From an uncultured Pelagibacteraceae bacterium (lineage in GTDB: Bacteria; Pseudomonadota; Alphaproteobacteria; Pelagibacterales; Pelagibacteraceae), in NCBI GenBank assembly GCA_902515205.1, contig CABXTU010000004.1, positions 1-64,000 of the forward strand: 64,000 nt of DNA, read 5' to 3'. Made by a program: the position numbers and the translations under genes. The stretch's first letter is position 1. The number at the start of each line of letters is the position of its first letter. The notes beneath the pieces were generated by a model. The model saw only the letters and a list, made by a program, of their open reading frames with translations, was not told the DNA's origin and made no database searches. Below, one piece after another: positions 1 through 64,000 of the stretch.

Positions 1-228
1 ACTGTCGGCGCCTAAAACTAATTTATCAAAATTTTGTTGACTAATTCTAGTAGCTTTTATCTCTGCTAAATTTTTTGAGATAATTTCTGGCGAAACGTTT
101 TCTTTTAATAAACTTTGTTTAATTGGATCTTCATCAACGGTAGAGGGCTGAACTTGAACAAAAATTTTGTTTTTATTTAAAATTTCCTTTCTAACTTTGC
201 TTTTTGATGCAAGTATTATCTCAACCAT
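1..228 (-). CDS. maf: Maf-family nucleotide pyrophosphatase (N-terminal part, runs off window start)
   Basis: Reverse-strand translation MVEIILASKSKVRKEILNKNKIFVQVQPSTVDEDPIKQSL...LVLGADS is Maf-like (ILASKSxxRxxIL, LGADS); start at 228; not in the ORF track because truncated. Confidence 0.85.
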   Translation of the reverse strand, partial: MVEIILASKSKVRKEILNKNKIFVQVQPSTVDEDPIKQSLLKENVSPEIISKNLAEIKATRISQQNFDKLVLGADS

Positions 229-1045
229 TTTGTTTATAAATCTCGTATATTTTTATTATTGAAGCGGCTGTTTCTTCAACAGATTTTCGAGTTACATCTA
301 TTGTGGGCCATTTATATTTTTTAAAAGTATTCTTAGCTTCATTTACCTCTTTTTTTATTTTATTTAAATCTATGTAAGATTTATTTTCTGTTTCCTTAAG
401 CGAATTCATTCTATTTTTTCTAATATCAACCAATCTTTCTGGTTCGGTGTTTAATCCAACCACACATGAAATCTTTGGGTTTTCTTTTAAGGCTTGTGGT
501 ATTGAGTTTTCATTAATTAATGGAATGTTGGAAGTTTTAAAACCTTTGTTTGCTAAATAAATAGCTGTTGGTGTTTTGCTTGTTCTACTTACGCCTAACA
601 AAATTATATCAGATTTTTTTATTTCTTTAGTTAGATTTCCATCGTCGTGATTCATCGTAAATTGAATGGCTTCAATTCTTTTATAATATTCATCATTTAA
701 GGCATATTGACCGCTTGGTTCATGAGATGCTTTTTGATTAAGTAGTTTTGAAAAACTTAAAATAAGATCACCAAGAACACCAAAGCAGGGAATTTTTTTT
801 TTAGTGCTGATGCTTGCTAAATGTTTAGCAAGAGAACTGTCTACTATTGAATATAGAATTATGGGATTTTTTTCTTTTTCAGTTTTGGATAATATTTTGG
901 TAATTTGATTATTGGTTCTAGTGAAAGAATAAGTGTATATTTTATAATCTATATTTTTAAACTGCGCTTTTATTGCTGTAAATATTCTATCGAGAGTTTC
1001 TCCAGTAGAGTCCGAAATTAGATAAATTTGATAAGTATTATTCAT
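221..1045 (-). CDS. ppsR: Pyruvate, phosphate dikinase regulatory protein (DUF299/RP001 family)
   Basis: MNNTYQIYLISDSTGETLDRI...LLGVSRTSKTPTAIYLANKGFKTSNIPL motif of DUF299 kinase/pyrophosphorylase. Confidence 0.92.
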   Translation of the reverse strand: MNNTYQIYLISDSTGETLDRIFTAIKAQFKNIDYKIYTYSFTRTNNQITKILSKTEKEKNPIILYSIVDSSLAKHLASISTKKKIPCFGVLGDLILSFSKLLNQKASHEPSGQYALNDEYYKRIEAIQFTMNHDDGNLTKEIKKSDIILLGVSRTSKTPTAIYLANKGFKTSNIPLINENSIPQALKENPKISCVVGLNTEPERLVDIRKNRMNSLKETENKSYIDLNKIKKEVNEAKNTFKKYKWPTIDVTRKSVEETAASIIKIYEIYKQNG

Positions 1046-1327
1046 GTATTTCGTGTTAATAACTTTGTTTAACTTAAATCACATTTTATATTTTTAATAT
1101 TTTTAAATTTGCGGTGTAAAACATATTGTTTATTAACATTATTAAACAGTTGTATAAAGTTTTTCATAGTTCTTTATTAAATAATGATAAGCTTCAATTT
1201 TGCTTATATATTTATTAAATTTATACCTCTAAATGTTAATAAAAAGTTTATAAAATGTTAAAAAAAACTAATAATAGTTATTCACAGACTATACTACAAA
1301 TACTATTAATTATATTTATTTATTTTT
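1046..1327. other. Putative chromosomal replication origin (oriC)
   Basis: Non-coding AT-rich gap between the RP001/DUF299 gene and hemE (Caulobacter Cori context); exact DnaA box TTATTCACA at 1278-1286 and TTATTAACA-type near-boxes at 1054-1062(-), 1130-1138(+), 1234-1242(-). Confidence 0.65.
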
Positions 1328-2329
1328 ATGTCAGGTATTAAAGAAGTTATAATTAACAAAAAAACAAATATAAATCCCATTTGGATAATGAGGCAGGCGG
1401 GTAGATATTTACCAGAATTTAGAGAAATTAGAAAAAAAAATACTGACTTTATTAAGTTATGCTTAAATAAAGATTTATCAGCAGAAATCACTCTTCAACC
1501 ACTTAAAAGATTCGAATTAGATGCAGCGATAATTTTTTCAGATATTTTAATGGTTCCTTACGGTTTAAACCAGAAAGTAGAGTTTAAAAAAAATTTTGGT
1601 CCACTTCTTGGAAACTTGAATATAAATGAATTAGAAAATCTTGATGAACAAAGTTTTACTAAAAAATTAAATCCAATTTATCAAGCTATAGATTTAGTAA
1701 AAAAAGACAAATTGACTGATAATAAAAGTACAATTGGCTTTGTTGGAGCACCATGGACTTTATTAGTCTATATGATTAACAAACAATCACCAAAAAAGAA
1801 ATTAATTGATAATTTTTACCAAGATACTTTTCTAATAAAAAAAATTTTATCAATACTAGAAAAATATATCAAAATTCATATAAAAAATCAGATTGATAAT
1901 GGTGCTGAGGTAATACAAATTTTTGATAGTTGGGCGGGGTTGTTAGATGCAAAAAATTTACCACATTTTGTTTATAATCCAACTATTATCCTTGTTGAAT
2001 ATGTTAAATCTTTAAATGTACCTGTAATTTGTTTTCCAAGAGGAATTAAAGATTATAAAACATATTGTGAAATTATTAAACCTGATGCAATTTGCATAGA
2101 TTATGAAACTAATCCTGTAGAAATAAGAAAAAGCATTAAGCTTCCAGTTCAAGGAGGAATGGATCCGAAAACTTTATTATTGGAAAAAGATGATTTAAAA
2201 AAAGAAATAAAAAAATATTTAGATATTTTTAAAGATCATCCTTATATTTTTAATTTGGGCCATGGTGTTCTACCAGAAACAGACCCTAACAAAATGGACT
2301 ATCTTGTGAAACTGGTTAAGGACTACTGA
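1328..2329 (+). CDS. hemE: Uroporphyrinogen decarboxylase
   Basis: PIWIMRQAGRYLPEFR, FVGAPWTLLVYMI, NLGHGVLPETDP motifs. Confidence 0.97.
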   Translation: MSGIKEVIINKKTNINPIWIMRQAGRYLPEFREIRKKNTDFIKLCLNKDLSAEITLQPLKRFELDAAIIFSDILMVPYGLNQKVEFKKNFGPLLGNLNINELENLDEQSFTKKLNPIYQAIDLVKKDKLTDNKSTIGFVGAPWTLLVYMINKQSPKKKLIDNFYQDTFLIKKILSILEKYIKIHIKNQIDNGAEVIQIFDSWAGLLDAKNLPHFVYNPTIILVEYVKSLNVPVICFPRGIKDYKTYCEIIKPDAICIDYETNPVEIRKSIKLPVQGGMDPKTLLLEKDDLKKEIKKYLDIFKDHPYIFNLGHGVLPETDPNKMDYLVKLVKDY

Positions 2330-3327
2330 TGGATAGAAAATTAGATCATCCCCAAATTAATTTTGGAAAAACAGGTGCGTTAATTGTTAATTTAGGAACC
2401 CCAGATTCAACTAATTGGTTTGATATTAGGAAATATTTAAAAGAATTCTTATCAGATAAAAGAGTAATAGAAGTAAATCCTATAATTTGGCAAATAATTC
2501 TTAACGTTTTTATTTTAAATCTAAGGCCTTCCAAAACAGCAAAAGCTTATAAAGAAATATGGATGAAGGATGAGAATATATCACCGTTGTTGTATTATAC
2601 CCGAAAACAATCAGAAAAAATTTCTAATCTTATTTCGTCAGAAAATTTGATCGTTGATTTTGCAATGCGATACGGTAACCCGAGCATAAAGAGCAAAATA
2701 AGCAAACTTCATAAACTAGGGTGTGAGAACTTAATTATATTACCACTATATCCTCAATATGCTGCAGCAACTACGGCAACAGTTTGTGATGAAGTTTACA
2801 GAACTTTAATGGATATGAGATGGCAACCCTCTCTTAAAATTATTCCACATTATGAATCTGATCCCCTATATATTGATGCGATAGTTAACTCTTTAAATAA
2901 AAAAATCACTGAAATTAATTGGAAACCCGATTTGATAGTTGCATCCTACCACGGAATACCAAAAAAATATTTTGATAAAGGTGATCCTTATCACTGTTAT
3001 TGTCATAAAACCACAAGGTTAATTTCAGAAAAATTTAACTCTGTAAAAATAATTACGACGTTCCAATCAAGATTTGGGCCTCAAGAATGGTTACAACCTT
3101 ACACTGATAAGACTTTTGAAAGTTTACCTAAAGAAGGTAAAAAAAATATCCTTACAATTTGCCCAGGCTTTTCCTCAGATTGTGTAGAAACTCTAGAAGA
3201 AATCTCAATACAGGGAAAAGAAAGCTTCATTGAATCAGGAGGAGAAAACTTTGAAATGGTACCTTGTTTAAATGACAATGATGATCATATCGCTTTGTTA
3301 AAATCTTTAATACAAAGAAGCGTCTAA
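2329..3327 (+). CDS. hemH: Ferrochelatase
   Basis: ALIVNLGTPDS, PLYPQYAAATT, SYHGIPKKYFDKGDPYHCYC, FQSRFGPQEWL motifs; overlaps hemE stop. Confidence 0.97.
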   Translation: MDRKLDHPQINFGKTGALIVNLGTPDSTNWFDIRKYLKEFLSDKRVIEVNPIIWQIILNVFILNLRPSKTAKAYKEIWMKDENISPLLYYTRKQSEKISNLISSENLIVDFAMRYGNPSIKSKISKLHKLGCENLIILPLYPQYAAATTATVCDEVYRTLMDMRWQPSLKIIPHYESDPLYIDAIVNSLNKKITEINWKPDLIVASYHGIPKKYFDKGDPYHCYCHKTTRLISEKFNSVKIITTFQSRFGPQEWLQPYTDKTFESLPKEGKKNILTICPGFSSDCVETLEEISIQGKESFIESGGENFEMVPCLNDNDDHIALLKSLIQRSV

Positions 3328-3330
3328 TTT

Positions 3331-3765
3331 ATGAATACTTACTTGCTTTTTAAAGCTCTTCATTTAATTTCGGTTATCTCTTGGATGGCAGGTCTCTTGT
3401 ATCTTCCAAGAATTTTTGTTTATCACACCCAAAACAATTCGCAACCAATCATAACAGAAGTTTTTAAAGTTATGGAAAGGAAATTATTTTTTTACATAAT
3501 GACACCAGCAATGGCTTTATCATGGTTGTTCGGATTATTATTAATCCACGAAATAGGCTTTGATAAATTAGGTCAAACTTGGATGGTTCTAAAGTTGATC
3601 TTCGTTGTATTATTGACAGTTTATCATTTTTATCTTGGACGAATTTTAGGCCAGTTTAAATTAGATCTTAATAGACATTCACATAAGTTTTATCGATTTA
3701 TAAATGAAATACCCACATTATTGCTTATTTTAGTTGTATTTGTTGTAGTTTTTAAGCCTATCTAG
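3331..3765 (+). CDS. hemJ: Protoporphyrinogen oxidase HemJ family (UPF0093)
   Basis: Small 4-TM protein, LKALHLISVISWMAGLLYLPRIFVYH; sits after hemH. Confidence 0.9.
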   Translation: MNTYLLFKALHLISVISWMAGLLYLPRIFVYHTQNNSQPIITEVFKVMERKLFFYIMTPAMALSWLFGLLLIHEIGFDKLGQTWMVLKLIFVVLLTVYHFYLGRILGQFKLDLNRHSHKFYRFINEIPTLLLILVVFVVVFKPI

Positions 3766-3828
3766 GGTTGAATATTTATATATAGTATATATATTAAGCT
3801 ACTTATTAAGTCCTTAATAATCTAAATC

Positions 3829-5097
3829 ATGAATATTCAAGAATTAAAACTTAAATCATCAGAACAATTAATTACCCAAGCTGAAGAGCTCGGAATCGAG
3901 AATGCAAGTACTTTAAGAAAACAAGAAATTCTTTTCGCAATATTAAAAAAAGTAGCTGAAAAAGAGGAAATTACTGGGGCTGGAGTTTTACAGTTACTGC
4001 AAGATGGCTTTGGTTTTCTGCGAGCAATGGAGTCAAATTATCTTCCTGGACCTGATGATATATACGTAAGTCCGAGTCAAATTAGAAAATTTGGATTAAG
4101 AACTGGAGATACTGTAGAAGGACCAGTTAGAGCACCAAAAGATGGTGAGAGATATTTTGCTCTACTTCAAGTAAGTAAAATTAATTTTGAAGAGCCAGAG
4201 AAGTCGAGACACAAAATAGCCTTTGATAACTTAACACCTCTTTATCCGGATAAACAGCTTGTTATGGAAGTAGAAATGGTTAAAACAGAAAAAAAACCAG
4301 ATTTAACTCCAAGACTAATAGACCTAGTCAGTCCGATTGGCAAAGGTCAAAGATCTATCATTATTTCACCACCTAAGGCTGGTAAAACAATGATTTTGCA
4401 AAGTATTGCTAACTCTATCGCAAAAAATTACCCAGAGTGCTATTTGATTGTGTTATTGATTGATGAAAGACCTGAGGAAGTAACAGACATGCAAAGAACT
4501 GTTAAAGGCGAAGTAATTAGCTCTACTTTTGATGAACCTGCACAACGTCACGTTGCGGTTGCCGAGATGGTAATTGAAAAAGCAAAAAGATTAACTGAAC
4601 ACAAAAAAGATGTTGTAATTCTTTTAGACTCAATAACAAGACTGGGACGTGCTTACAACGCGGTTATACCTAGTTCAGGTAAAGTTTTGACTGGAGGTGT
4701 TGATGCCAATGCACTTCAGAGACCAAAAAGATTTTTTGGTGCCGCAAGAAATATTGAGGAAGGTGGATCATTAACAATTATATCTACTGCTTTAATTGAT
4801 ACAGGAAGTAGAATGGATGAGGTAATTTTCGAAGAATTTAAAGGAACTGGAAATAGTGAAACAGTGCTTGATAGAAAAATAGCAGATAAAAGAATTTATC
4901 CAGCAATTGATATAACAAAATCAGGTACGAGAAGAGAAGAATTATTGTTTGATAAAAATGATTTACAAAAAATGAATGTATTAAGAAGAATAATTGCTCC
5001 AATGGGTACAATGGATGCAATTGAATTCATTAGCTCAAAGTTAAAAGTCACTAAGAGCAACACTGAGTTCTTTAATTCGATGAATAAACCTGCTTAA
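3829..5097 (+). CDS. rho: Transcription termination factor Rho
   Basis: [49 protein letters not shown] motifs. Confidence 0.98.
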
Positions 5098-5139
5098 TTT
5101 ATTTTTTTCATATCTTAGAATTACAGATATAATATTATT

Positions 5140-6471
5140 ATGAGTATTTATGCACTATCAACTGGACCAGGAGTGTCCGGTGTGGCGATTATTCGAATTT
5201 CTGGTGCCGAGTCTTCAGATGTTATAAAATTACTCACAGGAAAGAAGGTTCCAAAGCCAAGAATGGCAACTCTTCGAAAAATAAACAATATCAACACTTC
5301 TGAGCTCATTGATGAAGGGATAATATTATGGTTTCCCGGACCAGATAGCTATACAGGAGAGGATATGGCTGAAATCCATATTCACGGAGGCAAAGCTGTA
5401 GTTTTTGCTCTTCAGAAAGAAATATCAAAAATTAAAAATTGTAGACTAGCTGAACCTGGAGAATTTACGAAGCTAGCTTTTCAAAATGGAAAAATAAATT
5501 TGTTAAAGGCCGAGAGTATCGCTGACCTAATCTCAGCAGAAACTGAAATTCAAAGATTACAAGCAATAAAAATTATGAATGGGAAGTCTTCAGAAAAATT
5601 TAATCAATTAAGAGAGAAACTATTAAAAATTTTATCATTTGTTGAAGCTAAAATAGATTTTCCCGAAGAAGATTTACCAGATGAAAATATTATAAAAATT
5701 AAAAAAGACACTTCTAATGTCATGACAGAAATAAAAAAAATATTGGATGATCAGAAAGTGGGAGAAATTATTAGGGAAGGTTTTAAAATTGCTATTGTAG
5801 GCCCAACTAATGCTGGAAAGTCAAGCTTACTAAACAATTTATCAAATAGGGAAGTTGCAATTGTTTCTGAAATTGCTGGTACTACTAGAGATGTTGTTGA
5901 AACGCATTTAAATATAGACGGTTACCCTGTCATAATTTCGGACACGGCCGGTATCAGAGATTCGCAGGATGAAATTGAAAAAAAAGGAATTAAATTATCA
6001 CTAAAAAAGGCTGAAAATGCTGATTTAAAATTAGTCGTTATTGATGCAAAAAATATTGATTTTAAAGGATTTTTGAATGATCTATTAAAAAAAAATGCAA
6101 TTCTCGTCATTAACAAATCAGATTTATTAAAAGATAAATTAGACCCTGAAGTTTCTAAATTTAATCATGTTTTAATTTCTCTCAAAGATAATCTAAATAT
6201 AGATAAATTAATTTTGAAAATAAAAAATAATTTAGAAAATAATTTCATATCTGAGGAAGACATATTAATCACTAGAGAAAGGCACAGACAACATTTGCTA
6301 CAGTGCGCTGAACATTTGAATAATTTTTTAGATAAGAATGATAAAAACGATTTCGATAAAGGAGCTGAGGATTTAAGGTTAGCCACAAGGCAATTAGGCA
6401 TGATTGTTGGTAAAGTCGATGTAGAAGAGATATTAGGTAGTATTTTCAACGATTTTTGTATTGGAAAATAA
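5140..6471 (+). CDS. mnmE: tRNA uridine-5-carboxymethylaminomethyl modification GTPase MnmE
   Basis: GPTNAGKSSLLN, DTAGIR, C-terminal FCIGK motif. Confidence 0.97.
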   Translation: MSIYALSTGPGVSGVAIIRISGAESSDVIKLLTGKKVPKPRMATLRKINNINTSELIDEGIILWFPGPDSYTGEDMAEIHIHGGKAVVFALQKEISKIKNCRLAEPGEFTKLAFQNGKINLLKAESIADLISAETEIQRLQAIKIMNGKSSEKFNQLREKLLKILSFVEAKIDFPEEDLPDENIIKIKKDTSNVMTEIKKILDDQKVGEIIREGFKIAIVGPTNAGKSSLLNNLSNREVAIVSEIAGTTRDVVETHLNIDGYPVIISDTAGIRDSQDEIEKKGIKLSLKKAENADLKLVVIDAKNIDFKGFLNDLLKKNAILVINKSDLLKDKLDPEVSKFNHVLISLKDNLNIDKLILKIKNNLENNFISEEDILITRERHRQHLLQCAEHLNNFLDKNDKNDFDKGAEDLRLATRQLGMIVGKVDVEEILGSIFNDFCIGK

Positions 6472-6587
6472 TGCTATTTTAACGGGTTTTTTGAGGTATT
6501 TTTATCGTTTTTCATTGATAAATATAGTTTATTTAATAAAAAATACAGAAATCTTGTAAATATCCTAATCGAATATAAATTTAGTTA

Positions 6588-8459
6588 ATGAAAAAAGATT
6601 TAAAGTTTGATGTGGTTGTCATTGGGGGAGGTCACGCTGGATGCGAAGCTGCAGCAGCTTCAGCAAGGCTTGGTATAAATACCGCTTTGTTTACACATAA
6701 CAAAAATACAATTGGAGAAATGTCATGCAATCCAGCTATAGGTGGTTTAGGTAAAGGTCACTTAGTTAGAGAAATTGATGCTTTAGATGGAGTTATGGGA
6801 GAGGTAGCAGACAAGTCTGGAATACAATTTCGATTATTAAATAGAAGTAGAGGACCTGCAGTCAGAGGACCCCGAACTCAATCCGACAGATCATTATATC
6901 GCAAATTTATGCAAGAAAAACTTGTAAACTATTGTAATTTAAGCATTTTTTCTGATCCTGTTATAAAGTTTATTTTTGAAAATAATGAAATAAACGGTTT
7001 TATAACATTAAAAGGTAACAAAGTTAGTTGTAACAAACTAATCCTAACAACAGGCACTTTTTTGAATGGTTTGATACATATAGGTGATGAAAGAACTCCT
7101 GCTGGTAGGTTTAATGAAAAACCTAGTACAGGTTTAAGTGAACAGTTAGAAAAGTATAATTTCAAAATTGGAAGATTAAAAACAGGGACACCTCCTAGAT
7201 TAGATTCTAGAACAATTAATTTTGAAAATTTGGAAAAACAGTTTGCCGATGAAGATCCATATTTTTTTTCTTTTCTGACCAAAAAAAATTTAAACAAGCA
7301 GGTTTCTTGTTCGATGACTTATACAAACGAAAAGGTTCATAACATTATAGAAAAGAATTTATCTAAAAGTGCAATGTATTCCGGAAGCATACAAGGTGTT
7401 GGTCCTAGATATTGTCCGTCAATTGAGGACAAAATAGTAAAATTTGCTGATAAGACAAGACATCAAATATTTCTAGAGCCCGAGGGTCTAAATGATCATA
7501 CTATTTATCCTAATGGCATATCTACATCTCTACCTGAGGTTGTTCAGCACGAAATACTCAACAATATCAATGGTTTAAAGAATGTAAAAATAATTAGACC
7601 AGGATATGCTATTGAATATGATTATATTGACCCGAGAGAGCTCTTTTTAACATTGGAGACAAAAAAAATAAAAAATCTTTATCTCGCTGGTCAAATAAAT
7701 GGAACTACAGGTTATGAAGAAGCAGCTGCTCAAGGCCTTATTGCAGGAATTAATGCTGCTCTTTCTTTAAAGAACATGGAACCTTTTATTTTAGATAGAT
7801 CAGACGCATACATTGGCGTTATGATAGATGACTTAGTCACCAAAGGTGTTGCTGAGCCTTATAGAATGTTCACATCTCGAGCAGAATATAGACTAAGTCT
7901 TAGAGCAGATAATGCAGACTTAAGGCTTACTCATAAAGGGATTAAAATTGGTTTAATAGCAGAAAACAGAAAACAACTGTTTGAGGACAAATTTAATAAA
8001 TTAAGCAAAATATCTTTTCAAATGTCTAATTTAAACATCTCACCCTCTAAAGCAGATAAATTTGGAATAAAAATAGCGAAAGACGGTGTTTTTAGATCAG
8101 CAGAGGAAATTCTTACCCAAAAAAGTGTTGATATGACAAAAATAAGGAATATTTGGCCTGAAATTGCTGATTATGGGTATGAAATTGATGAGCAGATTGA
8201 TATTAACTCTCATTACAGAGGATATTTAAAGAAACAAAAGGCCGATATTTTAGCTTTTAAACGAGATGAGAATTTAACAATACCAGATAATATTGATTAT
8301 GATCAATTTTCAGGCCTTTCTAATGAAGTAAAAGCCAAATTCAAAGAAATAAGGCCTAAAACCATGGGTCAGGCTCTAAGAATCGATGGAATAACTCCTG
8401 CAGCCGTATATATTTTGTTGTCACACGTCAAAAGAAAGTCTATTAAGCATATGGCTTGA
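6588..8459 (+). CDS. mnmG: tRNA uridine-5-carboxymethylaminomethyl modification enzyme MnmG
   Basis: [40 protein letters not shown] motifs. Confidence 0.98.
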
Positions 8460-9106
8460 TGGAAAGTAATTTATTTAAATCATATTCTGATATTTCCAAA
8501 ATAAATGTTTCACGTGAAACCTGTCTTGAGTTTGAAACATTTATTCATATGATCGAAGAAAAAAATAGGGAAATAAACTTAATAAGTAGGAAAATTAAAG
8601 AAAAATCATCAATTAGACGCAGACATATAATAGATTCTATGCAAATCATTGATTTTGTTGATTTAAATTTTAATACAACCACAGATTTAGGAACTGGTGG
8701 AGGGATGCCAGGCATTATTGTAGCAATAATCATGAAGAAGCTTCACAATAAGATGAAAGTAAATTTATATGAAAAAAGCTTTAATAAGTGTGTATTTTTG
8801 AGAGAGGTATCAAAAAAATTAAAATTGAATACAGAAATAATTCAAAAAGACATTTTTTCAATTAGAAATATTTGTACCGGAACAATTATGTCAAGAGCCT
8901 TCAAGCCTTTACCTGTCATATTAGATTTAATTAATAATAACTTTAATAAATATAAGAATATAATTTTATTTATGGGAAGCACTGGAAAGAAAGTTTTAAG
9001 AGAAACAATGAAGGAATGGGATTTAGATTATATAGAAAAAAAAAGTCTCACAAATGATGATTCTTTTTTATTGAATATTAAAAAAATCAAAAAAAAAAAT
9101 ATATGA
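8456..9106 (+). CDS. rsmG: 16S rRNA (guanine527-N7)-methyltransferase
   Basis: [24 protein letters not shown]; located between mnmG and parA. Confidence 0.93.
8506..8521. promoter_or_regulatory. parS centromere-like site (ParB binding)
   Basis: TGTTTCACGTGAAACC differs from the canonical parS TGTTTCACGTGAAACA at one base; lies within rsmG just upstream of parAB. Confidence 0.9.
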
Positions 9107-9897
9107 AAATAATTTCAATAATAAATCAGAAGGGTGGGGTTGGTAAAACAACAACGGTTATAAATCTTGCATCAGCCCTGTCTCAACAAGACAAAAAAAT
9201 TTTAGTAATAGACTTAGATCCTCAGGGTAACGCTACAACTGGATTGGGATTATCAAACTCAGAACAATCCGACCAAACAATTTATAGTGTGCTTAATGGA
9301 ACGAAAGAGATTTCAGGTGTAATTAAAAAGACTCAGTTTCAAAATTTGGATTTAATAACATCAAACATTGATTTATCCGGTCTAGAGGTTGAAACTGCTG
9401 GAGATAGTGGCAGATCTTTTATTTTAAAGGCTAAATTAGCCTCGTATTTAAATGATTCTGGATCATTATACGATTATGTCCTTATTGATTGCCCTCCATC
9501 ATTAAGTTTGCTAACAGTTATGGCTTTGGTATGCTCAGAATCATTATTAGTACCTTTACAAACAGAATTTTTTGCTTTGGAGGGATTAACCCAACTCATG
9601 AAGACGATTGAAAGGATAAAAGTTAATCTGAACCCAAAGTTAGAAATACAGGGCATACTGCTAACCATGTATGATCGTAGAAACAAACTTTCTTCGCAAG
9701 TTGAGGATGAAGCTAGAAGTTATTTTAAAAACAAAGTTTACCAAACAGTAATACCTCGGAATGTAAGATTGTCCGAGGCACCGTCACACGGTGTACCAGT
9801 TTTGGTATATGACAAAAATTGTCCTGGTAGTAGATCGTATTATAATTTTACCGATGAATTTATTAATCAAGAAAAAAATGTAGGGAGCGCAGCTTAA
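9103..9897 (+). CDS. parA: Chromosome partitioning ATPase ParA
   Basis: IINQKGGVGKTTTVINLA deviant Walker A; followed by parB. Confidence 0.96.
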   Translation: MKIISIINQKGGVGKTTTVINLASALSQQDKKILVIDLDPQGNATTGLGLSNSEQSDQTIYSVLNGTKEISGVIKKTQFQNLDLITSNIDLSGLEVETAGDSGRSFILKAKLASYLNDSGSLYDYVLIDCPPSLSLLTVMALVCSESLLVPLQTEFFALEGLTQLMKTIERIKVNLNPKLEIQGILLTMYDRRNKLSSQVEDEARSYFKNKVYQTVIPRNVRLSEAPSHGVPVLVYDKNCPGSRSYYNFTDEFINQEKNVGSAA

Positions 9898-10745
9898 TGA
9901 ATGCTAACAATATAAAAAAGGGTTTGGGGAGAGGTTTATCTTCTTTAATTGGTGAGATTAAAGCTGAAATAAAAACGAATAAAATATTAATTAGTGAAAT
10001 TATTCCAAACAAGTATCAGCCACGCAAAAAATTTGAAGAAGAAAATCTAGATGATCTTGTAAACTCGATTAAAGAAAGAGGTGTTATACAACCAATTATA
10101 GTTAGAAAATCAAACTCTGAAAATTTAAAATATGAAATTATAGCAGGAGAAAGAAGGTGGCTTGCAGCTCAAAAAGCTGGTCTTCATGATATACCTGTTG
10201 TAATAACCGAAGCTGACGATTTAAGATCTTTAGAATTTGCAATAATTGAAAATGTACAAAGGCACGATCTCAACCCCCTTGAAGAAGCCAACGGATATAA
10301 AAGATTAATCGATGAGTTCTCCTATGATCAGGAAAAAGTTTCGAAATTTATTGGAAAAAGTAGGAGTTATATTACCAACGTACTTCGATTACTTAATTTA
10401 CCCATCGAAGTTCTCAAATTAGTTCAAGATCAAAAATTAAGTTCTGGGCATGCAAAGATACTAGTTGGTTTAGATAATGCTACTTACCTTGCTAACAAGA
10501 TTGTGGAAAAAAAATTATCTGTAAGACAAGCAGAAAGCCTTGTAAAGATTTTTAAAAGCAAAAAAAGCTTAAATATCAAATCTCAAGATCCAAATATTAA
10601 AAATCTTGAAAATTCTATTTCTGAAAAGATTGGTCTTAATGTTCTTATAAAGAATAAAAAAAACAACAAAGGCTCTATTACTTTTAATTATCAAGATATA
10701 GACCAATTAAATAAAATTATAGATATAATTAAAGCTAATTATTAA
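9897..10745 (+). CDS. parB: Chromosome partitioning protein ParB
   Basis: GLGRGLSSLIGE, IIPNKYQPRKKF, GERRWLAAQKAG, ENVQRHDLNPLEEA motifs. Confidence 0.96.
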   Translation: MNANNIKKGLGRGLSSLIGEIKAEIKTNKILISEIIPNKYQPRKKFEEENLDDLVNSIKERGVIQPIIVRKSNSENLKYEIIAGERRWLAAQKAGLHDIPVVITEADDLRSLEFAIIENVQRHDLNPLEEANGYKRLIDEFSYDQEKVSKFIGKSRSYITNVLRLLNLPIEVLKLVQDQKLSSGHAKILVGLDNATYLANKIVEKKLSVRQAESLVKIFKSKKSLNIKSQDPNIKNLENSISEKIGLNVLIKNKKNNKGSITFNYQDIDQLNKIIDIIKANY

Positions 10746-11727
10746 CTTCTAAGGTTTGTTCTAACATAAAATTTGTAATAATATTAATAGATATAGAAGG
10801 GTTTTTTTTTACCTGGAATTCTATATCATTTGTTTTTTTAATTAAATTTTCAATTTGTTCATAATTCCAAGCTTTCACTTGTTGTTTGACAGTTTCTTTT
10901 TCTTTCCAAAATATTGGTGGTTTAAACGATAGTAAAATATTGTCGATGTTTTTATTATTTTTTGTTTGATCTTGAATTTTTAAAAGCCTTTTTAATTTAG
11001 ATAACAAAATTCTTAAAATTAAAATAGCATCATCTTGAGAAAAATGATTTTCATTTAAAATAGTAACAAATTTTTTTTTATTTTTACTTAAAGAACTATC
11101 AACTAACTCTGAAACACTATAATCTTCTGCCAAATTTGTTAAACTAAGTATTTGATCATTACTAATGTTTTTTTTATTTATGGATAAAATTTCTATTTTT
11201 TTTAATTCATTATTTAAATTCATTCTATCCCCTCTAGACCTTTCTATAATTAGATTAATATTTTCTTGAGATATATTAATATTTTTTTCTTTAAAAAATC
11301 TCTGGCTGATTTGATTCAATGATTGGAAATTATCCTCATAAGTTGGAATGCACACCGTGTTTTTGTTTTTTTCAAAATAATTTCTTAATTTAGACTTTTT
11401 ATCTAGTATGCTACATTTTATAATTATAGAGAGATCTTGAACTTTTCTTTCAATAATTTCTTCAATTATTTTAAAAATTTTGTCGGAGCTCCTCGAAATA
11501 ATAATTAATTTTTTGTTTTCAAAAAATGACTTATTCAAAATCTCTTCTTTAAAATTATCTGTATTTTTAAGAATATCATTTTCATCATAAGAAAGAATTT
11601 GTTTTGGCAAAAGAGGTTTTAAATTATTATTAATAATTTCTTCAATTAATCCCCTGTTATTACCATGTAGCAGAAAGAAATTACTGCTAATTTTATTTTT
11701 TTTAAGCTCAAAAACTTTTAATATCAT
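10735..11727 (-). CDS. holA: DNA polymerase III delta subunit
   Basis: FFLLHGNNRGLIEEII N-terminus, HolA-like helical C-terminus, adjacent to lptE-leuS. Confidence 0.82.
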   Translation of the reverse strand: MILKVFELKKNKISSNFFLLHGNNRGLIEEIINNNLKPLLPKQILSYDENDILKNTDNFKEEILNKSFFENKKLIIISRSSDKIFKIIEEIIERKVQDLSIIIKCSILDKKSKLRNYFEKNKNTVCIPTYEDNFQSLNQISQRFFKEKNINISQENINLIIERSRGDRMNLNNELKKIEILSINKKNISNDQILSLTNLAEDYSVSELVDSSLSKNKKKFVTILNENHFSQDDAILILRILLSKLKRLLKIQDQTKNNKNIDNILLSFKPPIFWKEKETVKQQVKAWNYEQIENLIKKTNDIEFQVKKNPSISINIITNFMLEQTLEVNN

Positions 11728-12174
11728 TTAAAGATTAAGATCTATGATTAATTCTTCTATAATTTTTCTTGTTAAACTATTTTCAACATCTTTTTGATAT
11801 TCTACCAATTCAAATTTATTTTTTTTATTGTTGTAGGAAAAATTTTTCATAAAACTTTTATTTTTAACTATTTTTTCGTTGTTTTTAATCTTAAAATTAA
11901 GTTTAATACTTGTCCTATATGAAGCTACTTGTCCTTTAGAATTTTTTGATGTTTCAAATATATCTATACTACTGTTTATAATTACCTCTTCCTTGTTTTC
12001 ACTGGTTTTATCTTCTTTTAGGTTTAAAGCTGATACTATACTTCTATTAATTTTGTTATTACCAACTAGAGTAATTTTTTTGAAAATATAATTTTTAGTA
12101 TTTTCTCCTACATAAATAGGCTGATAGCCACATCCAGTTATAAAAAAAAAAATAAGTATTAATATTTTTCTCAT
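11728..12174 (-). CDS. lptE: LPS assembly lipoprotein LptE-like
   Basis: Lipobox ILIFFFITGCGYQPIY; sits between leuS and holA as in many Proteobacteria. Confidence 0.75.
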   Translation of the reverse strand: MRKILILIFFFITGCGYQPIYVGENTKNYIFKKITLVGNNKINRSIVSALNLKEDKTSENKEEVIINSSIDIFETSKNSKGQVASYRTSIKLNFKIKNNEKIVKNKSFMKNFSYNNKKNKFELVEYQKDVENSLTRKIIEELIIDLNL

Positions 12175-14726
12175 TATTTAATTATAAAGTTTATTATTTT
12201 GTCTTTGATAAAAATTGTTTTAATTATTTCTTTATCTTTAATATATTTTTCTATTAGTTTCATTTCTTTTATGCTTTTAAACACTGTTTCTTCATCTGCT
12301 CCTTTAAAGATTGAAATAATGTTTCTTTTTTTCCCATTTATTTGAATAACAATTTCACTCTTTGCAGTTTTTAAATGTTCATAATTTATTTCTGGCCATT
12401 TAATGTCATCTTCTTTTCTTAAGTTGAGCAAACACTCATTTGCTAAATGTGGGGTTACAGGAATCATTAAAACCAAAATCTTTTCAAAATTATTTTTTAA
12501 ATTTGAGTAATTTTTTTTGTTTTCTAAAACCTTATTGAAAAAAGAATAAATTTCATGAAATGTAGCAATGATGACATTGTACCTAAATTTTTCAAGAGCG
12601 TTATTTATTTTATGTATTGCATGATTTGTAAAAACATCTATTTCATTATTAATTAAATCTATTTCATTATTCTCTGTAATTTTGATAATACTTTCACTCA
12701 TAACCCAAAATTTTTGAATAAATTTGTATGCTGATGACATTCCACTATCTGACCACTGAATATCTTTCTCTGGCGGACTATCCGATAGTATAAATAGTCT
12801 TACAGAGTCTGCTCCATAAGTCTTTATCATTTCTTCCGGGTCTATAGTATTTTTTTTTGATTTAGACATAGATTCTGAAGGACCTACTTTTATTTCTTCT
12901 AAAGGTTTATCTTTTAAAAAGAATTTTTTCCCATCATTCGTAAGAACTTGATCTGGGTTAACCCAGTTATTGTTACTATCTTTGTATGTCTCGTGACATA
13001 CCATTCCTTGTGTAAAAAGACTTTGAAAAGGTTCTTTAAGATTAAAACTACTGTTCTCATAATTAATCGCTCTCATAAAAAATCTTGAATAAAGTAAATG
13101 TAAAATGGCGTGTTCTACGCCCCCGATATATTGATCAACTGGCATCCAGTAATCAATATCTTCTTTATTAAAACCATAGCTCATCTCTCTAGGTGAACAA
13201 AATCTAAGATAATACCAGGATGAGCAAACAAAAGTATCTAACGTATCTGTTTCTCTAATCAACTTCTTTCCATCTATATTAACTTCTTTCCATTTATTTT
13301 GACTGTCAAGAGGGTTTCCTTTTAAAGTTAAATCAATATTCTCAGGAAGCTTAACAGGTAACATAGTTTTTGGTATAGGGTGCACCTGGCCCTTTTCATC
13401 ATAAGCTACTGGTATTGGACAACCCCAATACCTCTGTCTAGATACCCCCCAATCCTTTAGTCTAAAATTGATTTTTTCTTTACCTAATTTCTGCTTTTCT
13501 AAAATTTTAATTGTTTCTATGACAGAATTTTCTGGTGCCTCTAATCCATTTAAAAAATCTGAATTTATCAAAAGACCAGGCCCTGGATAAGCTTCATTCT
13601 TTACTTCAAAATCATCTTTTTGATCTTTTGGCTTTACAACAGTTTTAATTTCTAAATTATATTTTTTGGCAAAGTCAAAATCTCTTTGATCATGTGCTGG
13701 ACAACCAAATACGGCTCCAAATCCATAATCCATTAACACAAAGTTTGCAAAATAAACTGGTACTTTTTGTTTAGAATCTAAAGGGTTGGTTGCCATTAGG
13801 TCTGTTTTAAAGCCTATCTTCTCTCCAACCGCTATAGCCTCTTCTGTGGTCCCTGTTTTAGAACATTCTTCTTTAAATTTTAAAAATTTTTGATTATTAC
13901 TATAAAATTTCGCTATTTCATGATCAACTGAAATTGCTAGGAAAGAAAATCCGAATAGAGTATCTGGTCTTGTAGTAAAGCATTTAATATCTTTTACTGG
14001 TAAGTTCCCATTTACTTTAAAAGTAATTTCACATCCATAGGATTTTCCAATCCAATTTTTTTGCATAACTTTTACTTTATTTGGCCATGTATCTAAATTA
14101 TCTAAACCATCTAGTAAATCTTCTGCAAACTTAGAGATGTTAAAAAACCACTGATTTAATTTTTTTCTTTCTACGACTGCTCCAGACCTCCAACCCTTAC
14201 CGTCAATAACCTGTTCATTTGCTAAAACAGTTTCATCTACTGGGTCCCAATTTACATAATTCTCTTTCCTATAAACCAAACCTTTTTCGAGTAATTCTAA
14301 AAAAAAGATTTGTTGGTGTTTATAATAATCTTCAGAACATGTTGAAATTTCTCTGCTCCAATCAATCGAGAGACCTAATTTTTTAAGTTGATTTTTCATT
14401 GTGCTAATATTTTTATTTGTCCAAATTTTGGGATCTAAATTATTTTCTTTAGCAGCATTTTCAGCTGGCATACCAAATGCATCCCAACCCATAGGGTGCA
14501 GAACATTGAAACCACTAAGAGATTTGTATCTTGATAGAACATCTCCAATTGCATAATTTCTTACATGACCCATATGGATTTTACCAGAAGGGTAAGGAAA
14601 CATTTCAAGGCAATAAAATTTTTTTTTATTATTATCTATTTTTGCTTTAAAAGATTTATTTTTTGTCCATAGGCTTTGCCATTTCTCTTCAACTAATTTA
14701 AAATTGTATCTGGTTGAGCTTAACAT
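12174..14726 (-). CDS. leuS: Leucyl-tRNA synthetase
   Basis: [48 protein letters not shown] (KMSKS variant). Confidence 0.98.
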
Positions 14727-14743
14727 TAAGACTTAAAATAATT

Positions 14744-15292
14744 TTAGAATTTTTTTCCTGGTATTTTGTAATCTTTGTTTTTTTCTTTTGTTTTAATTAG
14801 ATCTTGTTTTTCTAATTCAGCAGCCTTTTTCAATATTGCAAATTTAATTTTCTGATTTGTATTATTTTCAATACTGGAAATTTTACAATTGTTAAATTCC
14901 AAACATTTTTTTTTATGAATTATTACTTTTATTGCATCTGATCTTATGTCATTAGTTAAAAACCTTACAGCAATCTTGAGTTCTTCTTTACTTCCCTCTT
15001 CACTAAACCAATCAGTAATAATTATTCCACCTCCATAATCTACAACACCAAGAGGAGCAAAACTCAATTTTTGCATTGTTGCTCTCCACATGGGATTTGA
15101 GGATGCGAACATAAAATCACCCCCCTTTTTTCCTATACTGCCGAGTCTAAAACCTCTACCTTCCTCTATATTCTTTTGAACTCTTTCATTAGCATTAACA
15201 GGGTTTTTTCTTGTATCACTATACTTATAAATCCCACAAGAATTTGTTAGGAATAATATTGATAGGATGAAAAAATATATTAGTTTTGTCAT
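14744..15292 (-). CDS. DUF3576-type lipoprotein
   Basis: Lipobox FLTNSCGIYKY; position directly upstream of leuS matches alphaproteobacterial DUF3576 proteins. Confidence 0.7.
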   Translation of the reverse strand: MTKLIYFFILSILFLTNSCGIYKYSDTRKNPVNANERVQKNIEEGRGFRLGSIGKKGGDFMFASSNPMWRATMQKLSFAPLGVVDYGGGIIITDWFSEEGSKEELKIAVRFLTNDIRSDAIKVIIHKKKCLEFNNCKISSIENNTNQKIKFAILKKAAELEKQDLIKTKEKNKDYKIPGKKF

Positions 15293-15478
15293 AAATTATT
15301 TAAGAAAAACTTATTAATAGCTTATTGAGCTAATTAAAAGGGCAATTTGTTGATAGTGTGATAAAAAAGCAACATATTGCGATAATATTAATAGTTATCT
15401 ATATAAATTGTTTTAAAATGACAATTTATTAATATTTTACCATTATTCATATATGAACAAACATAAAGGAGAATATTT

Positions 15479-16477
15479 ATGGATAATTTAAAAAAAGTAG
15501 GATTAACAGCTTTAGCTGGTTCTCTTGCTGCTGTTTCAGCAAATGCTGCTGAAATGACTGTAAGTGGTGCTACGTTGTTAACTTACACATCAGAGGATAC
15601 CACTGAAACAACTGGTAATCCTTTTGGTATGAAAACTAACATTGGTTTTACCGCTTCAGGCGATGTAAATGGAATGACAGTATCATACATGCAAACTACA
15701 GTTGATCAATTTGCTGGAATGTCTTCAGCTAGATTATCAGTTGACATGGGTGATATGGGAGTAATTGCATTTGACCAAGGTTCAGGTTCAGGTCTGAAAA
15801 CTATCGATGATAAAACACCGACAGCTGCAGAAGAAATCTGGGATGGTTTAGATGGAACAACAGTAGGTGGATTAGTTGGTGCAGCTGGTAGTACAGGTGT
15901 ATTTAACTATGTTAAGTCATATGCAGGAGTAACTTTGAATGCTGCAGCAAGAAGAGGTTCAGGAGCAGCAAATTCTGACGGAAGTTCTTCAGGTGCTGGT
16001 CAAAGCGCTTGGGACTTTGCTTTAACTGGTTCAGGTGACACTTTTGGTGTTGATGGATTAGCTTGGGGTGTAGGTTATGGTGAAGCTGAAAACGGAACTG
16101 TATCTACAGGAGTTACAGATGACGGTGACGATGAACATTATACTGTTTTTGCTAACTACTCATTTGGAATGGTAACTGCTGGTTACCAAGTATCATCTAT
16201 CGATAAAGGTGCTGCTGGTTCAACTAGTGAAGAAGTTGACCAATGGGGTGTTGCTATTAACATCAATGATGATTTATCTGTCTCATACGGTGAAAGAGAA
16301 GTTGAATACGCTAAAGCATCTGCTGCTCACGTAACAGAAGATGGCGAAGGTATTGCTGTTGCTTACACAATGGGATCTATGAAAATCGCTGGTAACAGAA
16401 ACGAAGTAGTTCACAATAATGGAACATTAAATTCTAATGATGAAATGACAGAGATTGCTCTATCATTTGCATTTTAA
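15479..16477 (+). CDS. Porin / major outer-membrane beta-barrel protein
   Basis: MDNLKKVGLTALAGSLAAVSANAAEMTVSGA signal peptide, Gly/Ala-rich beta-barrel repeats, C-terminal ...EIALSFAF ending in aromatic residue. Confidence 0.85.
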   Translation: MDNLKKVGLTALAGSLAAVSANAAEMTVSGATLLTYTSEDTTETTGNPFGMKTNIGFTASGDVNGMTVSYMQTTVDQFAGMSSARLSVDMGDMGVIAFDQGSGSGLKTIDDKTPTAAEEIWDGLDGTTVGGLVGAAGSTGVFNYVKSYAGVTLNAAARRGSGAANSDGSSSGAGQSAWDFALTGSGDTFGVDGLAWGVGYGEAENGTVSTGVTDDGDDEHYTVFANYSFGMVTAGYQVSSIDKGAAGSTSEEVDQWGVAININDDLSVSYGEREVEYAKASAAHVTEDGEGIAVAYTMGSMKIAGNRNEVVHNNGTLNSNDEMTEIALSFAF

Positions 16478-16500
16478 TTTAATTAGTTAAACAAAATTAA

Positions 16501-16535
16501 AAGCCCCAGCTTTTCGAAGTTGGGGCTTTTTTTTA
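16501..16535. terminator. Rho-independent terminator between convergent porin and sulfotransferase genes
   Basis: AAGCCCCAGCTT-TTCG-AAGTTGGGGCTT followed by a T-run; TTAATTTTG on the opposite strand suggests bidirectional use. Confidence 0.92.
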
Positions 16536-18083
16536 TAAGCTTTCTTCTAAGATTTTTAAATAATTTTTATATTTTTCAAAATTTTTAAGCGAAGTTTTGT
16601 ATAAAGGTTTTCGTGCTTGAGCAGTACTCATTGTTTTGATTGGAGTTTTGTTTTTATAGAACTCAAGACAATTTTCTTCCCATTCTAAATTACAAAATTT
16701 AATAATTTCTTTTATTGTTGCTTGACTATTAGAAATTAAGTCTTCATAATTTATATCCATTATATCTAAAGAATATTTTGATTTCCAAAAATTCATTAGT
16801 TTTACATAATGATTATAAAATTTTACTAAATCCTCTTGATCATAAGTAAAATTAAGACCCCCTTCAAAAAGATTTTTGAACATTGATAAACAATTGTTCT
16901 TTGGTTCTCTGACACAGTGAATTATCTTTGCTTTGGGAAATAAAATTCTAATAAAGCCTATCCATCTAAAGTTAAGTGGCGCTTTATCGGTAATTTTTTT
17001 CTGATTATGATTGAAATTATCAATAAAATCAAAGTATTCTTTTCTCAATGGCGTGATAAACATAGGATCTTTAATACTTTCATCAAGGTTATCAATAATC
17101 GAGTCATTATTTTTAATAAATTTTTTTTTTATGATATTTGATAGGATTGGTAATTCGCCACAACCAAAAACTTTACTATGAGAGGTTATAATTTGTTCAA
17201 TTAACGATGTTCCTGATCTAGGCATTCCTAAGATAAAAATTATGTTATTATTATTCTCTTTTAAGATCTTTTCATTTTTGATTAAACTAAATTTTCTTAT
17301 TATATCATTTATCAGATTGATTTCTGAGTTGACTTCATAGTCTATTAAACTTTTTTTAGTTTTGTTTCCCTCAATTAAATATTCTGAAGCTGCTTCTATA
17401 TTTCCAATATCTTCCTCTGCTTTTGCCAAAGAGAAACAAAGATCAACTCTTTCCAAACTTTTAGATTTAAAGTTAATTAATTTTTGTCTCATATCTTTAT
17501 AATGTTTATCGTTTTTTTTGTAATTTATAGACTGACTAATTAAATGATCCGCTCTTGTAAAATTTGGATCATACTCCAATGCTTTCCTTGAATAAAAACT
17601 TGTTTTTTCAAAATTACCTACCCCCTGGTGTGCTAATGCTAAGGAGTAATAAATAATAGGATTTGTATCATTTATTAATAAAGCCTTTTCGTAAAATTTA
17701 ATAGCTTCATCGAATTGATTTAAATCTCTTTTTAAATTTCCTAAATTTACATATGCATTAATATATTTGTTATTTAGGTTGATTATTTTTTTATATATTT
17801 CTTCAGATAATTTATATTTTAAGAGATTTTTATAGGTCATTGCTAAATTATTCATTAGAGCAATATTATTAGCGTCTAGTTTAAGGCCTTTTTTAAAATA
17901 AATCTCTGCATTAATATTTTCACCTAAATTTTGATAAGATGAACCTACTAAATTATATAGGATTACATATTCGGGATTTTTTTTTAATAGAACCTTTCCT
18001 TTAGTTAAAACATGCTGAAAGTTTTTGACTTTTAATTGATTCATTAAAATCTGTATTTGTTCTAAAATATTTTGATCTTTCAT
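16533..18083 (-). CDS. TPR-repeat sulfotransferase family protein
   Basis: Multiple TPR units (e.g. ALINDTNPIIYYSLALAHQGVGNFEKT) then ILGMPRSGTSLIEQIITSHSKVFGCGELP sulfotransferase motif. Confidence 0.88.
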   Translation of the reverse strand: MKDQNILEQIQILMNQLKVKNFQHVLTKGKVLLKKNPEYVILYNLVGSSYQNLGENINAEIYFKKGLKLDANNIALMNNLAMTYKNLLKYKLSEEIYKKIINLNNKYINAYVNLGNLKRDLNQFDEAIKFYEKALLINDTNPIIYYSLALAHQGVGNFEKTSFYSRKALEYDPNFTRADHLISQSINYKKNDKHYKDMRQKLINFKSKSLERVDLCFSLAKAEEDIGNIEAASEYLIEGNKTKKSLIDYEVNSEINLINDIIRKFSLIKNEKILKENNNNIIFILGMPRSGTSLIEQIITSHSKVFGCGELPILSNIIKKKFIKNNDSIIDNLDESIKDPMFITPLRKEYFDFIDNFNHNQKKITDKAPLNFRWIGFIRILFPKAKIIHCVREPKNNCLSMFKNLFEGGLNFTYDQEDLVKFYNHYVKLMNFWKSKYSLDIMDINYEDLISNSQATIKEIIKFCNLEWEENCLEFYKNKTPIKTMSTAQARKPLYKTSLKNFEKYKNYLKILEESL

Positions 18084-18085
18084 TT

Positions 18086-18628
18086 TTAAAATTTATTTTT
18101 AAAGTAAGATATCCCAGAAAAACCATATGCGTTAGCATTTTTTAACTTACGAATATTTTTTTCATTAATACCACCTAAAGCTATAATCTTTTTTTTAAAA
18201 AATTTTGTAAGAATATTAAATTTATATACTCCTAATCCCTGTTTATAATTTTTTGTTTGAAATAAGGGAGATAAAAAAAGAACCTCTATACCTTGTTTTT
18301 CTTTTGTCCTAATTTCAAAAATATTATGTGCAGATCCGAGTAATATAAAATCTTTTTTTATTGAATACCTTTTAATTCCTAGATTTTTATTAAAAGAAGG
18401 AATATACGCACCATTCAAATTTAAGTTCACTGCTAATTTAATATTATTAGCTAAATAGAATTTTCGATTATTTATTTTACAAAACTGTTTTATTTTTATG
18501 ATATCACTTTTAGTGATCTTATTTTTATAATTTCTAAATATAATACCTATATTTTTGTTAAAACTTAAAATTTCTTCTTTTTTAAATTGAGAAATAAAAG
18601 TAAAAGTATTAGGAATTTTCGTATGCAT
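18086..18628 (-). CDS. Thiamine phosphate synthase/TenI-like protein
   Basis: LGSAHNIFEIRTKEKQGIEVLFLSPLFQTKNYK...IIALGGINEKNIRKLKNANAYGFSGISYF resembles ThiE/TenI C-terminal half. Confidence 0.75.
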   Translation of the reverse strand: MHTKIPNTFTFISQFKKEEILSFNKNIGIIFRNYKNKITKSDIIKIKQFCKINNRKFYLANNIKLAVNLNLNGAYIPSFNKNLGIKRYSIKKDFILLGSAHNIFEIRTKEKQGIEVLFLSPLFQTKNYKQGLGVYKFNILTKFFKKKIIALGGINEKNIRKLKNANAYGFSGISYFKNKF

Positions 18629-19279
18629 AAAACTGTTAATAACTTAATCCAAATTAAAAATGAAATACAATCAAAAAGCTTTGATCAAAATCTGAAAATA
18701 AACATTATTGCTGTAAGTAAAACATTTTCTATGGAAAGTATATTACCATTAATAGATTATGGACATATTGATTATGGAGAAAATAAAGTGCAAGAAGCAG
18801 TTGATAAATGGACTGATATTAAAAAAATCAAACCTAATTTAAACCTACACATGATAGGAAAGTTACAAACTAATAAAGTTAAGTATGCTGTAAAGTTATT
18901 CGATTATATTCATTCACTAGACTCAATTAAACTAGCAAGAAAAATTTCTTTAGAACAAAATAAGATTAAAAGAAGTATAAAGATTTTTATCCAAATTAAT
19001 ATTGGGAATGAAAATCAAAAGAGTGGCATTATGATAGGCGAAGTTAATAACTTTTATAAACTATGTGTTGAAGATTTTAATTTAGATGTAATTGGTTTGA
19101 TGTGTTTACCCCCTTTAAATCTCGATCCATCTATTTGTTTTGAAAATATGAAACAAATCGCAGAGAAACTTCATTTAAAAGAATTAAGTATGGGTATGTC
19201 ATCTGATTATTTAAAAGCACTGAAGTATAACTCTACTTATGTCAGAATTGGTTCGAAAATTTTTGGTGAAAGAAGCTAG
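18623..19279 (+). CDS. YggS/PROSC-type PLP homeostasis protein
   Basis: IIAVSKTF, YGENKVQEAVDKW, LHMIGKLQTNKVKYAV, SMGMSSDYLKAL, VRIGSKIFGER; likely start ATG 18623 rather than 18587. Confidence 0.93.
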   Translation: MHKTVNNLIQIKNEIQSKSFDQNLKINIIAVSKTFSMESILPLIDYGHIDYGENKVQEAVDKWTDIKKIKPNLNLHMIGKLQTNKVKYAVKLFDYIHSLDSIKLARKISLEQNKIKRSIKIFIQINIGNENQKSGIMIGEVNNFYKLCVEDFNLDVIGLMCLPPLNLDPSICFENMKQIAEKLHLKELSMGMSSDYLKALKYNSTYVRIGSKIFGERS

Positions 19280-19770
19280 TTTATTCTTATTTTTGTATTT
19301 TTTTTAATTAATTTCAATAAAATTAAAAAATCCGTTTTTTTCAAAGCGATACATCCATTAGTACTTTTATAATTTTTTGTTAAGTGTATAAATATTGCAC
19401 TTCCTTTATTAGGAATTATATTTTTTGTATTATATAAAATAGGAATTAATAAATCATATTTGCTATCTAATCTAAAAAGTTTTTCGAATTTTTGTTTTTT
19501 ATTTATTTTAATTAATTTGTTGTAACTGTTTTTATCTTTAGGATTATCACACCAGCCCATATTCTTTTTAATACCTATGCATTTCAATTTCGTATTTGGT
19601 TTTTTTAATCTGTCTTTTCGGTAGTATAAATTTCCAATTTCAAAAATACCTTTAGGTGTTTTTTTATCTCCCTCCAACTTATTTTTTGTTATCCCGTTTT
19701 TACCCACAGAACATTGAAATTTAAAATCTTCTAAAATAAGAGTTTCTTTATTTTTTAGAATTATTGTCAT
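19276..19770 (-). CDS. L,D-transpeptidase (YkuD) family protein
   Basis: GDKKTPKGIFEIG ... AIFIHLTKNYKSTNGCIALKKTDF catalytic H...NGC motif. Confidence 0.85.
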   Translation of the reverse strand: MTIILKNKETLILEDFKFQCSVGKNGITKNKLEGDKKTPKGIFEIGNLYYRKDRLKKPNTKLKCIGIKKNMGWCDNPKDKNSYNKLIKINKKQKFEKLFRLDSKYDLLIPILYNTKNIIPNKGSAIFIHLTKNYKSTNGCIALKKTDFLILLKLIKKNTKIRIN

Positions 19771-19783
19771 AGTTTATTTATAT

Positions 19784-20347
19784 ATGAATTTTAAAAAAAT
19801 AATTATTTATAGAAATGATGTTTTATTTGATATTTTGGATGAAATTAAAGAAAACTTTAATTATGACTTGATTAAAGTAGATGAAAAAAACTTTCACAAA
19901 TTTATAGCAGTTTTGTCTAGCGATTTTCTAATTATCTCTAATTTAGAAATAAAAGGATATAAAAATATATTACAATTAGATAAACTCCCGATAAAAATTG
20001 ACAAACTCATTCAACTTATAAATCTTAAATTTTTAAAGGATAAATTTAATTTTCAGTCAGACTTAATTATTAAATCTTATAATCTAAATTTGAATTCAAG
20101 AATTATGACTAAAGGGGATAAATTTATAAATTTAACTGAGAGAGAGATAAATCTTATATTATATTTAAAAAAAGATCCTTTGGCAGTAAAAATAGACAAA
20201 TTACAAAAAGATGTTTGGGGGCATACTTCAAAACTTGAAACACATACGGTCGAGACTCATATTTATCGTTTAAGAAAAAAGATTAAAGAAAAGTTTAATG
20301 ATGAAAACTTTATAAAAAGTTCTAAGGAAGGTTATTTTATTAGTTGA
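19784..20347 (+). CDS. OmpR/PhoB-type winged-helix response regulator with degenerate receiver
   Basis: LTEREINLILYLKK...WGHTSKLETHTVETHIYRLRKKI...GYFIS is the Trans_reg_C signature; N-terminus does not look like a canonical phospho-receiver. Confidence 0.82.
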   Translation: MNFKKIIIYRNDVLFDILDEIKENFNYDLIKVDEKNFHKFIAVLSSDFLIISNLEIKGYKNILQLDKLPIKIDKLIQLINLKFLKDKFNFQSDLIIKSYNLNLNSRIMTKGDKFINLTEREINLILYLKKDPLAVKIDKLQKDVWGHTSKLETHTVETHIYRLRKKIKEKFNDENFIKSSKEGYFIS

Positions 20348-20451
20348 AAAAAAAAAATTATATAGCTAAAGAATTACTTACAACCAAGTATAAACCCAGG
20401 GTAGTTAAACCTAAGAAAGGTAAAGGAAGTTTTAAAAGAAAAAAAAAGTAA
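20344..20451 (+). CDS. arfA: ArfA-like alternative ribosome-rescue factor (35 aa)
   Basis: Read by hand: (TTG)KKKNYIAKELLTTKYKPRVVKPKKGKGSFKRKKK*; LL..(x)..RV.K.KKGKGS[FY].RK matches the E. coli ArfA core; TTG start overlaps upstream TGA (TTGA). Confidence 0.72.
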   Translation: MKKKNYIAKELLTTKYKPRVVKPKKGKGSFKRKKK

Positions 20452-20467
20452 ACTTAGTTTAGATATT

Positions 20468-21397
20468 TTAAAGTCTTGCCCCGATTTGTTGAATCACTTC
20501 AGATGACATTTCGGTGCCTTTGAGTAGGCAGTCTCTTAAAGATAATTTATTTACATATCCATGTAAATAACCGGCTGCAAAAAGATCACCAGCACCTGTT
20601 AAATCAACAATTTTAAGATTTTCTTTAATTCCACATTCAACTATTTCTTCACCATTAATAGCAATTGCACCTTTCTCACCTCTAGTTAAGACTATTAATT
20701 TATTTAGAGATTTTGAAAAATTTATTACTTCTTCAAATGATTTTGCTTCTATTAATGACATTATCTCTTGTTCATTAGCAAATGTTATATCTAATTTATT
20801 TTTAACAAGTTCTAAAAAATGAGGTTTGTGACGATCAACACAAAATTGATCTGATAATGACATTGCAACTTTGTTAGCACTTTGAATTGCTTTTTCAAAA
20901 GCCTTTTTAGGCTTACCTTCATCCCAAAGATATCCCTCCAAAAGTATTATTTCACTTTGTCTAATAGCATCCGAACTAACATCATTTTCATTAATTTTAC
21001 CCGCAGTTCCTAAAAAAGTGCACATTGTACGTTCTGAGTCAGGTGTAACTAATATTAAGCAAGTACCTGTAGGAAGTTCCTCTTTTTTTTTAGTATAAAA
21101 ATATTTAACATTTTCTTTTATAAGACCATTCTCATACTTGTTACCAAGGTCATCATCGTTTACTTTGCCTATAAAACCAACTTTATTTCCTAATTGTGCT
21201 AATCCAACAATCGAATTAGCCACTGATCCACCAGAAATAGTTTTTTCAATCTTTAAGTTTGTCAATAGTGATTTAAAATCTTTTTCATCAAAGATTAGTT
21301 TCATAGTTCCTTTAGTTAAATTATTGTTAGAAATAAAACTTTCGTTAACTTTACAAATTACATCTACTATTGCATTTCCAATACCAAGAATTTTCAT
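20468..21397 (-). CDS. PfkB-family carbohydrate/adenosine kinase
   Basis: GIGNAIVDVI, SGGSVANSIVGLAQLG, DLTGAGDLFAAGYLHG motifs. Confidence 0.92.
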   Translation of the reverse strand: MKILGIGNAIVDVICKVNESFISNNNLTKGTMKLIFDEKDFKSLLTNLKIEKTISGGSVANSIVGLAQLGNKVGFIGKVNDDDLGNKYENGLIKENVKYFYTKKKEELPTGTCLILVTPDSERTMCTFLGTAGKINENDVSSDAIRQSEIILLEGYLWDEGKPKKAFEKAIQSANKVAMSLSDQFCVDRHKPHFLELVKNKLDITFANEQEIMSLIEAKSFEEVINFSKSLNKLIVLTRGEKGAIAINGEEIVECGIKENLKIVDLTGAGDLFAAGYLHGYVNKLSLRDCLLKGTEMSSEVIQQIGARL

Positions 21398-21398
21398 T

Positions 21399-22052
21399 TT
21401 AAGCTTTTTTAGTTTTTACAGGTTTCTTCCTTTTAGGATAGCAGCTAGTACAAATTTTACAAGTTATTCCATAACAATCTCTAGCTTTACAAAAATCTCT
21501 TCCATAATAAATAATTTGAAGATGAAGTTTATTCCAGGATTTTTTTGGAAATAATCTTTTTAAATCTATTTCAGTTTGAATTACGCTTTTTCCGTTTGTT
21601 AAACCCCATCTTTGAGCAAGCCTATGTATATGAGTATCGACTGGAAATGCAGGATAGCCAAATCCTTGAGACATAACCACACTTGCTGTCTTATGACCAA
21701 CTCCAGGCAGTTTTTCTAACTCCTCAAAGCTTTTTGGAACTTTACTTTTATGTTTATTTATTAATATTTTAGATAGATTGTATATACTTTTAGCCTTAAT
21801 CCTAAAAATACCAATTTTTTTTATTAATTTTTCAATTTTTTTTCTTCCTAATTTTTGAAAATGCTCAGGTTTAAAGTACTTTGGATATATATTTTTAGTA
21901 ACATTATTGACATTTACATCAGTACACTGAGCTGAAAGAAGAACTGAAATTAATAGAGTAAAAACGTTTCTACTGTTCAATGGTACAGAGATATTAGGAT
22001 AAGTTTTATTCAAAATTTGTAAAACAATTTTAGCTCTCTCAACATCATTCAT
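21399..22052 (-). CDS. nth: Endonuclease III
   Basis: LLSAQCTDVNVN, LPGVGHKTASVV HhH, C-x6-C-x2-C-x5-C iron-sulfur motif (CKARDCYGITCKICTSC). Confidence 0.96.
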   Translation of the reverse strand: MNDVERAKIVLQILNKTYPNISVPLNSRNVFTLLISVLLSAQCTDVNVNNVTKNIYPKYFKPEHFQKLGRKKIEKLIKKIGIFRIKAKSIYNLSKILINKHKSKVPKSFEELEKLPGVGHKTASVVMSQGFGYPAFPVDTHIHRLAQRWGLTNGKSVIQTEIDLKRLFPKKSWNKLHLQIIYYGRDFCKARDCYGITCKICTSCYPKRKKPVKTKKA

Positions 22053-22828
22053 TATTTAAAATTCATGAGATCTCTCATTGAATAAAGACCAGCCTTTTTT
22101 GAGAACAACCATTTTGCGGCTGAAAGTGCTCCTTCAGAATAGAGTGCTCTATCGAAAGCCTCATGATTAAGAGTAATAATTTCTTTGTCACTCGAAAATT
22201 TTACTTCATGTTCTCCTATTATTTCTCCTTTCCTTATAGAATTAAAATTAATTTTTTTTCCATAAGGAAAATTTTTTTTATTCAAATATTTTTTTCCAAT
22301 CAAATTATAAAAATTTTTATTTTTACCTACAGCGATACCCTTGCCTAACATTAATGCTGTTCCAGAAGGGAAATCATTTTTGTGCTTGTGGTGAACCTCA
22401 ATGATTTTACTTAAAAAATTTTTACCTAGAGATCTAGATGCAATTTCTGTCAGATACATTAAAAGATTAATTCCAAGACTCATATTTCCTGCCTTTAAAA
22501 TTGGTATTTTTTTGGAAAAGCTTTTTATCAAACCTTCTTCTTTTCTTGTAAATCCAGTTGTTCCTATTACTACTTTTTTTTTAAGTTTTAATGCTATTTT
22601 AAGAACTTCAAAAGTACACTTTGGTACTGTAAAATCTATGATTAAGCCTGCTTTTTTAAATGCTTGCTCAGTATTTTGTTCTATCCTAATCCCCTTAATT
22701 TTCTCATCTGTTTTTTCACTTTCTGTAAAAGTAACTAACTTAAAATTCTTATTTAAGCTTGCGGATTTGATTATTTGTTGACCCATTCGGCCTAGGCAAC
22801 CAGTTACTGCTAAGTTAATTTTTTTCAT
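22052..22828 (-). CDS. dapB: 4-hydroxy-tetrahydrodipicolinate reductase
   Basis: VTGCLGRMGQQII, IGTTGF, IIEVHHKHKNDFPSGTAL motifs. Confidence 0.96.
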   Translation of the reverse strand: MKKINLAVTGCLGRMGQQIIKSASLNKNFKLVTFTESEKTDEKIKGIRIEQNTEQAFKKAGLIIDFTVPKCTFEVLKIALKLKKKVVIGTTGFTRKEEGLIKSFSKKIPILKAGNMSLGINLLMYLTEIASRSLGKNFLSKIIEVHHKHKNDFPSGTALMLGKGIAVGKNKNFYNLIGKKYLNKKNFPYGKKINFNSIRKGEIIGEHEVKFSSDKEIITLNHEAFDRALYSEGALSAAKWLFSKKAGLYSMRDLMNFK

Positions 22829-22995
22829 TTAAAGATAGAATATGAAACTATCACAATTGATATGATAATTATAGACCAAATGAATAAATTTTTAAAAAGA
22901 CTTTTACTTTCAGAATTGGATCTTAAAAATCCTGGAATAACTAAAATTAAAACTGCAATTAAAAAAATTGCAGGTACTATTTGCTCTAATTCCAT
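22825..22995 (-). CDS. Small membrane protein (56 aa, two predicted TM segments)
   Basis: Read by hand: MELEQIVPAIFLIAVLILVIPGFLRSNSESKSLFKNLFIWSIIIISIVIVSYSIFK*; stop overlaps dapB start (ATGA); fills the dnaJ-dapB gap; not in ORF track. Confidence 0.65.
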   Translation of the reverse strand: MELEQIVPAIFLIAVLILVIPGFLRSNSESKSLFKNLFIWSIIIISIVIVSYSIFK

Positions 22996-22998
22996 ATT

Positions 22999-24129
22999 TT
23001 AATTATTCCAAAAGCTCTTTGCTTTTTGAAAAAATTTTTTAATGCTTGGATTAGATTTTTCATTTTCTATTTTTCTAAATCTTTCTAATAAATCTTTTTG
23101 TTCTTTATTTAAACTTATAGGCACCTCTGTTTTAACCTTAACATATAAATCTCCATAATCACCTCTTCGCATAAATGGCATACCTTTGCCTTTTAATCTG
23201 AATTGTTTACCCTCTTGGGTTCCATCAGGTATTTTAATTTTAGCTTTTTTTCCATCAATTGTAGGTATTTCAATTGTTGTACCTAGAGCAGCATCAGCTA
23301 TTGAAATTGGAAATTCAAAAAATAAATTTACATCTGAGCGTTTAAATAGTTCATGTGATTTTACATTTATGAATAAGTATAGATCCCCGGCTGCTCCACC
23401 TCTTACTCCAGCCTCGCCTTTTCCAGCTAGCCTTATTCTAGTTCCATCATCTACGCCCTTAGGAATAGTAACAGATATTTTTTTTGAAGTTTGTTTATTT
23501 CCTTGTCCATTACAATCTGAGCAAGGATTGGTTATTTCCTCTCCACTTCCCGCACATTGAGGGCATGTTTGTTGAACTGTAAAGAAACCCTGGTTAGATC
23601 TTATTTTACCATTTCCACCACAATAGCTACATCGATCTGGACTTGAACCAGCTTTAGACCCATTGCCTTTACAAGTATTGCATTTTTCAGAAGTTGAAAA
23701 TTGAATATTTTGTTTTTTTCCTGAATATGCTTCTTCTAATGAAATAGATAAATCATATCTTAAATCTGAGCCTCTATTATTTGCATTTCTTCCTCTAGAA
23801 CTCCTTCTTCCGCCACCACCAAAATCACCAAAAAAATCCTCAAAAATATCTGAGAAATCTGCTCCACTAAATCCTCCGAATCCTCCCTGTCCACCACCTC
23901 CATTTTCAAAGGCGGCATGTCCAAAATTATCGTAATTTTCTTTCTTAGATTTATCCGAGAGAACTCCATAAGCTTCACTAGCTTCTTTAAACTTGTCCTC
24001 CGCAGCTTTATCGCCTGGATTTTTATCTGGATGATATTTTACAGCTAGTTTTCTATAAGCAGACTTTAGTTCGTCCGAATTTGCATTTTTATTTACGCCC
24101 AGGACATCGTAATAATCTCTCTTAGACAT
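22999..24129 (-). CDS. dnaJ: Chaperone DnaJ
   Basis: J-domain HPD, Gly-rich region, four CxxCxGxG zinc motifs. Confidence 0.98.
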
Positions 24130-24158
24130 GTTTTTAACCTGGACAAATAGATGTCAGT

Positions 24159-26084
24159 TTAAGCGCTTTTTTCTTTGTTTTCGTCTTTTACTTCTTCAAA
24201 ATCCGCATCAACAACATTATCGTCTTTTTTTTCCTTTGCATCTTTACCATCATCTTTACCAGATTCTGGTTTACTACTTTGTTGTGCTTTGTATATAGCC
24301 TCTCCAAGTTTCATTGAAGCTTGAACTAATGACTCAGTTTTTTTCTTAATATCCTCAATATCTTCACCTTTTAAAGCTTCCTTTAATGCACTAGATCCGT
24401 CTTCAATTGCTTTTTTTTCAGCATCTGAAACCTTAGATCCATGTTCTTTAAGATTTTTTTCAGTTGAATGAATCAATGTATCAGCTTGGTTCCTTACATC
24501 AACAGATTCTCTTTTTTTCTTATCAGCATCTTTGTTTGCTTCTGCATCCTTAACCATTTTTTCAATTTCTTCATCACTTAAACCACCAGATGCTTGAATT
24601 TGTATTTTTTGTTCTTTACCAGTCCCTTTGTCTTTTGCTGAAACATTCACAATTCCATTTGCGTCAATATCAAAAGTTACCTCAACCTGTGGAACACCTC
24701 TTGGTGCTGGGGCAATACCTATTAATTCAAAATTTCCAAGTAATTTATTGTCTGACGCCATTTCTCTTTCACCTTGCAGAACTCTTATGGAAACAGCCGG
24801 TTGATTATCTTCAGCTGTAGAAAAAACTTGGCTCTTTTTTGTGGGTATTGTTGTATTTTTCTCAATAAGTTTAGTTGACACTCCGCCAAGAGTTTCTATC
24901 CCAAGTGACAATGGAGTTACATCTAACAAAAGAACATCTTTTACATCACCTTGTAATACGCCCGCTTGAATAGCAGCACCCATAGCAACAACCTCATCTG
25001 GATTTACACTCTTATTAGGTTCTTTTCCAAAAAAGTTTTTAACTTCATTTATAACTTTGGGCATTCTAGTCATACCCCCAACCATAACAATCTCATCTAC
25101 ATCGCTAGCAGAAATACCAGCATCTTTTAAAGCAGTTTTGCATGGAGGAATTGTTCTAGATATTAAATCTTCAACAAGAGCCTCTAACTTAGCTCTAGTC
25201 ATTTTTAAATTTATATGTTTTGGACCAGTTTTATCTGCAGTTATAAATGGCAAATTAATATCTGTTTGTTCTGCAGCTGATAACTCAATCTTAGCTTTTT
25301 CAGCTGCCTCCTTTAGTCTTTGTAAAGCTAGTTTGTCAGATTTTAAATCTATTCCAGAGTCTTTTTTGAATTCAGCAATTAAATATTCAACAACAGCATT
25401 ATCAAAATCTTCACCACCTAAAAAAGTATCACCATTTGTTGATTTAACTTCAAAAACCCCATCCCCAAGTTCAAGAATAGAAACATCAAAAGTACCGCCT
25501 CCTAAATCATAAACAGCAATCTTTTTATTTTGTTTTTTATCTAAACCATAAGCCAATGAAGCTGCAGTTGGCTCATTAATAATTCTCAAGACTTCAAGGC
25601 CAGCAATTTTACCAGCATCTTTAGTAGCTTGTCTTTGAGCATCATTAAAATAAGCTGGGACAGTTATTACTGCTTTTGTTACAGCCTGACCTAAATATTT
25701 TTCAGCCGTCTCTTTCATTTTTTGAAGGATAAATGCTGAAATTTGTGACGGTGAATATTTTTCACCTTTTGCTTCAATCCAAGCATCACCTTTTTCTGAA
25801 TTTACGATTTTAAATGGTGCAGCTTCGATATCTTTTTTTACAGTTGGATCATCAAAGTTTCTGCCTATTAGTCTTTTTACTGCAAAGATAGTATTTTCTG
25901 GATTAGTAACAGCCTGTCTTTTAGCAGGCTGACCAATTAATTTTTCATTTTCATTTGTAAAAGCCACTACAGATGGTGTAGTTCTAGCTCCTTCTGCGTT
26001 TTCCAAAACTTTTGCTTGGCTACCTTCCATTATAGCAACACAAGAGTTTGTTGTTCCTAAATCTATTCCAATAATTTTACTCAT
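24159..26084 (-). CDS. dnaK: Chaperone DnaK
   Basis: [21 protein letters not shown] and full Hsp70 motifs. Confidence 0.99.
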
Positions 26085-26135
26085 ATTAAAAAGACATATA
26101 AGTGTTAAATTTAATTCTACAAGTTAGATCAATCA

Positions 26136-26780
26136 TTATTTATTTTCATTATTTTCTTTATTTTCCCCGTTTTTATCGCTTTTGTTACTCGATTTTTTTG
26201 AAACCCCTACTAAAGAGGGCCGCAATAACCTATCTCCGATTGTGAATCCTTTTTGTATTTCCTGCACTATTGTACCTGGTTCCTTTAAGTCGTCATCTAT
26301 TTCCATCATTGCTTGGTGAAAATTTGGATCTAACTTTTTATTCAAGCTTTCAATTGGTTTAATCTTGTTTTTTGCAAAAATTGAAATTAAATCTTTATTA
26401 ATAATAGCCAAGTGTTCTAAAATTTTTTTAAGGCTTTCAGAATTTTTTAAACTTTCGTCATTCTCTAAAATTTGTTTAGATCTTTCAAGATTATCAATCA
26501 ATTGTAGTGCTTCTTTAGCTAAAATAAATCCTCCATATTCAAAAGCTTCCTCTTTTTCTTTCTCAAATCTTCTTCGTTGATTTTCCATTTCTGCAAATGT
26601 TCTAGCCAATTTATCTTCTAATTCTAAAATTTTATCCTCAGGGGTTTCCTTTTTTGATTTATCTGTATTTTCAGTTTTAGCTTCAGAAGTTTCAGACATT
26701 GTCTCTAATATTTCTTCATTATCATCTTTTTTATCTTCTGAAACTTTAGCTTCTTTTTTTTGGTTTTGATCTTTTTCCAT
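26136..26780 (-). CDS. grpE: Nucleotide exchange factor GrpE
   Basis: AEMENQRRRFEKEKEEAFEYGG, NFHQAMMEI, GFTIGDRLLRPSLVGVSK motifs; upstream of dnaK. Confidence 0.96.
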   Translation of the reverse strand: MEKDQNQKKEAKVSEDKKDDNEEILETMSETSEAKTENTDKSKKETPEDKILELEDKLARTFAEMENQRRRFEKEKEEAFEYGGFILAKEALQLIDNLERSKQILENDESLKNSESLKKILEHLAIINKDLISIFAKNKIKPIESLNKKLDPNFHQAMMEIDDDLKEPGTIVQEIQKGFTIGDRLLRPSLVGVSKKSSNKSDKNGENKENNENK

Positions 26781-26816
26781 AACAACTTATATGGTAAGAA
26801 AATTAAGAATTTCCAG

Positions 26817-27419
26817 ATGTTAAATAAAAAAATAAAAAAATTACTTATTGGTACAAATAACAAGGGAAAACTTAAAGAAATAAGGAGTTTACTTCCAAAA
26901 TATATAAAAACATACTCCACATCAGATTTTAAATTAAAGAGTCCGATAGAAAATGGAGAATCTTTTAAGGAAAATTCTTTGATTAAATCAAGATATTTTT
27001 CTAAAAAAACAAATTTAACCTGTATTGCTGATGACTCAGGATTGGAAATAGATATTTTAAATAAACGTCCTGGAATATATTCTGCTAGGTGGGCAGGAAG
27101 AGAATCTAATTTTAATAAAGCTATTAAAAAAGTTTATAAAGAATTAAAAAAAAAGGATAAAGATTGGAAAAAAAAAAAAATTAAAGCGCGTTTTATTTGT
27201 GCATTATCTATAAGTTTTTTAAACAAGAAAATATCTTGTGTAATTGGAAAAGTAGAGGGGTATATCGCTCATGAGCCAAAAGGAAAAAATGGTTTTGGGT
27301 ATGATCCAATATTTATTCCTTTGAAAGGAAAACAAACTTTTGGTGAAATGAAATCTAATTTAAAATATAAAATCGATCATAGGTCTATGGCTTATAGAAA
27401 AATTAGAAGATTTCTTTAA
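26817..27419 (+). CDS. rdgB: XTP/dITP diphosphatase (RdgB/HAM1)
   Basis: LLIGTNNKGKLKEI, ADDSGLEIDIL, PGIYSARWAG, GKNGFGYDPIF, HRSMAYRKI motifs; ATG at 26817 preferred over 26760. Confidence 0.95.
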   Translation: MLNKKIKKLLIGTNNKGKLKEIRSLLPKYIKTYSTSDFKLKSPIENGESFKENSLIKSRYFSKKTNLTCIADDSGLEIDILNKRPGIYSARWAGRESNFNKAIKKVYKELKKKDKDWKKKKIKARFICALSISFLNKKISCVIGKVEGYIAHEPKGKNGFGYDPIFIPLKGKQTFGEMKSNLKYKIDHRSMAYRKIRRFL

Positions 27420-28557
27420 GCTTTCCATTTTCAATTTGATAAAGATTTAATCTATGATTAATTTTATTGTCTTTTATATCGAAAATTCCGATTTTACCTT
27501 TAAAAGAATTTTCTTTTTTAAATAATTCATTAATGTTTGTTAAATTACTATTTAAAGACAAATAATATATTAGACCTACCAAGTCGTAACTTAATAATGA
27601 TAAATAACTTGGATATTCATTAAATTGTTTATAAAATTTATTTTCAAAATTGTTAAGATTCTTTTTATTAACAGAAGGAAAGTAAATTGGTTGCGAAGCT
27701 TCTTCTCTCAAAAGACTTTCATCAAACCATTGATTGAAAGTAATAATATATTTATCTTTTGGGGATACATCTGTATATAAAAAAGAAGTTATAACACTTT
27801 TTAAACTTTCTTCAAAATCTGAAATTATAATTGAGTCAAAATTTACTTCTCCAATAGTATATTTTTTTTTAAGTTTTTCTAATTGATCTTCTTTATCTAT
27901 AAGATTCGATTCCTCCACTCTTTTGATTTCATCTAATAAATTTTGTTTTCTAATTTTGTAATTCGTAATTTCCTCTATTTGAGCAGTTAATTTTGTTGGT
28001 TCGGTGTCATATATATAATGCTTATAAATATTTATTTTTGATTGTTTAATTGCCTTTTCAATCTCAATTTTATAATCAAGATTAGGTGTTAAAAGAATAG
28101 TTTTCTCTAATTTTTTTAGTTCTATAAATTTTTTTATCGTTTTTAATTGAGAGGTTGCATTTACACCTCCACTAATAATATTTTTGGGTAAATTTAAGGT
28201 TTTATTTGTAAAAGATACAAAAATCATATCTTGAATTTCATCAAGATAAGTTAAGCTTTTATAAAAGACTGGACCAATAACAATTTTAACTCCCATCTCT
28301 TTAAGTTTTAGGGCAGACTCTATAGTTTTATTTGGATCTGAGTTAGTGTCTTTAGGATATATCTCTATTTCTTTTAAGTTGATATCTTTTAATGCAATTT
28401 TAGTTGATTTTATTATTTGATGACCAATTTCTTTATCATTCCCAGTTAAAGGAATTAATAAACCAATTTTAATTTTTTCCTCAGAACTCAATCCTAGAGT
28501 GTTAAAAGAAATTAAACTTAAAAATATTAAAAAAATAATTTTAAAAAGTTTATACAT
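27403..28557 (-). CDS. Periplasmic-binding-protein-like penicillin-binding protein activator (LpoA/YraM-like)
   Basis: Signal peptide, KIGLLIPLTGNDKEIGHQI...GVKIVIGPVFYKSL type I periplasmic fold; next to rsmI, as lpoA is in other Proteobacteria. Confidence 0.75.
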   Translation of the reverse strand: MYKLFKIIFLIFLSLISFNTLGLSSEEKIKIGLLIPLTGNDKEIGHQIIKSTKIALKDINLKEIEIYPKDTNSDPNKTIESALKLKEMGVKIVIGPVFYKSLTYLDEIQDMIFVSFTNKTLNLPKNIISGGVNATSQLKTIKKFIELKKLEKTILLTPNLDYKIEIEKAIKQSKINIYKHYIYDTEPTKLTAQIEEITNYKIRKQNLLDEIKRVEESNLIDKEDQLEKLKKKYTIGEVNFDSIIISDFEESLKSVITSFLYTDVSPKDKYIITFNQWFDESLLREEASQPIYFPSVNKKNLNNFENKFYKQFNEYPSYLSLLSYDLVGLIYYLSLNSNLTNINELFKKENSFKGKIGIFDIKDNKINHRLNLYQIENGKLKEIF

Positions 28558-28590
28558 TTTTCATAATACTATATTATTTTATTATAAATT

Positions 28591-29454
28591 ATGGATAGAA
28601 ATTTGATCAATCAAAAAAAAGAAATTAAGAACGGACTATACATAGTATCAACACCAATAGGCAATTTAGATGATATTACTCTTAGGGCAATCAAAATATT
28701 GAAGAAATCGGACTATGTATTATGTGAAGATACTAGAGTTTCTAAAATTCTGCTAAAAAAACATGAAATAAATACAAAATTAATTTCAAATCATAAGTTT
28801 AATGAAAAAAAAAATTTATCTAAAATTATAAATTTACTAAAATCTGGTTTAATCATTTCTCTTATCTCAGATGCTGGAACTCCTAGTATAGCTGATCCAG
28901 GAACAATCTTAGTAAAAGAATGTATTAAAAATCATATAAGTATTATTCCTATACCGGGCCCTTCTTCAGTTGTATCAGCAGTTTCAGTAAGTGGTTTTTC
29001 TGAAAAATTTTTCTTTTATGGTTTTTTTCCAGAAAAAAAAAGATTATTAGAAAATGATTTAGAAAATTTATCAAAATTGAATTCATCAATTGTTTTTTTT
29101 ATTTCATCTAAAAAATTTAAAAAGATAATTCCTTTTTTAAAAAAAAATTTTTTAGGAAGAAAAGTTATGATTTGTAGAGAAATGACCAAGTATTTCGAGG
29201 AATTTGTAAGAGGTGATGTAGATAAAATAGATTTGTTTAACTTTGCATTAAAAGGAGAATTAACAATAGTAATTTCAGAAATAACAAATTTGAAAAATAG
29301 TTCACAAAAATTAGATGAATCTGATAAAAGATTAATTAACGAAATGATAAAAAAATTATCAATAAAAGAAATTATAAATTTTATAAATCAAACAAAAAAA
29401 ATCAAAAAAAAGGAAATCTATAATTATTGTATTAAGATTAAAAATGAAGCTTAG
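28591..29454 (+). CDS. rsmI: 16S rRNA (cytidine1402-2'-O)-methyltransferase
   Basis: LYIVSTPIGNLDDITLRAI, LCEDTRVSKILL, ISDAGTPSIADPG, PIPGPSSVVSAV motifs. Confidence 0.96.
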   Translation: MDRNLINQKKEIKNGLYIVSTPIGNLDDITLRAIKILKKSDYVLCEDTRVSKILLKKHEINTKLISNHKFNEKKNLSKIINLLKSGLIISLISDAGTPSIADPGTILVKECIKNHISIIPIPGPSSVVSAVSVSGFSEKFFFYGFFPEKKRLLENDLENLSKLNSSIVFFISSKKFKKIIPFLKKNFLGRKVMICREMTKYFEEFVRGDVDKIDLFNFALKGELTIVISEITNLKNSSQKLDESDKRLINEMIKKLSIKEIINFINQTKKIKKKEIYNYCIKIKNEA

Positions 29455-30037
29455 ATTTATATTTGTTTTATCGTTATTTTTACTTTTTACTGCTTGTGTA
29501 GGGGTATCATCAAAAGGGATATTCGGAACTGGGGTGAGTGTTGCTCTTGATCCAAGATCAGTTGGTACTCAAATTGATGACTCTATTATGCAAAAAAATT
29601 TATCAGCAAGAATTCTTATGTTAGATAAAAAAAATTTATTATCTATTAAATCTAAAGTTTTGGACGGAAGAATATTTTTGACAGGTAAAGTAGATGATCC
29701 CGAAGCTAAATTAAAGTTAACAAAATTAGCTTGGGAAACAAAGGGTGTTAGATCTGTTAGAAATGATATTATGATAAAAGAAAAATTTAACTTTAAACAA
29801 TCAGCTAAAGATATTCTAATTACTTCTCAATTAAGAGCAGCATTAATTTTTAACAAAAAAATTAAAGCTACAAATTATCAAATAGATACTTACAAAAAAA
29901 AAATTTATCTATATGGAATATCAATTACCAAAGATGAGAAAGACCAAGTTTTAAAAGAGGCCAATGAAATTTCGGGAGTTGAAGATATAATTGCAAGTAT
30001 ATTACTAGTTGATGATTTGAGAATCCAAAAAAATTAA
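29444..30037 (+). CDS. BON-domain lipoprotein (DolP/YraP-like)
   Basis: Lipobox LLFTACVGVS; tandem BON-like repeats; adjacent to rsmI. Confidence 0.82.
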   Translation: MKLRFIFVLSLFLLFTACVGVSSKGIFGTGVSVALDPRSVGTQIDDSIMQKNLSARILMLDKKNLLSIKSKVLDGRIFLTGKVDDPEAKLKLTKLAWETKGVRSVRNDIMIKEKFNFKQSAKDILITSQLRAALIFNKKIKATNYQIDTYKKKIYLYGISITKDEKDQVLKEANEISGVEDIIASILLVDDLRIQKN

Positions 30038-32319
30038 AATTTTTTGTAATCTATTACGTCTGCAGAATATGCTGCAATTGAAGCTAAATTTATAATATCC
30101 GATGTAGATGATCTAAGTGGTGCTATTTCAATAGGTAGTCCCAAACCAATTAAAAGTGGACCAATAACTTTAGCCTTGCTCATGGACTTTATCATTTTGT
30201 AAGAAATAGCTGCACTGTGCTGACTAGGCATTATTAAAACATTAGAGCTACCAACTATTTCAGAAAACGGATAAAGCTCTTTATACATTTCTTCCAAAGC
30301 AACATCTGGCTGCATTTCTCCATCAAATTTAAAATCAACACTACTTTTTTTTAAAATTTCTACTGCATCACTTATCCTTTTAGTTCTATCCGTAGCTGGT
30401 TCACCAAAAGTAGAATGTGATAAAAAAGCAACTTTAGGATCAAAGCCAAAAAGTTTGACAACTCTTGCTGCAGACATAGCCATATCAGCTAATTGTTTTG
30501 CATCTGGATATTCAATAACAGAAGTGTCACAAATAAATACTGTCTTACCTCTATTAACGATGAGGTTTAATCCATACATAATCTCACCAGGTCTTGGATC
30601 TACTACTTTAACTATTTTTTCAAGTGATGAGGAGTATCTTCTAGTATTCCCTGTTATCATTGCATCAGCATCTCCATTTGCAACCATGCAAGCAGACCAA
30701 ATCACTCTATCATTTCTTATAAGTCTATCACAATCTCTTTCTAACATTCCTTTTTCTCTTTGAAGTTTTTTAAATAAATATTTCACATATTTATCTCTTT
30801 TGGATTTATCTTTTGAATTTATAATTTCGATATCAAAGTTTTCATTGTAACCAATTTTTTTTATTTGCTCTTTGATTAATTCTTCTTTTCCAATTAAGAT
30901 TGGTAATCCTAATTTTGAATTTTTAAAAGCTATTGCTGCTTTAAGCGTATTTTGGTCTTCACCATCAGCAAAAACAACTTTTTTAGGTTTTTTCCTTATA
31001 TAACTATTAATACCCTGCATAATAGTTACTGTAGGGTCTAATCTTTGTTTTAATTGATCTTTGTAAGTTTCGAAATTTTCTATATTTATTCTAGCTACAC
31101 CAGTTTCTATAGCAGCTTTAGCAACCGCTGTTGGAATTACACTTATTAATCTAGGATCAAATGTTGAAGGTATAATATATTCTTTTCCATAATGTGGTCT
31201 CTCACCCCCCATTGCAGCTACGACTTCGTCAGGAACATCTTCTTTTGCTAAGTTTGCAATTGCATGTGCTGCTGCAACTTTCATTTCTTCATTAATTGTT
31301 TTTGATCTCACATCCAATGCACCACGAAATATATAAGGAAATCCTATTAAGTTATTTACTTGATTAGGATAGTCAGATCTACCAGTTGCTACAATAGCAT
31401 CATCTCTAACTTCTTCAATTTCTTCTGGAGTAATTTCAGGATCTGGATTGGCGCAAGCAAATATTATTGGATTCTTTGCCATTATTTTTACCATATTTTT
31501 TGTCAAAGCTCCTTTTGCAGATAAACCTAAAAAAACATCTGCATCTTTAATTGCATCATTTAAAGATCTATCTTTAGTATTTATTGCATGAGTTAATTTC
31601 CATTGATTCAAATTTTCTCTTCCTCGAAAAATTACCCCTTGTCTATCGATCATAGTTATATTTTTTCTTGGAACACCACTTTTGTAAAATAAGTTAGTAC
31701 AGGCCATTGCTGAGGCTCCTGCACCATTAACAACTATTTTAACTTTATCAATTTTCTTTTTATTTATATCAAGAGCATTAATTAATGCCGCAGTAGTAAT
31801 TATAGCAGTACCATGTTGATCATCATGGAAAACTGGAATATCTAAAATTTCTTTAAGTTTTTCCTCAATTATAAAACAATCCGGTGCCGCAATATCTTCT
31901 AGATTTATACCTCCAAAACTTGGAGCAAAATTTTTTATACTATTAATAATTTCATTTGGATCATTTGAGTCTATTTCAAGATCAATAGAGTCTATGTCAG
32001 CAAATCTTTTAAATAAAACTGCTTTCCCTTCCATAACTGGTTTTGAAGCTAAGGCTCCTAAATTACCCATCCCCAAAATAGCTGAACCATTACTAATAAC
32101 TGCTACTAGATTTCCTTTACTTGTATAATCAAATGCAGCTTCAGGATTTTTACTAATTGCACGAACAGGAGCAGCTACACCAGGAGAATAGGCTAAAGCA
32201 AGATCTCGTTTTGTTGTCATATTCTTTGAAGATGAAATTTCAATCTTTCCGGGTTTTTTATGGCTATGAAAATCTAAAGCCTCTTTGTCAGTGTAATGAT
32301 CAATTTTTGTTTTTTTCAT
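30034..32319 (-). CDS. maeB: NADP-dependent malic enzyme with phosphotransacetylase-like domain
   Basis: ALAYSPGVAAPVRAI, FHDDQHGTAIITTAALINAL, C-terminal PTA-like domain (761 aa). Confidence 0.95.
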   Translation of the reverse strand: MKKTKIDHYTDKEALDFHSHKKPGKIEISSSKNMTTKRDLALAYSPGVAAPVRAISKNPEAAFDYTSKGNLVAVISNGSAILGMGNLGALASKPVMEGKAVLFKRFADIDSIDLEIDSNDPNEIINSIKNFAPSFGGINLEDIAAPDCFIIEEKLKEILDIPVFHDDQHGTAIITTAALINALDINKKKIDKVKIVVNGAGASAMACTNLFYKSGVPRKNITMIDRQGVIFRGRENLNQWKLTHAINTKDRSLNDAIKDADVFLGLSAKGALTKNMVKIMAKNPIIFACANPDPEITPEEIEEVRDDAIVATGRSDYPNQVNNLIGFPYIFRGALDVRSKTINEEMKVAAAHAIANLAKEDVPDEVVAAMGGERPHYGKEYIIPSTFDPRLISVIPTAVAKAAIETGVARINIENFETYKDQLKQRLDPTVTIMQGINSYIRKKPKKVVFADGEDQNTLKAAIAFKNSKLGLPILIGKEELIKEQIKKIGYNENFDIEIINSKDKSKRDKYVKYLFKKLQREKGMLERDCDRLIRNDRVIWSACMVANGDADAMITGNTRRYSSSLEKIVKVVDPRPGEIMYGLNLIVNRGKTVFICDTSVIEYPDAKQLADMAMSAARVVKLFGFDPKVAFLSHSTFGEPATDRTKRISDAVEILKKSSVDFKFDGEMQPDVALEEMYKELYPFSEIVGSSNVLIMPSQHSAAISYKMIKSMSKAKVIGPLLIGLGLPIEIAPLRSSTSDIINLASIAAYSADVIDYKKF

Positions 32320-32369
32320 TTATATTAATTAGGTGTACAATTAGGGTAAAATTAAGACTAATATGATTT

Positions 32370-33899
32370 ATGAATTTAGTTAAGTCAACAGGGACTTTTG
32401 GATTTTATACTATAATCAGTAGATTGCTTGGTTATTTAAGAGATGTTTTAATTGCTATTTTTCTTGGAACGAGTCTTTTAGCAGATGTATTTTTTGTAGC
32501 TTTTAGAATACCAAACACGTTTAGAAGATTATTTGCTGAAGGCACATTCAATGCGGCTTTTGTACCAAGTTACACCTCAGAATTACTTAAAAGTAAATCT
32601 AAATCAAAAAAATTTGCTAATGAAATTTTTAATTTACTATTTTTAAGTTTAATTTTTTTGATTTTATTAGCAGAAGTTTTTATGCCAACTTTTGTAGGTC
32701 TAATAGCTCCTGGATTTGTTGGGGATAGTGAAAAAATTGAACTTGCTATTAATTTAACTAGAATAACCTTTCCATTTTTAATGTTCGTAAGTTTATCATC
32801 ATTCTTTGCAGCTATATTAAATTCTCATAACAAATTTGCAGCAGCCTCAGCAGCTCCAATTATTCTAAATTTAATTTTGATTGGAATTTTACTTTTTGCA
32901 AGTTATCTTAGCGACAAGCTTGTCTATTTTCTTTCATATGGAGTCTCATTTGCTGGTTTGTTACAATTATTTTTCCTGTACAAATTTGTTCGTAAATTTT
33001 ATTTAGTTAAATTAAATTTAAAGTTTAAAATTAACAATAAAGTAAAATTTTTTTTTAAAAAACTTTTACCAAGTATTTTTTCTTCGGGTGTTACTCAGAT
33101 AAATATTTTAGTTGGAACAATTATAGCTTCTTTTCAAGCAAGTGCAGTATCTTATCTTTATTATGCTGATCGAATTTATCAAATAAATTTAGCAATAGCT
33201 GGTATTGCAATAGGAGTAGTTATTTTACCACAACTCTCTAAGTATACTCATTTAAAGGAGAAAAATAAGATCCAAAAAATTCAAAACAAAGCATTAGAGT
33301 TAGGTATGTTTTTAAGTCTTCCTGCTTCTATCGCGTTAATTTTTGGATCTGAAGAAATTATTTCTGCATTGTTTGGATATGGTTCATTTGGTGAAGAAGC
33401 AGTATTAAACACTTCAAAAGCACTCTTTTATTTTGGATTAGGGTTACCAGCTTTTGTTTTAATAAAAATTTTTTCGACTTTTTTTTTTGCAAACAATGAT
33501 ACAAAAACTCCTTTTTATATTTCTTTTGTTTCCGTAATTTTAAATGTAATTATTAGTTTATATTTTTTCAAAAATATTGGTTTTATAATTATTCCAATAG
33601 CAACCTCAATCTCATCTTGGTTTAATTCATTAATTTTGTTTTTATGTTTAAAAAGTAGAAATTTGTTCAAATTTAATAAAATATTTTTTAAGAAATTTTT
33701 AAAAATTATTTTTGCATCGATTTTAATGGGTTTGTTTTTTGAATATTTATTATCAATGTTTGCAAGTCAATTATCATATAATTATAATTTTAAATCAATA
33801 TATTTGATATTATCTGTTGTTTTAGGTCTAATTTTTTATTTATTGTTTTCATTATTCATCAAAGCTTTTAAATATGATGATATTAAATTAAGTTATTAA
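32370..33899 (+). CDS. murJ: Lipid II flippase MurJ
   Basis: GFYTIISRLLGYLRDVLIA, FRIPNTFRRLFAEGTFNAAFVPSY motifs; multi-TM. Confidence 0.96.
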   Translation: MNLVKSTGTFGFYTIISRLLGYLRDVLIAIFLGTSLLADVFFVAFRIPNTFRRLFAEGTFNAAFVPSYTSELLKSKSKSKKFANEIFNLLFLSLIFLILLAEVFMPTFVGLIAPGFVGDSEKIELAINLTRITFPFLMFVSLSSFFAAILNSHNKFAAASAAPIILNLILIGILLFASYLSDKLVYFLSYGVSFAGLLQLFFLYKFVRKFYLVKLNLKFKINNKVKFFFKKLLPSIFSSGVTQINILVGTIIASFQASAVSYLYYADRIYQINLAIAGIAIGVVILPQLSKYTHLKEKNKIQKIQNKALELGMFLSLPASIALIFGSEEIISALFGYGSFGEEAVLNTSKALFYFGLGLPAFVLIKIFSTFFFANNDTKTPFYISFVSVILNVIISLYFFKNIGFIIIPIATSISSWFNSLILFLCLKSRNLFKFNKIFFKKFLKIIFASILMGLFFEYLLSMFASQLSYNYNFKSIYLILSVVLGLIFYLLFSLFIKAFKYDDIKLSY

Positions 33900-33901
33900 A
33901 T

Positions 33902-34903
33902 ATGAAAAAAAAAATTTTTTCGGGTGTTCAGCCAACAGGTAATCTTCATTTAGGAAATTATCTAGGTGCAATTAAAAATTTTGTGAAATTAAATGATGAT
34001 CCTGAAAATCATTGTGTTTTTTGTGTTGTGGATTTGCATGCAATAACTGTAAATCAAGACCCTAAAGAATTAAGAGAAAATATTCGAGAAACAGTAGCAA
34101 CTTTTGTAGCTAGTGGAATAGATCCAAAAAAAAGTATCATTTTTAATCAATCTAAAGTTAGCGCACATTCAGAGGTCGCATGGATTTTAAGCTGTACTGC
34201 AAGAATGGGTTGGCTTAACAGGATGACTCAATTCAAAGAAAAAGCTGGTAAGGACAAAGAGAAGGCTAGCATTGGCCTCTATTCTTACCCCATTTTAATG
34301 GCAGCCGATATATTGTTGTATGATACGACTCATGTTCCAGTAGGCGATGATCAAAAACAACATCTTGAACTTTGCCGAGATATTGCTCAAAAATTTAACA
34401 ATGATTTTAAAGTTGATAATTTTTTTAAATTACCTGAACCTTTAATACAAAAAGAATTTTCAAGAATAATGAGTTTAAAAGACGGCTCAAAAAAAATGAG
34501 TAAATCTGAATTATCAAATTTAAGTAGGATAAATTTAACAGATAGTGAAGATCAAATTATAAATAAAATTAAAAAAGCCAAAACAGATACATTGCCTATA
34601 CCCTCAAATATTGATGAATTAAACGGAAGATTGGAAGCAAAAAATTTATTAATTATTTATTCGAGCTTGTCTGGTCTAACTTTGGAAAAAACTATTAATA
34701 AATTTGCTGAGAAAAATTTTTCAGAATTTAAGAAAAATTTATCACAAATTTTAGTTGATAAGATTAATCCAATTTCACAAGAAATTAAAAAGTTGTTAAA
34801 TGAAAAGAGTTATCTTGATAAAATTCTCTTAGAAGGAAGTAAAAATGCTAACCAAATAGCGTCAAAAAAAATTGAAAAAATTCACGAAATAGTAGGTTTT
34901 TGA
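33902..34903 (+). CDS. trpS: Tryptophanyl-tRNA synthetase
   Basis: FSGVQPTGNLHLGNYLGAI, KKMSKS motif. Confidence 0.98.
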   Translation: MKKKIFSGVQPTGNLHLGNYLGAIKNFVKLNDDPENHCVFCVVDLHAITVNQDPKELRENIRETVATFVASGIDPKKSIIFNQSKVSAHSEVAWILSCTARMGWLNRMTQFKEKAGKDKEKASIGLYSYPILMAADILLYDTTHVPVGDDQKQHLELCRDIAQKFNNDFKVDNFFKLPEPLIQKEFSRIMSLKDGSKKMSKSELSNLSRINLTDSEDQIINKIKKAKTDTLPIPSNIDELNGRLEAKNLLIIYSSLSGLTLEKTINKFAEKNFSEFKKNLSQILVDKINPISQEIKKLLNEKSYLDKILLEGSKNANQIASKKIEKIHEIVGF

Positions 34904-34955
34904 ATAAGTTTATTTAAGAAGTTTAAATTTATAAATTTTTGACTATATATAAAGA

Positions 34956-35495
34956 ATGTTTGTACAAACTGAGACTACACCAAACCCTAATTCATTAAAA
35001 TTTATACCTGGTAAGACAGTTTCAAATCAAGGCTCTTTTGAAATAAACAACATTGAAGACACTAATAATGAATTAGTTAGAAATTTATTATCTATTGATG
35101 GGATAAAAGGTGTATTTTTAGGAAGTAATTTTATTTCAGTTAATAAAGATGATGGAATTTCTTGGGATAATTTAAAACATATTATTATTTCATTAATTAA
35201 TGATTATTACTCGGGAGGTAAAAATTTAGTTATCAATTCGGATTTAAATGAAGGAGAACACGACTTAAAAGAAATAGAAAAGAAAATTATTAAAATTTTA
35301 GATCAAAAGATAAGACCTGCTGTAGCAAAGGATGGTGGAGATATTAAATTTAAAGAATTTAAAAATGGTGTAGTTAAGGTGCAATTACAAGGAAGCTGCT
35401 CTGGGTGTCCTAGTTCTACATTAACTCTTAAACAGGGAGTTCAAAACCTCTTATGCCACTATTTACCAGAAGTTAAAAATGTAGAGGCAGTTTAA
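34956..35495 (+). CDS. NifU/Nfu-type Fe-S scaffold protein
   Basis: TETTPNPNSLKFIPG Nfu N-domain; IRPAVAKDGGDIKF...GSCSGCPSSTLTLKQGV CxxC domain. Confidence 0.95.
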   Translation: MFVQTETTPNPNSLKFIPGKTVSNQGSFEINNIEDTNNELVRNLLSIDGIKGVFLGSNFISVNKDDGISWDNLKHIIISLINDYYSGGKNLVINSDLNEGEHDLKEIEKKIIKILDQKIRPAVAKDGGDIKFKEFKNGVVKVQLQGSCSGCPSSTLTLKQGVQNLLCHYLPEVKNVEAV

Positions 35496-35497
35496 GA

Positions 35498-36565
35498 ATG
35501 AAAAAAAAATTTTTTTTTAGAAAAATAAATATTTTCAATAAAAAGAAGCTAGGATCAGTTTCTAAAATATTAATCAGCTCAATAATTACTGTGATTTTTT
35601 TTTATTCAATGCCTATATTTATTAATTTTAATAATGAAAAATCACTAGAACATCAAAATAATTCAAAAGCCATTCTGGCCTATACCTTAAATCAAAAAAA
35701 ACTTGATGTAACTGGTAACAATCAATCTCTTGATGAAAAAGATTTATTAGTTGATATTTTTAGTCTTAACGATTTAGAGGCTGACACTGTAAGGTTAAAT
35801 GCCGCAACAATAAAACAATTATTTGAAGATACTAATTATACACTCAAAGAGGTAAGAGAAAAAAAACTTGTAAAACCTGTTGCCCTCACTTTATTACCTA
35901 ATGAGATTAAGATGATTGAAAATACTAAAAAAAGAAAAGATTTTTTTATACAAATAATTTTACCATTGATTTTAAAAGAAAATAATAACATTAAATTAGA
36001 TAGGAAAAGACTTTTTAGTATTATTAACAAAAGTAATAATACAAATTTAGAAAAAAAATGGTTAGAAAAAAAATATAAGCAATATGGTATTCCTTCAAAA
36101 GATTTATCAGTATTAAAAATAAGAATGGATGAAATACCAGTTTCACTCGCTATAGCCCAAGCAGCTAAAGAAACTGGATGGGGAACATCTAGATTCGCTC
36201 AAGAAGGTAATGCACTTTTTGGTCAGTGGACTTGGTCAGGGGAAGGTTTAAAGCCTAAAGACGCCGATAAAAATGAGGGACATAAGGTTATGAAATTTAA
36301 TGTGCTTCAAGCTTCCGTAAGGGCGTATCAAAGAAATTTAAATACCCACTCGTCGTATAAGGAGTTTAGAAAAGCAAGGGCTAAATTAAGAGATCAAGGA
36401 AAATCTTTGGATAGCTTAATTCTCTCAAACTATCTAAATTCATACGCTGAAACAGGCAATCAGTATGTTGAAGTTTTACAAAAAATTATAAAACAAAATA
36501 GTCTAAAAGATTTTGATGATGCTAAACTACTTCCTTCTAGTGTAGAATTAGAAAGTTTAATTTAG
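35498..36565 (+). CDS. Glucosaminidase-domain (Bax-like) cell-wall protein
   Basis: IPVSLAIAQAAKETGWGTSRFAQEGNALFGQWTW motif, N-terminal TM anchor. Confidence 0.85.
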   Translation: MKKKFFFRKINIFNKKKLGSVSKILISSIITVIFFYSMPIFINFNNEKSLEHQNNSKAILAYTLNQKKLDVTGNNQSLDEKDLLVDIFSLNDLEADTVRLNAATIKQLFEDTNYTLKEVREKKLVKPVALTLLPNEIKMIENTKKRKDFFIQIILPLILKENNNIKLDRKRLFSIINKSNNTNLEKKWLEKKYKQYGIPSKDLSVLKIRMDEIPVSLAIAQAAKETGWGTSRFAQEGNALFGQWTWSGEGLKPKDADKNEGHKVMKFNVLQASVRAYQRNLNTHSSYKEFRKARAKLRDQGKSLDSLILSNYLNSYAETGNQYVEVLQKIIKQNSLKDFDDAKLLPSSVELESLI

Positions 36566-37623
36566 TTTGATTTAATAATAAATTGAACACCTAACCATCT
36601 CCACTTACCATCATCATTCAAAGAGCAGTTTACTCTACCTCGTCTAGGCTTAAATTTATCTCTAAATTTTATCGATAAGATGTTGTCAATAACTTCAATA
36701 TTAGATTGCTCCCAACTTTCACCCTCATTAGAGTAGCAATTAATTTTATCAATATTTTTTTGATCTGTAAAAAATTCAACATAAAATTTAGGAGGATTAC
36801 TTTTGTCAGTAAGCTTTTTTTCCTCTGGTCTTAGTTTTTTATATTCTAAAGGAAATGTTTCAATAATTGATTTGAATCTTTTAATTTTACCATAATGTTC
36901 ATTTATTGGAAATCTTGGTAATTCAAATTTTTCTTTATTAACATCTATAACACCAGAATGCTGTCCAAAAGATAGAACAAAATTATCTGAAATATAATCT
37001 TTCATAAATTTTGAATATTCACCAAAAGGATATGAAAAAAAAATTGGTATATATCCAATTTTTTCTAAAAAAATTTTATCTGCTGTCTTAATATCTAATA
37101 AAAATTTTTCATTAGTTTGATCAATTAAATAATCATGAGAATGTGAATGATGACCTATCATTGCAAAATCAGTTTTTTCTATTTCTCTAATTTGATCCCA
37201 AGTCATGTAGCCATTTCTACCCACGGGTTCGGTCGAGACAAATAATATAAACGGGATTTTATTTTTTTTCAAATAGGGCCATGCTTCTTTATAAAAAGAG
37301 GCAAATGCATCATCAATAGTAATCAAAATTTCTTTCTTTTTTCTTGGTTTATCAAAATTGATTTTAAGATCTTTAGGTTTAGAAAAATCAAAATTTGATT
37401 CTTTAATCATGTTCATATGTTTTTTAAAAATATTCATTTCGATATTTGTGGATGGATATTTTGACTCATTAAACCTATGATACATAATCGATAAAATACC
37501 TTCATCTTTTGAGTAACGTTTGATAACATCATCTTGGGCAAATGAGTTATAAGAAAAGCAAAAAATTAGAATGAATAAATTAATTATTGATGCAGCGAGT
37601 GAAAATATTTTTTTAATGATCAT
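36562..37623 (-). CDS. Polysaccharide deacetylase family protein
   Basis: Signal peptide MIIKKIFSLAASIINLFILIFCFSYNSFA; ILITIDDAFASFYKEAWPYLKK, IGHHSHSHDYL, FFSYPFGEYS NodB motifs. Confidence 0.88.
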   Translation of the reverse strand: MIIKKIFSLAASIINLFILIFCFSYNSFAQDDVIKRYSKDEGILSIMYHRFNESKYPSTNIEMNIFKKHMNMIKESNFDFSKPKDLKINFDKPRKKKEILITIDDAFASFYKEAWPYLKKNKIPFILFVSTEPVGRNGYMTWDQIREIEKTDFAMIGHHSHSHDYLIDQTNEKFLLDIKTADKIFLEKIGYIPIFFSYPFGEYSKFMKDYISDNFVLSFGQHSGVIDVNKEKFELPRFPINEHYGKIKRFKSIIETFPLEYKKLRPEEKKLTDKSNPPKFYVEFFTDQKNIDKINCYSNEGESWEQSNIEVIDNILSIKFRDKFKPRRGRVNCSLNDDGKWRWLGVQFIIKSN

Positions 37624-37957
37624 AAAACATAAAGATGTTTATAATATCAGTCATAAAAATAGCAAAACTAATTATGAAAGATTAGTAATTTTGATTAATA
37701 ATTTTTTAAATTCAAAAAAATTAAAGATACACAATATTTCAGCTATATATATAAATAGGGGACCCGGTAGTTATGCGGGAATAAGAAACTCACTTTCTGT
37801 AGTAAAAGCAGTACATTTAACAACGAAAATTGATTATTTTTGTTATAGTTTCAGTGATTTTACAAGCGAGAAAAATATTAAACATGAAAATATCCCTAAA
37901 TTATGTAATAAATTTAGCATAAAAAAAAATTTGATTAATCCTATTTACATGAGTTAA
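37571..37957 (+). CDS. tsaB: TsaB-like tRNA t6A modification protein (short form, 128 aa)
   Basis: KLIIDAASENIFLMII and INRGPGSYAGIRNSLSVVKAV motifs of TsaB; C-terminal half much reduced. Confidence 0.8.
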   Translation: MNKLIIDAASENIFLMIIKHKDVYNISHKNSKTNYERLVILINNFLNSKKLKIHNISAIYINRGPGSYAGIRNSLSVVKAVHLTTKIDYFCYSFSDFTSEKNIKHENIPKLCNKFSIKKNLINPIYMS

Positions 37958-37965
37958 AATTACTG

Positions 37966-38397
37966 ATGTCAGATGTTATTGAACAAAAATGTATTTCTAA
38001 AGGTGTTAAGCTTACCGATCAAAGGAAAATAATTGCTAAAGTTATATCAGAGTCGAAAATGGAATACGGCGACTCGGATCATCCTGATGTAGATGAGATA
38101 TATAACAGGGTTTCAAAAATTGATCCAAAAATAAGCATAGCAACAGTTTATAGAACAGTAAAACTCTTTGAAGAAGTTGGAATATTAACAAAGCACGATT
38201 TTAAAGGTGGTAAAGCAAGATATGAACCGATATTTGAAAGTCATCATGATCATTTAATTGATGTCAAAACTGGAGAAATCATCGAATTTGTTGATAATGA
38301 AATCGAAACACTACAAAAAAAAGTCGCAGAAAAATATGGCTATGATTTAATAGATCACAAACTAGAGTTGTATGGGGTTAAAAAAAAACCTCAATAA
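37966..38397 (+). CDS. fur: Ferric uptake regulator family protein Fur
   Basis: KLTDQRKIIAKVI, SIATVYRTVKLFEE, FESHHDHLIDVKTGEIIEF motifs. Confidence 0.93.
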   Translation: MSDVIEQKCISKGVKLTDQRKIIAKVISESKMEYGDSDHPDVDEIYNRVSKIDPKISIATVYRTVKLFEEVGILTKHDFKGGKARYEPIFESHHDHLIDVKTGEIIEFVDNEIETLQKKVAEKYGYDLIDHKLELYGVKKKPQ

Positions 38398-39723
38398 ATG
38401 AATCAAAAAATTTTTATAAAGACTTTCGGGTGTCAGATGAATGAATACGACTCTAATCGTATTTATGATTCTGTAAAAAGAATTGGATTTGAAAAAACAG
38501 ATAATTATGAAGATGCAAACTGCTATCTTCTCAACACATGTCATATTAGAGATAAGGCTAAAGAAAAAGTTTATCATGAGATAGGTAGGGTTAAAAAAAT
38601 TTTTAGAGCCAAAAAAAAACCTTTAGTTATAGTTGCTGGCTGTGTAGCTCAAGCAGAAAACCAGGAAATGTTAAAAAGGGAACCTTATATTGATTTAGTT
38701 ATAGGACCTCAAGCCTACCACAAAATTAATGATACAATTTTAAATTATACTGAAAAACAAAAAATTGAGGAAACAGACTTTGATGCAGTTAGTAAGTTTG
38801 AGTATTTAAGTAGAATAAAAAATCAATCGAGTGAATCTTCTTCTTTTTTAACCATTCAGGAAGGATGTGATAAATTTTGTAATTTTTGCGTTGTTCCTTA
38901 CACTAGAGGTCCTGAATATTCTCGACCTTTTAAACAAATTATTAATGAGGCAAAAAATTTAGCTGATCAGGGAAGTAAAGAGATTGTTTTACTGGGGCAA
39001 AATGTTAATTCTTATAAGTATAACGGATTCAAATTATCAGATTTAATTTTAGAAATTGAAAAATTAAATCAAATTCAAAGAATCAGATATACCACTTCAC
39101 ACCCAAAAGACATGACAGACGATTTAATTGATGTTTACAAATATTCTAAAAAGCTTATGCCCTTAATTCATTTACCAGTTCAAAGTGGATCCGATAAGAT
39201 TCTAAATTTGATGAATAGAAAACACTCAATTAAAGAATATTTAAATGTCTATGAAAAGTTAAAAAAAATTAATTCATGTATAGAGTTTTCTAGTGATTTT
39301 ATCATCGGCTATCCTGGAGAAGATGAAAGGGAATTTAATCAAACTTATAATTTGATTAAAGAGTTAAAATTTATAAATTCTTACTCTTTTATTTTCAGTC
39401 CAAGACCAGGTACAGTTGCAGATAAATTAAAGTTAATTGATAAAAAAAAATCTTTAAAAAGACTAAAAAAAATACAAAGCTTGTTATTTAAAATTCAAAT
39501 TAAAAAAAATAAATCTTTAGAAAATAAATTATTAAAAGTTTTGGTTGAAAACAAAACTAAGGACAACAAAAGGTTGTTTGGGAGATCAGAATATATGACT
39601 GCGGTTATATTAGAAGGTAAAGAAGATTATGTAGGGCAAACAGTGAATGCAAGAATTATTAGTAGTAATCAAAATAGTTTATTTGGTAAGATTGATCAAT
39701 CTAATAACAAGAAGGTAGCTTAA
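38398..39723 (+). CDS. miaB: tRNA-2-methylthio-N6-dimethylallyladenosine synthase
   Basis: FIKTFGCQMNEYDS, radical SAM EGCDKFCNFCVVPYTRGPE motifs, TRAM-like C-terminus. Confidence 0.97.
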   Translation: MNQKIFIKTFGCQMNEYDSNRIYDSVKRIGFEKTDNYEDANCYLLNTCHIRDKAKEKVYHEIGRVKKIFRAKKKPLVIVAGCVAQAENQEMLKREPYIDLVIGPQAYHKINDTILNYTEKQKIEETDFDAVSKFEYLSRIKNQSSESSSFLTIQEGCDKFCNFCVVPYTRGPEYSRPFKQIINEAKNLADQGSKEIVLLGQNVNSYKYNGFKLSDLILEIEKLNQIQRIRYTTSHPKDMTDDLIDVYKYSKKLMPLIHLPVQSGSDKILNLMNRKHSIKEYLNVYEKLKKINSCIEFSSDFIIGYPGEDEREFNQTYNLIKELKFINSYSFIFSPRPGTVADKLKLIDKKKSLKRLKKIQSLLFKIQIKKNKSLENKLLKVLVENKTKDNKRLFGRSEYMTAVILEGKEDYVGQTVNARIISSNQNSLFGKIDQSNNKKVA

Positions 39724-39734
39724 AACTGAATAAT

Positions 39735-40721
39735 TTGAAAAAAAAAAATTTAGAACAAAGTTTAAAGTTTGTATATTCAGATAATGACACAATAAGTGTA
39801 ATATTTCATGATAATAATTTGTTAATGGGTGTGGTCGGTGAGTTTAATAAAAATTTAAAGGAATTGGAAAAAATTACGAATTCAAATTTGTACTCTAGAG
39901 GAAATTCTATATTAATTAAATCAAATCCTCAAAAAAATGAAATATTGAAAAATGCAATTCAATTTTTAGCTAGTCAATTTATTAATAATGGCAATATAGA
40001 AAATAAAGATATAGTTTCATCATTAGATAAATTTATGATTAATGAAAAAGTTAAAAATGACAATATAACTGATATCATTAAGACTCCTAAAAAATCTATA
40101 ATTCCCAGATCAAAAAAACAAAAAGGATACGTAAGAGCTTTAAGAAATAGTGATATAATAATTTCAGCAGGACCTGCAGGAACTGGAAAGACTTTTTTAG
40201 CAGTAGCAGTAGGCCTAACAATGTTGTTAGAAAAAAAGATTGAAAGAATAATTTTATCTAGGCCTGCTGTCGAAGCTGGTGAACGTCTTGGATTTTTACC
40301 AGGTGACATGAAGGAGAAAGTTGACCCTTATCTAAGACCTTTATATGACTCTCTTTATGATCTTTTTGATTTTGAAAAGATACAGCGGATGATTGAAATT
40401 GGTGATATAGAAATTGCACCATTAGCTTTTATGAGAGGAAGAACACTTAAAAATTCTTTTGCTATTTTAGATGAAGCTCAAAATGCAACAGATACTCAAA
40501 TAAAAATGTTTTTAACTCGGATTGGTGAGAATTCAAAAATTGTAGTTAATGGCGATCCATCACAAATAGATCTCCCCAATAAAAATATGTCCGGTTTGAC
40601 TAGATCTAAAGAGTTATTAGGTCATTTAGATGAAATATCAGTTGTTGATTTTGATCATTCAGATGTTGTAAGACATCCTTTGGTCTCAAAAATTGTAAAA
40701 GCCTATTCTAAAAATGATTAA
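39735..40721 (+). CDS. PhoH-like ATPase
   Basis: AGPAGTGKTFLAVAVG, LSRPAVEAGERLGFLPGDMKEKVDPYLRPLYD, ILDEAQNAT motifs; TTG start. Confidence 0.95.
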   Translation: MKKKNLEQSLKFVYSDNDTISVIFHDNNLLMGVVGEFNKNLKELEKITNSNLYSRGNSILIKSNPQKNEILKNAIQFLASQFINNGNIENKDIVSSLDKFMINEKVKNDNITDIIKTPKKSIIPRSKKQKGYVRALRNSDIIISAGPAGTGKTFLAVAVGLTMLLEKKIERIILSRPAVEAGERLGFLPGDMKEKVDPYLRPLYDSLYDLFDFEKIQRMIEIGDIEIAPLAFMRGRTLKNSFAILDEAQNATDTQIKMFLTRIGENSKIVVNGDPSQIDLPNKNMSGLTRSKELLGHLDEISVVDFDHSDVVRHPLVSKIVKAYSKND

Positions 40722-41175
40722 TATTAAAGTCTTCTCAGAGGAGAGGGCCTGGTCAAAAAGACTAAAAGATAGAAATTTTTTTTTTAAAAAAATTTGTAAA
40801 GCTTTTCCTAAGAAATATAGATTTTTAAATAAAAAAGTAAGCCTTACTTTATTGCTTTCAAATAATAAAAATATAAAAAAATTAAATAAAAATTTTAGAA
40901 AAAAAAACAAACCAACTGATATTTTATCATTTCCTTTTGAAAAAAAATTAAAGATAAATAAAGAAACTTATATTGGGGATATTATTATAAGTTATGATTT
41001 CATAGATAAGCCTAAATCTCAAAAATCGATTATTTTTAAAAAAAAATTAATTAAGATATTTATCCATGGTTTTCTTCATTTATTAAATTTTGATCATAAA
41101 AAATATAATGATTACAAAAAAATGCTAAAAGAAGAAAAACAAATATATCAATCAATAATTCAGAAACTAAATTGA
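40714..41175 (+). CDS. ybeY: Endoribonuclease YbeY
   Basis: LNKNFRKKNKPTDILSFPF, HGFLHLLNFDHKK metal motif. Confidence 0.93.
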   Translation: MINIKVFSEERAWSKRLKDRNFFFKKICKAFPKKYRFLNKKVSLTLLLSNNKNIKKLNKNFRKKNKPTDILSFPFEKKLKINKETYIGDIIISYDFIDKPKSQKSIIFKKKLIKIFIHGFLHLLNFDHKKYNDYKKMLKEEKQIYQSIIQKLN

Positions 41176-42716
41176 ATATTAAAGTATATAAAGATTTTTT
41201 ATTTTTAATTATTTTAGGTATGCTAACTTCATTGAGTTTACCTCCCTTGAATTATTTTTTTATTAATTTTTTAACATTCTCTCTTTTTTTTTTATTTTTA
41301 ATCCATAAATCCAATGGAAATTTAAGTGCTAGAATTTTCTTTTTTTATGGGTGGTTATTTGGGTTTGGTTATTTTATTACCAACTTATATTGGATATCTA
41401 TATCTTTAACCTATGACCCAAACTTTAGGTTTTTAATTCCGTTATCTATAATTCTTATACCGACATTCTTGTCGATATTTTATGGATTTGTCTCACTTTT
41501 TTTTATAATTTTAAAACCAAAAAGTATAATAAGTTCGCTTCTAGTTTTTTCTTTAATTTTTGGAATATTAGAATTTATTAGGGGGATAATCTTTTCTGGT
41601 TTTCCTTGGAACTTAATCATTTACAGTTTGTCAAATCAGTTAGAGGTTTTAAGTATAACCTCTATAATAGGTACTTATGGATTTAATTTACTTTGCATTT
41701 CTTTATTTTCGAGTCCAGCAATTCTAATATTAAAATTTGATAAAAAAAATTTAGGAGTTTTTCTTTTATTTTTAGTTTTAACTATATCTTTTTATATTTA
41801 TGGACTTTATTACAAGGAAAAATTTAAAGAAATAAACCTAGAGTCTTATGATTATAAGATAAGAGCCATAGGATCAAATATTACCCTTGACAGATTTTAT
41901 ACTAAAGTAGATTCCATCTCAGTTATCGAAGACTTGATTAAGATAAGCGAACCTGAACCGAGTGATAAAACAATTTTTATTTGGCCAGAGGGAATTCTTC
42001 CAAATATTTCACAAAAGGATTTAATCAATTATAGTCAGTTATTTGAAGAAAATTTTAATCAAAACCACATATTGATAATGGGAGTTAATAGTCAAGAAGT
42101 AAAAGAAAGATCTAAAGATTATTTTAATTCATTTTCCGTATATGATTATAAATTAAATTTACTAAACTCTTATAACAAAATTAATTTAGTTCCCTTTGGT
42201 GAATTTTTACCTTTTGAAAATCTTTTATCAAAAATAGGTTTAAGATCTTTAACTAATAACTATCAATCATTTTCAAGAGGTGATCTAAGAAAAACCATAG
42301 AAATTGTACAACCAAATTTTTCATTAAAAATTTTACCCCTTATCTGTTATGAAATAATCTATTCAGGTAATTTATTTAATAATCTTGATTTTGATCTTAT
42401 CATTAATATTTCAGAGGATGGATGGTTTGGTCAATCAATTGGACCAAAACAACATTTTGTACACAGTATAATAAGAGCAATTGAAAGTGGAAAATATATT
42501 GTTCGTTCATCAAATAATGGAATTGCAGCAATAATAAATCCATTGGGAAATGTAGAAAAAAGTGTGAACTATAGAAAGACAGGATACATTGATCTTAAAG
42601 AAAGGAGGACGATACAACCTACAATATTTTCTATGTATGGAAACAAAATATTCGGATTATTAATTTTATTGTATATTTTTTTAATATTTTCATTTAATAA
42701 AATTAGATATGAGTAA
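41172..42716 (+). CDS. lnt: Apolipoprotein N-acyltransferase
   Basis: Multi-TM plus nitrilase domain ([43 protein letters not shown]); TTG start overlapping ybeY TGA. Confidence 0.95.
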
Positions 42717-43875
42717 TCTTAAAAATTATCTTTTTACAAGTGAGTCAGTTTCTGAAGGACATCCAGATAAAGTATGTGATAGAATTTCAGACATGGTTGT
42801 CGATACCTACTTAGATATGGAGCCACAAGCTAGAGTGGCCTGCGAAACTTTAACAACTACAAATAAAGTCGTATTGGCTGGAGAAACAAGAGGACCTGAT
42901 ATTAATAAAAACGAATTAATATCTAAAGTTAGAGATTGTATTAAAGATATTGGTTACGATCAAGACGGCTTTACTTGGAAAGAAGCAACAAAGATTGAAA
43001 GCCATCTACACTCTCAATCAGCTGATATTGCAATGGGAGTAGATTCATCTGGCAACAAAGACGAGGGTGCTGGTGATCAAGGAATAATGTTTGGATATGC
43101 ATGCAACGAAACAGAGGCTTTAATGCCTGCTCCAATTCATTATTCTCATAAAATTCTTAGATTGATGGCTCAAGATAGAAAATCAGGAAATCTCAATGGA
43201 ATAGAACCAGACTCAAAAAGTCAGATTACTATTGAATATAAAGATGGCAAACCATCAGCTGTGAAATCAGTGGTGATCTCTACACAACATTCTAAAGATA
43301 TCAATCTAACAAAAGTAAAAGAACTTTGTATGCCGTACATTGAAAAATCTATTCCAAAAGATTTATTAGGAAAGTTAGATGCAAATGAAATTTATATAAA
43401 CCCTACAGGAAATTTTGTAATTGGTGGTCCAGATGGAGATAGTGGTTTGACTGGTAGAAAAATTATTGTTGATACTTATGGAGGTGCAGCACCTCATGGC
43501 GGTGGAGCATTCTCAGGAAAAGATCCAACAAAAGTTGATAGATCAGCAGCATATGCTTCAAGATATGTTGCAAAAAATATTGTTGCTTCAGGAATTGCAG
43601 ATAAGTGTTTAATTCAATTAGCATATGCCATAGGTGTTTCTAAGCCTTTATCCATTTATGTAGATTTATTTGCTAATGATGAGGAAAAAAACAGACATGT
43701 TGAAAAATTGATAAATGAAAATTTTGATTTAAGTCCTAGAGGAATTAGAGAAATGTTGGGTTTAAATAAAGCAATATATCAAAAAACAGCTGCATATGGT
43801 CATTTTGGAAGAGAACCAGAGTCTGATGGTTCGTTTTCATGGGAAAAAACTGATAAATCTGGAGTTTTCAAATAA
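42709..43875 (+). CDS. metK: S-adenosylmethionine synthetase
   Basis: [51 protein letters not shown] motifs. Confidence 0.98.
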
Positions 43876-43932
43876 TCAATAAAAGTTGAAAATACAAAAA
43901 AAATAATTATATTCCATCTACACTGTTGAATT

Positions 43933-43962
43933 AAAAAAATGGGCTTTAGCCCATTTTTTTTT
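43933..43962 (+). terminator. Rho-independent terminator/attenuator between metK and nusA
   Basis: AAAAAAATGGGCT-TT-AGCCCATTTTTTTTT hairpin followed by T-run, 16 nt before nusA ATG. Confidence 0.88.
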
Positions 43963-43977
43963 GGAGCTAATTAAAAT

Positions 43978-45531
43978 ATGTTAAATAAAAGAGCGGATAA
44001 ATTAGAATTACTAAGAATTGCTGAAGCAGTAGCATTAGAAAAATCTATAGATAAAGAGTTAATTATAAGTTCTATGGAAACTGGAATTGCTAAAGCTGCA
44101 AAATCTAAATTCGGTCAAGACAATGAAATCAAAGTATCTATAAATAGAGATAGTGGAGACATTGAAATCTTTAGAAAATTAATAGTCACTGAAAATCCAG
44201 AGAATACGAACACGGAAATTAAATTAGAAGATGCAATTAATTTAAATGAAACCAACAAGGATAAATCTATTGGAGATGAAGTACTCCAGCCATTACCATC
44301 CTTTGATTTTGGAAGAATAGCAGCTCAGACAGCAAAACAAGTAATTAGTTTTAATGTGAGAGAGGCTGAAAGAGAAAGGCAATTTAATGATTTTATAGAT
44401 AAAAAGGATACAATTTTAAGTGGTATTGTAAAACGGTTGGAATTTGGAAATGTAATAGCAGACTTAGGAAAAACTGAAGCAATAATTCAAAAAAATGAGC
44501 TGATACCTAGAGAGAATATTAAGGCTGGAGATAGAGTAAAGGCATATTGTTACGATGTTAGAAGAGAACCAAGAGGTCAACAAATATTCTTATCAAGAGC
44601 ACATCCAAAATTTATGGAAAAACTTTTTGTTCAAGAAGTTCCAGAAATTTATGATGGACTAATCGAAATTAAATCATCATCAAGAGACCCTGGAAGTAGA
44701 GCAAAAATTTGTGTTAAAGCGGTAGATACATCTCTTGATCCAGTTGGAGCATGTGTAGGTATGAGGGGATCAAGAGTACAAGCTGTTGTAAATGAATTAC
44801 AGGGTGAAAAAATTGATATAGTTAATTGGTCTGATGACCCAGCTATTCTAGTATCTAATGCACTATCACCAGCAGAAGTGCAAAGAGTTAACGTAGACTC
44901 GGAAAGAAAAAAACTTGACGTTATTCTCACAGAGGAAAATTTAAGTAAAGCTATAGGAAGAAGAGGGCAAAATGTAAGATTAGCAACTAAATTATTGAAT
45001 TATGAGATCAATATAATGACTGATGCCGAAGACTCCGAGAGAAGACAACAAGAATTTAAAGAGAAAACTGAAAATTTTGTTAAGAATTTAGAATTAGATG
45101 AAACCCTTGGTCAATTATTAGTTGCAGAGGGATTTTCTTCGATAGACGATATTAAAGATAGTACAAAAGAAAATTTAGTAAAAATTGAGGGAATAGAGGA
45201 AGATACTGCTGAAGCTTTAATTGAAAGAGCTCAAGAATTTTATAAAAAGGATCAAGAAGATATTTCTGAAAGAATTAAAGAATTAGGTTTAGACGACTCA
45301 TTAATAAACTTAAAAGGACTTACTCCTGGAATGTTAGTAACTCTGGGGGAACAAAAAATTTTGACCTTAGAGGATTTTGCAGATTTAGCCTCAGATGAAC
45401 TCACAGGAGGATATGATGTTATTAAAGGTGAGAGAGTAAAAATTCAAGGATACCTTGAAGATTTTGCTTTATCTAAAGAAGAAGCGGACGGACTGATTAT
45501 GAATGCAAGAAAAATTATTTACAAAGATTGA
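43978..45531 (+). CDS. nusA: Transcription termination/antitermination protein NusA
   Basis: VKAYCYDVRREPRGQQIFLSRAHPKFMEKLF, GMRGSRVQAVVNELQGEKIDIV, KH and C-terminal HhH repeats. Confidence 0.98.
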   Translation: MLNKRADKLELLRIAEAVALEKSIDKELIISSMETGIAKAAKSKFGQDNEIKVSINRDSGDIEIFRKLIVTENPENTNTEIKLEDAINLNETNKDKSIGDEVLQPLPSFDFGRIAAQTAKQVISFNVREAERERQFNDFIDKKDTILSGIVKRLEFGNVIADLGKTEAIIQKNELIPRENIKAGDRVKAYCYDVRREPRGQQIFLSRAHPKFMEKLFVQEVPEIYDGLIEIKSSSRDPGSRAKICVKAVDTSLDPVGACVGMRGSRVQAVVNELQGEKIDIVNWSDDPAILVSNALSPAEVQRVNVDSERKKLDVILTEENLSKAIGRRGQNVRLATKLLNYEINIMTDAEDSERRQQEFKEKTENFVKNLELDETLGQLLVAEGFSSIDDIKDSTKENLVKIEGIEEDTAEALIERAQEFYKKDQEDISERIKELGLDDSLINLKGLTPGMLVTLGEQKILTLEDFADLASDELTGGYDVIKGERVKIQGYLEDFALSKEEADGLIMNARKIIYKD

Positions 45532-45541
45532 GTGATGAACT

Positions 45542-47761
45542 ATGGAAAAAAAAACAAAATTAACAATATCTGGCTCACCCAAAAGAACTATAAAAAGTAT
45601 TGAGATAGCAAAAACTCAAGGAAAAAATTCAGTAAAAATTGAAAAAAGACAATTCAAATCTTCAACCAAAGTTGGATTCTCTGGAACTGGGATAAGTAAA
45701 CAAAAAAATCCCTCTTCGTTCAATAGAGGCGCTTCAGTGAAATCTACTTTTAATCCTAAATTGTCTCGTGTGACAAATGATTTTGAAAGACGTAAATTAG
45801 CTGAACAAAGGGCTACAAAAAGACTTAAAGGAGATAACGAAAATAAGGATAAAAAAAATTTAAAAACTGGAACAAAAAAAAGAGAATTAAAATTAACTGT
45901 TTCAAGAGCACTGAGTGATGAAATTGAAGCTAGAGAAAGAAGTTTGGCTTCAGTAAAAAGAGCAAGACTTAAAGAAAATAAAAATCTAAGTAAACAAGAG
46001 ATACAAGAAAATCTAAAACCCGTTAAGAGAGATATTAATATTCCAGAAGCTATTACAGTTAGAGAGTTGGCTAATAGAATGGCAGAACAATCAAGTAATG
46101 TAATCAAATATCTATTTGGGATGGGTGTATCGGTAACTATAAATCAAACCTTGGCAGCAGACACAGCAGAATTTTTAGTTAAAGAATTTGGGCATAACCC
46201 AATTAGAGAGGCTAAAGCAGAAGAAATAATTCAAAAAATAAAAGCTTCAAGAGCAGAAAACTTAAAGAATAGACCTCCTATCGTGACTGTAATGGGACAT
46301 GTAGATCATGGAAAAACATCAGTTCTTGATGTTTTACGAAGCACAAATGTTGTTTCCGGAGAATTTGGGGGAATTACTCAACATATAGGAGCATATCAAA
46401 TAATAAATAAGTCAAATAAATTAACTTTTATTGATACTCCAGGACATGCAGCATTTACAGAGATGAGAGCAAGAGGATCAAAACTAACAGATATTGTAGT
46501 TTTGGTTGTAGCAGCAGATGATGGAGTTAAACCTCAAACAGTTGAGTCTATTAAACATGCTAAAGCAGCAAATGTTCCAATAGTTGTTGCTATTAATAAA
46601 TGCGATTTACCAGATGCTGATCCTCAAAAGATAAAGAATCAGTTATTAGAACATGAACTAATAGCTGAAGATTTGTCAGGAGATACTTTAATGGTTGAAA
46701 TATCAGCTAAAACAAAATTAAACCTAGAAAAATTAGTAGAAGCCATAATTCTGCAAGCCGAAATTTTAGACCTTAAAACTGATTTTGAGTCTAAAGCCAC
46801 AGGTGTAGTATTAGAGTCAAAGATTGATGTTGGAAGAGGTCCAGTTGCAACGGTAATTGTAACTTCTGGGACTCTTAAAAAAGGAGAGTTTTTTGTGAGT
46901 GGATTAAAATGGGGAAAAGTTAGAGCAATAATTAATGATGTAGGAAAAAATATTAATGAAGCATCTCCTTCAACTCCCGTTGAAATTTTAGGTATCAATG
47001 GAGCAGCAAAAGCTGGGGATGACTTTATAGTTTTGGATAGTGAAAAAGAGGCTAAATTATTAAGTGAAAACAGAGCTCAAGAGAGTAAAGATGGAAAACA
47101 TTCAATAACATTTGCAACTCAAGATTCTGCTTTCACGGATAAATCTGCTGAGGAATTAAATTTAATTATTAAGTCTGATGTTCATGGATCCTCTGAGGCA
47201 ATAAAAAATGCTATAAGTAAAATTAATCATGATGAAGTAAAACCTAAAATAATCTTGGCTGATATAGGAATGGTCACTGAAACAGATGTTACTTTAGCCA
47301 AGGCTTCAAATGCAGTTTTAATTGCTTTTAACGTTAAGCCAAGTAAAGAGGCAAAAAAATTAGCTGAGAATGAAAAAATAAAAATTTCATCTTATAATAT
47401 TATTTATGAAGTTTTAGATTTTATAAAACAAAGAATGTCAGGACTTTTAACTCCCGATGTTCAGGAAACCATTACTGGAACTGCAAAAATTTTAGAAATA
47501 TTCAAAGTATCTGGAGCTGGAAAGGTTGCTGGCTCAAAAGTTTTAGAGGGGGAAATAAATACCAACTCTAGTTTACGAGTTATAAGAGATGGAGTTATAG
47601 TTTTTACTGGAAAGGTTGGAACTTTATTTAGGGAAAAAAACCAAGTAAAAAATGTTAATAATGGACAAGAATGTGGAATTACAATTAAAGATTATATTGA
47701 TTTTCAAAAAAATGATACTATTGAGGCTTTTACCACCACTTCTACAGAAAGGTCAATTTAA
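45542..47761 (+). CDS. infB: Translation initiation factor IF-2
   Basis: [43 protein letters not shown] motif. Confidence 0.99.
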
Positions 47762-48129
47762 TGGCTGATAGAATAGGGAAACAAATTACCCAAAGACAAC
47801 TTAGAGTTGGAGAAATGATAAAGCAGTCTTTGAGCATGATTTTTATCAGAAATGAGGCTAAAGTTCCTAATTTAGAAACAAATACTATAACAGTTACTGA
47901 AGTAAGAATGAGCCAAGACTTAAAAATCGCTAAAGCGTATGTTTTACCATTAGGAGGAAAACATGCGGAAGAAAAAATCGACATTTTAAAAAAAAACTCT
48001 TTTATAATAAGAAAAATTTTATCACAGAAAGTAGTTATGAAATTTTTGCCTAAATTACTTTTTAGAAAAGACGAGTCTTTTGAATATGCAGAAAAAATAG
48101 AAAGATTAATAAAACAAACAAACAAATAG
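47761..48129 (+). CDS. rbfA: Ribosome-binding factor A
   Basis: RQLRVGEMIKQSLS, ITVTEVRMSQDLKIAKAYVLPL; infB-rbfA-rpsO context. Confidence 0.93.
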   Translation: MADRIGKQITQRQLRVGEMIKQSLSMIFIRNEAKVPNLETNTITVTEVRMSQDLKIAKAYVLPLGGKHAEEKIDILKKNSFIIRKILSQKVVMKFLPKLLFRKDESFEYAEKIERLIKQTNK

Positions 48130-48141
48130 GAAAATCAGACA

Positions 48142-48390
48142 ATGAACAAGAAAACACAAGAATTAGCAATTCATGAAAAAGATACTGGATCTTCAGAAAT
48201 TCAAATTGCTTTACTAACTGATAAAATTGAAACTCTGTCAAAACATATAAAACAATTCAAAAAGGATAAACATTCATCTGTAGGGTTGTTAAAAGCGGTA
48301 AATAGGAGAAAAAAATTGTTAGAGTACCTTAAAAAAAACAAAATAGACTCTTACAAAAATGTACTATCGAAATTAAATTTAAGAAAATAG
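48142..48390 (+). CDS. rpsO: 30S ribosomal protein S15
   Basis: DTGSSEIQIALLTDKIETLSKHIKQFKKDKHSSVGLLKAVNRRKKLLEYLKK. Confidence 0.96.
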   Translation: MNKKTQELAIHEKDTGSSEIQIALLTDKIETLSKHIKQFKKDKHSSVGLLKAVNRRKKLLEYLKKNKIDSYKNVLSKLNLRK

Positions 48391-48446
48391 ATAATAATTT
48401 AGATAGAAAGTAAAGAATCGAATGAAATGAACGAAATGGAAATGAA

Positions 48447-50519
48447 ATGTTTAAAGTATATAAGAAAGAAATTGAAGTAGCGGGAAAAAAAATAAGTTTA
48501 GAAACAGGTAAAGTAGCAAGACAAGCGGATGGAGCAATTATAGCATCATCAGGTGAAACAGTTATTTTAGCGACAGTAGTAGGAGCAAAAAAGGTAAATC
48601 CAGACATGGATTATTTTCCTTTATCAGTAAACTATCAAGAGAAATATTATGCTGGTGGAAAAATTCCAGGTGGGTATTTTAAAAGAGAGGCAAGACCAAC
48701 GGAAAGTGAGACTTTAATCTCAAGATTAATTGATCGACCAATAAGACCTTTATTTCCTGATGAATTTAAAAATGAGGTACAGTTATTACCAACTGTAATC
48801 TCTTATGACAAAGAAAACCAACCAGACATTCTAGCCATTACAGCTTCATCTGCAGCGCTTGCTATTTCGGGAATGCCATTTAAGGGTCCTATAGGTGCAT
48901 CTAGAGTAGGTTTTGTCAATGGGAAATATATTCTTAACCCATCGAAAGAAGAATTAGAAAATTCTAGTTTGGATTTGGTTGTAGCAGGTACCAAAGATGC
49001 TGTGCTTATGGTGGAATCAGAAGCTAACGGTTTAACAGAGGAAGAAATGTTAAATGCAGTTAAGTTCGGTCATAAAGGATTTGTTCCTGTTATCAAGATG
49101 ATAGAGGAACTTGCTAAAGAATGTAGAAAACCAGAGTGGTCTGTAGAGAAAAAAGATTTATCCGAAATTAAGAAAAAATTACAAGAAACATTTACAGATG
49201 ATCTTAAAAAAGCTTTTGCAACAAAAGACAAACAGGATAGATCAAATCAAATTTCTGAGATTACCGATAAAGCTAAAAAACTTTATGAGGAAGATGATAA
49301 TTACACTGATCTTGATGTAAATAGTCAATTAAAAAGTCTGGAAAAATCCATTGTAAGGAATGATATACTTAAAAATAAAAATAGAATTGATGGCAGAGGT
49401 TTATCTGACGTAAGAGCTATTTCATGCGAGGTTGGGGTTTTACCGAGGACTCATGGTTCTGCATTGTTTACTAGAGGCGAGACTCAAGCAATTGTAGTTG
49501 CTACTTTAGGAACCTCAGATGATGAACAACGATTAGAAAGTTTAGATGGGCAACATAGGGAGAGATTCATGTTACACTATAATTTCCCTCCTTTTTCAGT
49601 TGGGGAAACCGGGAGAATTGGAACTGGAAGACGTGAAATTGGTCATGGTAAATTAGCATGGAGAGCAATAAACTCGTCACTTCCTTCAAAAGAAACTTTT
49701 CCATACACTTTTAGAATAGTTTCAGAAATTACAGAATCTAATGGTTCTTCTTCTATGGCTACTGTTTGTGGAACCTCTCTTGCACTAATGGATGCAGGTG
49801 TTCCAATTAAAGAACCTGTTGCAGGGATTGCAATGGGTTTAATTAAAGAGGGTGATGATTTTAGTGTCCTATCAGACATTTTAGGTGATGAAGATCATTT
49901 AGGGGATATGGACTTTAAGGTTGCTGGAACTAAAGATGGAATCACTTCACTTCAAATGGATATCAAAATTACTGGTATTACATTTGAAATCATGGAGCAG
50001 GCATTAAGCCAAGCAAAAGATGGAAGAATTCATATCTTAGGTGAAATGAATAAAGCTTTATCAGCTTCAAGAGAAGAGGTTGGAAAACACACTCCAAAAA
50101 TGGAACAGATTACAGTTGATAAAAAAGATATTGCTGCTGTGATTGGAAAAGGTGGTGCAACTATCAGAGAGATTGTTGAAAAATCAGGTGCAAAAGTTGA
50201 TGTGAATGATGAAGGAGTAGTCACAGTTGCTGCTCCAGATGAAGAGTCAAGAAACATTGCTATGCAATTTATTAAAGACATTACTGCAAAAGCCGAACTG
50301 AATAAAATTTATTCAGGCAAAGTTATGAAGATTATGGAGTTTGGTGCATTTGTTAATTTCTTAGGAAAACAAGATGGACTTGTTCATATTTCAGAACTAG
50401 CAGATCAAAGAGTTGCAAAAGTCACTGATGTTGTCAAAGAAGGTGATGAGGTAAAAGTTAAAGTAATTGGTTTTGATAGAGGTAAAGTTAAACTTTCAAT
50501 TAAACAAGCAAGTAAATAA
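48447..50519 (+). CDS. pnp: Polyribonucleotide nucleotidyltransferase
   Basis: Two RNase PH domains ([30 protein letters not shown]), KH and S1 domains. Confidence 0.99.
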
Positions 50520-50612
50520 ATTTTAATAAATCTCTATGGGTAAAATTAAAGCATATTATAATTATTTTACCTTTGAAAATCATGATGGAATTTTTTATAA
50601 AATAAAAAAAAA

Positions 50613-50732
50613 TTAAAATCCACCTCTCCAATTGTTTTTATCGTCAAATTGGTCTTTTTCTTTTTTAGAGGTGGGTCTAAACAAATAGAAAATTACAAAT
50701 ATTATACAAACTAATGTTATAATTATTTCCAT
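50613..50732 (-). CDS. Small membrane protein (39 aa)
   Basis: Read by hand: MEIIITLVCIIFVIFYLFRPTSKKEKDQFDDKNNWRGGF*; one TM segment plus charged tail, immediately downstream of fabI on same strand; not in ORF track. Confidence 0.55.
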   Translation of the reverse strand: MEIIITLVCIIFVIFYLFRPTSKKEKDQFDDKNNWRGGF

Positions 50733-50745
50733 AACTCTTTTTACG

Positions 50746-51531
50746 CTAAGTAATGTTTTTCGGGTCAGGCATTCCTACCTTGTTATACCCTGCATCTACA
50801 TAGTGGATTTCACCTGTAACACCATTTGCTAGGTCACTTAATAGATATAATGCTGAATTCCCAACATCATGAATATCTACATTTCTCTTTAGTAAAGAAT
50901 GGTCTTCATTCCATTTATACAAGAATTTTGCATCTCCAATAGCAGAGGCTGCTAAAGTCTTAATTGGTCCAGCACTTATAGCATTAACTCTAATATTCTT
51001 AGCCCCCAAATCTCTTGCTAGATACTTTACACTAGACTCTAAAGCTGCTTTGCAAACACCCATCACATTATAGTTAGGAATAGCTTTGTTCGCTTCATAA
51101 CTTAAAGTAATTAAGCTTCCACCTTTTTTCATTATTTTTGAGGCCTCCTTTGCAACTTCAGTAAATGAAAAGCATGAAATTAACATACTTCTTAAAAAAT
51201 TTTCTCTAGTAGTATCTAAATATTCTCCAGATAACTCTGATTTATCTGAAAATGCAATTGCGTGGACTATGAAATCAATTTCACCCCATTGTGATTTAAT
51301 GTCCTCAAATAGTTTAGTTATATCTTCTTTTTTTTCAACATCGCAACTGAAAGTAACTTTTGAATTAAGTTTTTCTGCTAAAGGAAGAACTCTTTTTTTT
51401 AAAGCATCACCAAGATAAGTAAATGCTAGCTCAGCTCCAGCCTCAGCAAGCTTTTGTGAAATACCCCAAGCAATAGATCTTTCATTGGCAACGCCCATGA
51501 TTAATCCTTTTTTACCTTTCATTAAACTCAT
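50746..51531 (-). CDS. fabI: Enoyl-[acyl-carrier-protein] reductase (NADH)
   Basis: GKKGLIMGVANERSIAWGIS, LSYEANKAIPNYNVMGVCKAALE motifs. Confidence 0.96.
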   Translation of the reverse strand: MSLMKGKKGLIMGVANERSIAWGISQKLAEAGAELAFTYLGDALKKRVLPLAEKLNSKVTFSCDVEKKEDITKLFEDIKSQWGEIDFIVHAIAFSDKSELSGEYLDTTRENFLRSMLISCFSFTEVAKEASKIMKKGGSLITLSYEANKAIPNYNVMGVCKAALESSVKYLARDLGAKNIRVNAISAGPIKTLAASAIGDAKFLYKWNEDHSLLKRNVDIHDVGNSALYLLSDLANGVTGEIHYVDAGYNKVGMPDPKNIT

Positions 51532-51533
51532 TA

Positions 51534-52745
51534 TTACACTTTCTCAAAAATTAAAGCTGCATTGGTTCCACCAAAACCAAAGCTATTTGACATAACAGTG
51601 TTTAAAGTTACTCCAGTTTCTGTTTTTGCAACTATTGGAAACTTTTTAGCTTCAGAGTCCATTTCACCAATGTTTGCAGAGCCTGCTATAAAATTATTTT
51701 TCATCATAATCAAACAATAGATCGCTTCATGCACTGATGCTGCCCCTAAAGGATGACCCGATAGAGATTTTGTTGAACTTATTTTTGGAATATTGTTACC
51801 AAAAGTTTCTTTAACTGCATTTAGTTCAGTAATATCTCCCACAGGTGTAGATGTTCCATGAGTATTAATATAATCAATTTTATTTTTAGTTGTAGCCATT
51901 GCTATTTTCATACATCTAACCGCTCCTTCTCCTGATGGTGCTACCATGTCGTATCCATCTGAGGTTGCTCCATAACCTGTTAATTCTGCATATATTTTAG
52001 CCCCTCTAGCTTTTGCATGTTCATATTCCTCAAGCACCAACACACCGCCACCACCAGCTATTACAAAACCGTCTCTAGTTTTATCGTAAGCTCTTGATGC
52101 TGTCTCTGGTGTATCGTTATATTTAGAGGACAATGCAGTCATAGCATCGAACATTGCAGTCATTGCCCAGTGGATCTCTTCACTACCACCAGCAAAAACA
52201 ATATTTTGTTTACCCATTTGAATTAGTTCCATAGAATTTCCTATACAATGGCCACTAGTTGCACAGGCAGAGCTCATTGTATAGTTAGTCCCCTTTATTT
52301 TAAATGGAACAGCAAGTGTAGCTGAGGCAGTACTTGCCATTGTTCTTGGGACTATGAATGGTCCCATTAATTTTGGAGTTTTGGCTCTAGTTTTATCAGC
52401 TGCTAAAATTACATTTTCAATCGAAGGTCCTCCTGATCCCATAACAATTCCAGTTTTAAAATTACTCACTTCACTTTCTTCTAGGCCTGAATCTTCGATA
52501 GCTTCTTTCATTGCAATATAATTATAAGCTGAACCAGATCCCATAAATCTAATAGTTTTTCTATCTATATGGTCTTCAAGTTTTATTTTTGGTTTCCCAT
52601 GGACATGGCTTTTTAGATTGTGTTCTTTATACTCCTCACTAAATGATATCCCAGATTTAGAATTTAATAGAGATTGATGAACTTCTTCTTGATTATTACC
52701 TAAACAAGATACAACCCCCAAACCTGTAATTACAACTCTTCTCAT
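51534..52745 (-). CDS. fabB: 3-oxoacyl-ACP synthase I
   Basis: [54 protein letters not shown] motifs; next to fabA. Confidence 0.96.
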
Positions 52746-53245
52746 TATTTGAACAAACCTACCTTTAAACTGTCTGCTGAATAAATCTTTTTATCGTCTG
52801 CTAATACCACTCCATTAGCGAGACCTACTGTTGTACCTCCTGGAGACATAATTTTTTTCATATCTATCTCATATCTGACGTTTTTTACGCTTTGTAAAAC
52901 TTCACCAGTAAATTTTACAGTCCCCACTCCTAAAGCTCTTCCTTTTCCTGGATTTCCAATCCAGCCTAAATAAAATCCTACTAATTGCCACATAGCATCA
53001 AGACCAAGGCAGCCAGGCATGACAGGGTCTTCTTTAAAGTGACAATTAAAAAACCAAAAGTTTTTTTTTATATCTAGTTCAGCTTTCAATGAACCTTTGT
53101 TAAAAGCACCCTTATCATCAGTAATTTCTGTAATTCTATCAAACATAAGCATAGGTGGAAGAGGTAATTTAGCATTTCCTGGACCAAATAGTTTACCTTC
53201 TCCGCAATCAATTAGCTCATCATACGAGTAAGAGTTTTTTTTCAT
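52745..53245 (-). CDS. fabA: 3-hydroxydecanoyl-ACP dehydratase
   Basis: [42 protein letters not shown] motifs. Confidence 0.97.
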
Positions 53246-53295
53246 AAGAGTACTCTTATTTACTTGATTTTGTAATTATATAATATAATTATAAT

Positions 53296-53317
53296 ACTAG
53301 TTTAGAATAATTATAAC
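53296..53317. promoter_or_regulatory. Irr-box/ICE-like element in fabA-irr intergenic region
   Basis: ACTAGTTTAGAATAATTATAAC; the TTTAGAAtaaTTaTAAc core resembles the alphaproteobacterial ICE palindrome TTTAGAAnnnTTCTAAA; partner copy upstream of katG. Confidence 0.6.
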
Positions 53318-53335
53318 TAACAATATGGTTAAATA

Positions 53336-53734
53336 GTGAAATATATTGAAAAACTTAGAAATTCTGGATTAAGACCAACTAAGCAGAGACTTCAAATTTG
53401 TGATGTTTTATTTAATACCGATAAAACATTTCATTTCACGATAAATGAATTAGAACAAAAAATTAAGAAACAAACAAACAGCAAAATATCACTAGCTACA
53501 GTTTATAATACTGTTCACGCATTTGAGAAAAAAGGATATCTGAAACAAATTCCCATCAATTCTAGTGAGACCTATTTTGATACAAATGTTACTGATCATC
53601 ACCATTTTTATGATTTGAAAGAGGAAAAATTGATTGATTTAGAGAATTCAGATGTAGGACCAATTAATATTTTAAAAAAAATTAATGGAAAAAAGATTAA
53701 GTCAGTTGAAGTTTTAGTAAAACTAGAGGAATAA
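53336..53734 (+). CDS. irr: Fur-family iron response regulator Irr
   Basis: SGLRPTKQRLQICDVLF, SLATVYNTVHAFEKKGYL, VTDHHHFYDL (HHH) ; divergent from fabA as commonly seen for alphaproteobacterial irr; GTG start. Confidence 0.88.
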   Translation: MKYIEKLRNSGLRPTKQRLQICDVLFNTDKTFHFTINELEQKIKKQTNSKISLATVYNTVHAFEKKGYLKQIPINSSETYFDTNVTDHHHFYDLKEEKLIDLENSDVGPINILKKINGKKIKSVEVLVKLEE

Positions 53735-53777
53735 TCTAACGATTAATTTAGCGTCATTTTTAACCAATTGACACTTT

Positions 53778-53799
53778 TTTAGAATCATTATAAACTAGT
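53778..53799. promoter_or_regulatory. Irr-box/ICE-like element upstream of katG
   Basis: TTTAGAATCATTATAAACTAGT; reverse complement ACTAGTTTATAATGATTCTAAA matches the irr-upstream element at 18/22 positions; overlaps the spacer/-10 region behind TTGACA (53768-53773). Confidence 0.65.
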
Positions 53800-53831
53800 T
53801 AAATCATAAAAATTTACATATAGGTAACTAA

Positions 53832-56069
53832 ATGAGCACTGAGAACTATAAAAATAAATCTTTTAAAGCTGATCAATTAAGCAAATGTCCTTTTACTGGA
53901 GCAGGAACGCCTGCAAAATTTTCTGCTGGAAGAGGTCAATCAGTAAGAGATTTTTGGCCAAATAGTTTAAATCTCAAAATACTTAGTCAACATTCTAATC
54001 TATCAAATCCGATGGATAAAAAATTTAACTACGCTAAAGAATTTAAAAAACTTAATTATAAGGCTCTCAAGAGAGATTTAAAAAAACTAATGACTGATTC
54101 ACAAGAGTGGTGGCCAGCCGATTATGGCCATTATGGACCTCTATTCATAAGGTTAGCTTGGCACGCAGCGGGTACATACAGAACCGGCGATGGAAGAGGT
54201 GGAGCTGGAACTGGAAATCAAAGATTTGCACCACTTAATTCTTGGCCAGATAATGTCAATTTAGACAAAGCAAGATTGCTTCTTTGGCCAATTAAAAAAA
54301 AGTATGGAAATAAAATCTCTTGGGCAGATTTATTTATTCTAGTTGGAAATGTTGCTTTAGATTCTATGGGATTTAAAACATTTGGATTTGGTGCAGGAAG
54401 AACAGATATTTGGGAACCAGAAGATGATATTTACTGGGGATCAGAAAAAGAGATGTTAGGTGTGGAAAGATATACCCCAAAAAGAGATTTAGAACAACCA
54501 CTGGGTGCTTCACATATGGGTTTGATATATGTCAACCCACAAGGTCCTGATGCTAATCCAGATCCAAAACTTGCAGCGCATGATATTAGGGAAACATTCG
54601 GTAGAATGGCAATGAATGATTATGAAACAGCAGCATTAGTAGCTGGTGGACACACATTTGGAAAATCACATGGAGCAGCGCCTGAGTCACACAAAGGCCC
54701 TGACCCTGAAGCTTCAAGAATTCAAGATCAGTCAACTGGATGGAATAGTGGATATAAATCTGGAAAAGGTGTTGATACAATCAGTAGCGGTATCGAAGGT
54801 GCTTGGACACAAAATCCAATTCAATGGGATATGGGTTATTTAGACTGCCTTTATGATCACGAATGGGAGCTTACAAAAAGTCCTGCTGGTGCTCATCAAT
54901 GGACACCAAAGAAAAATGGGCAAAAGATAAAAATGGTTCCTGATGCACACGATAAAAATGTTCTTCACCCTCCTATGATGCAAACAACAGATATTTCTAT
55001 GAAAGTTGATCCAAGTTATGGGCCTATTACAAAACATTTTCATAAAAATCCAAAAGAATTTCACGATGCATTTGCTAGAGCATGGTTTAAACTAACCCAC
55101 AGGGATATGGGGCCAAGAGTTTGTTATCTTGGTAGTGATGTTCCAAAAGAACAACTAATTTGGCAAGATCCAATTGATAAACCAAAATATAAATTGATAT
55201 CAAAAGATATAAATGATTTAAAATTAAAAATATCAAAGTCCAAACTATCAGTTTCTGATTTAGTTTCTACTGCTTGGGCTTCAGCTTCAACTTTTAGAGG
55301 CTCTGATAAAAGAGGCGGTGCTAATGGAGCAAGAATAATGTTAGAGCCACAAAAAAATTGGAAAGTTAATAATCCTTCTAATCTCTCAAAAGTTATCTCA
55401 GCGTTAAAGAAAATTAAGAAACAATTTGATAATAAAAAGAAAACAGTTTCAATGGCTGATTTAATTGTTTTAGCTGGAGGAGTGGGAGTTGAAATGGCTG
55501 CTAAAAAAGCTGGATATAAAGTAAAAGTTCCATTTTCTCCTGGTAGAGGAGATGCAAGACAAGATCAAACAGATGTGAATTCATTTGGATTATTAGAACC
55601 TCAAGCAGATGGTTTTAGAAATTATCTAAATGGTGGTAAATCAATTGTATCAGCTGAAGAAAAGCTAATTGATAAAGCACAATTAATGGGATTAACAGCT
55701 CCTGAAATGACAGTGCTTTTAGGTGGAATGCGAGTCTTAGATACAAACTACGATAATTCTAAAGATGGTGTATTTACAAAAAAACCTGGTGTGCTAACTA
55801 ACGATTATTTTTTAAATCTATTAGATATGAATATAACATGGAAAGAAACAGATAAATCTGAACAAACATTTGCTGGAATAGATAGAAAGACGAAAAAAAC
55901 AAAATGGAAAGGTACAAGAGTTGATCTTATTTTTGGGTCAAATTCACAATTAAGAGCTTTAGCTGAAGTCTATGCGTGCGATGAATCTCAAGACAAATTT
56001 ATCAAAGACTTTACTGCAGCATGGGCTAAAGTGATGAATGCAGACAGATTTGATTTAAAATTTAACTGA
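53832..56069 (+). CDS. katG: Catalase-peroxidase
   Basis: [63 protein letters not shown] motifs; full two-domain length. Confidence 0.98.
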
Positions 56070-56090
56070 GATTAAAAATAGAAAATATTT

Positions 56091-56693
56091 ATGGAAAAAA
56101 ATAATTTTAAAGATTTTTATGAAGTACCCAATCTAAATTTTGATATTTCAAAACTACAATCTGATTTAAACAAGATACTAGAAAATAAAAAATTTAATTC
56201 TCCTGGGGTTACTCATTTTGGAGCAATTCCGTTAAACCAAATTCCAAATGATGAGAACTCTATTAAAGGGAATAATATAAGAGGAAAATATTGGACGATA
56301 GCTGATGATACAGGCAAGGAAGTTTCAAGAGATGTAGATATAGATGAGTCTAAATACACACAATTAGTTCCAGAATTTGAAAAAACTTATTTTGAAGAAG
56401 TATTCGAAACATTGAGCAAAAGATTTAAACTAGGAAGAGTAAGACTCTTATTAAAAGAGCCAAGATCGACTTTAAGTTGGCATAAAGATCCAGAATGTAG
56501 ACTTCATGTTCCAATTATAACTAACAAAGGCTGCTCTATGGTTATAGAAAATGTTGCTAAGCATCTTCCTGCTGATGGAAAAGTATGGATAACAAACAAC
56601 ACTAAGTTTCACAATTTTTTTAACGGGGGTGAACAAGCTCGTATACATTTAGTTGCGTGTGTTCTTGAGAGCCCTTTTAAAAATGATGATTAG
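56091..56693 (+). CDS. Aspartyl/asparaginyl beta-hydroxylase-like (2OG-Fe(II)) protein
   Basis: RLLLKEPRSTLSWHKDPECRLHVPIITNKGCSMVIEN...NNTKFHNFFNGGEQARIHLVACV with HxD...H and R residues of AspH-like dioxygenases. Confidence 0.75.
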   Translation: MEKNNFKDFYEVPNLNFDISKLQSDLNKILENKKFNSPGVTHFGAIPLNQIPNDENSIKGNNIRGKYWTIADDTGKEVSRDVDIDESKYTQLVPEFEKTYFEEVFETLSKRFKLGRVRLLLKEPRSTLSWHKDPECRLHVPIITNKGCSMVIENVAKHLPADGKVWITNNTKFHNFFNGGEQARIHLVACVLESPFKNDD

Positions 56694-56718
56694 TAGAGAA
56701 ATCCAAATTTACTAGATA

Positions 56719-57882
56719 ATGAATGCTTTTATTGCAGCTGTTCTAGAAAAAAAAACCATCTTAGTCGCAAATGAAGGAAGACTTCTAAAAAAAAGTTTTT
56801 TAGGTATTGCTATTTTAGCAATGGCATTTCAAACCAATAATTTTGGAGAAATGGTAAGAAACACATTGGTGGATGCATATTTACAAGTTTCAGTATTTGT
56901 TGGTTTTACTCTTTTTATTTTTATTGGAATGGATGCTCTTACACGATTTAATATTTCCAATATTTTAGAAAAAACTAAAAAATTTCATGTTGTTATGGCT
57001 TCTTTATTGGGAGCATTACCAGGTTGTGGTGGGGCAATTGTAGTTGTTACTCAGTATATTCAAGGAAGAATAAGTTTTGGATCATTTGTTGCAGTTTTAA
57101 CTGCTACTATGGGTGATGCTGCTTTTTTACTTCTTGCCGCAGAACCTTTGACTGGCTTATTTATATTTATTTTAGGGGCTTTTGTAGGAACAATTTCTGG
57201 ATTCATTGTCGACAAAATTCATGGAGAAAATTATCTTCAAAGTAATTCAAAATTAAAGGTTGAATTTGAAAAAATTGAAAAAACTTTTGTTTCTAAATTC
57301 AATATATTTTGGATTTTAATATTTCTGCCTGGTTTTTTAATAGGTTTATTTTTAGCTTTTCAACAAGATATAGATCAAATACTAGGAACTCCTGATGGCT
57401 TAAGTATAACACATATAATAGGAGCTGCTGGTGCTATTTTGAGTATATTTATGTGGTCGCTCAATCCACTAAGTGACTTTCAATGCTCTACTGATAGAAG
57501 TAGAAATCTTTCATCAAGAGTTGTTGATACAACAAATTTTGTAACAACTTGGGTAATATGTGGATTTCTAACTTTTGAAATATTCATGTATTTTACAGAA
57601 TATGATTTAAAAACATTTTTTGATATCTGGTTGCCATTTGTGCCACTAATAGCAATTTTTTTTGGTTTTTTACCAGGTTGTGGACCACAAATTGTTATTA
57701 CCACATTTTACCTTAATGGTTTTATTCCACTATCTGCAGAAATAGGTAATGCTATTTCCAATGATGGTGATGCGTTATTTCCTGCTATAGCTTTAGCCCC
57801 TAAAGCCGCAATCATTGCAACCCTGTATAGTGCTGTTCCGGCAATTATTATTGCTTATGGTTATATGTTTTTTTTTGAATAA
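56719..57882 (+). CDS. Putative 10-TM metal (manganese/heavy-metal) transporter, PF11449-like
   Basis: Duplicated GALPGCGGAIVVV and GFLPGCGPQIVI motifs, ~10 TM segments. Confidence 0.78.
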   Translation: MNAFIAAVLEKKTILVANEGRLLKKSFLGIAILAMAFQTNNFGEMVRNTLVDAYLQVSVFVGFTLFIFIGMDALTRFNISNILEKTKKFHVVMASLLGALPGCGGAIVVVTQYIQGRISFGSFVAVLTATMGDAAFLLLAAEPLTGLFIFILGAFVGTISGFIVDKIHGENYLQSNSKLKVEFEKIEKTFVSKFNIFWILIFLPGFLIGLFLAFQQDIDQILGTPDGLSITHIIGAAGAILSIFMWSLNPLSDFQCSTDRSRNLSSRVVDTTNFVTTWVICGFLTFEIFMYFTEYDLKTFFDIWLPFVPLIAIFFGFLPGCGPQIVITTFYLNGFIPLSAEIGNAISNDGDALFPAIALAPKAAIIATLYSAVPAIIIAYGYMFFFE

Positions 57883-57940
57883 AAAAGTTTTTAAGTTTTT
57901 TAATTTTAGTAAGCTTATAAATATTTTTTCTAATAAAGAG

Positions 57941-57991
57941 TGATAATAATTCTTATTCTCAAAAAAAATATGCTAATGATAATTGTTCTCA
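57941..57991. promoter_or_regulatory. Tandem Fur-box-like sites
   Basis: TGATAATAATTCTTA (57941-57955) and TGATAATTGTTCTCA (57977-57991); each differs from the 7-1-7 Fur consensus TGATAATnATTATCA at two positions. Confidence 0.6.
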
Positions 57992-58035
57992 CTCATTTTT
58001 CTTGAATGTTTTTATTTCATGTTTAATTTATTGGA

Positions 58036-58215
58036 ATGCAAATAGAAAACTATAATTGTAAAAAATGTGGACTTACAATTTCATCCACGTGCTCAAAGTG
58101 TGAAAAAGTTGTGGATATAGAAATACTTGATGATGGTTGTATTGTACAAAAAACAAAGTGCGGAGATTGTGCAAATGCTCCAGTAGTAAAAGACATCTGC
58201 GCTCAACAAAAATAG
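58036..58215 (+). CDS. Small cysteine-rich (zinc-ribbon/metal-binding-like) protein, 59 aa
   Basis: Read by hand: MQIENYNCKKCGLTISSTCSKCEKVVDIEILDDGCIVQKTKCGDCANAPVVKDICAQQK*; eight Cys including three CxxC pairs; not in ORF track. Confidence 0.75.
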   Translation: MQIENYNCKKCGLTISSTCSKCEKVVDIEILDDGCIVQKTKCGDCANAPVVKDICAQQK

Positions 58216-58241
58216 TTGAGATAATTAATTTTTTTTTTACA

Positions 58242-58700
58242 TTAATAAATCTCTCCCCAATTATTTTTGTTTTTAATCCATCCTGAAAATTTTTCAGTTT
58301 TTACTTTACACCAATTATCTTCACATCTCTGGACCACTAAAAGTCTTCCTTTTTTGATTCTTGCAACAGGTTTAGAGAAGTTTGAAGGTTTATGGAAAAG
58401 AATCTTGTCTTTTAAGGAAATTATAGAATTTATCTTTTTCAATTGAGAAACATGTATCCACCCACTATTATTTTTAAGATCAATTATTCTTCTAAAATTT
58501 TCTTTTTTGTCTATTTGTTTAATTGGTAAATTTTTTTTCTTATAAATATATTTTATAGGTGACTCAAAACTTGGACCGTATCTAACATTGACTTTATTTT
58601 TTTTTAAAGATAAAAAAATCTCTTCAGAATTACAAATTGAAAAAAAAAATAGAGTAAAAATAATTATTAAATTTTTTTTTAAATAAATCATTTTAGACAT
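58242..58700 (-). CDS. SH3-domain secreted protein
   Basis: Signal peptide then bacterial SH3 repeats: KNKVNVRYGPSFESPIKYIYKKKNLPIKQI...WIHVSQL ... RCEDNWCKVKTEKFSGWI. Confidence 0.85.
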   Translation of the reverse strand: MSKMIYLKKNLIIIFTLFFFSICNSEEIFLSLKKNKVNVRYGPSFESPIKYIYKKKNLPIKQIDKKENFRRIIDLKNNSGWIHVSQLKKINSIISLKDKILFHKPSNFSKPVARIKKGRLLVVQRCEDNWCKVKTEKFSGWIKNKNNWGEIY

Positions 58701-59439
58701 TTTTAAGTTTTTTAAGTTTCACTTTTCGAAAGTTTAGATTTAGTAAATCTAAAATTAATATTTGACCATTTAAACTTTTACCAATTTTTAAGATCTTTTT
58801 TAAAATTTCATTAGCCTGAATAGTACCAATAATACCTGCCACAGTTCCTATGACTCCCTCATATTCACAATTCATAACATCATCAACAACCTCTTTTTCT
58901 TGGAAAAAACTTTTTATACATGGTGTCCTTTTTTTCTTAAAATCAAAAGTAAAAATATGCCCCTCAAATTTACTAATAGCTCCAGTTACTAAAATCTTTT
59001 TTGACTCCTTGCAAAAATCATTAATCAAAAATTTTGTTTTAAAATTATCTGAACCATCTACGATATAATTATAATTTTTTATTATTTTAGCGCAATTATC
59101 TTTGTTCAATCTTATTTTGTAACAAAAAACTTTTGTTTTAGAATTAATATTTTTTAATTTTTTTTGAGCAGCTATAACTTTAAATTTTTTTAAATCATTA
59201 ACATCATAAAGACTCTGACGATGTATATTAGATAATTCGACATAGTCAGAGTCTATAATTCCTAGAGTACCTACACCTGCCCTTGTTAAAAATTCTGCAA
59301 CAGGGCAGCCTAAGCCTCCCATGCCAATAATTAATACTTTAGAATTTATAATTTTTTTTTGGCCTATGGCACCAATGTTTTTTAGTATAATTTGTCTTGA
59401 AAATCTTTCAATTTCATATTTATTTAATTTTAAATTCAT
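58693..59439 (-). CDS. HesA/MoeB/ThiF family adenylyltransferase
   Basis: RFSRQIILKNIGAIGQKKI, VLIIGMGGLGCPVAEFLTRAGVGTLGIIDSDYVELSNIHRQ motif. Confidence 0.93.
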   Translation of the reverse strand: MNLKLNKYEIERFSRQIILKNIGAIGQKKIINSKVLIIGMGGLGCPVAEFLTRAGVGTLGIIDSDYVELSNIHRQSLYDVNDLKKFKVIAAQKKLKNINSKTKVFCYKIRLNKDNCAKIIKNYNYIVDGSDNFKTKFLINDFCKESKKILVTGAISKFEGHIFTFDFKKKRTPCIKSFFQEKEVVDDVMNCEYEGVIGTVAGIIGTIQANEILKKILKIGKSLNGQILILDLLNLNFRKVKLKKLKNV

Positions 59440-59873
59440 TTACCAGTTGAGCCAAATCCGCCCTCTCCTCTTATTGTTTCTGGTAAATCATCAACTTCCT
59501 CTAAATCCATTTTGATGACAGGAGATAATATCATCTGTGCTATACGATCTCCATTATTTATAATAAAGTCTGAATCTCCGTGATTGAAAATTACAACTTT
59601 AATTTCTCCTCGATAGTCACTATCTATGGTTCCAGGTGTATTTAAAACAGTAATGTTATTCTTCACAGCTAAACCAGATCTTGGTCGAATTTGGATTTCA
59701 TAATTTTCTGAAAAGGCAACAGATAAACCTGTAGGAATTAAGAAAGAAGTTTTTGATTTTACGCAGATAGGCTTTTCAATAAATGCAGTTAGATCCATTC
59801 CGGAGGCTCCATTGGTTTTATATTCTGGTAACCTAACTGCAGGATTTAACTTTTTTATTAGTACTTTGACCAT
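59436..59873 (-). CDS. dut: dUTP diphosphatase
   Basis: GASGMDLTAF, IRPRSGLAVKNNITVLNTPGTIDSDYRGEI, RGEGGFGSTGK motifs. Confidence 0.98.
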   Translation of the reverse strand: MVKVLIKKLNPAVRLPEYKTNGASGMDLTAFIEKPICVKSKTSFLIPTGLSVAFSENYEIQIRPRSGLAVKNNITVLNTPGTIDSDYRGEIKVVIFNHGDSDFIINNGDRIAQMILSPVIKMDLEEVDDLPETIRGEGGFGSTGK

Positions 59874-61078
59874 TAATTAATCTGTGCAACAATTCTATCT
59901 ACAATTTCCTCTGATATTTCAGATTTTTTCTTTAATGAAAGTTTGTCTTTTTTATTTAAAGGATACTTATAATGAATAGTAACTTCATTCTTATCAGACT
60001 CAAAGCCAATACCTTTTTTAGATATATCATTTGCTACAATCCAATCACAGTTTTTATTCTTCAACTTAGAAATTGCATTCTTTTCTAAATTATCAGTTTC
60101 TGCAGCAAAACCTATAACCAACTTTGGTCTCATGGAATTATGGTTTGAAACATAGTTCAGTATATCAACATTCTTTTCTAAATTTATAGTAAGATTATCT
60201 TTTTTTTTTAACTTACTATTACTTTTTTTAATTACTTTATAATCAGATACAGCTGCGGAAAATATTGCTATGTCCGTAGGAAGGCTCAGTTGAGTTGCTT
60301 TAAACATTTCTTCTGCAGTTTCTACCTTTATCAAATTTATATTTTCCTCAATCCTCAAGTTAGTAGGTCCTGATATCAATGTAGTATCAAAACCTCTTTT
60401 AGATAAAGATTTTGCTATTTCATATCCTTGCTTTCCGCTAGATTTATTTGTTATAAATCTTACAGGGTCAATATATTCATTCGTTGGACCTGCTGTAACT
60501 AGGGCTTTAATCTTTTTATTCTTTGATTGAGAGAATAAAAAGTTTTTTATTTCATAGTAAATTTCTTTTGGATCTGTCATCTTACCTTCTCCATATTCCC
60601 CACATGCCATATCACCAATAATTGGACCTATAAATCTATATCCATAACTTTTTAAAATTTTTATATTATCCTTAGTTGATTGATGTTCCCACATTCTTAC
60701 ATTCATAGCTGGGGCTAAAAAGACCTGCTTGTTTGAAGCAAGAATTACAGTTGAAGCCAAGTCTTCTGAAGAACCTTGACAAAATTTAGATATAGTGTTT
60801 GCAGTTGCAGGTGCAACAACTATTACGTCAGCCCATCTAGATAAAGCTATATGATCCATTTCTGTTTCATTTTCCACACTAAAAAGTTCATCGTAAACTT
60901 TACCTTGCGATAAAGATGCAACAGACAGTGGTGTAACAAATTCTTTTGCACTTTTAGTTAAAATTGTTTTAATTTCAGCATTGTTTTTTTTTAGTATTCT
61001 AATAGTTTCAAGACTTTTATAGGCTGAAATCCCACCACAAATTATAAATAAAATTTTTTTGTTTAATAAATCTTTCAT
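59873..61078 (-). CDS. coaBC: Bifunctional phosphopantothenoylcysteine decarboxylase/phosphopantothenate synthase
   Basis: GGISAYKSLETIR, APATANTISKF, FLAPAMNVRMWEH, TAGPTNEYIDPVRFITNKSSGKQGYE motifs. Confidence 0.97.
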   Translation of the reverse strand: MKDLLNKKILFIICGGISAYKSLETIRILKKNNAEIKTILTKSAKEFVTPLSVASLSQGKVYDELFSVENETEMDHIALSRWADVIVVAPATANTISKFCQGSSEDLASTVILASNKQVFLAPAMNVRMWEHQSTKDNIKILKSYGYRFIGPIIGDMACGEYGEGKMTDPKEIYYEIKNFLFSQSKNKKIKALVTAGPTNEYIDPVRFITNKSSGKQGYEIAKSLSKRGFDTTLISGPTNLRIEENINLIKVETAEEMFKATQLSLPTDIAIFSAAVSDYKVIKKSNSKLKKKDNLTINLEKNVDILNYVSNHNSMRPKLVIGFAAETDNLEKNAISKLKNKNCDWIVANDISKKGIGFESDKNEVTIHYKYPLNKKDKLSLKKKSEISEEIVDRIVAQIN

Positions 61079-61086
61079 TGGTTGAA

Positions 61087-62667
61087 TTAAAATACTAATA
61101 GACCAAAAATTACAAGGATTAATAAACCAATAATTGATTGATTTCTAAAAGCTGACATTTCTAGTTTTTTTGTATTCAAAGCTGTGTAAGAATTTGAGTT
61201 TTGGGGAATTTGACCATTTGCTAAATAAGTAAGGGCTTGATTGGCTTTATCCATAATTTCAGGAAACTCTGGCAATCTCTTAATTACTTCAGATGTGTTT
61301 TGAAGTGTCTCATTTATCGTTTTAACTGGATCTTTCGTTTCTTTTAACCAACTTTCAAGAACAGGCTTAGACGTTGTCCATATGTTAGTATCTGGATTTA
61401 ATTTTCTAGCAACACCCTCAACAACCACCATCGTTTTTTGTAGCATTAAAAGTTGGGGTTGCGTTTGCATATTGAATTTTTCAGTTACATCAAAAAGTTG
61501 TTTTAATAATCTTCCACCTGAAATATCTTTTACGGCTTGACCAAAAATTGGTTCACCAATAGATCTTAATGCTTGAGATAAATCATCAATTGGAACATTT
61601 TTAGGAACCAATCCAGCAATCAAATGGACTTCAGCGACTTTTTTGTAATCTCTTTGAATAAATCCAAATAAAATTTCAGCTAAAAATCTTTTACTCATTT
61701 TGTCAAGTCTACCCATTATTCCAAAATCAATAGGTACTATAAAACCATTGTTGTCTATAAATACATTTCCTTGATGCATATCTGCGTGAAAAAAACCATC
61801 TCTAACAGCATGTCTTAAAAAGTTTTGAATAATATCTTCAGCAATTTTTTTTGTATCTAGATTATTTTTTTTAAGTTCATCAGTTTCTCTGATAGAAACT
61901 CCATCTACCCAGTCTAATGTCATTACTTTTTCACTCGTAAAATTCCAGTAAATTTGAGGAACTCTAAATCCTACATCATTCTTTGTGTTTTCCGCATACT
62001 CATTTGCTGCAGCAGCTTCGAATCTAAGATCCATCTCAAGATTTGTAATTTCTTTTAACAAAAAAACTACCTCAACCAACTTAAGCCTTTTTGTTTTTTT
62101 GACCAGAGATTCTATCAAAAAAGCAAAAAGCATGATTGCATCTATCTCATCATTAAATATTTTTTTTATGTCAGGTCTTAAAATTTTTATAGCTACATCT
62201 TTTATTGTTCCATCATCATTGATTTGTGCTTTGTGTACTTGAGCAATCGATGCTGCTGCAACTGGTTCACTAAAATTAATTATAGAATTGTATGTATCAT
62301 CACCTAAATCTTTTTTAATTATATCTTTTGCTTGAGTTAAAGAAAAAGGTGGTAATTTATCTTGAAGATTTTCAAGTTTTTTTGAGAGTTCCTCGCCAAT
62401 AATATCTGGCCTGGTGGCCATGAATTGACCAAGTTTTATAAAAGTTGTTCCCATCGACTCTAGCGAATTAGATAATCTTTCCCCCTCATCTTTATTTGTG
62501 GCAATTTTTTTTTTGTGGGTAAAAGAAAATGCTAAGATTTTGAATAAAATTTTAATTGCTAAAGGTGGTTGTTGAAATTTTGAAGAAATATTTAGTATAT
62601 CTGATTTTGCAACTTTTCTACCTAGCTTAAATAGAGTAATTATTTTTTTAAACATTAAATTTTCCAT
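61087..62667 (-). CDS. ubiB: Ubiquinone biosynthesis kinase-like protein UbiB
   Basis: GTTFIKLGQFMATRPDI, PVAAASIAQVHKA, GFFHADMHQGNVFI motifs. Confidence 0.96.
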   Translation of the reverse strand: MENLMFKKIITLFKLGRKVAKSDILNISSKFQQPPLAIKILFKILAFSFTHKKKIATNKDEGERLSNSLESMGTTFIKLGQFMATRPDIIGEELSKKLENLQDKLPPFSLTQAKDIIKKDLGDDTYNSIINFSEPVAAASIAQVHKAQINDDGTIKDVAIKILRPDIKKIFNDEIDAIMLFAFLIESLVKKTKRLKLVEVVFLLKEITNLEMDLRFEAAAANEYAENTKNDVGFRVPQIYWNFTSEKVMTLDWVDGVSIRETDELKKNNLDTKKIAEDIIQNFLRHAVRDGFFHADMHQGNVFIDNNGFIVPIDFGIMGRLDKMSKRFLAEILFGFIQRDYKKVAEVHLIAGLVPKNVPIDDLSQALRSIGEPIFGQAVKDISGGRLLKQLFDVTEKFNMQTQPQLLMLQKTMVVVEGVARKLNPDTNIWTTSKPVLESWLKETKDPVKTINETLQNTSEVIKRLPEFPEIMDKANQALTYLANGQIPQNSNSYTALNTKKLEMSAFRNQSIIGLLILVIFGLLVF

Positions 62668-63359
62668 CCACTGTGAATTGAAACGATTCCACCTGACAAA
62701 TTTCTATAAGAGGATTTTTGAAAACCAGATTTTTTCATTAAATCTAGTAATTCCTCTTGATTGAGAAAATCTTCAATACTTTTTACAAGATATTCATAAG
62801 GATGTTTTTCCCCAACGACCAATTTTCCAATTGATGGGATTAGTTTTGAATAATTTTTATAAATTTTGTTTAAACCTGAGTTTTGTATTTTAGAAAATTC
62901 AAGACACATGAAACGACCTCCAGGCTTTAAGACACGATAAGCTTCTGAAAGAGCTTTATTTAAATTTTTAGTATTTCTTAGACCAAAACTGATAGTATAA
63001 AAATCAAAGAAATTTTTAGGAAGTGGAAGGTTTTCCGCAGAAGCAATAACCCATTTTACGTTTTTAAATCCATTTAATTTTTCTTTTCCTTTTTGAACCA
63101 TTCCTTTATTTGGGTCTAAACAAGTGATTTGAGAATTTTTATTCACATATTTTAAAATAAGTCTAGCAATGTCGCCTGTACCACATGCCACATCAATTAA
63201 TTTTTGATTTTGAGTAGGGTTCATCATATTTAATAAATCTTTTTTCCATAATCTATGGACACCTAATGACATAAGATCATTCATTAGGTCGTATTGACCA
63301 TAAACTTTGTTAAAAACAGTTTCTACTAGCCCTTTTTTGTTTTGAAGATATTGTTGCAT
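62655..63359 (-). CDS. ubiE: Ubiquinone/menaquinone biosynthesis C-methyltransferase UbiE
   Basis: VFNKVYGQYDLMNDLMSLGVHRLWK, LIDVACGTGDIARL, GLRNTKNL; ATG at 63359 preferred to ORF-track start 63545, which overlaps mutM. Confidence 0.95.
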   Translation of the reverse strand: MQQYLQNKKGLVETVFNKVYGQYDLMNDLMSLGVHRLWKKDLLNMMNPTQNQKLIDVACGTGDIARLILKYVNKNSQITCLDPNKGMVQKGKEKLNGFKNVKWVIASAENLPLPKNFFDFYTISFGLRNTKNLNKALSEAYRVLKPGGRFMCLEFSKIQNSGLNKIYKNYSKLIPSIGKLVVGEKHPYEYLVKSIEDFLNQEELLDLMKKSGFQKSSYRNLSGGIVSIHSGWKI

Positions 63360-63390
63360 AAAAATAAATTTATATTGAATATAGTATGAA

Positions 63391-64000
63391 ATGCCAGAAT
63401 TACCAGAAGTAGAAGTTGTCAGACAGTCACTCAATAAAAAGATTAAACAAAAAAAGGTAAAAAAAGTAATAGTAAGAAATAGAAATTTGAGATTTACTAT
63501 ACCTTTTAATTTTGAAAATTTTTTAAAAGGTAAAAAAATAGTCAAAATAGATAGATTTTCGAAATATTTGATTTTTTGTTTATCTAATAAGAGTTATTGT
63601 TTATTACATCTAGGAATGTCGGGTACGGTGCATTTGGTTTTGAATAATAAAAGAAATCTTATAACAAATTCTAGTTTCTATAGTTCTCCAATTTTGCCGA
63701 AAAAACATAATCATGTAGAAATAATTTTTGAAAGTTTAAAAATTGTTTATAATGACCCTCGAAGATTTGGTTTTTTTGAAATTATTTCTAATTTTAATCT
63801 ATTAAAAAAAAGGTTTTCTCATTTAGGTCCTGAGCCATTTGAAGTAGAATTTAACTTAGATTATGTTTTTTCTTTTTTTAAGAACAAAAAAAAAAATATC
63901 AAAAATTTTTTATTAGATCAAAATTTTGTGTCAGGTATTGGTAACATTTATGCAAGTGAAATCTTATTCCTAACTAAGATTAATCCAAATATGCAGGTTT
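63391..64000 (+). CDS. mutM: Formamidopyrimidine-DNA glycosylase (partial, runs off window end)
   Basis: MPELPEVEVVRQSL N-terminus, LHLGMSGTV, NDPRRFGFFEI, QNFVSGIGNIYASEILF motifs. Confidence 0.96.
   Translation, partial: MPELPEVEVVRQSLNKKIKQKKVKKVIVRNRNLRFTIPFNFENFLKGKKIVKIDRFSKYLIFCLSNKSYCLLHLGMSGTVHLVLNNKRNLITNSSFYSSPILPKKHNHVEIIFESLKIVYNDPRRFGFFEIISNFNLLKKRFSHLGPEPFEVEFNLDYVFSFFKNKKKNIKNFLLDQNFVSGIGNIYASEILFLTKINPNMQV

Follow-up and report, generated by a model that had tools for sequence, protein, structure and literature searches.

Regulators of katG-, ahp-, and rbr-type peroxide defense include OxyR (OxyR-katG) and PerR (PerR-katA/katG), and PerR belongs to the Fur superfamily. Irr of the Rhizobiales is also a Fur-superfamily regulator with a histidine cluster, and the HHH heme-binding cluster is a conserved feature of rhizobial Irr. 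The N-terminal Cys-Pro heme regulatory motif is of the Bradyrhizobium type and is not universal in Irr, so it does not define the family. Irr sites in Pelagibacter may reportedly have been predicted by Rodionov et al. in 2006. The Irr/ICE motif is a TTAGAA-n3-TTCTAA-type palindrome found at promoters, and a gel-shift-confirmed Irr box reads TTAGAAATATTCTAGA (PMC6956336). Rhizobiales regulons are large, with 23 predicted sites in Bradyrhizobium, and they include the gene for a rubrerythrin-like protein, Bradyrhizobium blr7895 (both as cited in PMC3413700). The Irr regulon of Rhodobacter sphaeroides is tiny; its predicted targets, mbfA (rubrerythrin-like) and ccpA (cytochrome c peroxidase), carry verified Irr boxes, whereas katE has no Irr box and is not bound by Irr (PMC3413700). 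In SAR11, it is already known that both Irr and Fur are encoded (PMC2864753), and surveys have found katG to be patchy and habitat linked, with no regulatory explanation given (PMC12636525).

The window analyzed here is the whole 64,000-nucleotide stretch of SAR11 (Pelagibacteraceae) DNA. On its minus strand lie fabI-fabB-fabA (fabA at positions 52745 to 53245), and divergent from them, on the plus strand, are irr (53336 to 53734), katG (53832 to 56069), aspH (56091 to 56693), and a gene for an ArsP_2-type transporter. katG encodes a catalase-peroxidase HPI of 745 amino acids (aa), and aspH encodes an Asp/Asn beta-hydroxylase-like protein of 200 aa. We refer to the position directly behind irr, which is filled by katG in the window genome, as the slot; elsewhere it holds katG, rubrerythrin (rbr), or, rarely, a peroxiredoxin.

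The irr product is a Fur-superfamily regulator of 132 aa, and its nearest named relatives, from Pelagibacteraceae single-cell genomes, are at most 95% identical. It matches the Fur-family domain (PF01475 FUR, E = 3.5e-20) and carries the histidine cluster DHHHHFY; H88-H89-H90-F91 was unchanged in all 14 SAR11 Irr proteins compared, which represent several genera. The Cys-Pro heme regulatory motif was looked for in the window Irr and is absent, a difference from the Rhizobiales protein. The NCBIfam models IrrA (127 bits; cutoff, 150) and Irr (118 bits; cutoff, 170) were the top families by about 60 bits, although both scores are below the cutoffs. Scores against PerRA (56 bits; cutoff, 200) and PerRB (53 bits; cutoff, 250) do not place the protein in PerR, and the core of the site described below matches Irr/ICE. 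Solved structures related to the window Irr are those of Fur and PerR proteins only. A second Fur-family protein is encoded on the plus strand at about 37830 to 38285; it is 27% identical to Irr over 108 aa and has the Fur-like sequence HHDHLID.

Two Irr/ICE-type sites, both on the plus strand, lie on either side of irr. The irr-side site, TAGTTTAGAATAATTATAACTAA (53298 to 53320; core, 53301 to 53317), falls within the fabA/irr gap, and the slot-side site, TTTTTTAGAATCATTATAAACTA (53775 to 53797; core, 53778 to 53794), overlaps the katG promoter. The −35 element of this promoter is TTGACA (53768 to 53773), and the likely −10 element, judged from its sequence and its spacing in relatives, is TATAAA (53789 to 53794), within the right half of the site. 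The spacer between them is 15 bp in the window and 15 to 17 bp in relatives, and 78 of the 80 named relatives have TTGAC in their slot promoter.

A preliminary description of this DNA had reported 22-mers at 53296 to 53317 and 53778 to 53799 that are identical at 18 of 22 positions, with the katG copy just downstream of TTGACA. All of these elements are present as placed, and the overlap with the promoter was confirmed. However, the katG copy had been read in the opposite orientation. On the plus strand, with each site read toward its own gene, the 17-bp cores match at 15 of 17 positions, and both sites score about 11 bits higher on the plus strand than on the minus strand with our sequence model; thus, having both sites in the same orientation relative to their own genes is the better fit. 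The reverse alignment is explained by a common ACTAG, the outer part of a longer palindrome, TAG...CTA, whose left copy is kept at irr and whose right copy is kept at katG. The same description had assigned the sites to the Irr/ICE motif type. The palindrome and TTAGAA-n3 bear this out, but the right half-site reads TTATAA where ICE has TTCTAA. This one change is consistent, giving TTAGAA-n3-TTATAA in an 11-1-11 palindrome that overlaps the promoter, and the family-wide consensus, TAGTTTAGAATnATTATAAACTA, is an Irr/ICE-type palindrome of the same form.

Whether the window or the 994-kb draft genome was searched, these two sites were the only zero-mismatch matches to the 22-mers. Our sequence model has 23 positions and was trained on 30 sites, including those of the window locus. 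When the genome was scanned with it, as the preliminary description had proposed, the katG site (20.9 bits) and the irr site (20.6 bits) were the top two matches, and the next match scored 14.2 bits; this search scored 150 first-look candidates per genome and may miss weak additional targets. With a matrix trained on other genera alone, the katG site scored 26.2 and the irr site 18.2, and 300 simulated 64-kb windows gave maxima with a mean of 9.4 and a highest value of 20.0. Thus, the katG site is above all of the simulations and the irr site is above nearly all of them. Occurrence at background frequency had been named as a result that would count against the motif, but both sites are far above simulations and shuffles. 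A degenerate 22-mer pattern allowing three mismatches had 12 matches genome-wide versus 22 for a reversed-pattern control, which is background; a regulon therefore cannot be delimited by this pattern on its own. Our best reading is that the SAR11 Irr regulon, in contrast to those of the Rhizobiales and like that of R. sphaeroides, is very small, and that it is reduced essentially to one locus, making Irr a nearly single-target regulator.

Using as a threshold 13.3, the best score among 561 shuffled regions, we found the slot-side site in 112 of 112 irr-bearing genomes in which the gap was read. It was also present in all 80 named SAR11 single-cell loci (in L326 by eye), and it is kept across KatG proteins that are just 55 to 60% identical and across exchanges of katG, rbr, and peroxiredoxin. 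Many relatives have a second copy beyond TTGACA in the opposite orientation; the window genome has the downstream copy only. The irr-side site is present across the window's genus, except at L062 and L311, was found at none of 21 loci in genus g2, and is missing in parts of g3, g4, g6, and g8 (g1 to g14 are group codes for genera). Alignment of related genomes bore out the expectation that the motif is conserved before orthologous irr and katG genes. The accompanying proposal, that Irr autoregulates and directly controls katG, is supported with some refinement: the peroxidase-side site is invariant, but the irr-side site is dispensable, and binding by Irr itself is predicted from sequence. Autoregulation would be a lineage option, and control of the neighboring peroxidase would be the invariant part, an interpretation supported by this distribution. 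Since whole clades have lost the irr-side site, we did not retain autoregulation as the principal role.

Among 197 genomes of the family, several of them incomplete, katG was found in 134 and rbr in 31, and no genome had both. The 131 genomes with irr comprised 99 with katG and 31 with rbr (hypergeometric P = 7e-19 for exclusion, not corrected for relatedness) plus a single genome with neither, G096, whose irr match is only partial. Every rubrerythrin genome carries irr with rbr directly behind it, and in irr-bearing genomes whose loci were read, katG or rbr always directly follows irr. Slot content in the 80 named loci was katG in 55, rbr in 24, and a Redoxin-family peroxiredoxin in 1. The four genomes with a peroxiredoxin in the slot (G402, G266, G294, and G373) have irr upstream and a site on each side of the promoter; katG and rbr were sought in these genomes, which are 68 to 83% complete, and neither was detected. 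None of 26 unlinked relatives of the slot peroxiredoxin has the site. A FabA+FabB tree built from 85 loci implies at least 12 switches of slot content; this count comes from a quick tree in which many branches are weak, and it could be inflated by recombination at the locus. The data support the conclusion that katG is one of three interchangeable, unrelated peroxidases behind the same promoter type. Unlike katE of R. sphaeroides, SAR11 katG carries the site and adjoins irr in a swappable slot.

In most loci with katG in the slot, aspH comes next, even where katG is only about 55% identical (L058 and L059); aspH was seen in no rubrerythrin-slot locus. It is a katG-linked partner.

We read the katG upstream regions of 25 genomes that have katG but lack irr. 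The site was kept in only two of them (G006, 23.7; G177, 17.9), and the others were at background; thus, the site was present in 112 of 112 irr-bearing genomes versus 2 of 25 irr-less katG-bearing genomes, a comparison that includes few strictly independent losses. In seven genomes (G001, G049, G077, G062, G073, G177, and G006), irr has disappeared and fabA and katG now adjoin; in the irr-less genera g5, g9, and g12, katG is located elsewhere. G073 and G122 have a decayed site where G006 still keeps an intact one. Several irr-less genomes still have another Fur-family match (E, about 1e-9), which indicates that site loss follows irr. Parsimony on a FabA tree gave five changes of irr state but only two independent pairs on well-supported branches, too few for significance when irr loss and site loss are compared by independent pairs. 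The link between irr and the site is therefore strong as a pattern, but its formal independence is modest. In G130 (L136, genus g3; genome 5% contaminated), the DNA immediately before katG holds what is left of irr, interrupted by an in-frame TAA, apparently a case of regulator loss in progress.

The explanation that best accounts for the data as a whole is that both sites are probably operators of the SAR11 Irr encoded between them, and that Irr represses the slot peroxidase until it is released by heme/iron or by oxidation. The binding, the repression, and the heme/iron or peroxide signal are predictions drawn from the sequence comparisons. An Irr dimer would bind the consensus site, which in the slot promoter usually covers the −10 element, as at katG here, and which in many relatives has a second copy toward the −35 element. 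Bound Irr would keep RNA polymerase off the slot promoter; a change in heme/iron status, or oxidative loss of Irr, would release it, and the slot peroxide scavenger (KatG here, rubrerythrin or peroxiredoxin elsewhere) would then be made. In the window's genus, Irr may also occupy the site at its own promoter. The Irr regulon would have shrunk essentially to this locus, with the operator staying in place while the peroxidase was exchanged. In Bradyrhizobium, heme-bound Irr activates O2 and degrades itself (PMC4700492); by analogy, O2-driven self-degradation of Irr is a possible route to peroxidase induction. We lean slightly toward a broader view, that SAR11 Irr is a dedicated peroxidase switch and no longer a global iron regulator, with a fixed irr-operator-promoter unit whose slot has been repeatedly refilled, one at a time, with nonhomologous scavengers (heme KatG, diiron rubrerythrin, and thiol peroxiredoxin).

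The sign of regulation could differ from this. If Irr is bound at the sites yet acts as an activator, or represses like Fur in iron-replete cells, the peroxidase would be induced in iron limitation. Iron limitation of “Ca. P. ubique,” which has rubrerythrin, raised rbr mRNA 1.57-fold, with no clear iron response of irr (PMC2864753). The rise in rbr runs counter to simple repression by Irr in low iron, and the second site just upstream of the −35 element in many relatives could support activation. However, the usual position of the slot-side site, over the −10 or at the transcription start, is that of a repressor. The start of R. sphaeroides mbfA, likewise, lies within its own Irr box and was read as indicating repression, and the approximately 1.5-fold rise of mbfA in low iron occurs even without Irr (PMC3413700). 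We therefore consider activation or a Fur-like sense unlikely, and repression is favored over activation.

It is also conceivable that Irr is not the protein that uses the sites. Fur-family proteins bind AT-rich palindromes, and the window genome encodes a second Fur homologue (near 37.8 to 38.3 kb) that, like some other regulator, might do so. But the sites decay or are absent without irr though another Fur match remains, they cluster at the irr locus, and their core matches the gel-shift-confirmed Irr site (PMC6956336), all of which make another regulator improbable. Least credible is that the conserved sequences are mere promoter elements (an extended −10 with flanks) or chance occurrences in AT-rich DNA. 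An A+T content of about 70% for the genome and the presence of the −10 element in the katG site speak for this, but the scores of the two sites exceed those of simulations and shuffles by far and are the unique top two genome-wide. Moreover, the palindrome spans 23 bp, also occurs away from the −10 (in many relatives it lies 5′ of the −35), and is absent at the katG promoters of irr-less genera. Repression by Irr thus remains the preferred explanation.

SAR11 are the most abundant ocean bacteria and are dominant at the surface, and which of them remove H2O2, and when, bears on the H2O2 dependence of the community. Irr-bearing SAR11 have one such peroxidase at a time, beside irr and under an Irr-type operator, so that their peroxide defense appears tied to iron/heme status. 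This would extend Irr control directly to a catalase-peroxidase; the effect on catalase in R. sphaeroides was judged to be indirect (PMC3413700). Irr and ICE were already known. A literature search of partial coverage found no description of direct Irr control of katG, of a one-at-a-time slot, or of a near single-locus regulon. The system consists of one protein, one 23-bp site, and three enzymes, and the lineages that have lost irr are a natural experiment on operator decay.

Several further observations concern other promoters and elements. A wider regulon, suggested by weaker off-locus matches to the model in relatives, was rejected after 20 loci were read; most matches lay in coding DNA or at assorted transporter promoters, and no target recurred consistently. 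As the only exception, the promoter of a 1-Cys peroxiredoxin gene has gained an Irr-type site in three close genomes (L230, 1498 to 1539; L241 to L243). Orthologues in most other genomes, including that of the window, are without it, and the site in L257 is elsewhere in position. Just 5′ of the katG −35 TTGACA (region 53751 to 53773), GCGTCATTTT is conserved in the window's clade and recurs at the katG promoters of genus g5, which lacks irr (L063, L070, and L082). In the roughly 2.9 Mb of strand sequence examined, it occurs 23 times, always in katG upstream regions (some of these loci overlap). It is possibly a second, Irr-independent control element; it could also be due to chance, by a rough estimate of a few per cent. 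In the fabA/irr gap (53246 to 53335), a block, ACTTGATTT-n-TATAATATA, is kept in many relatives and may be a promoter element of fabA or irr.
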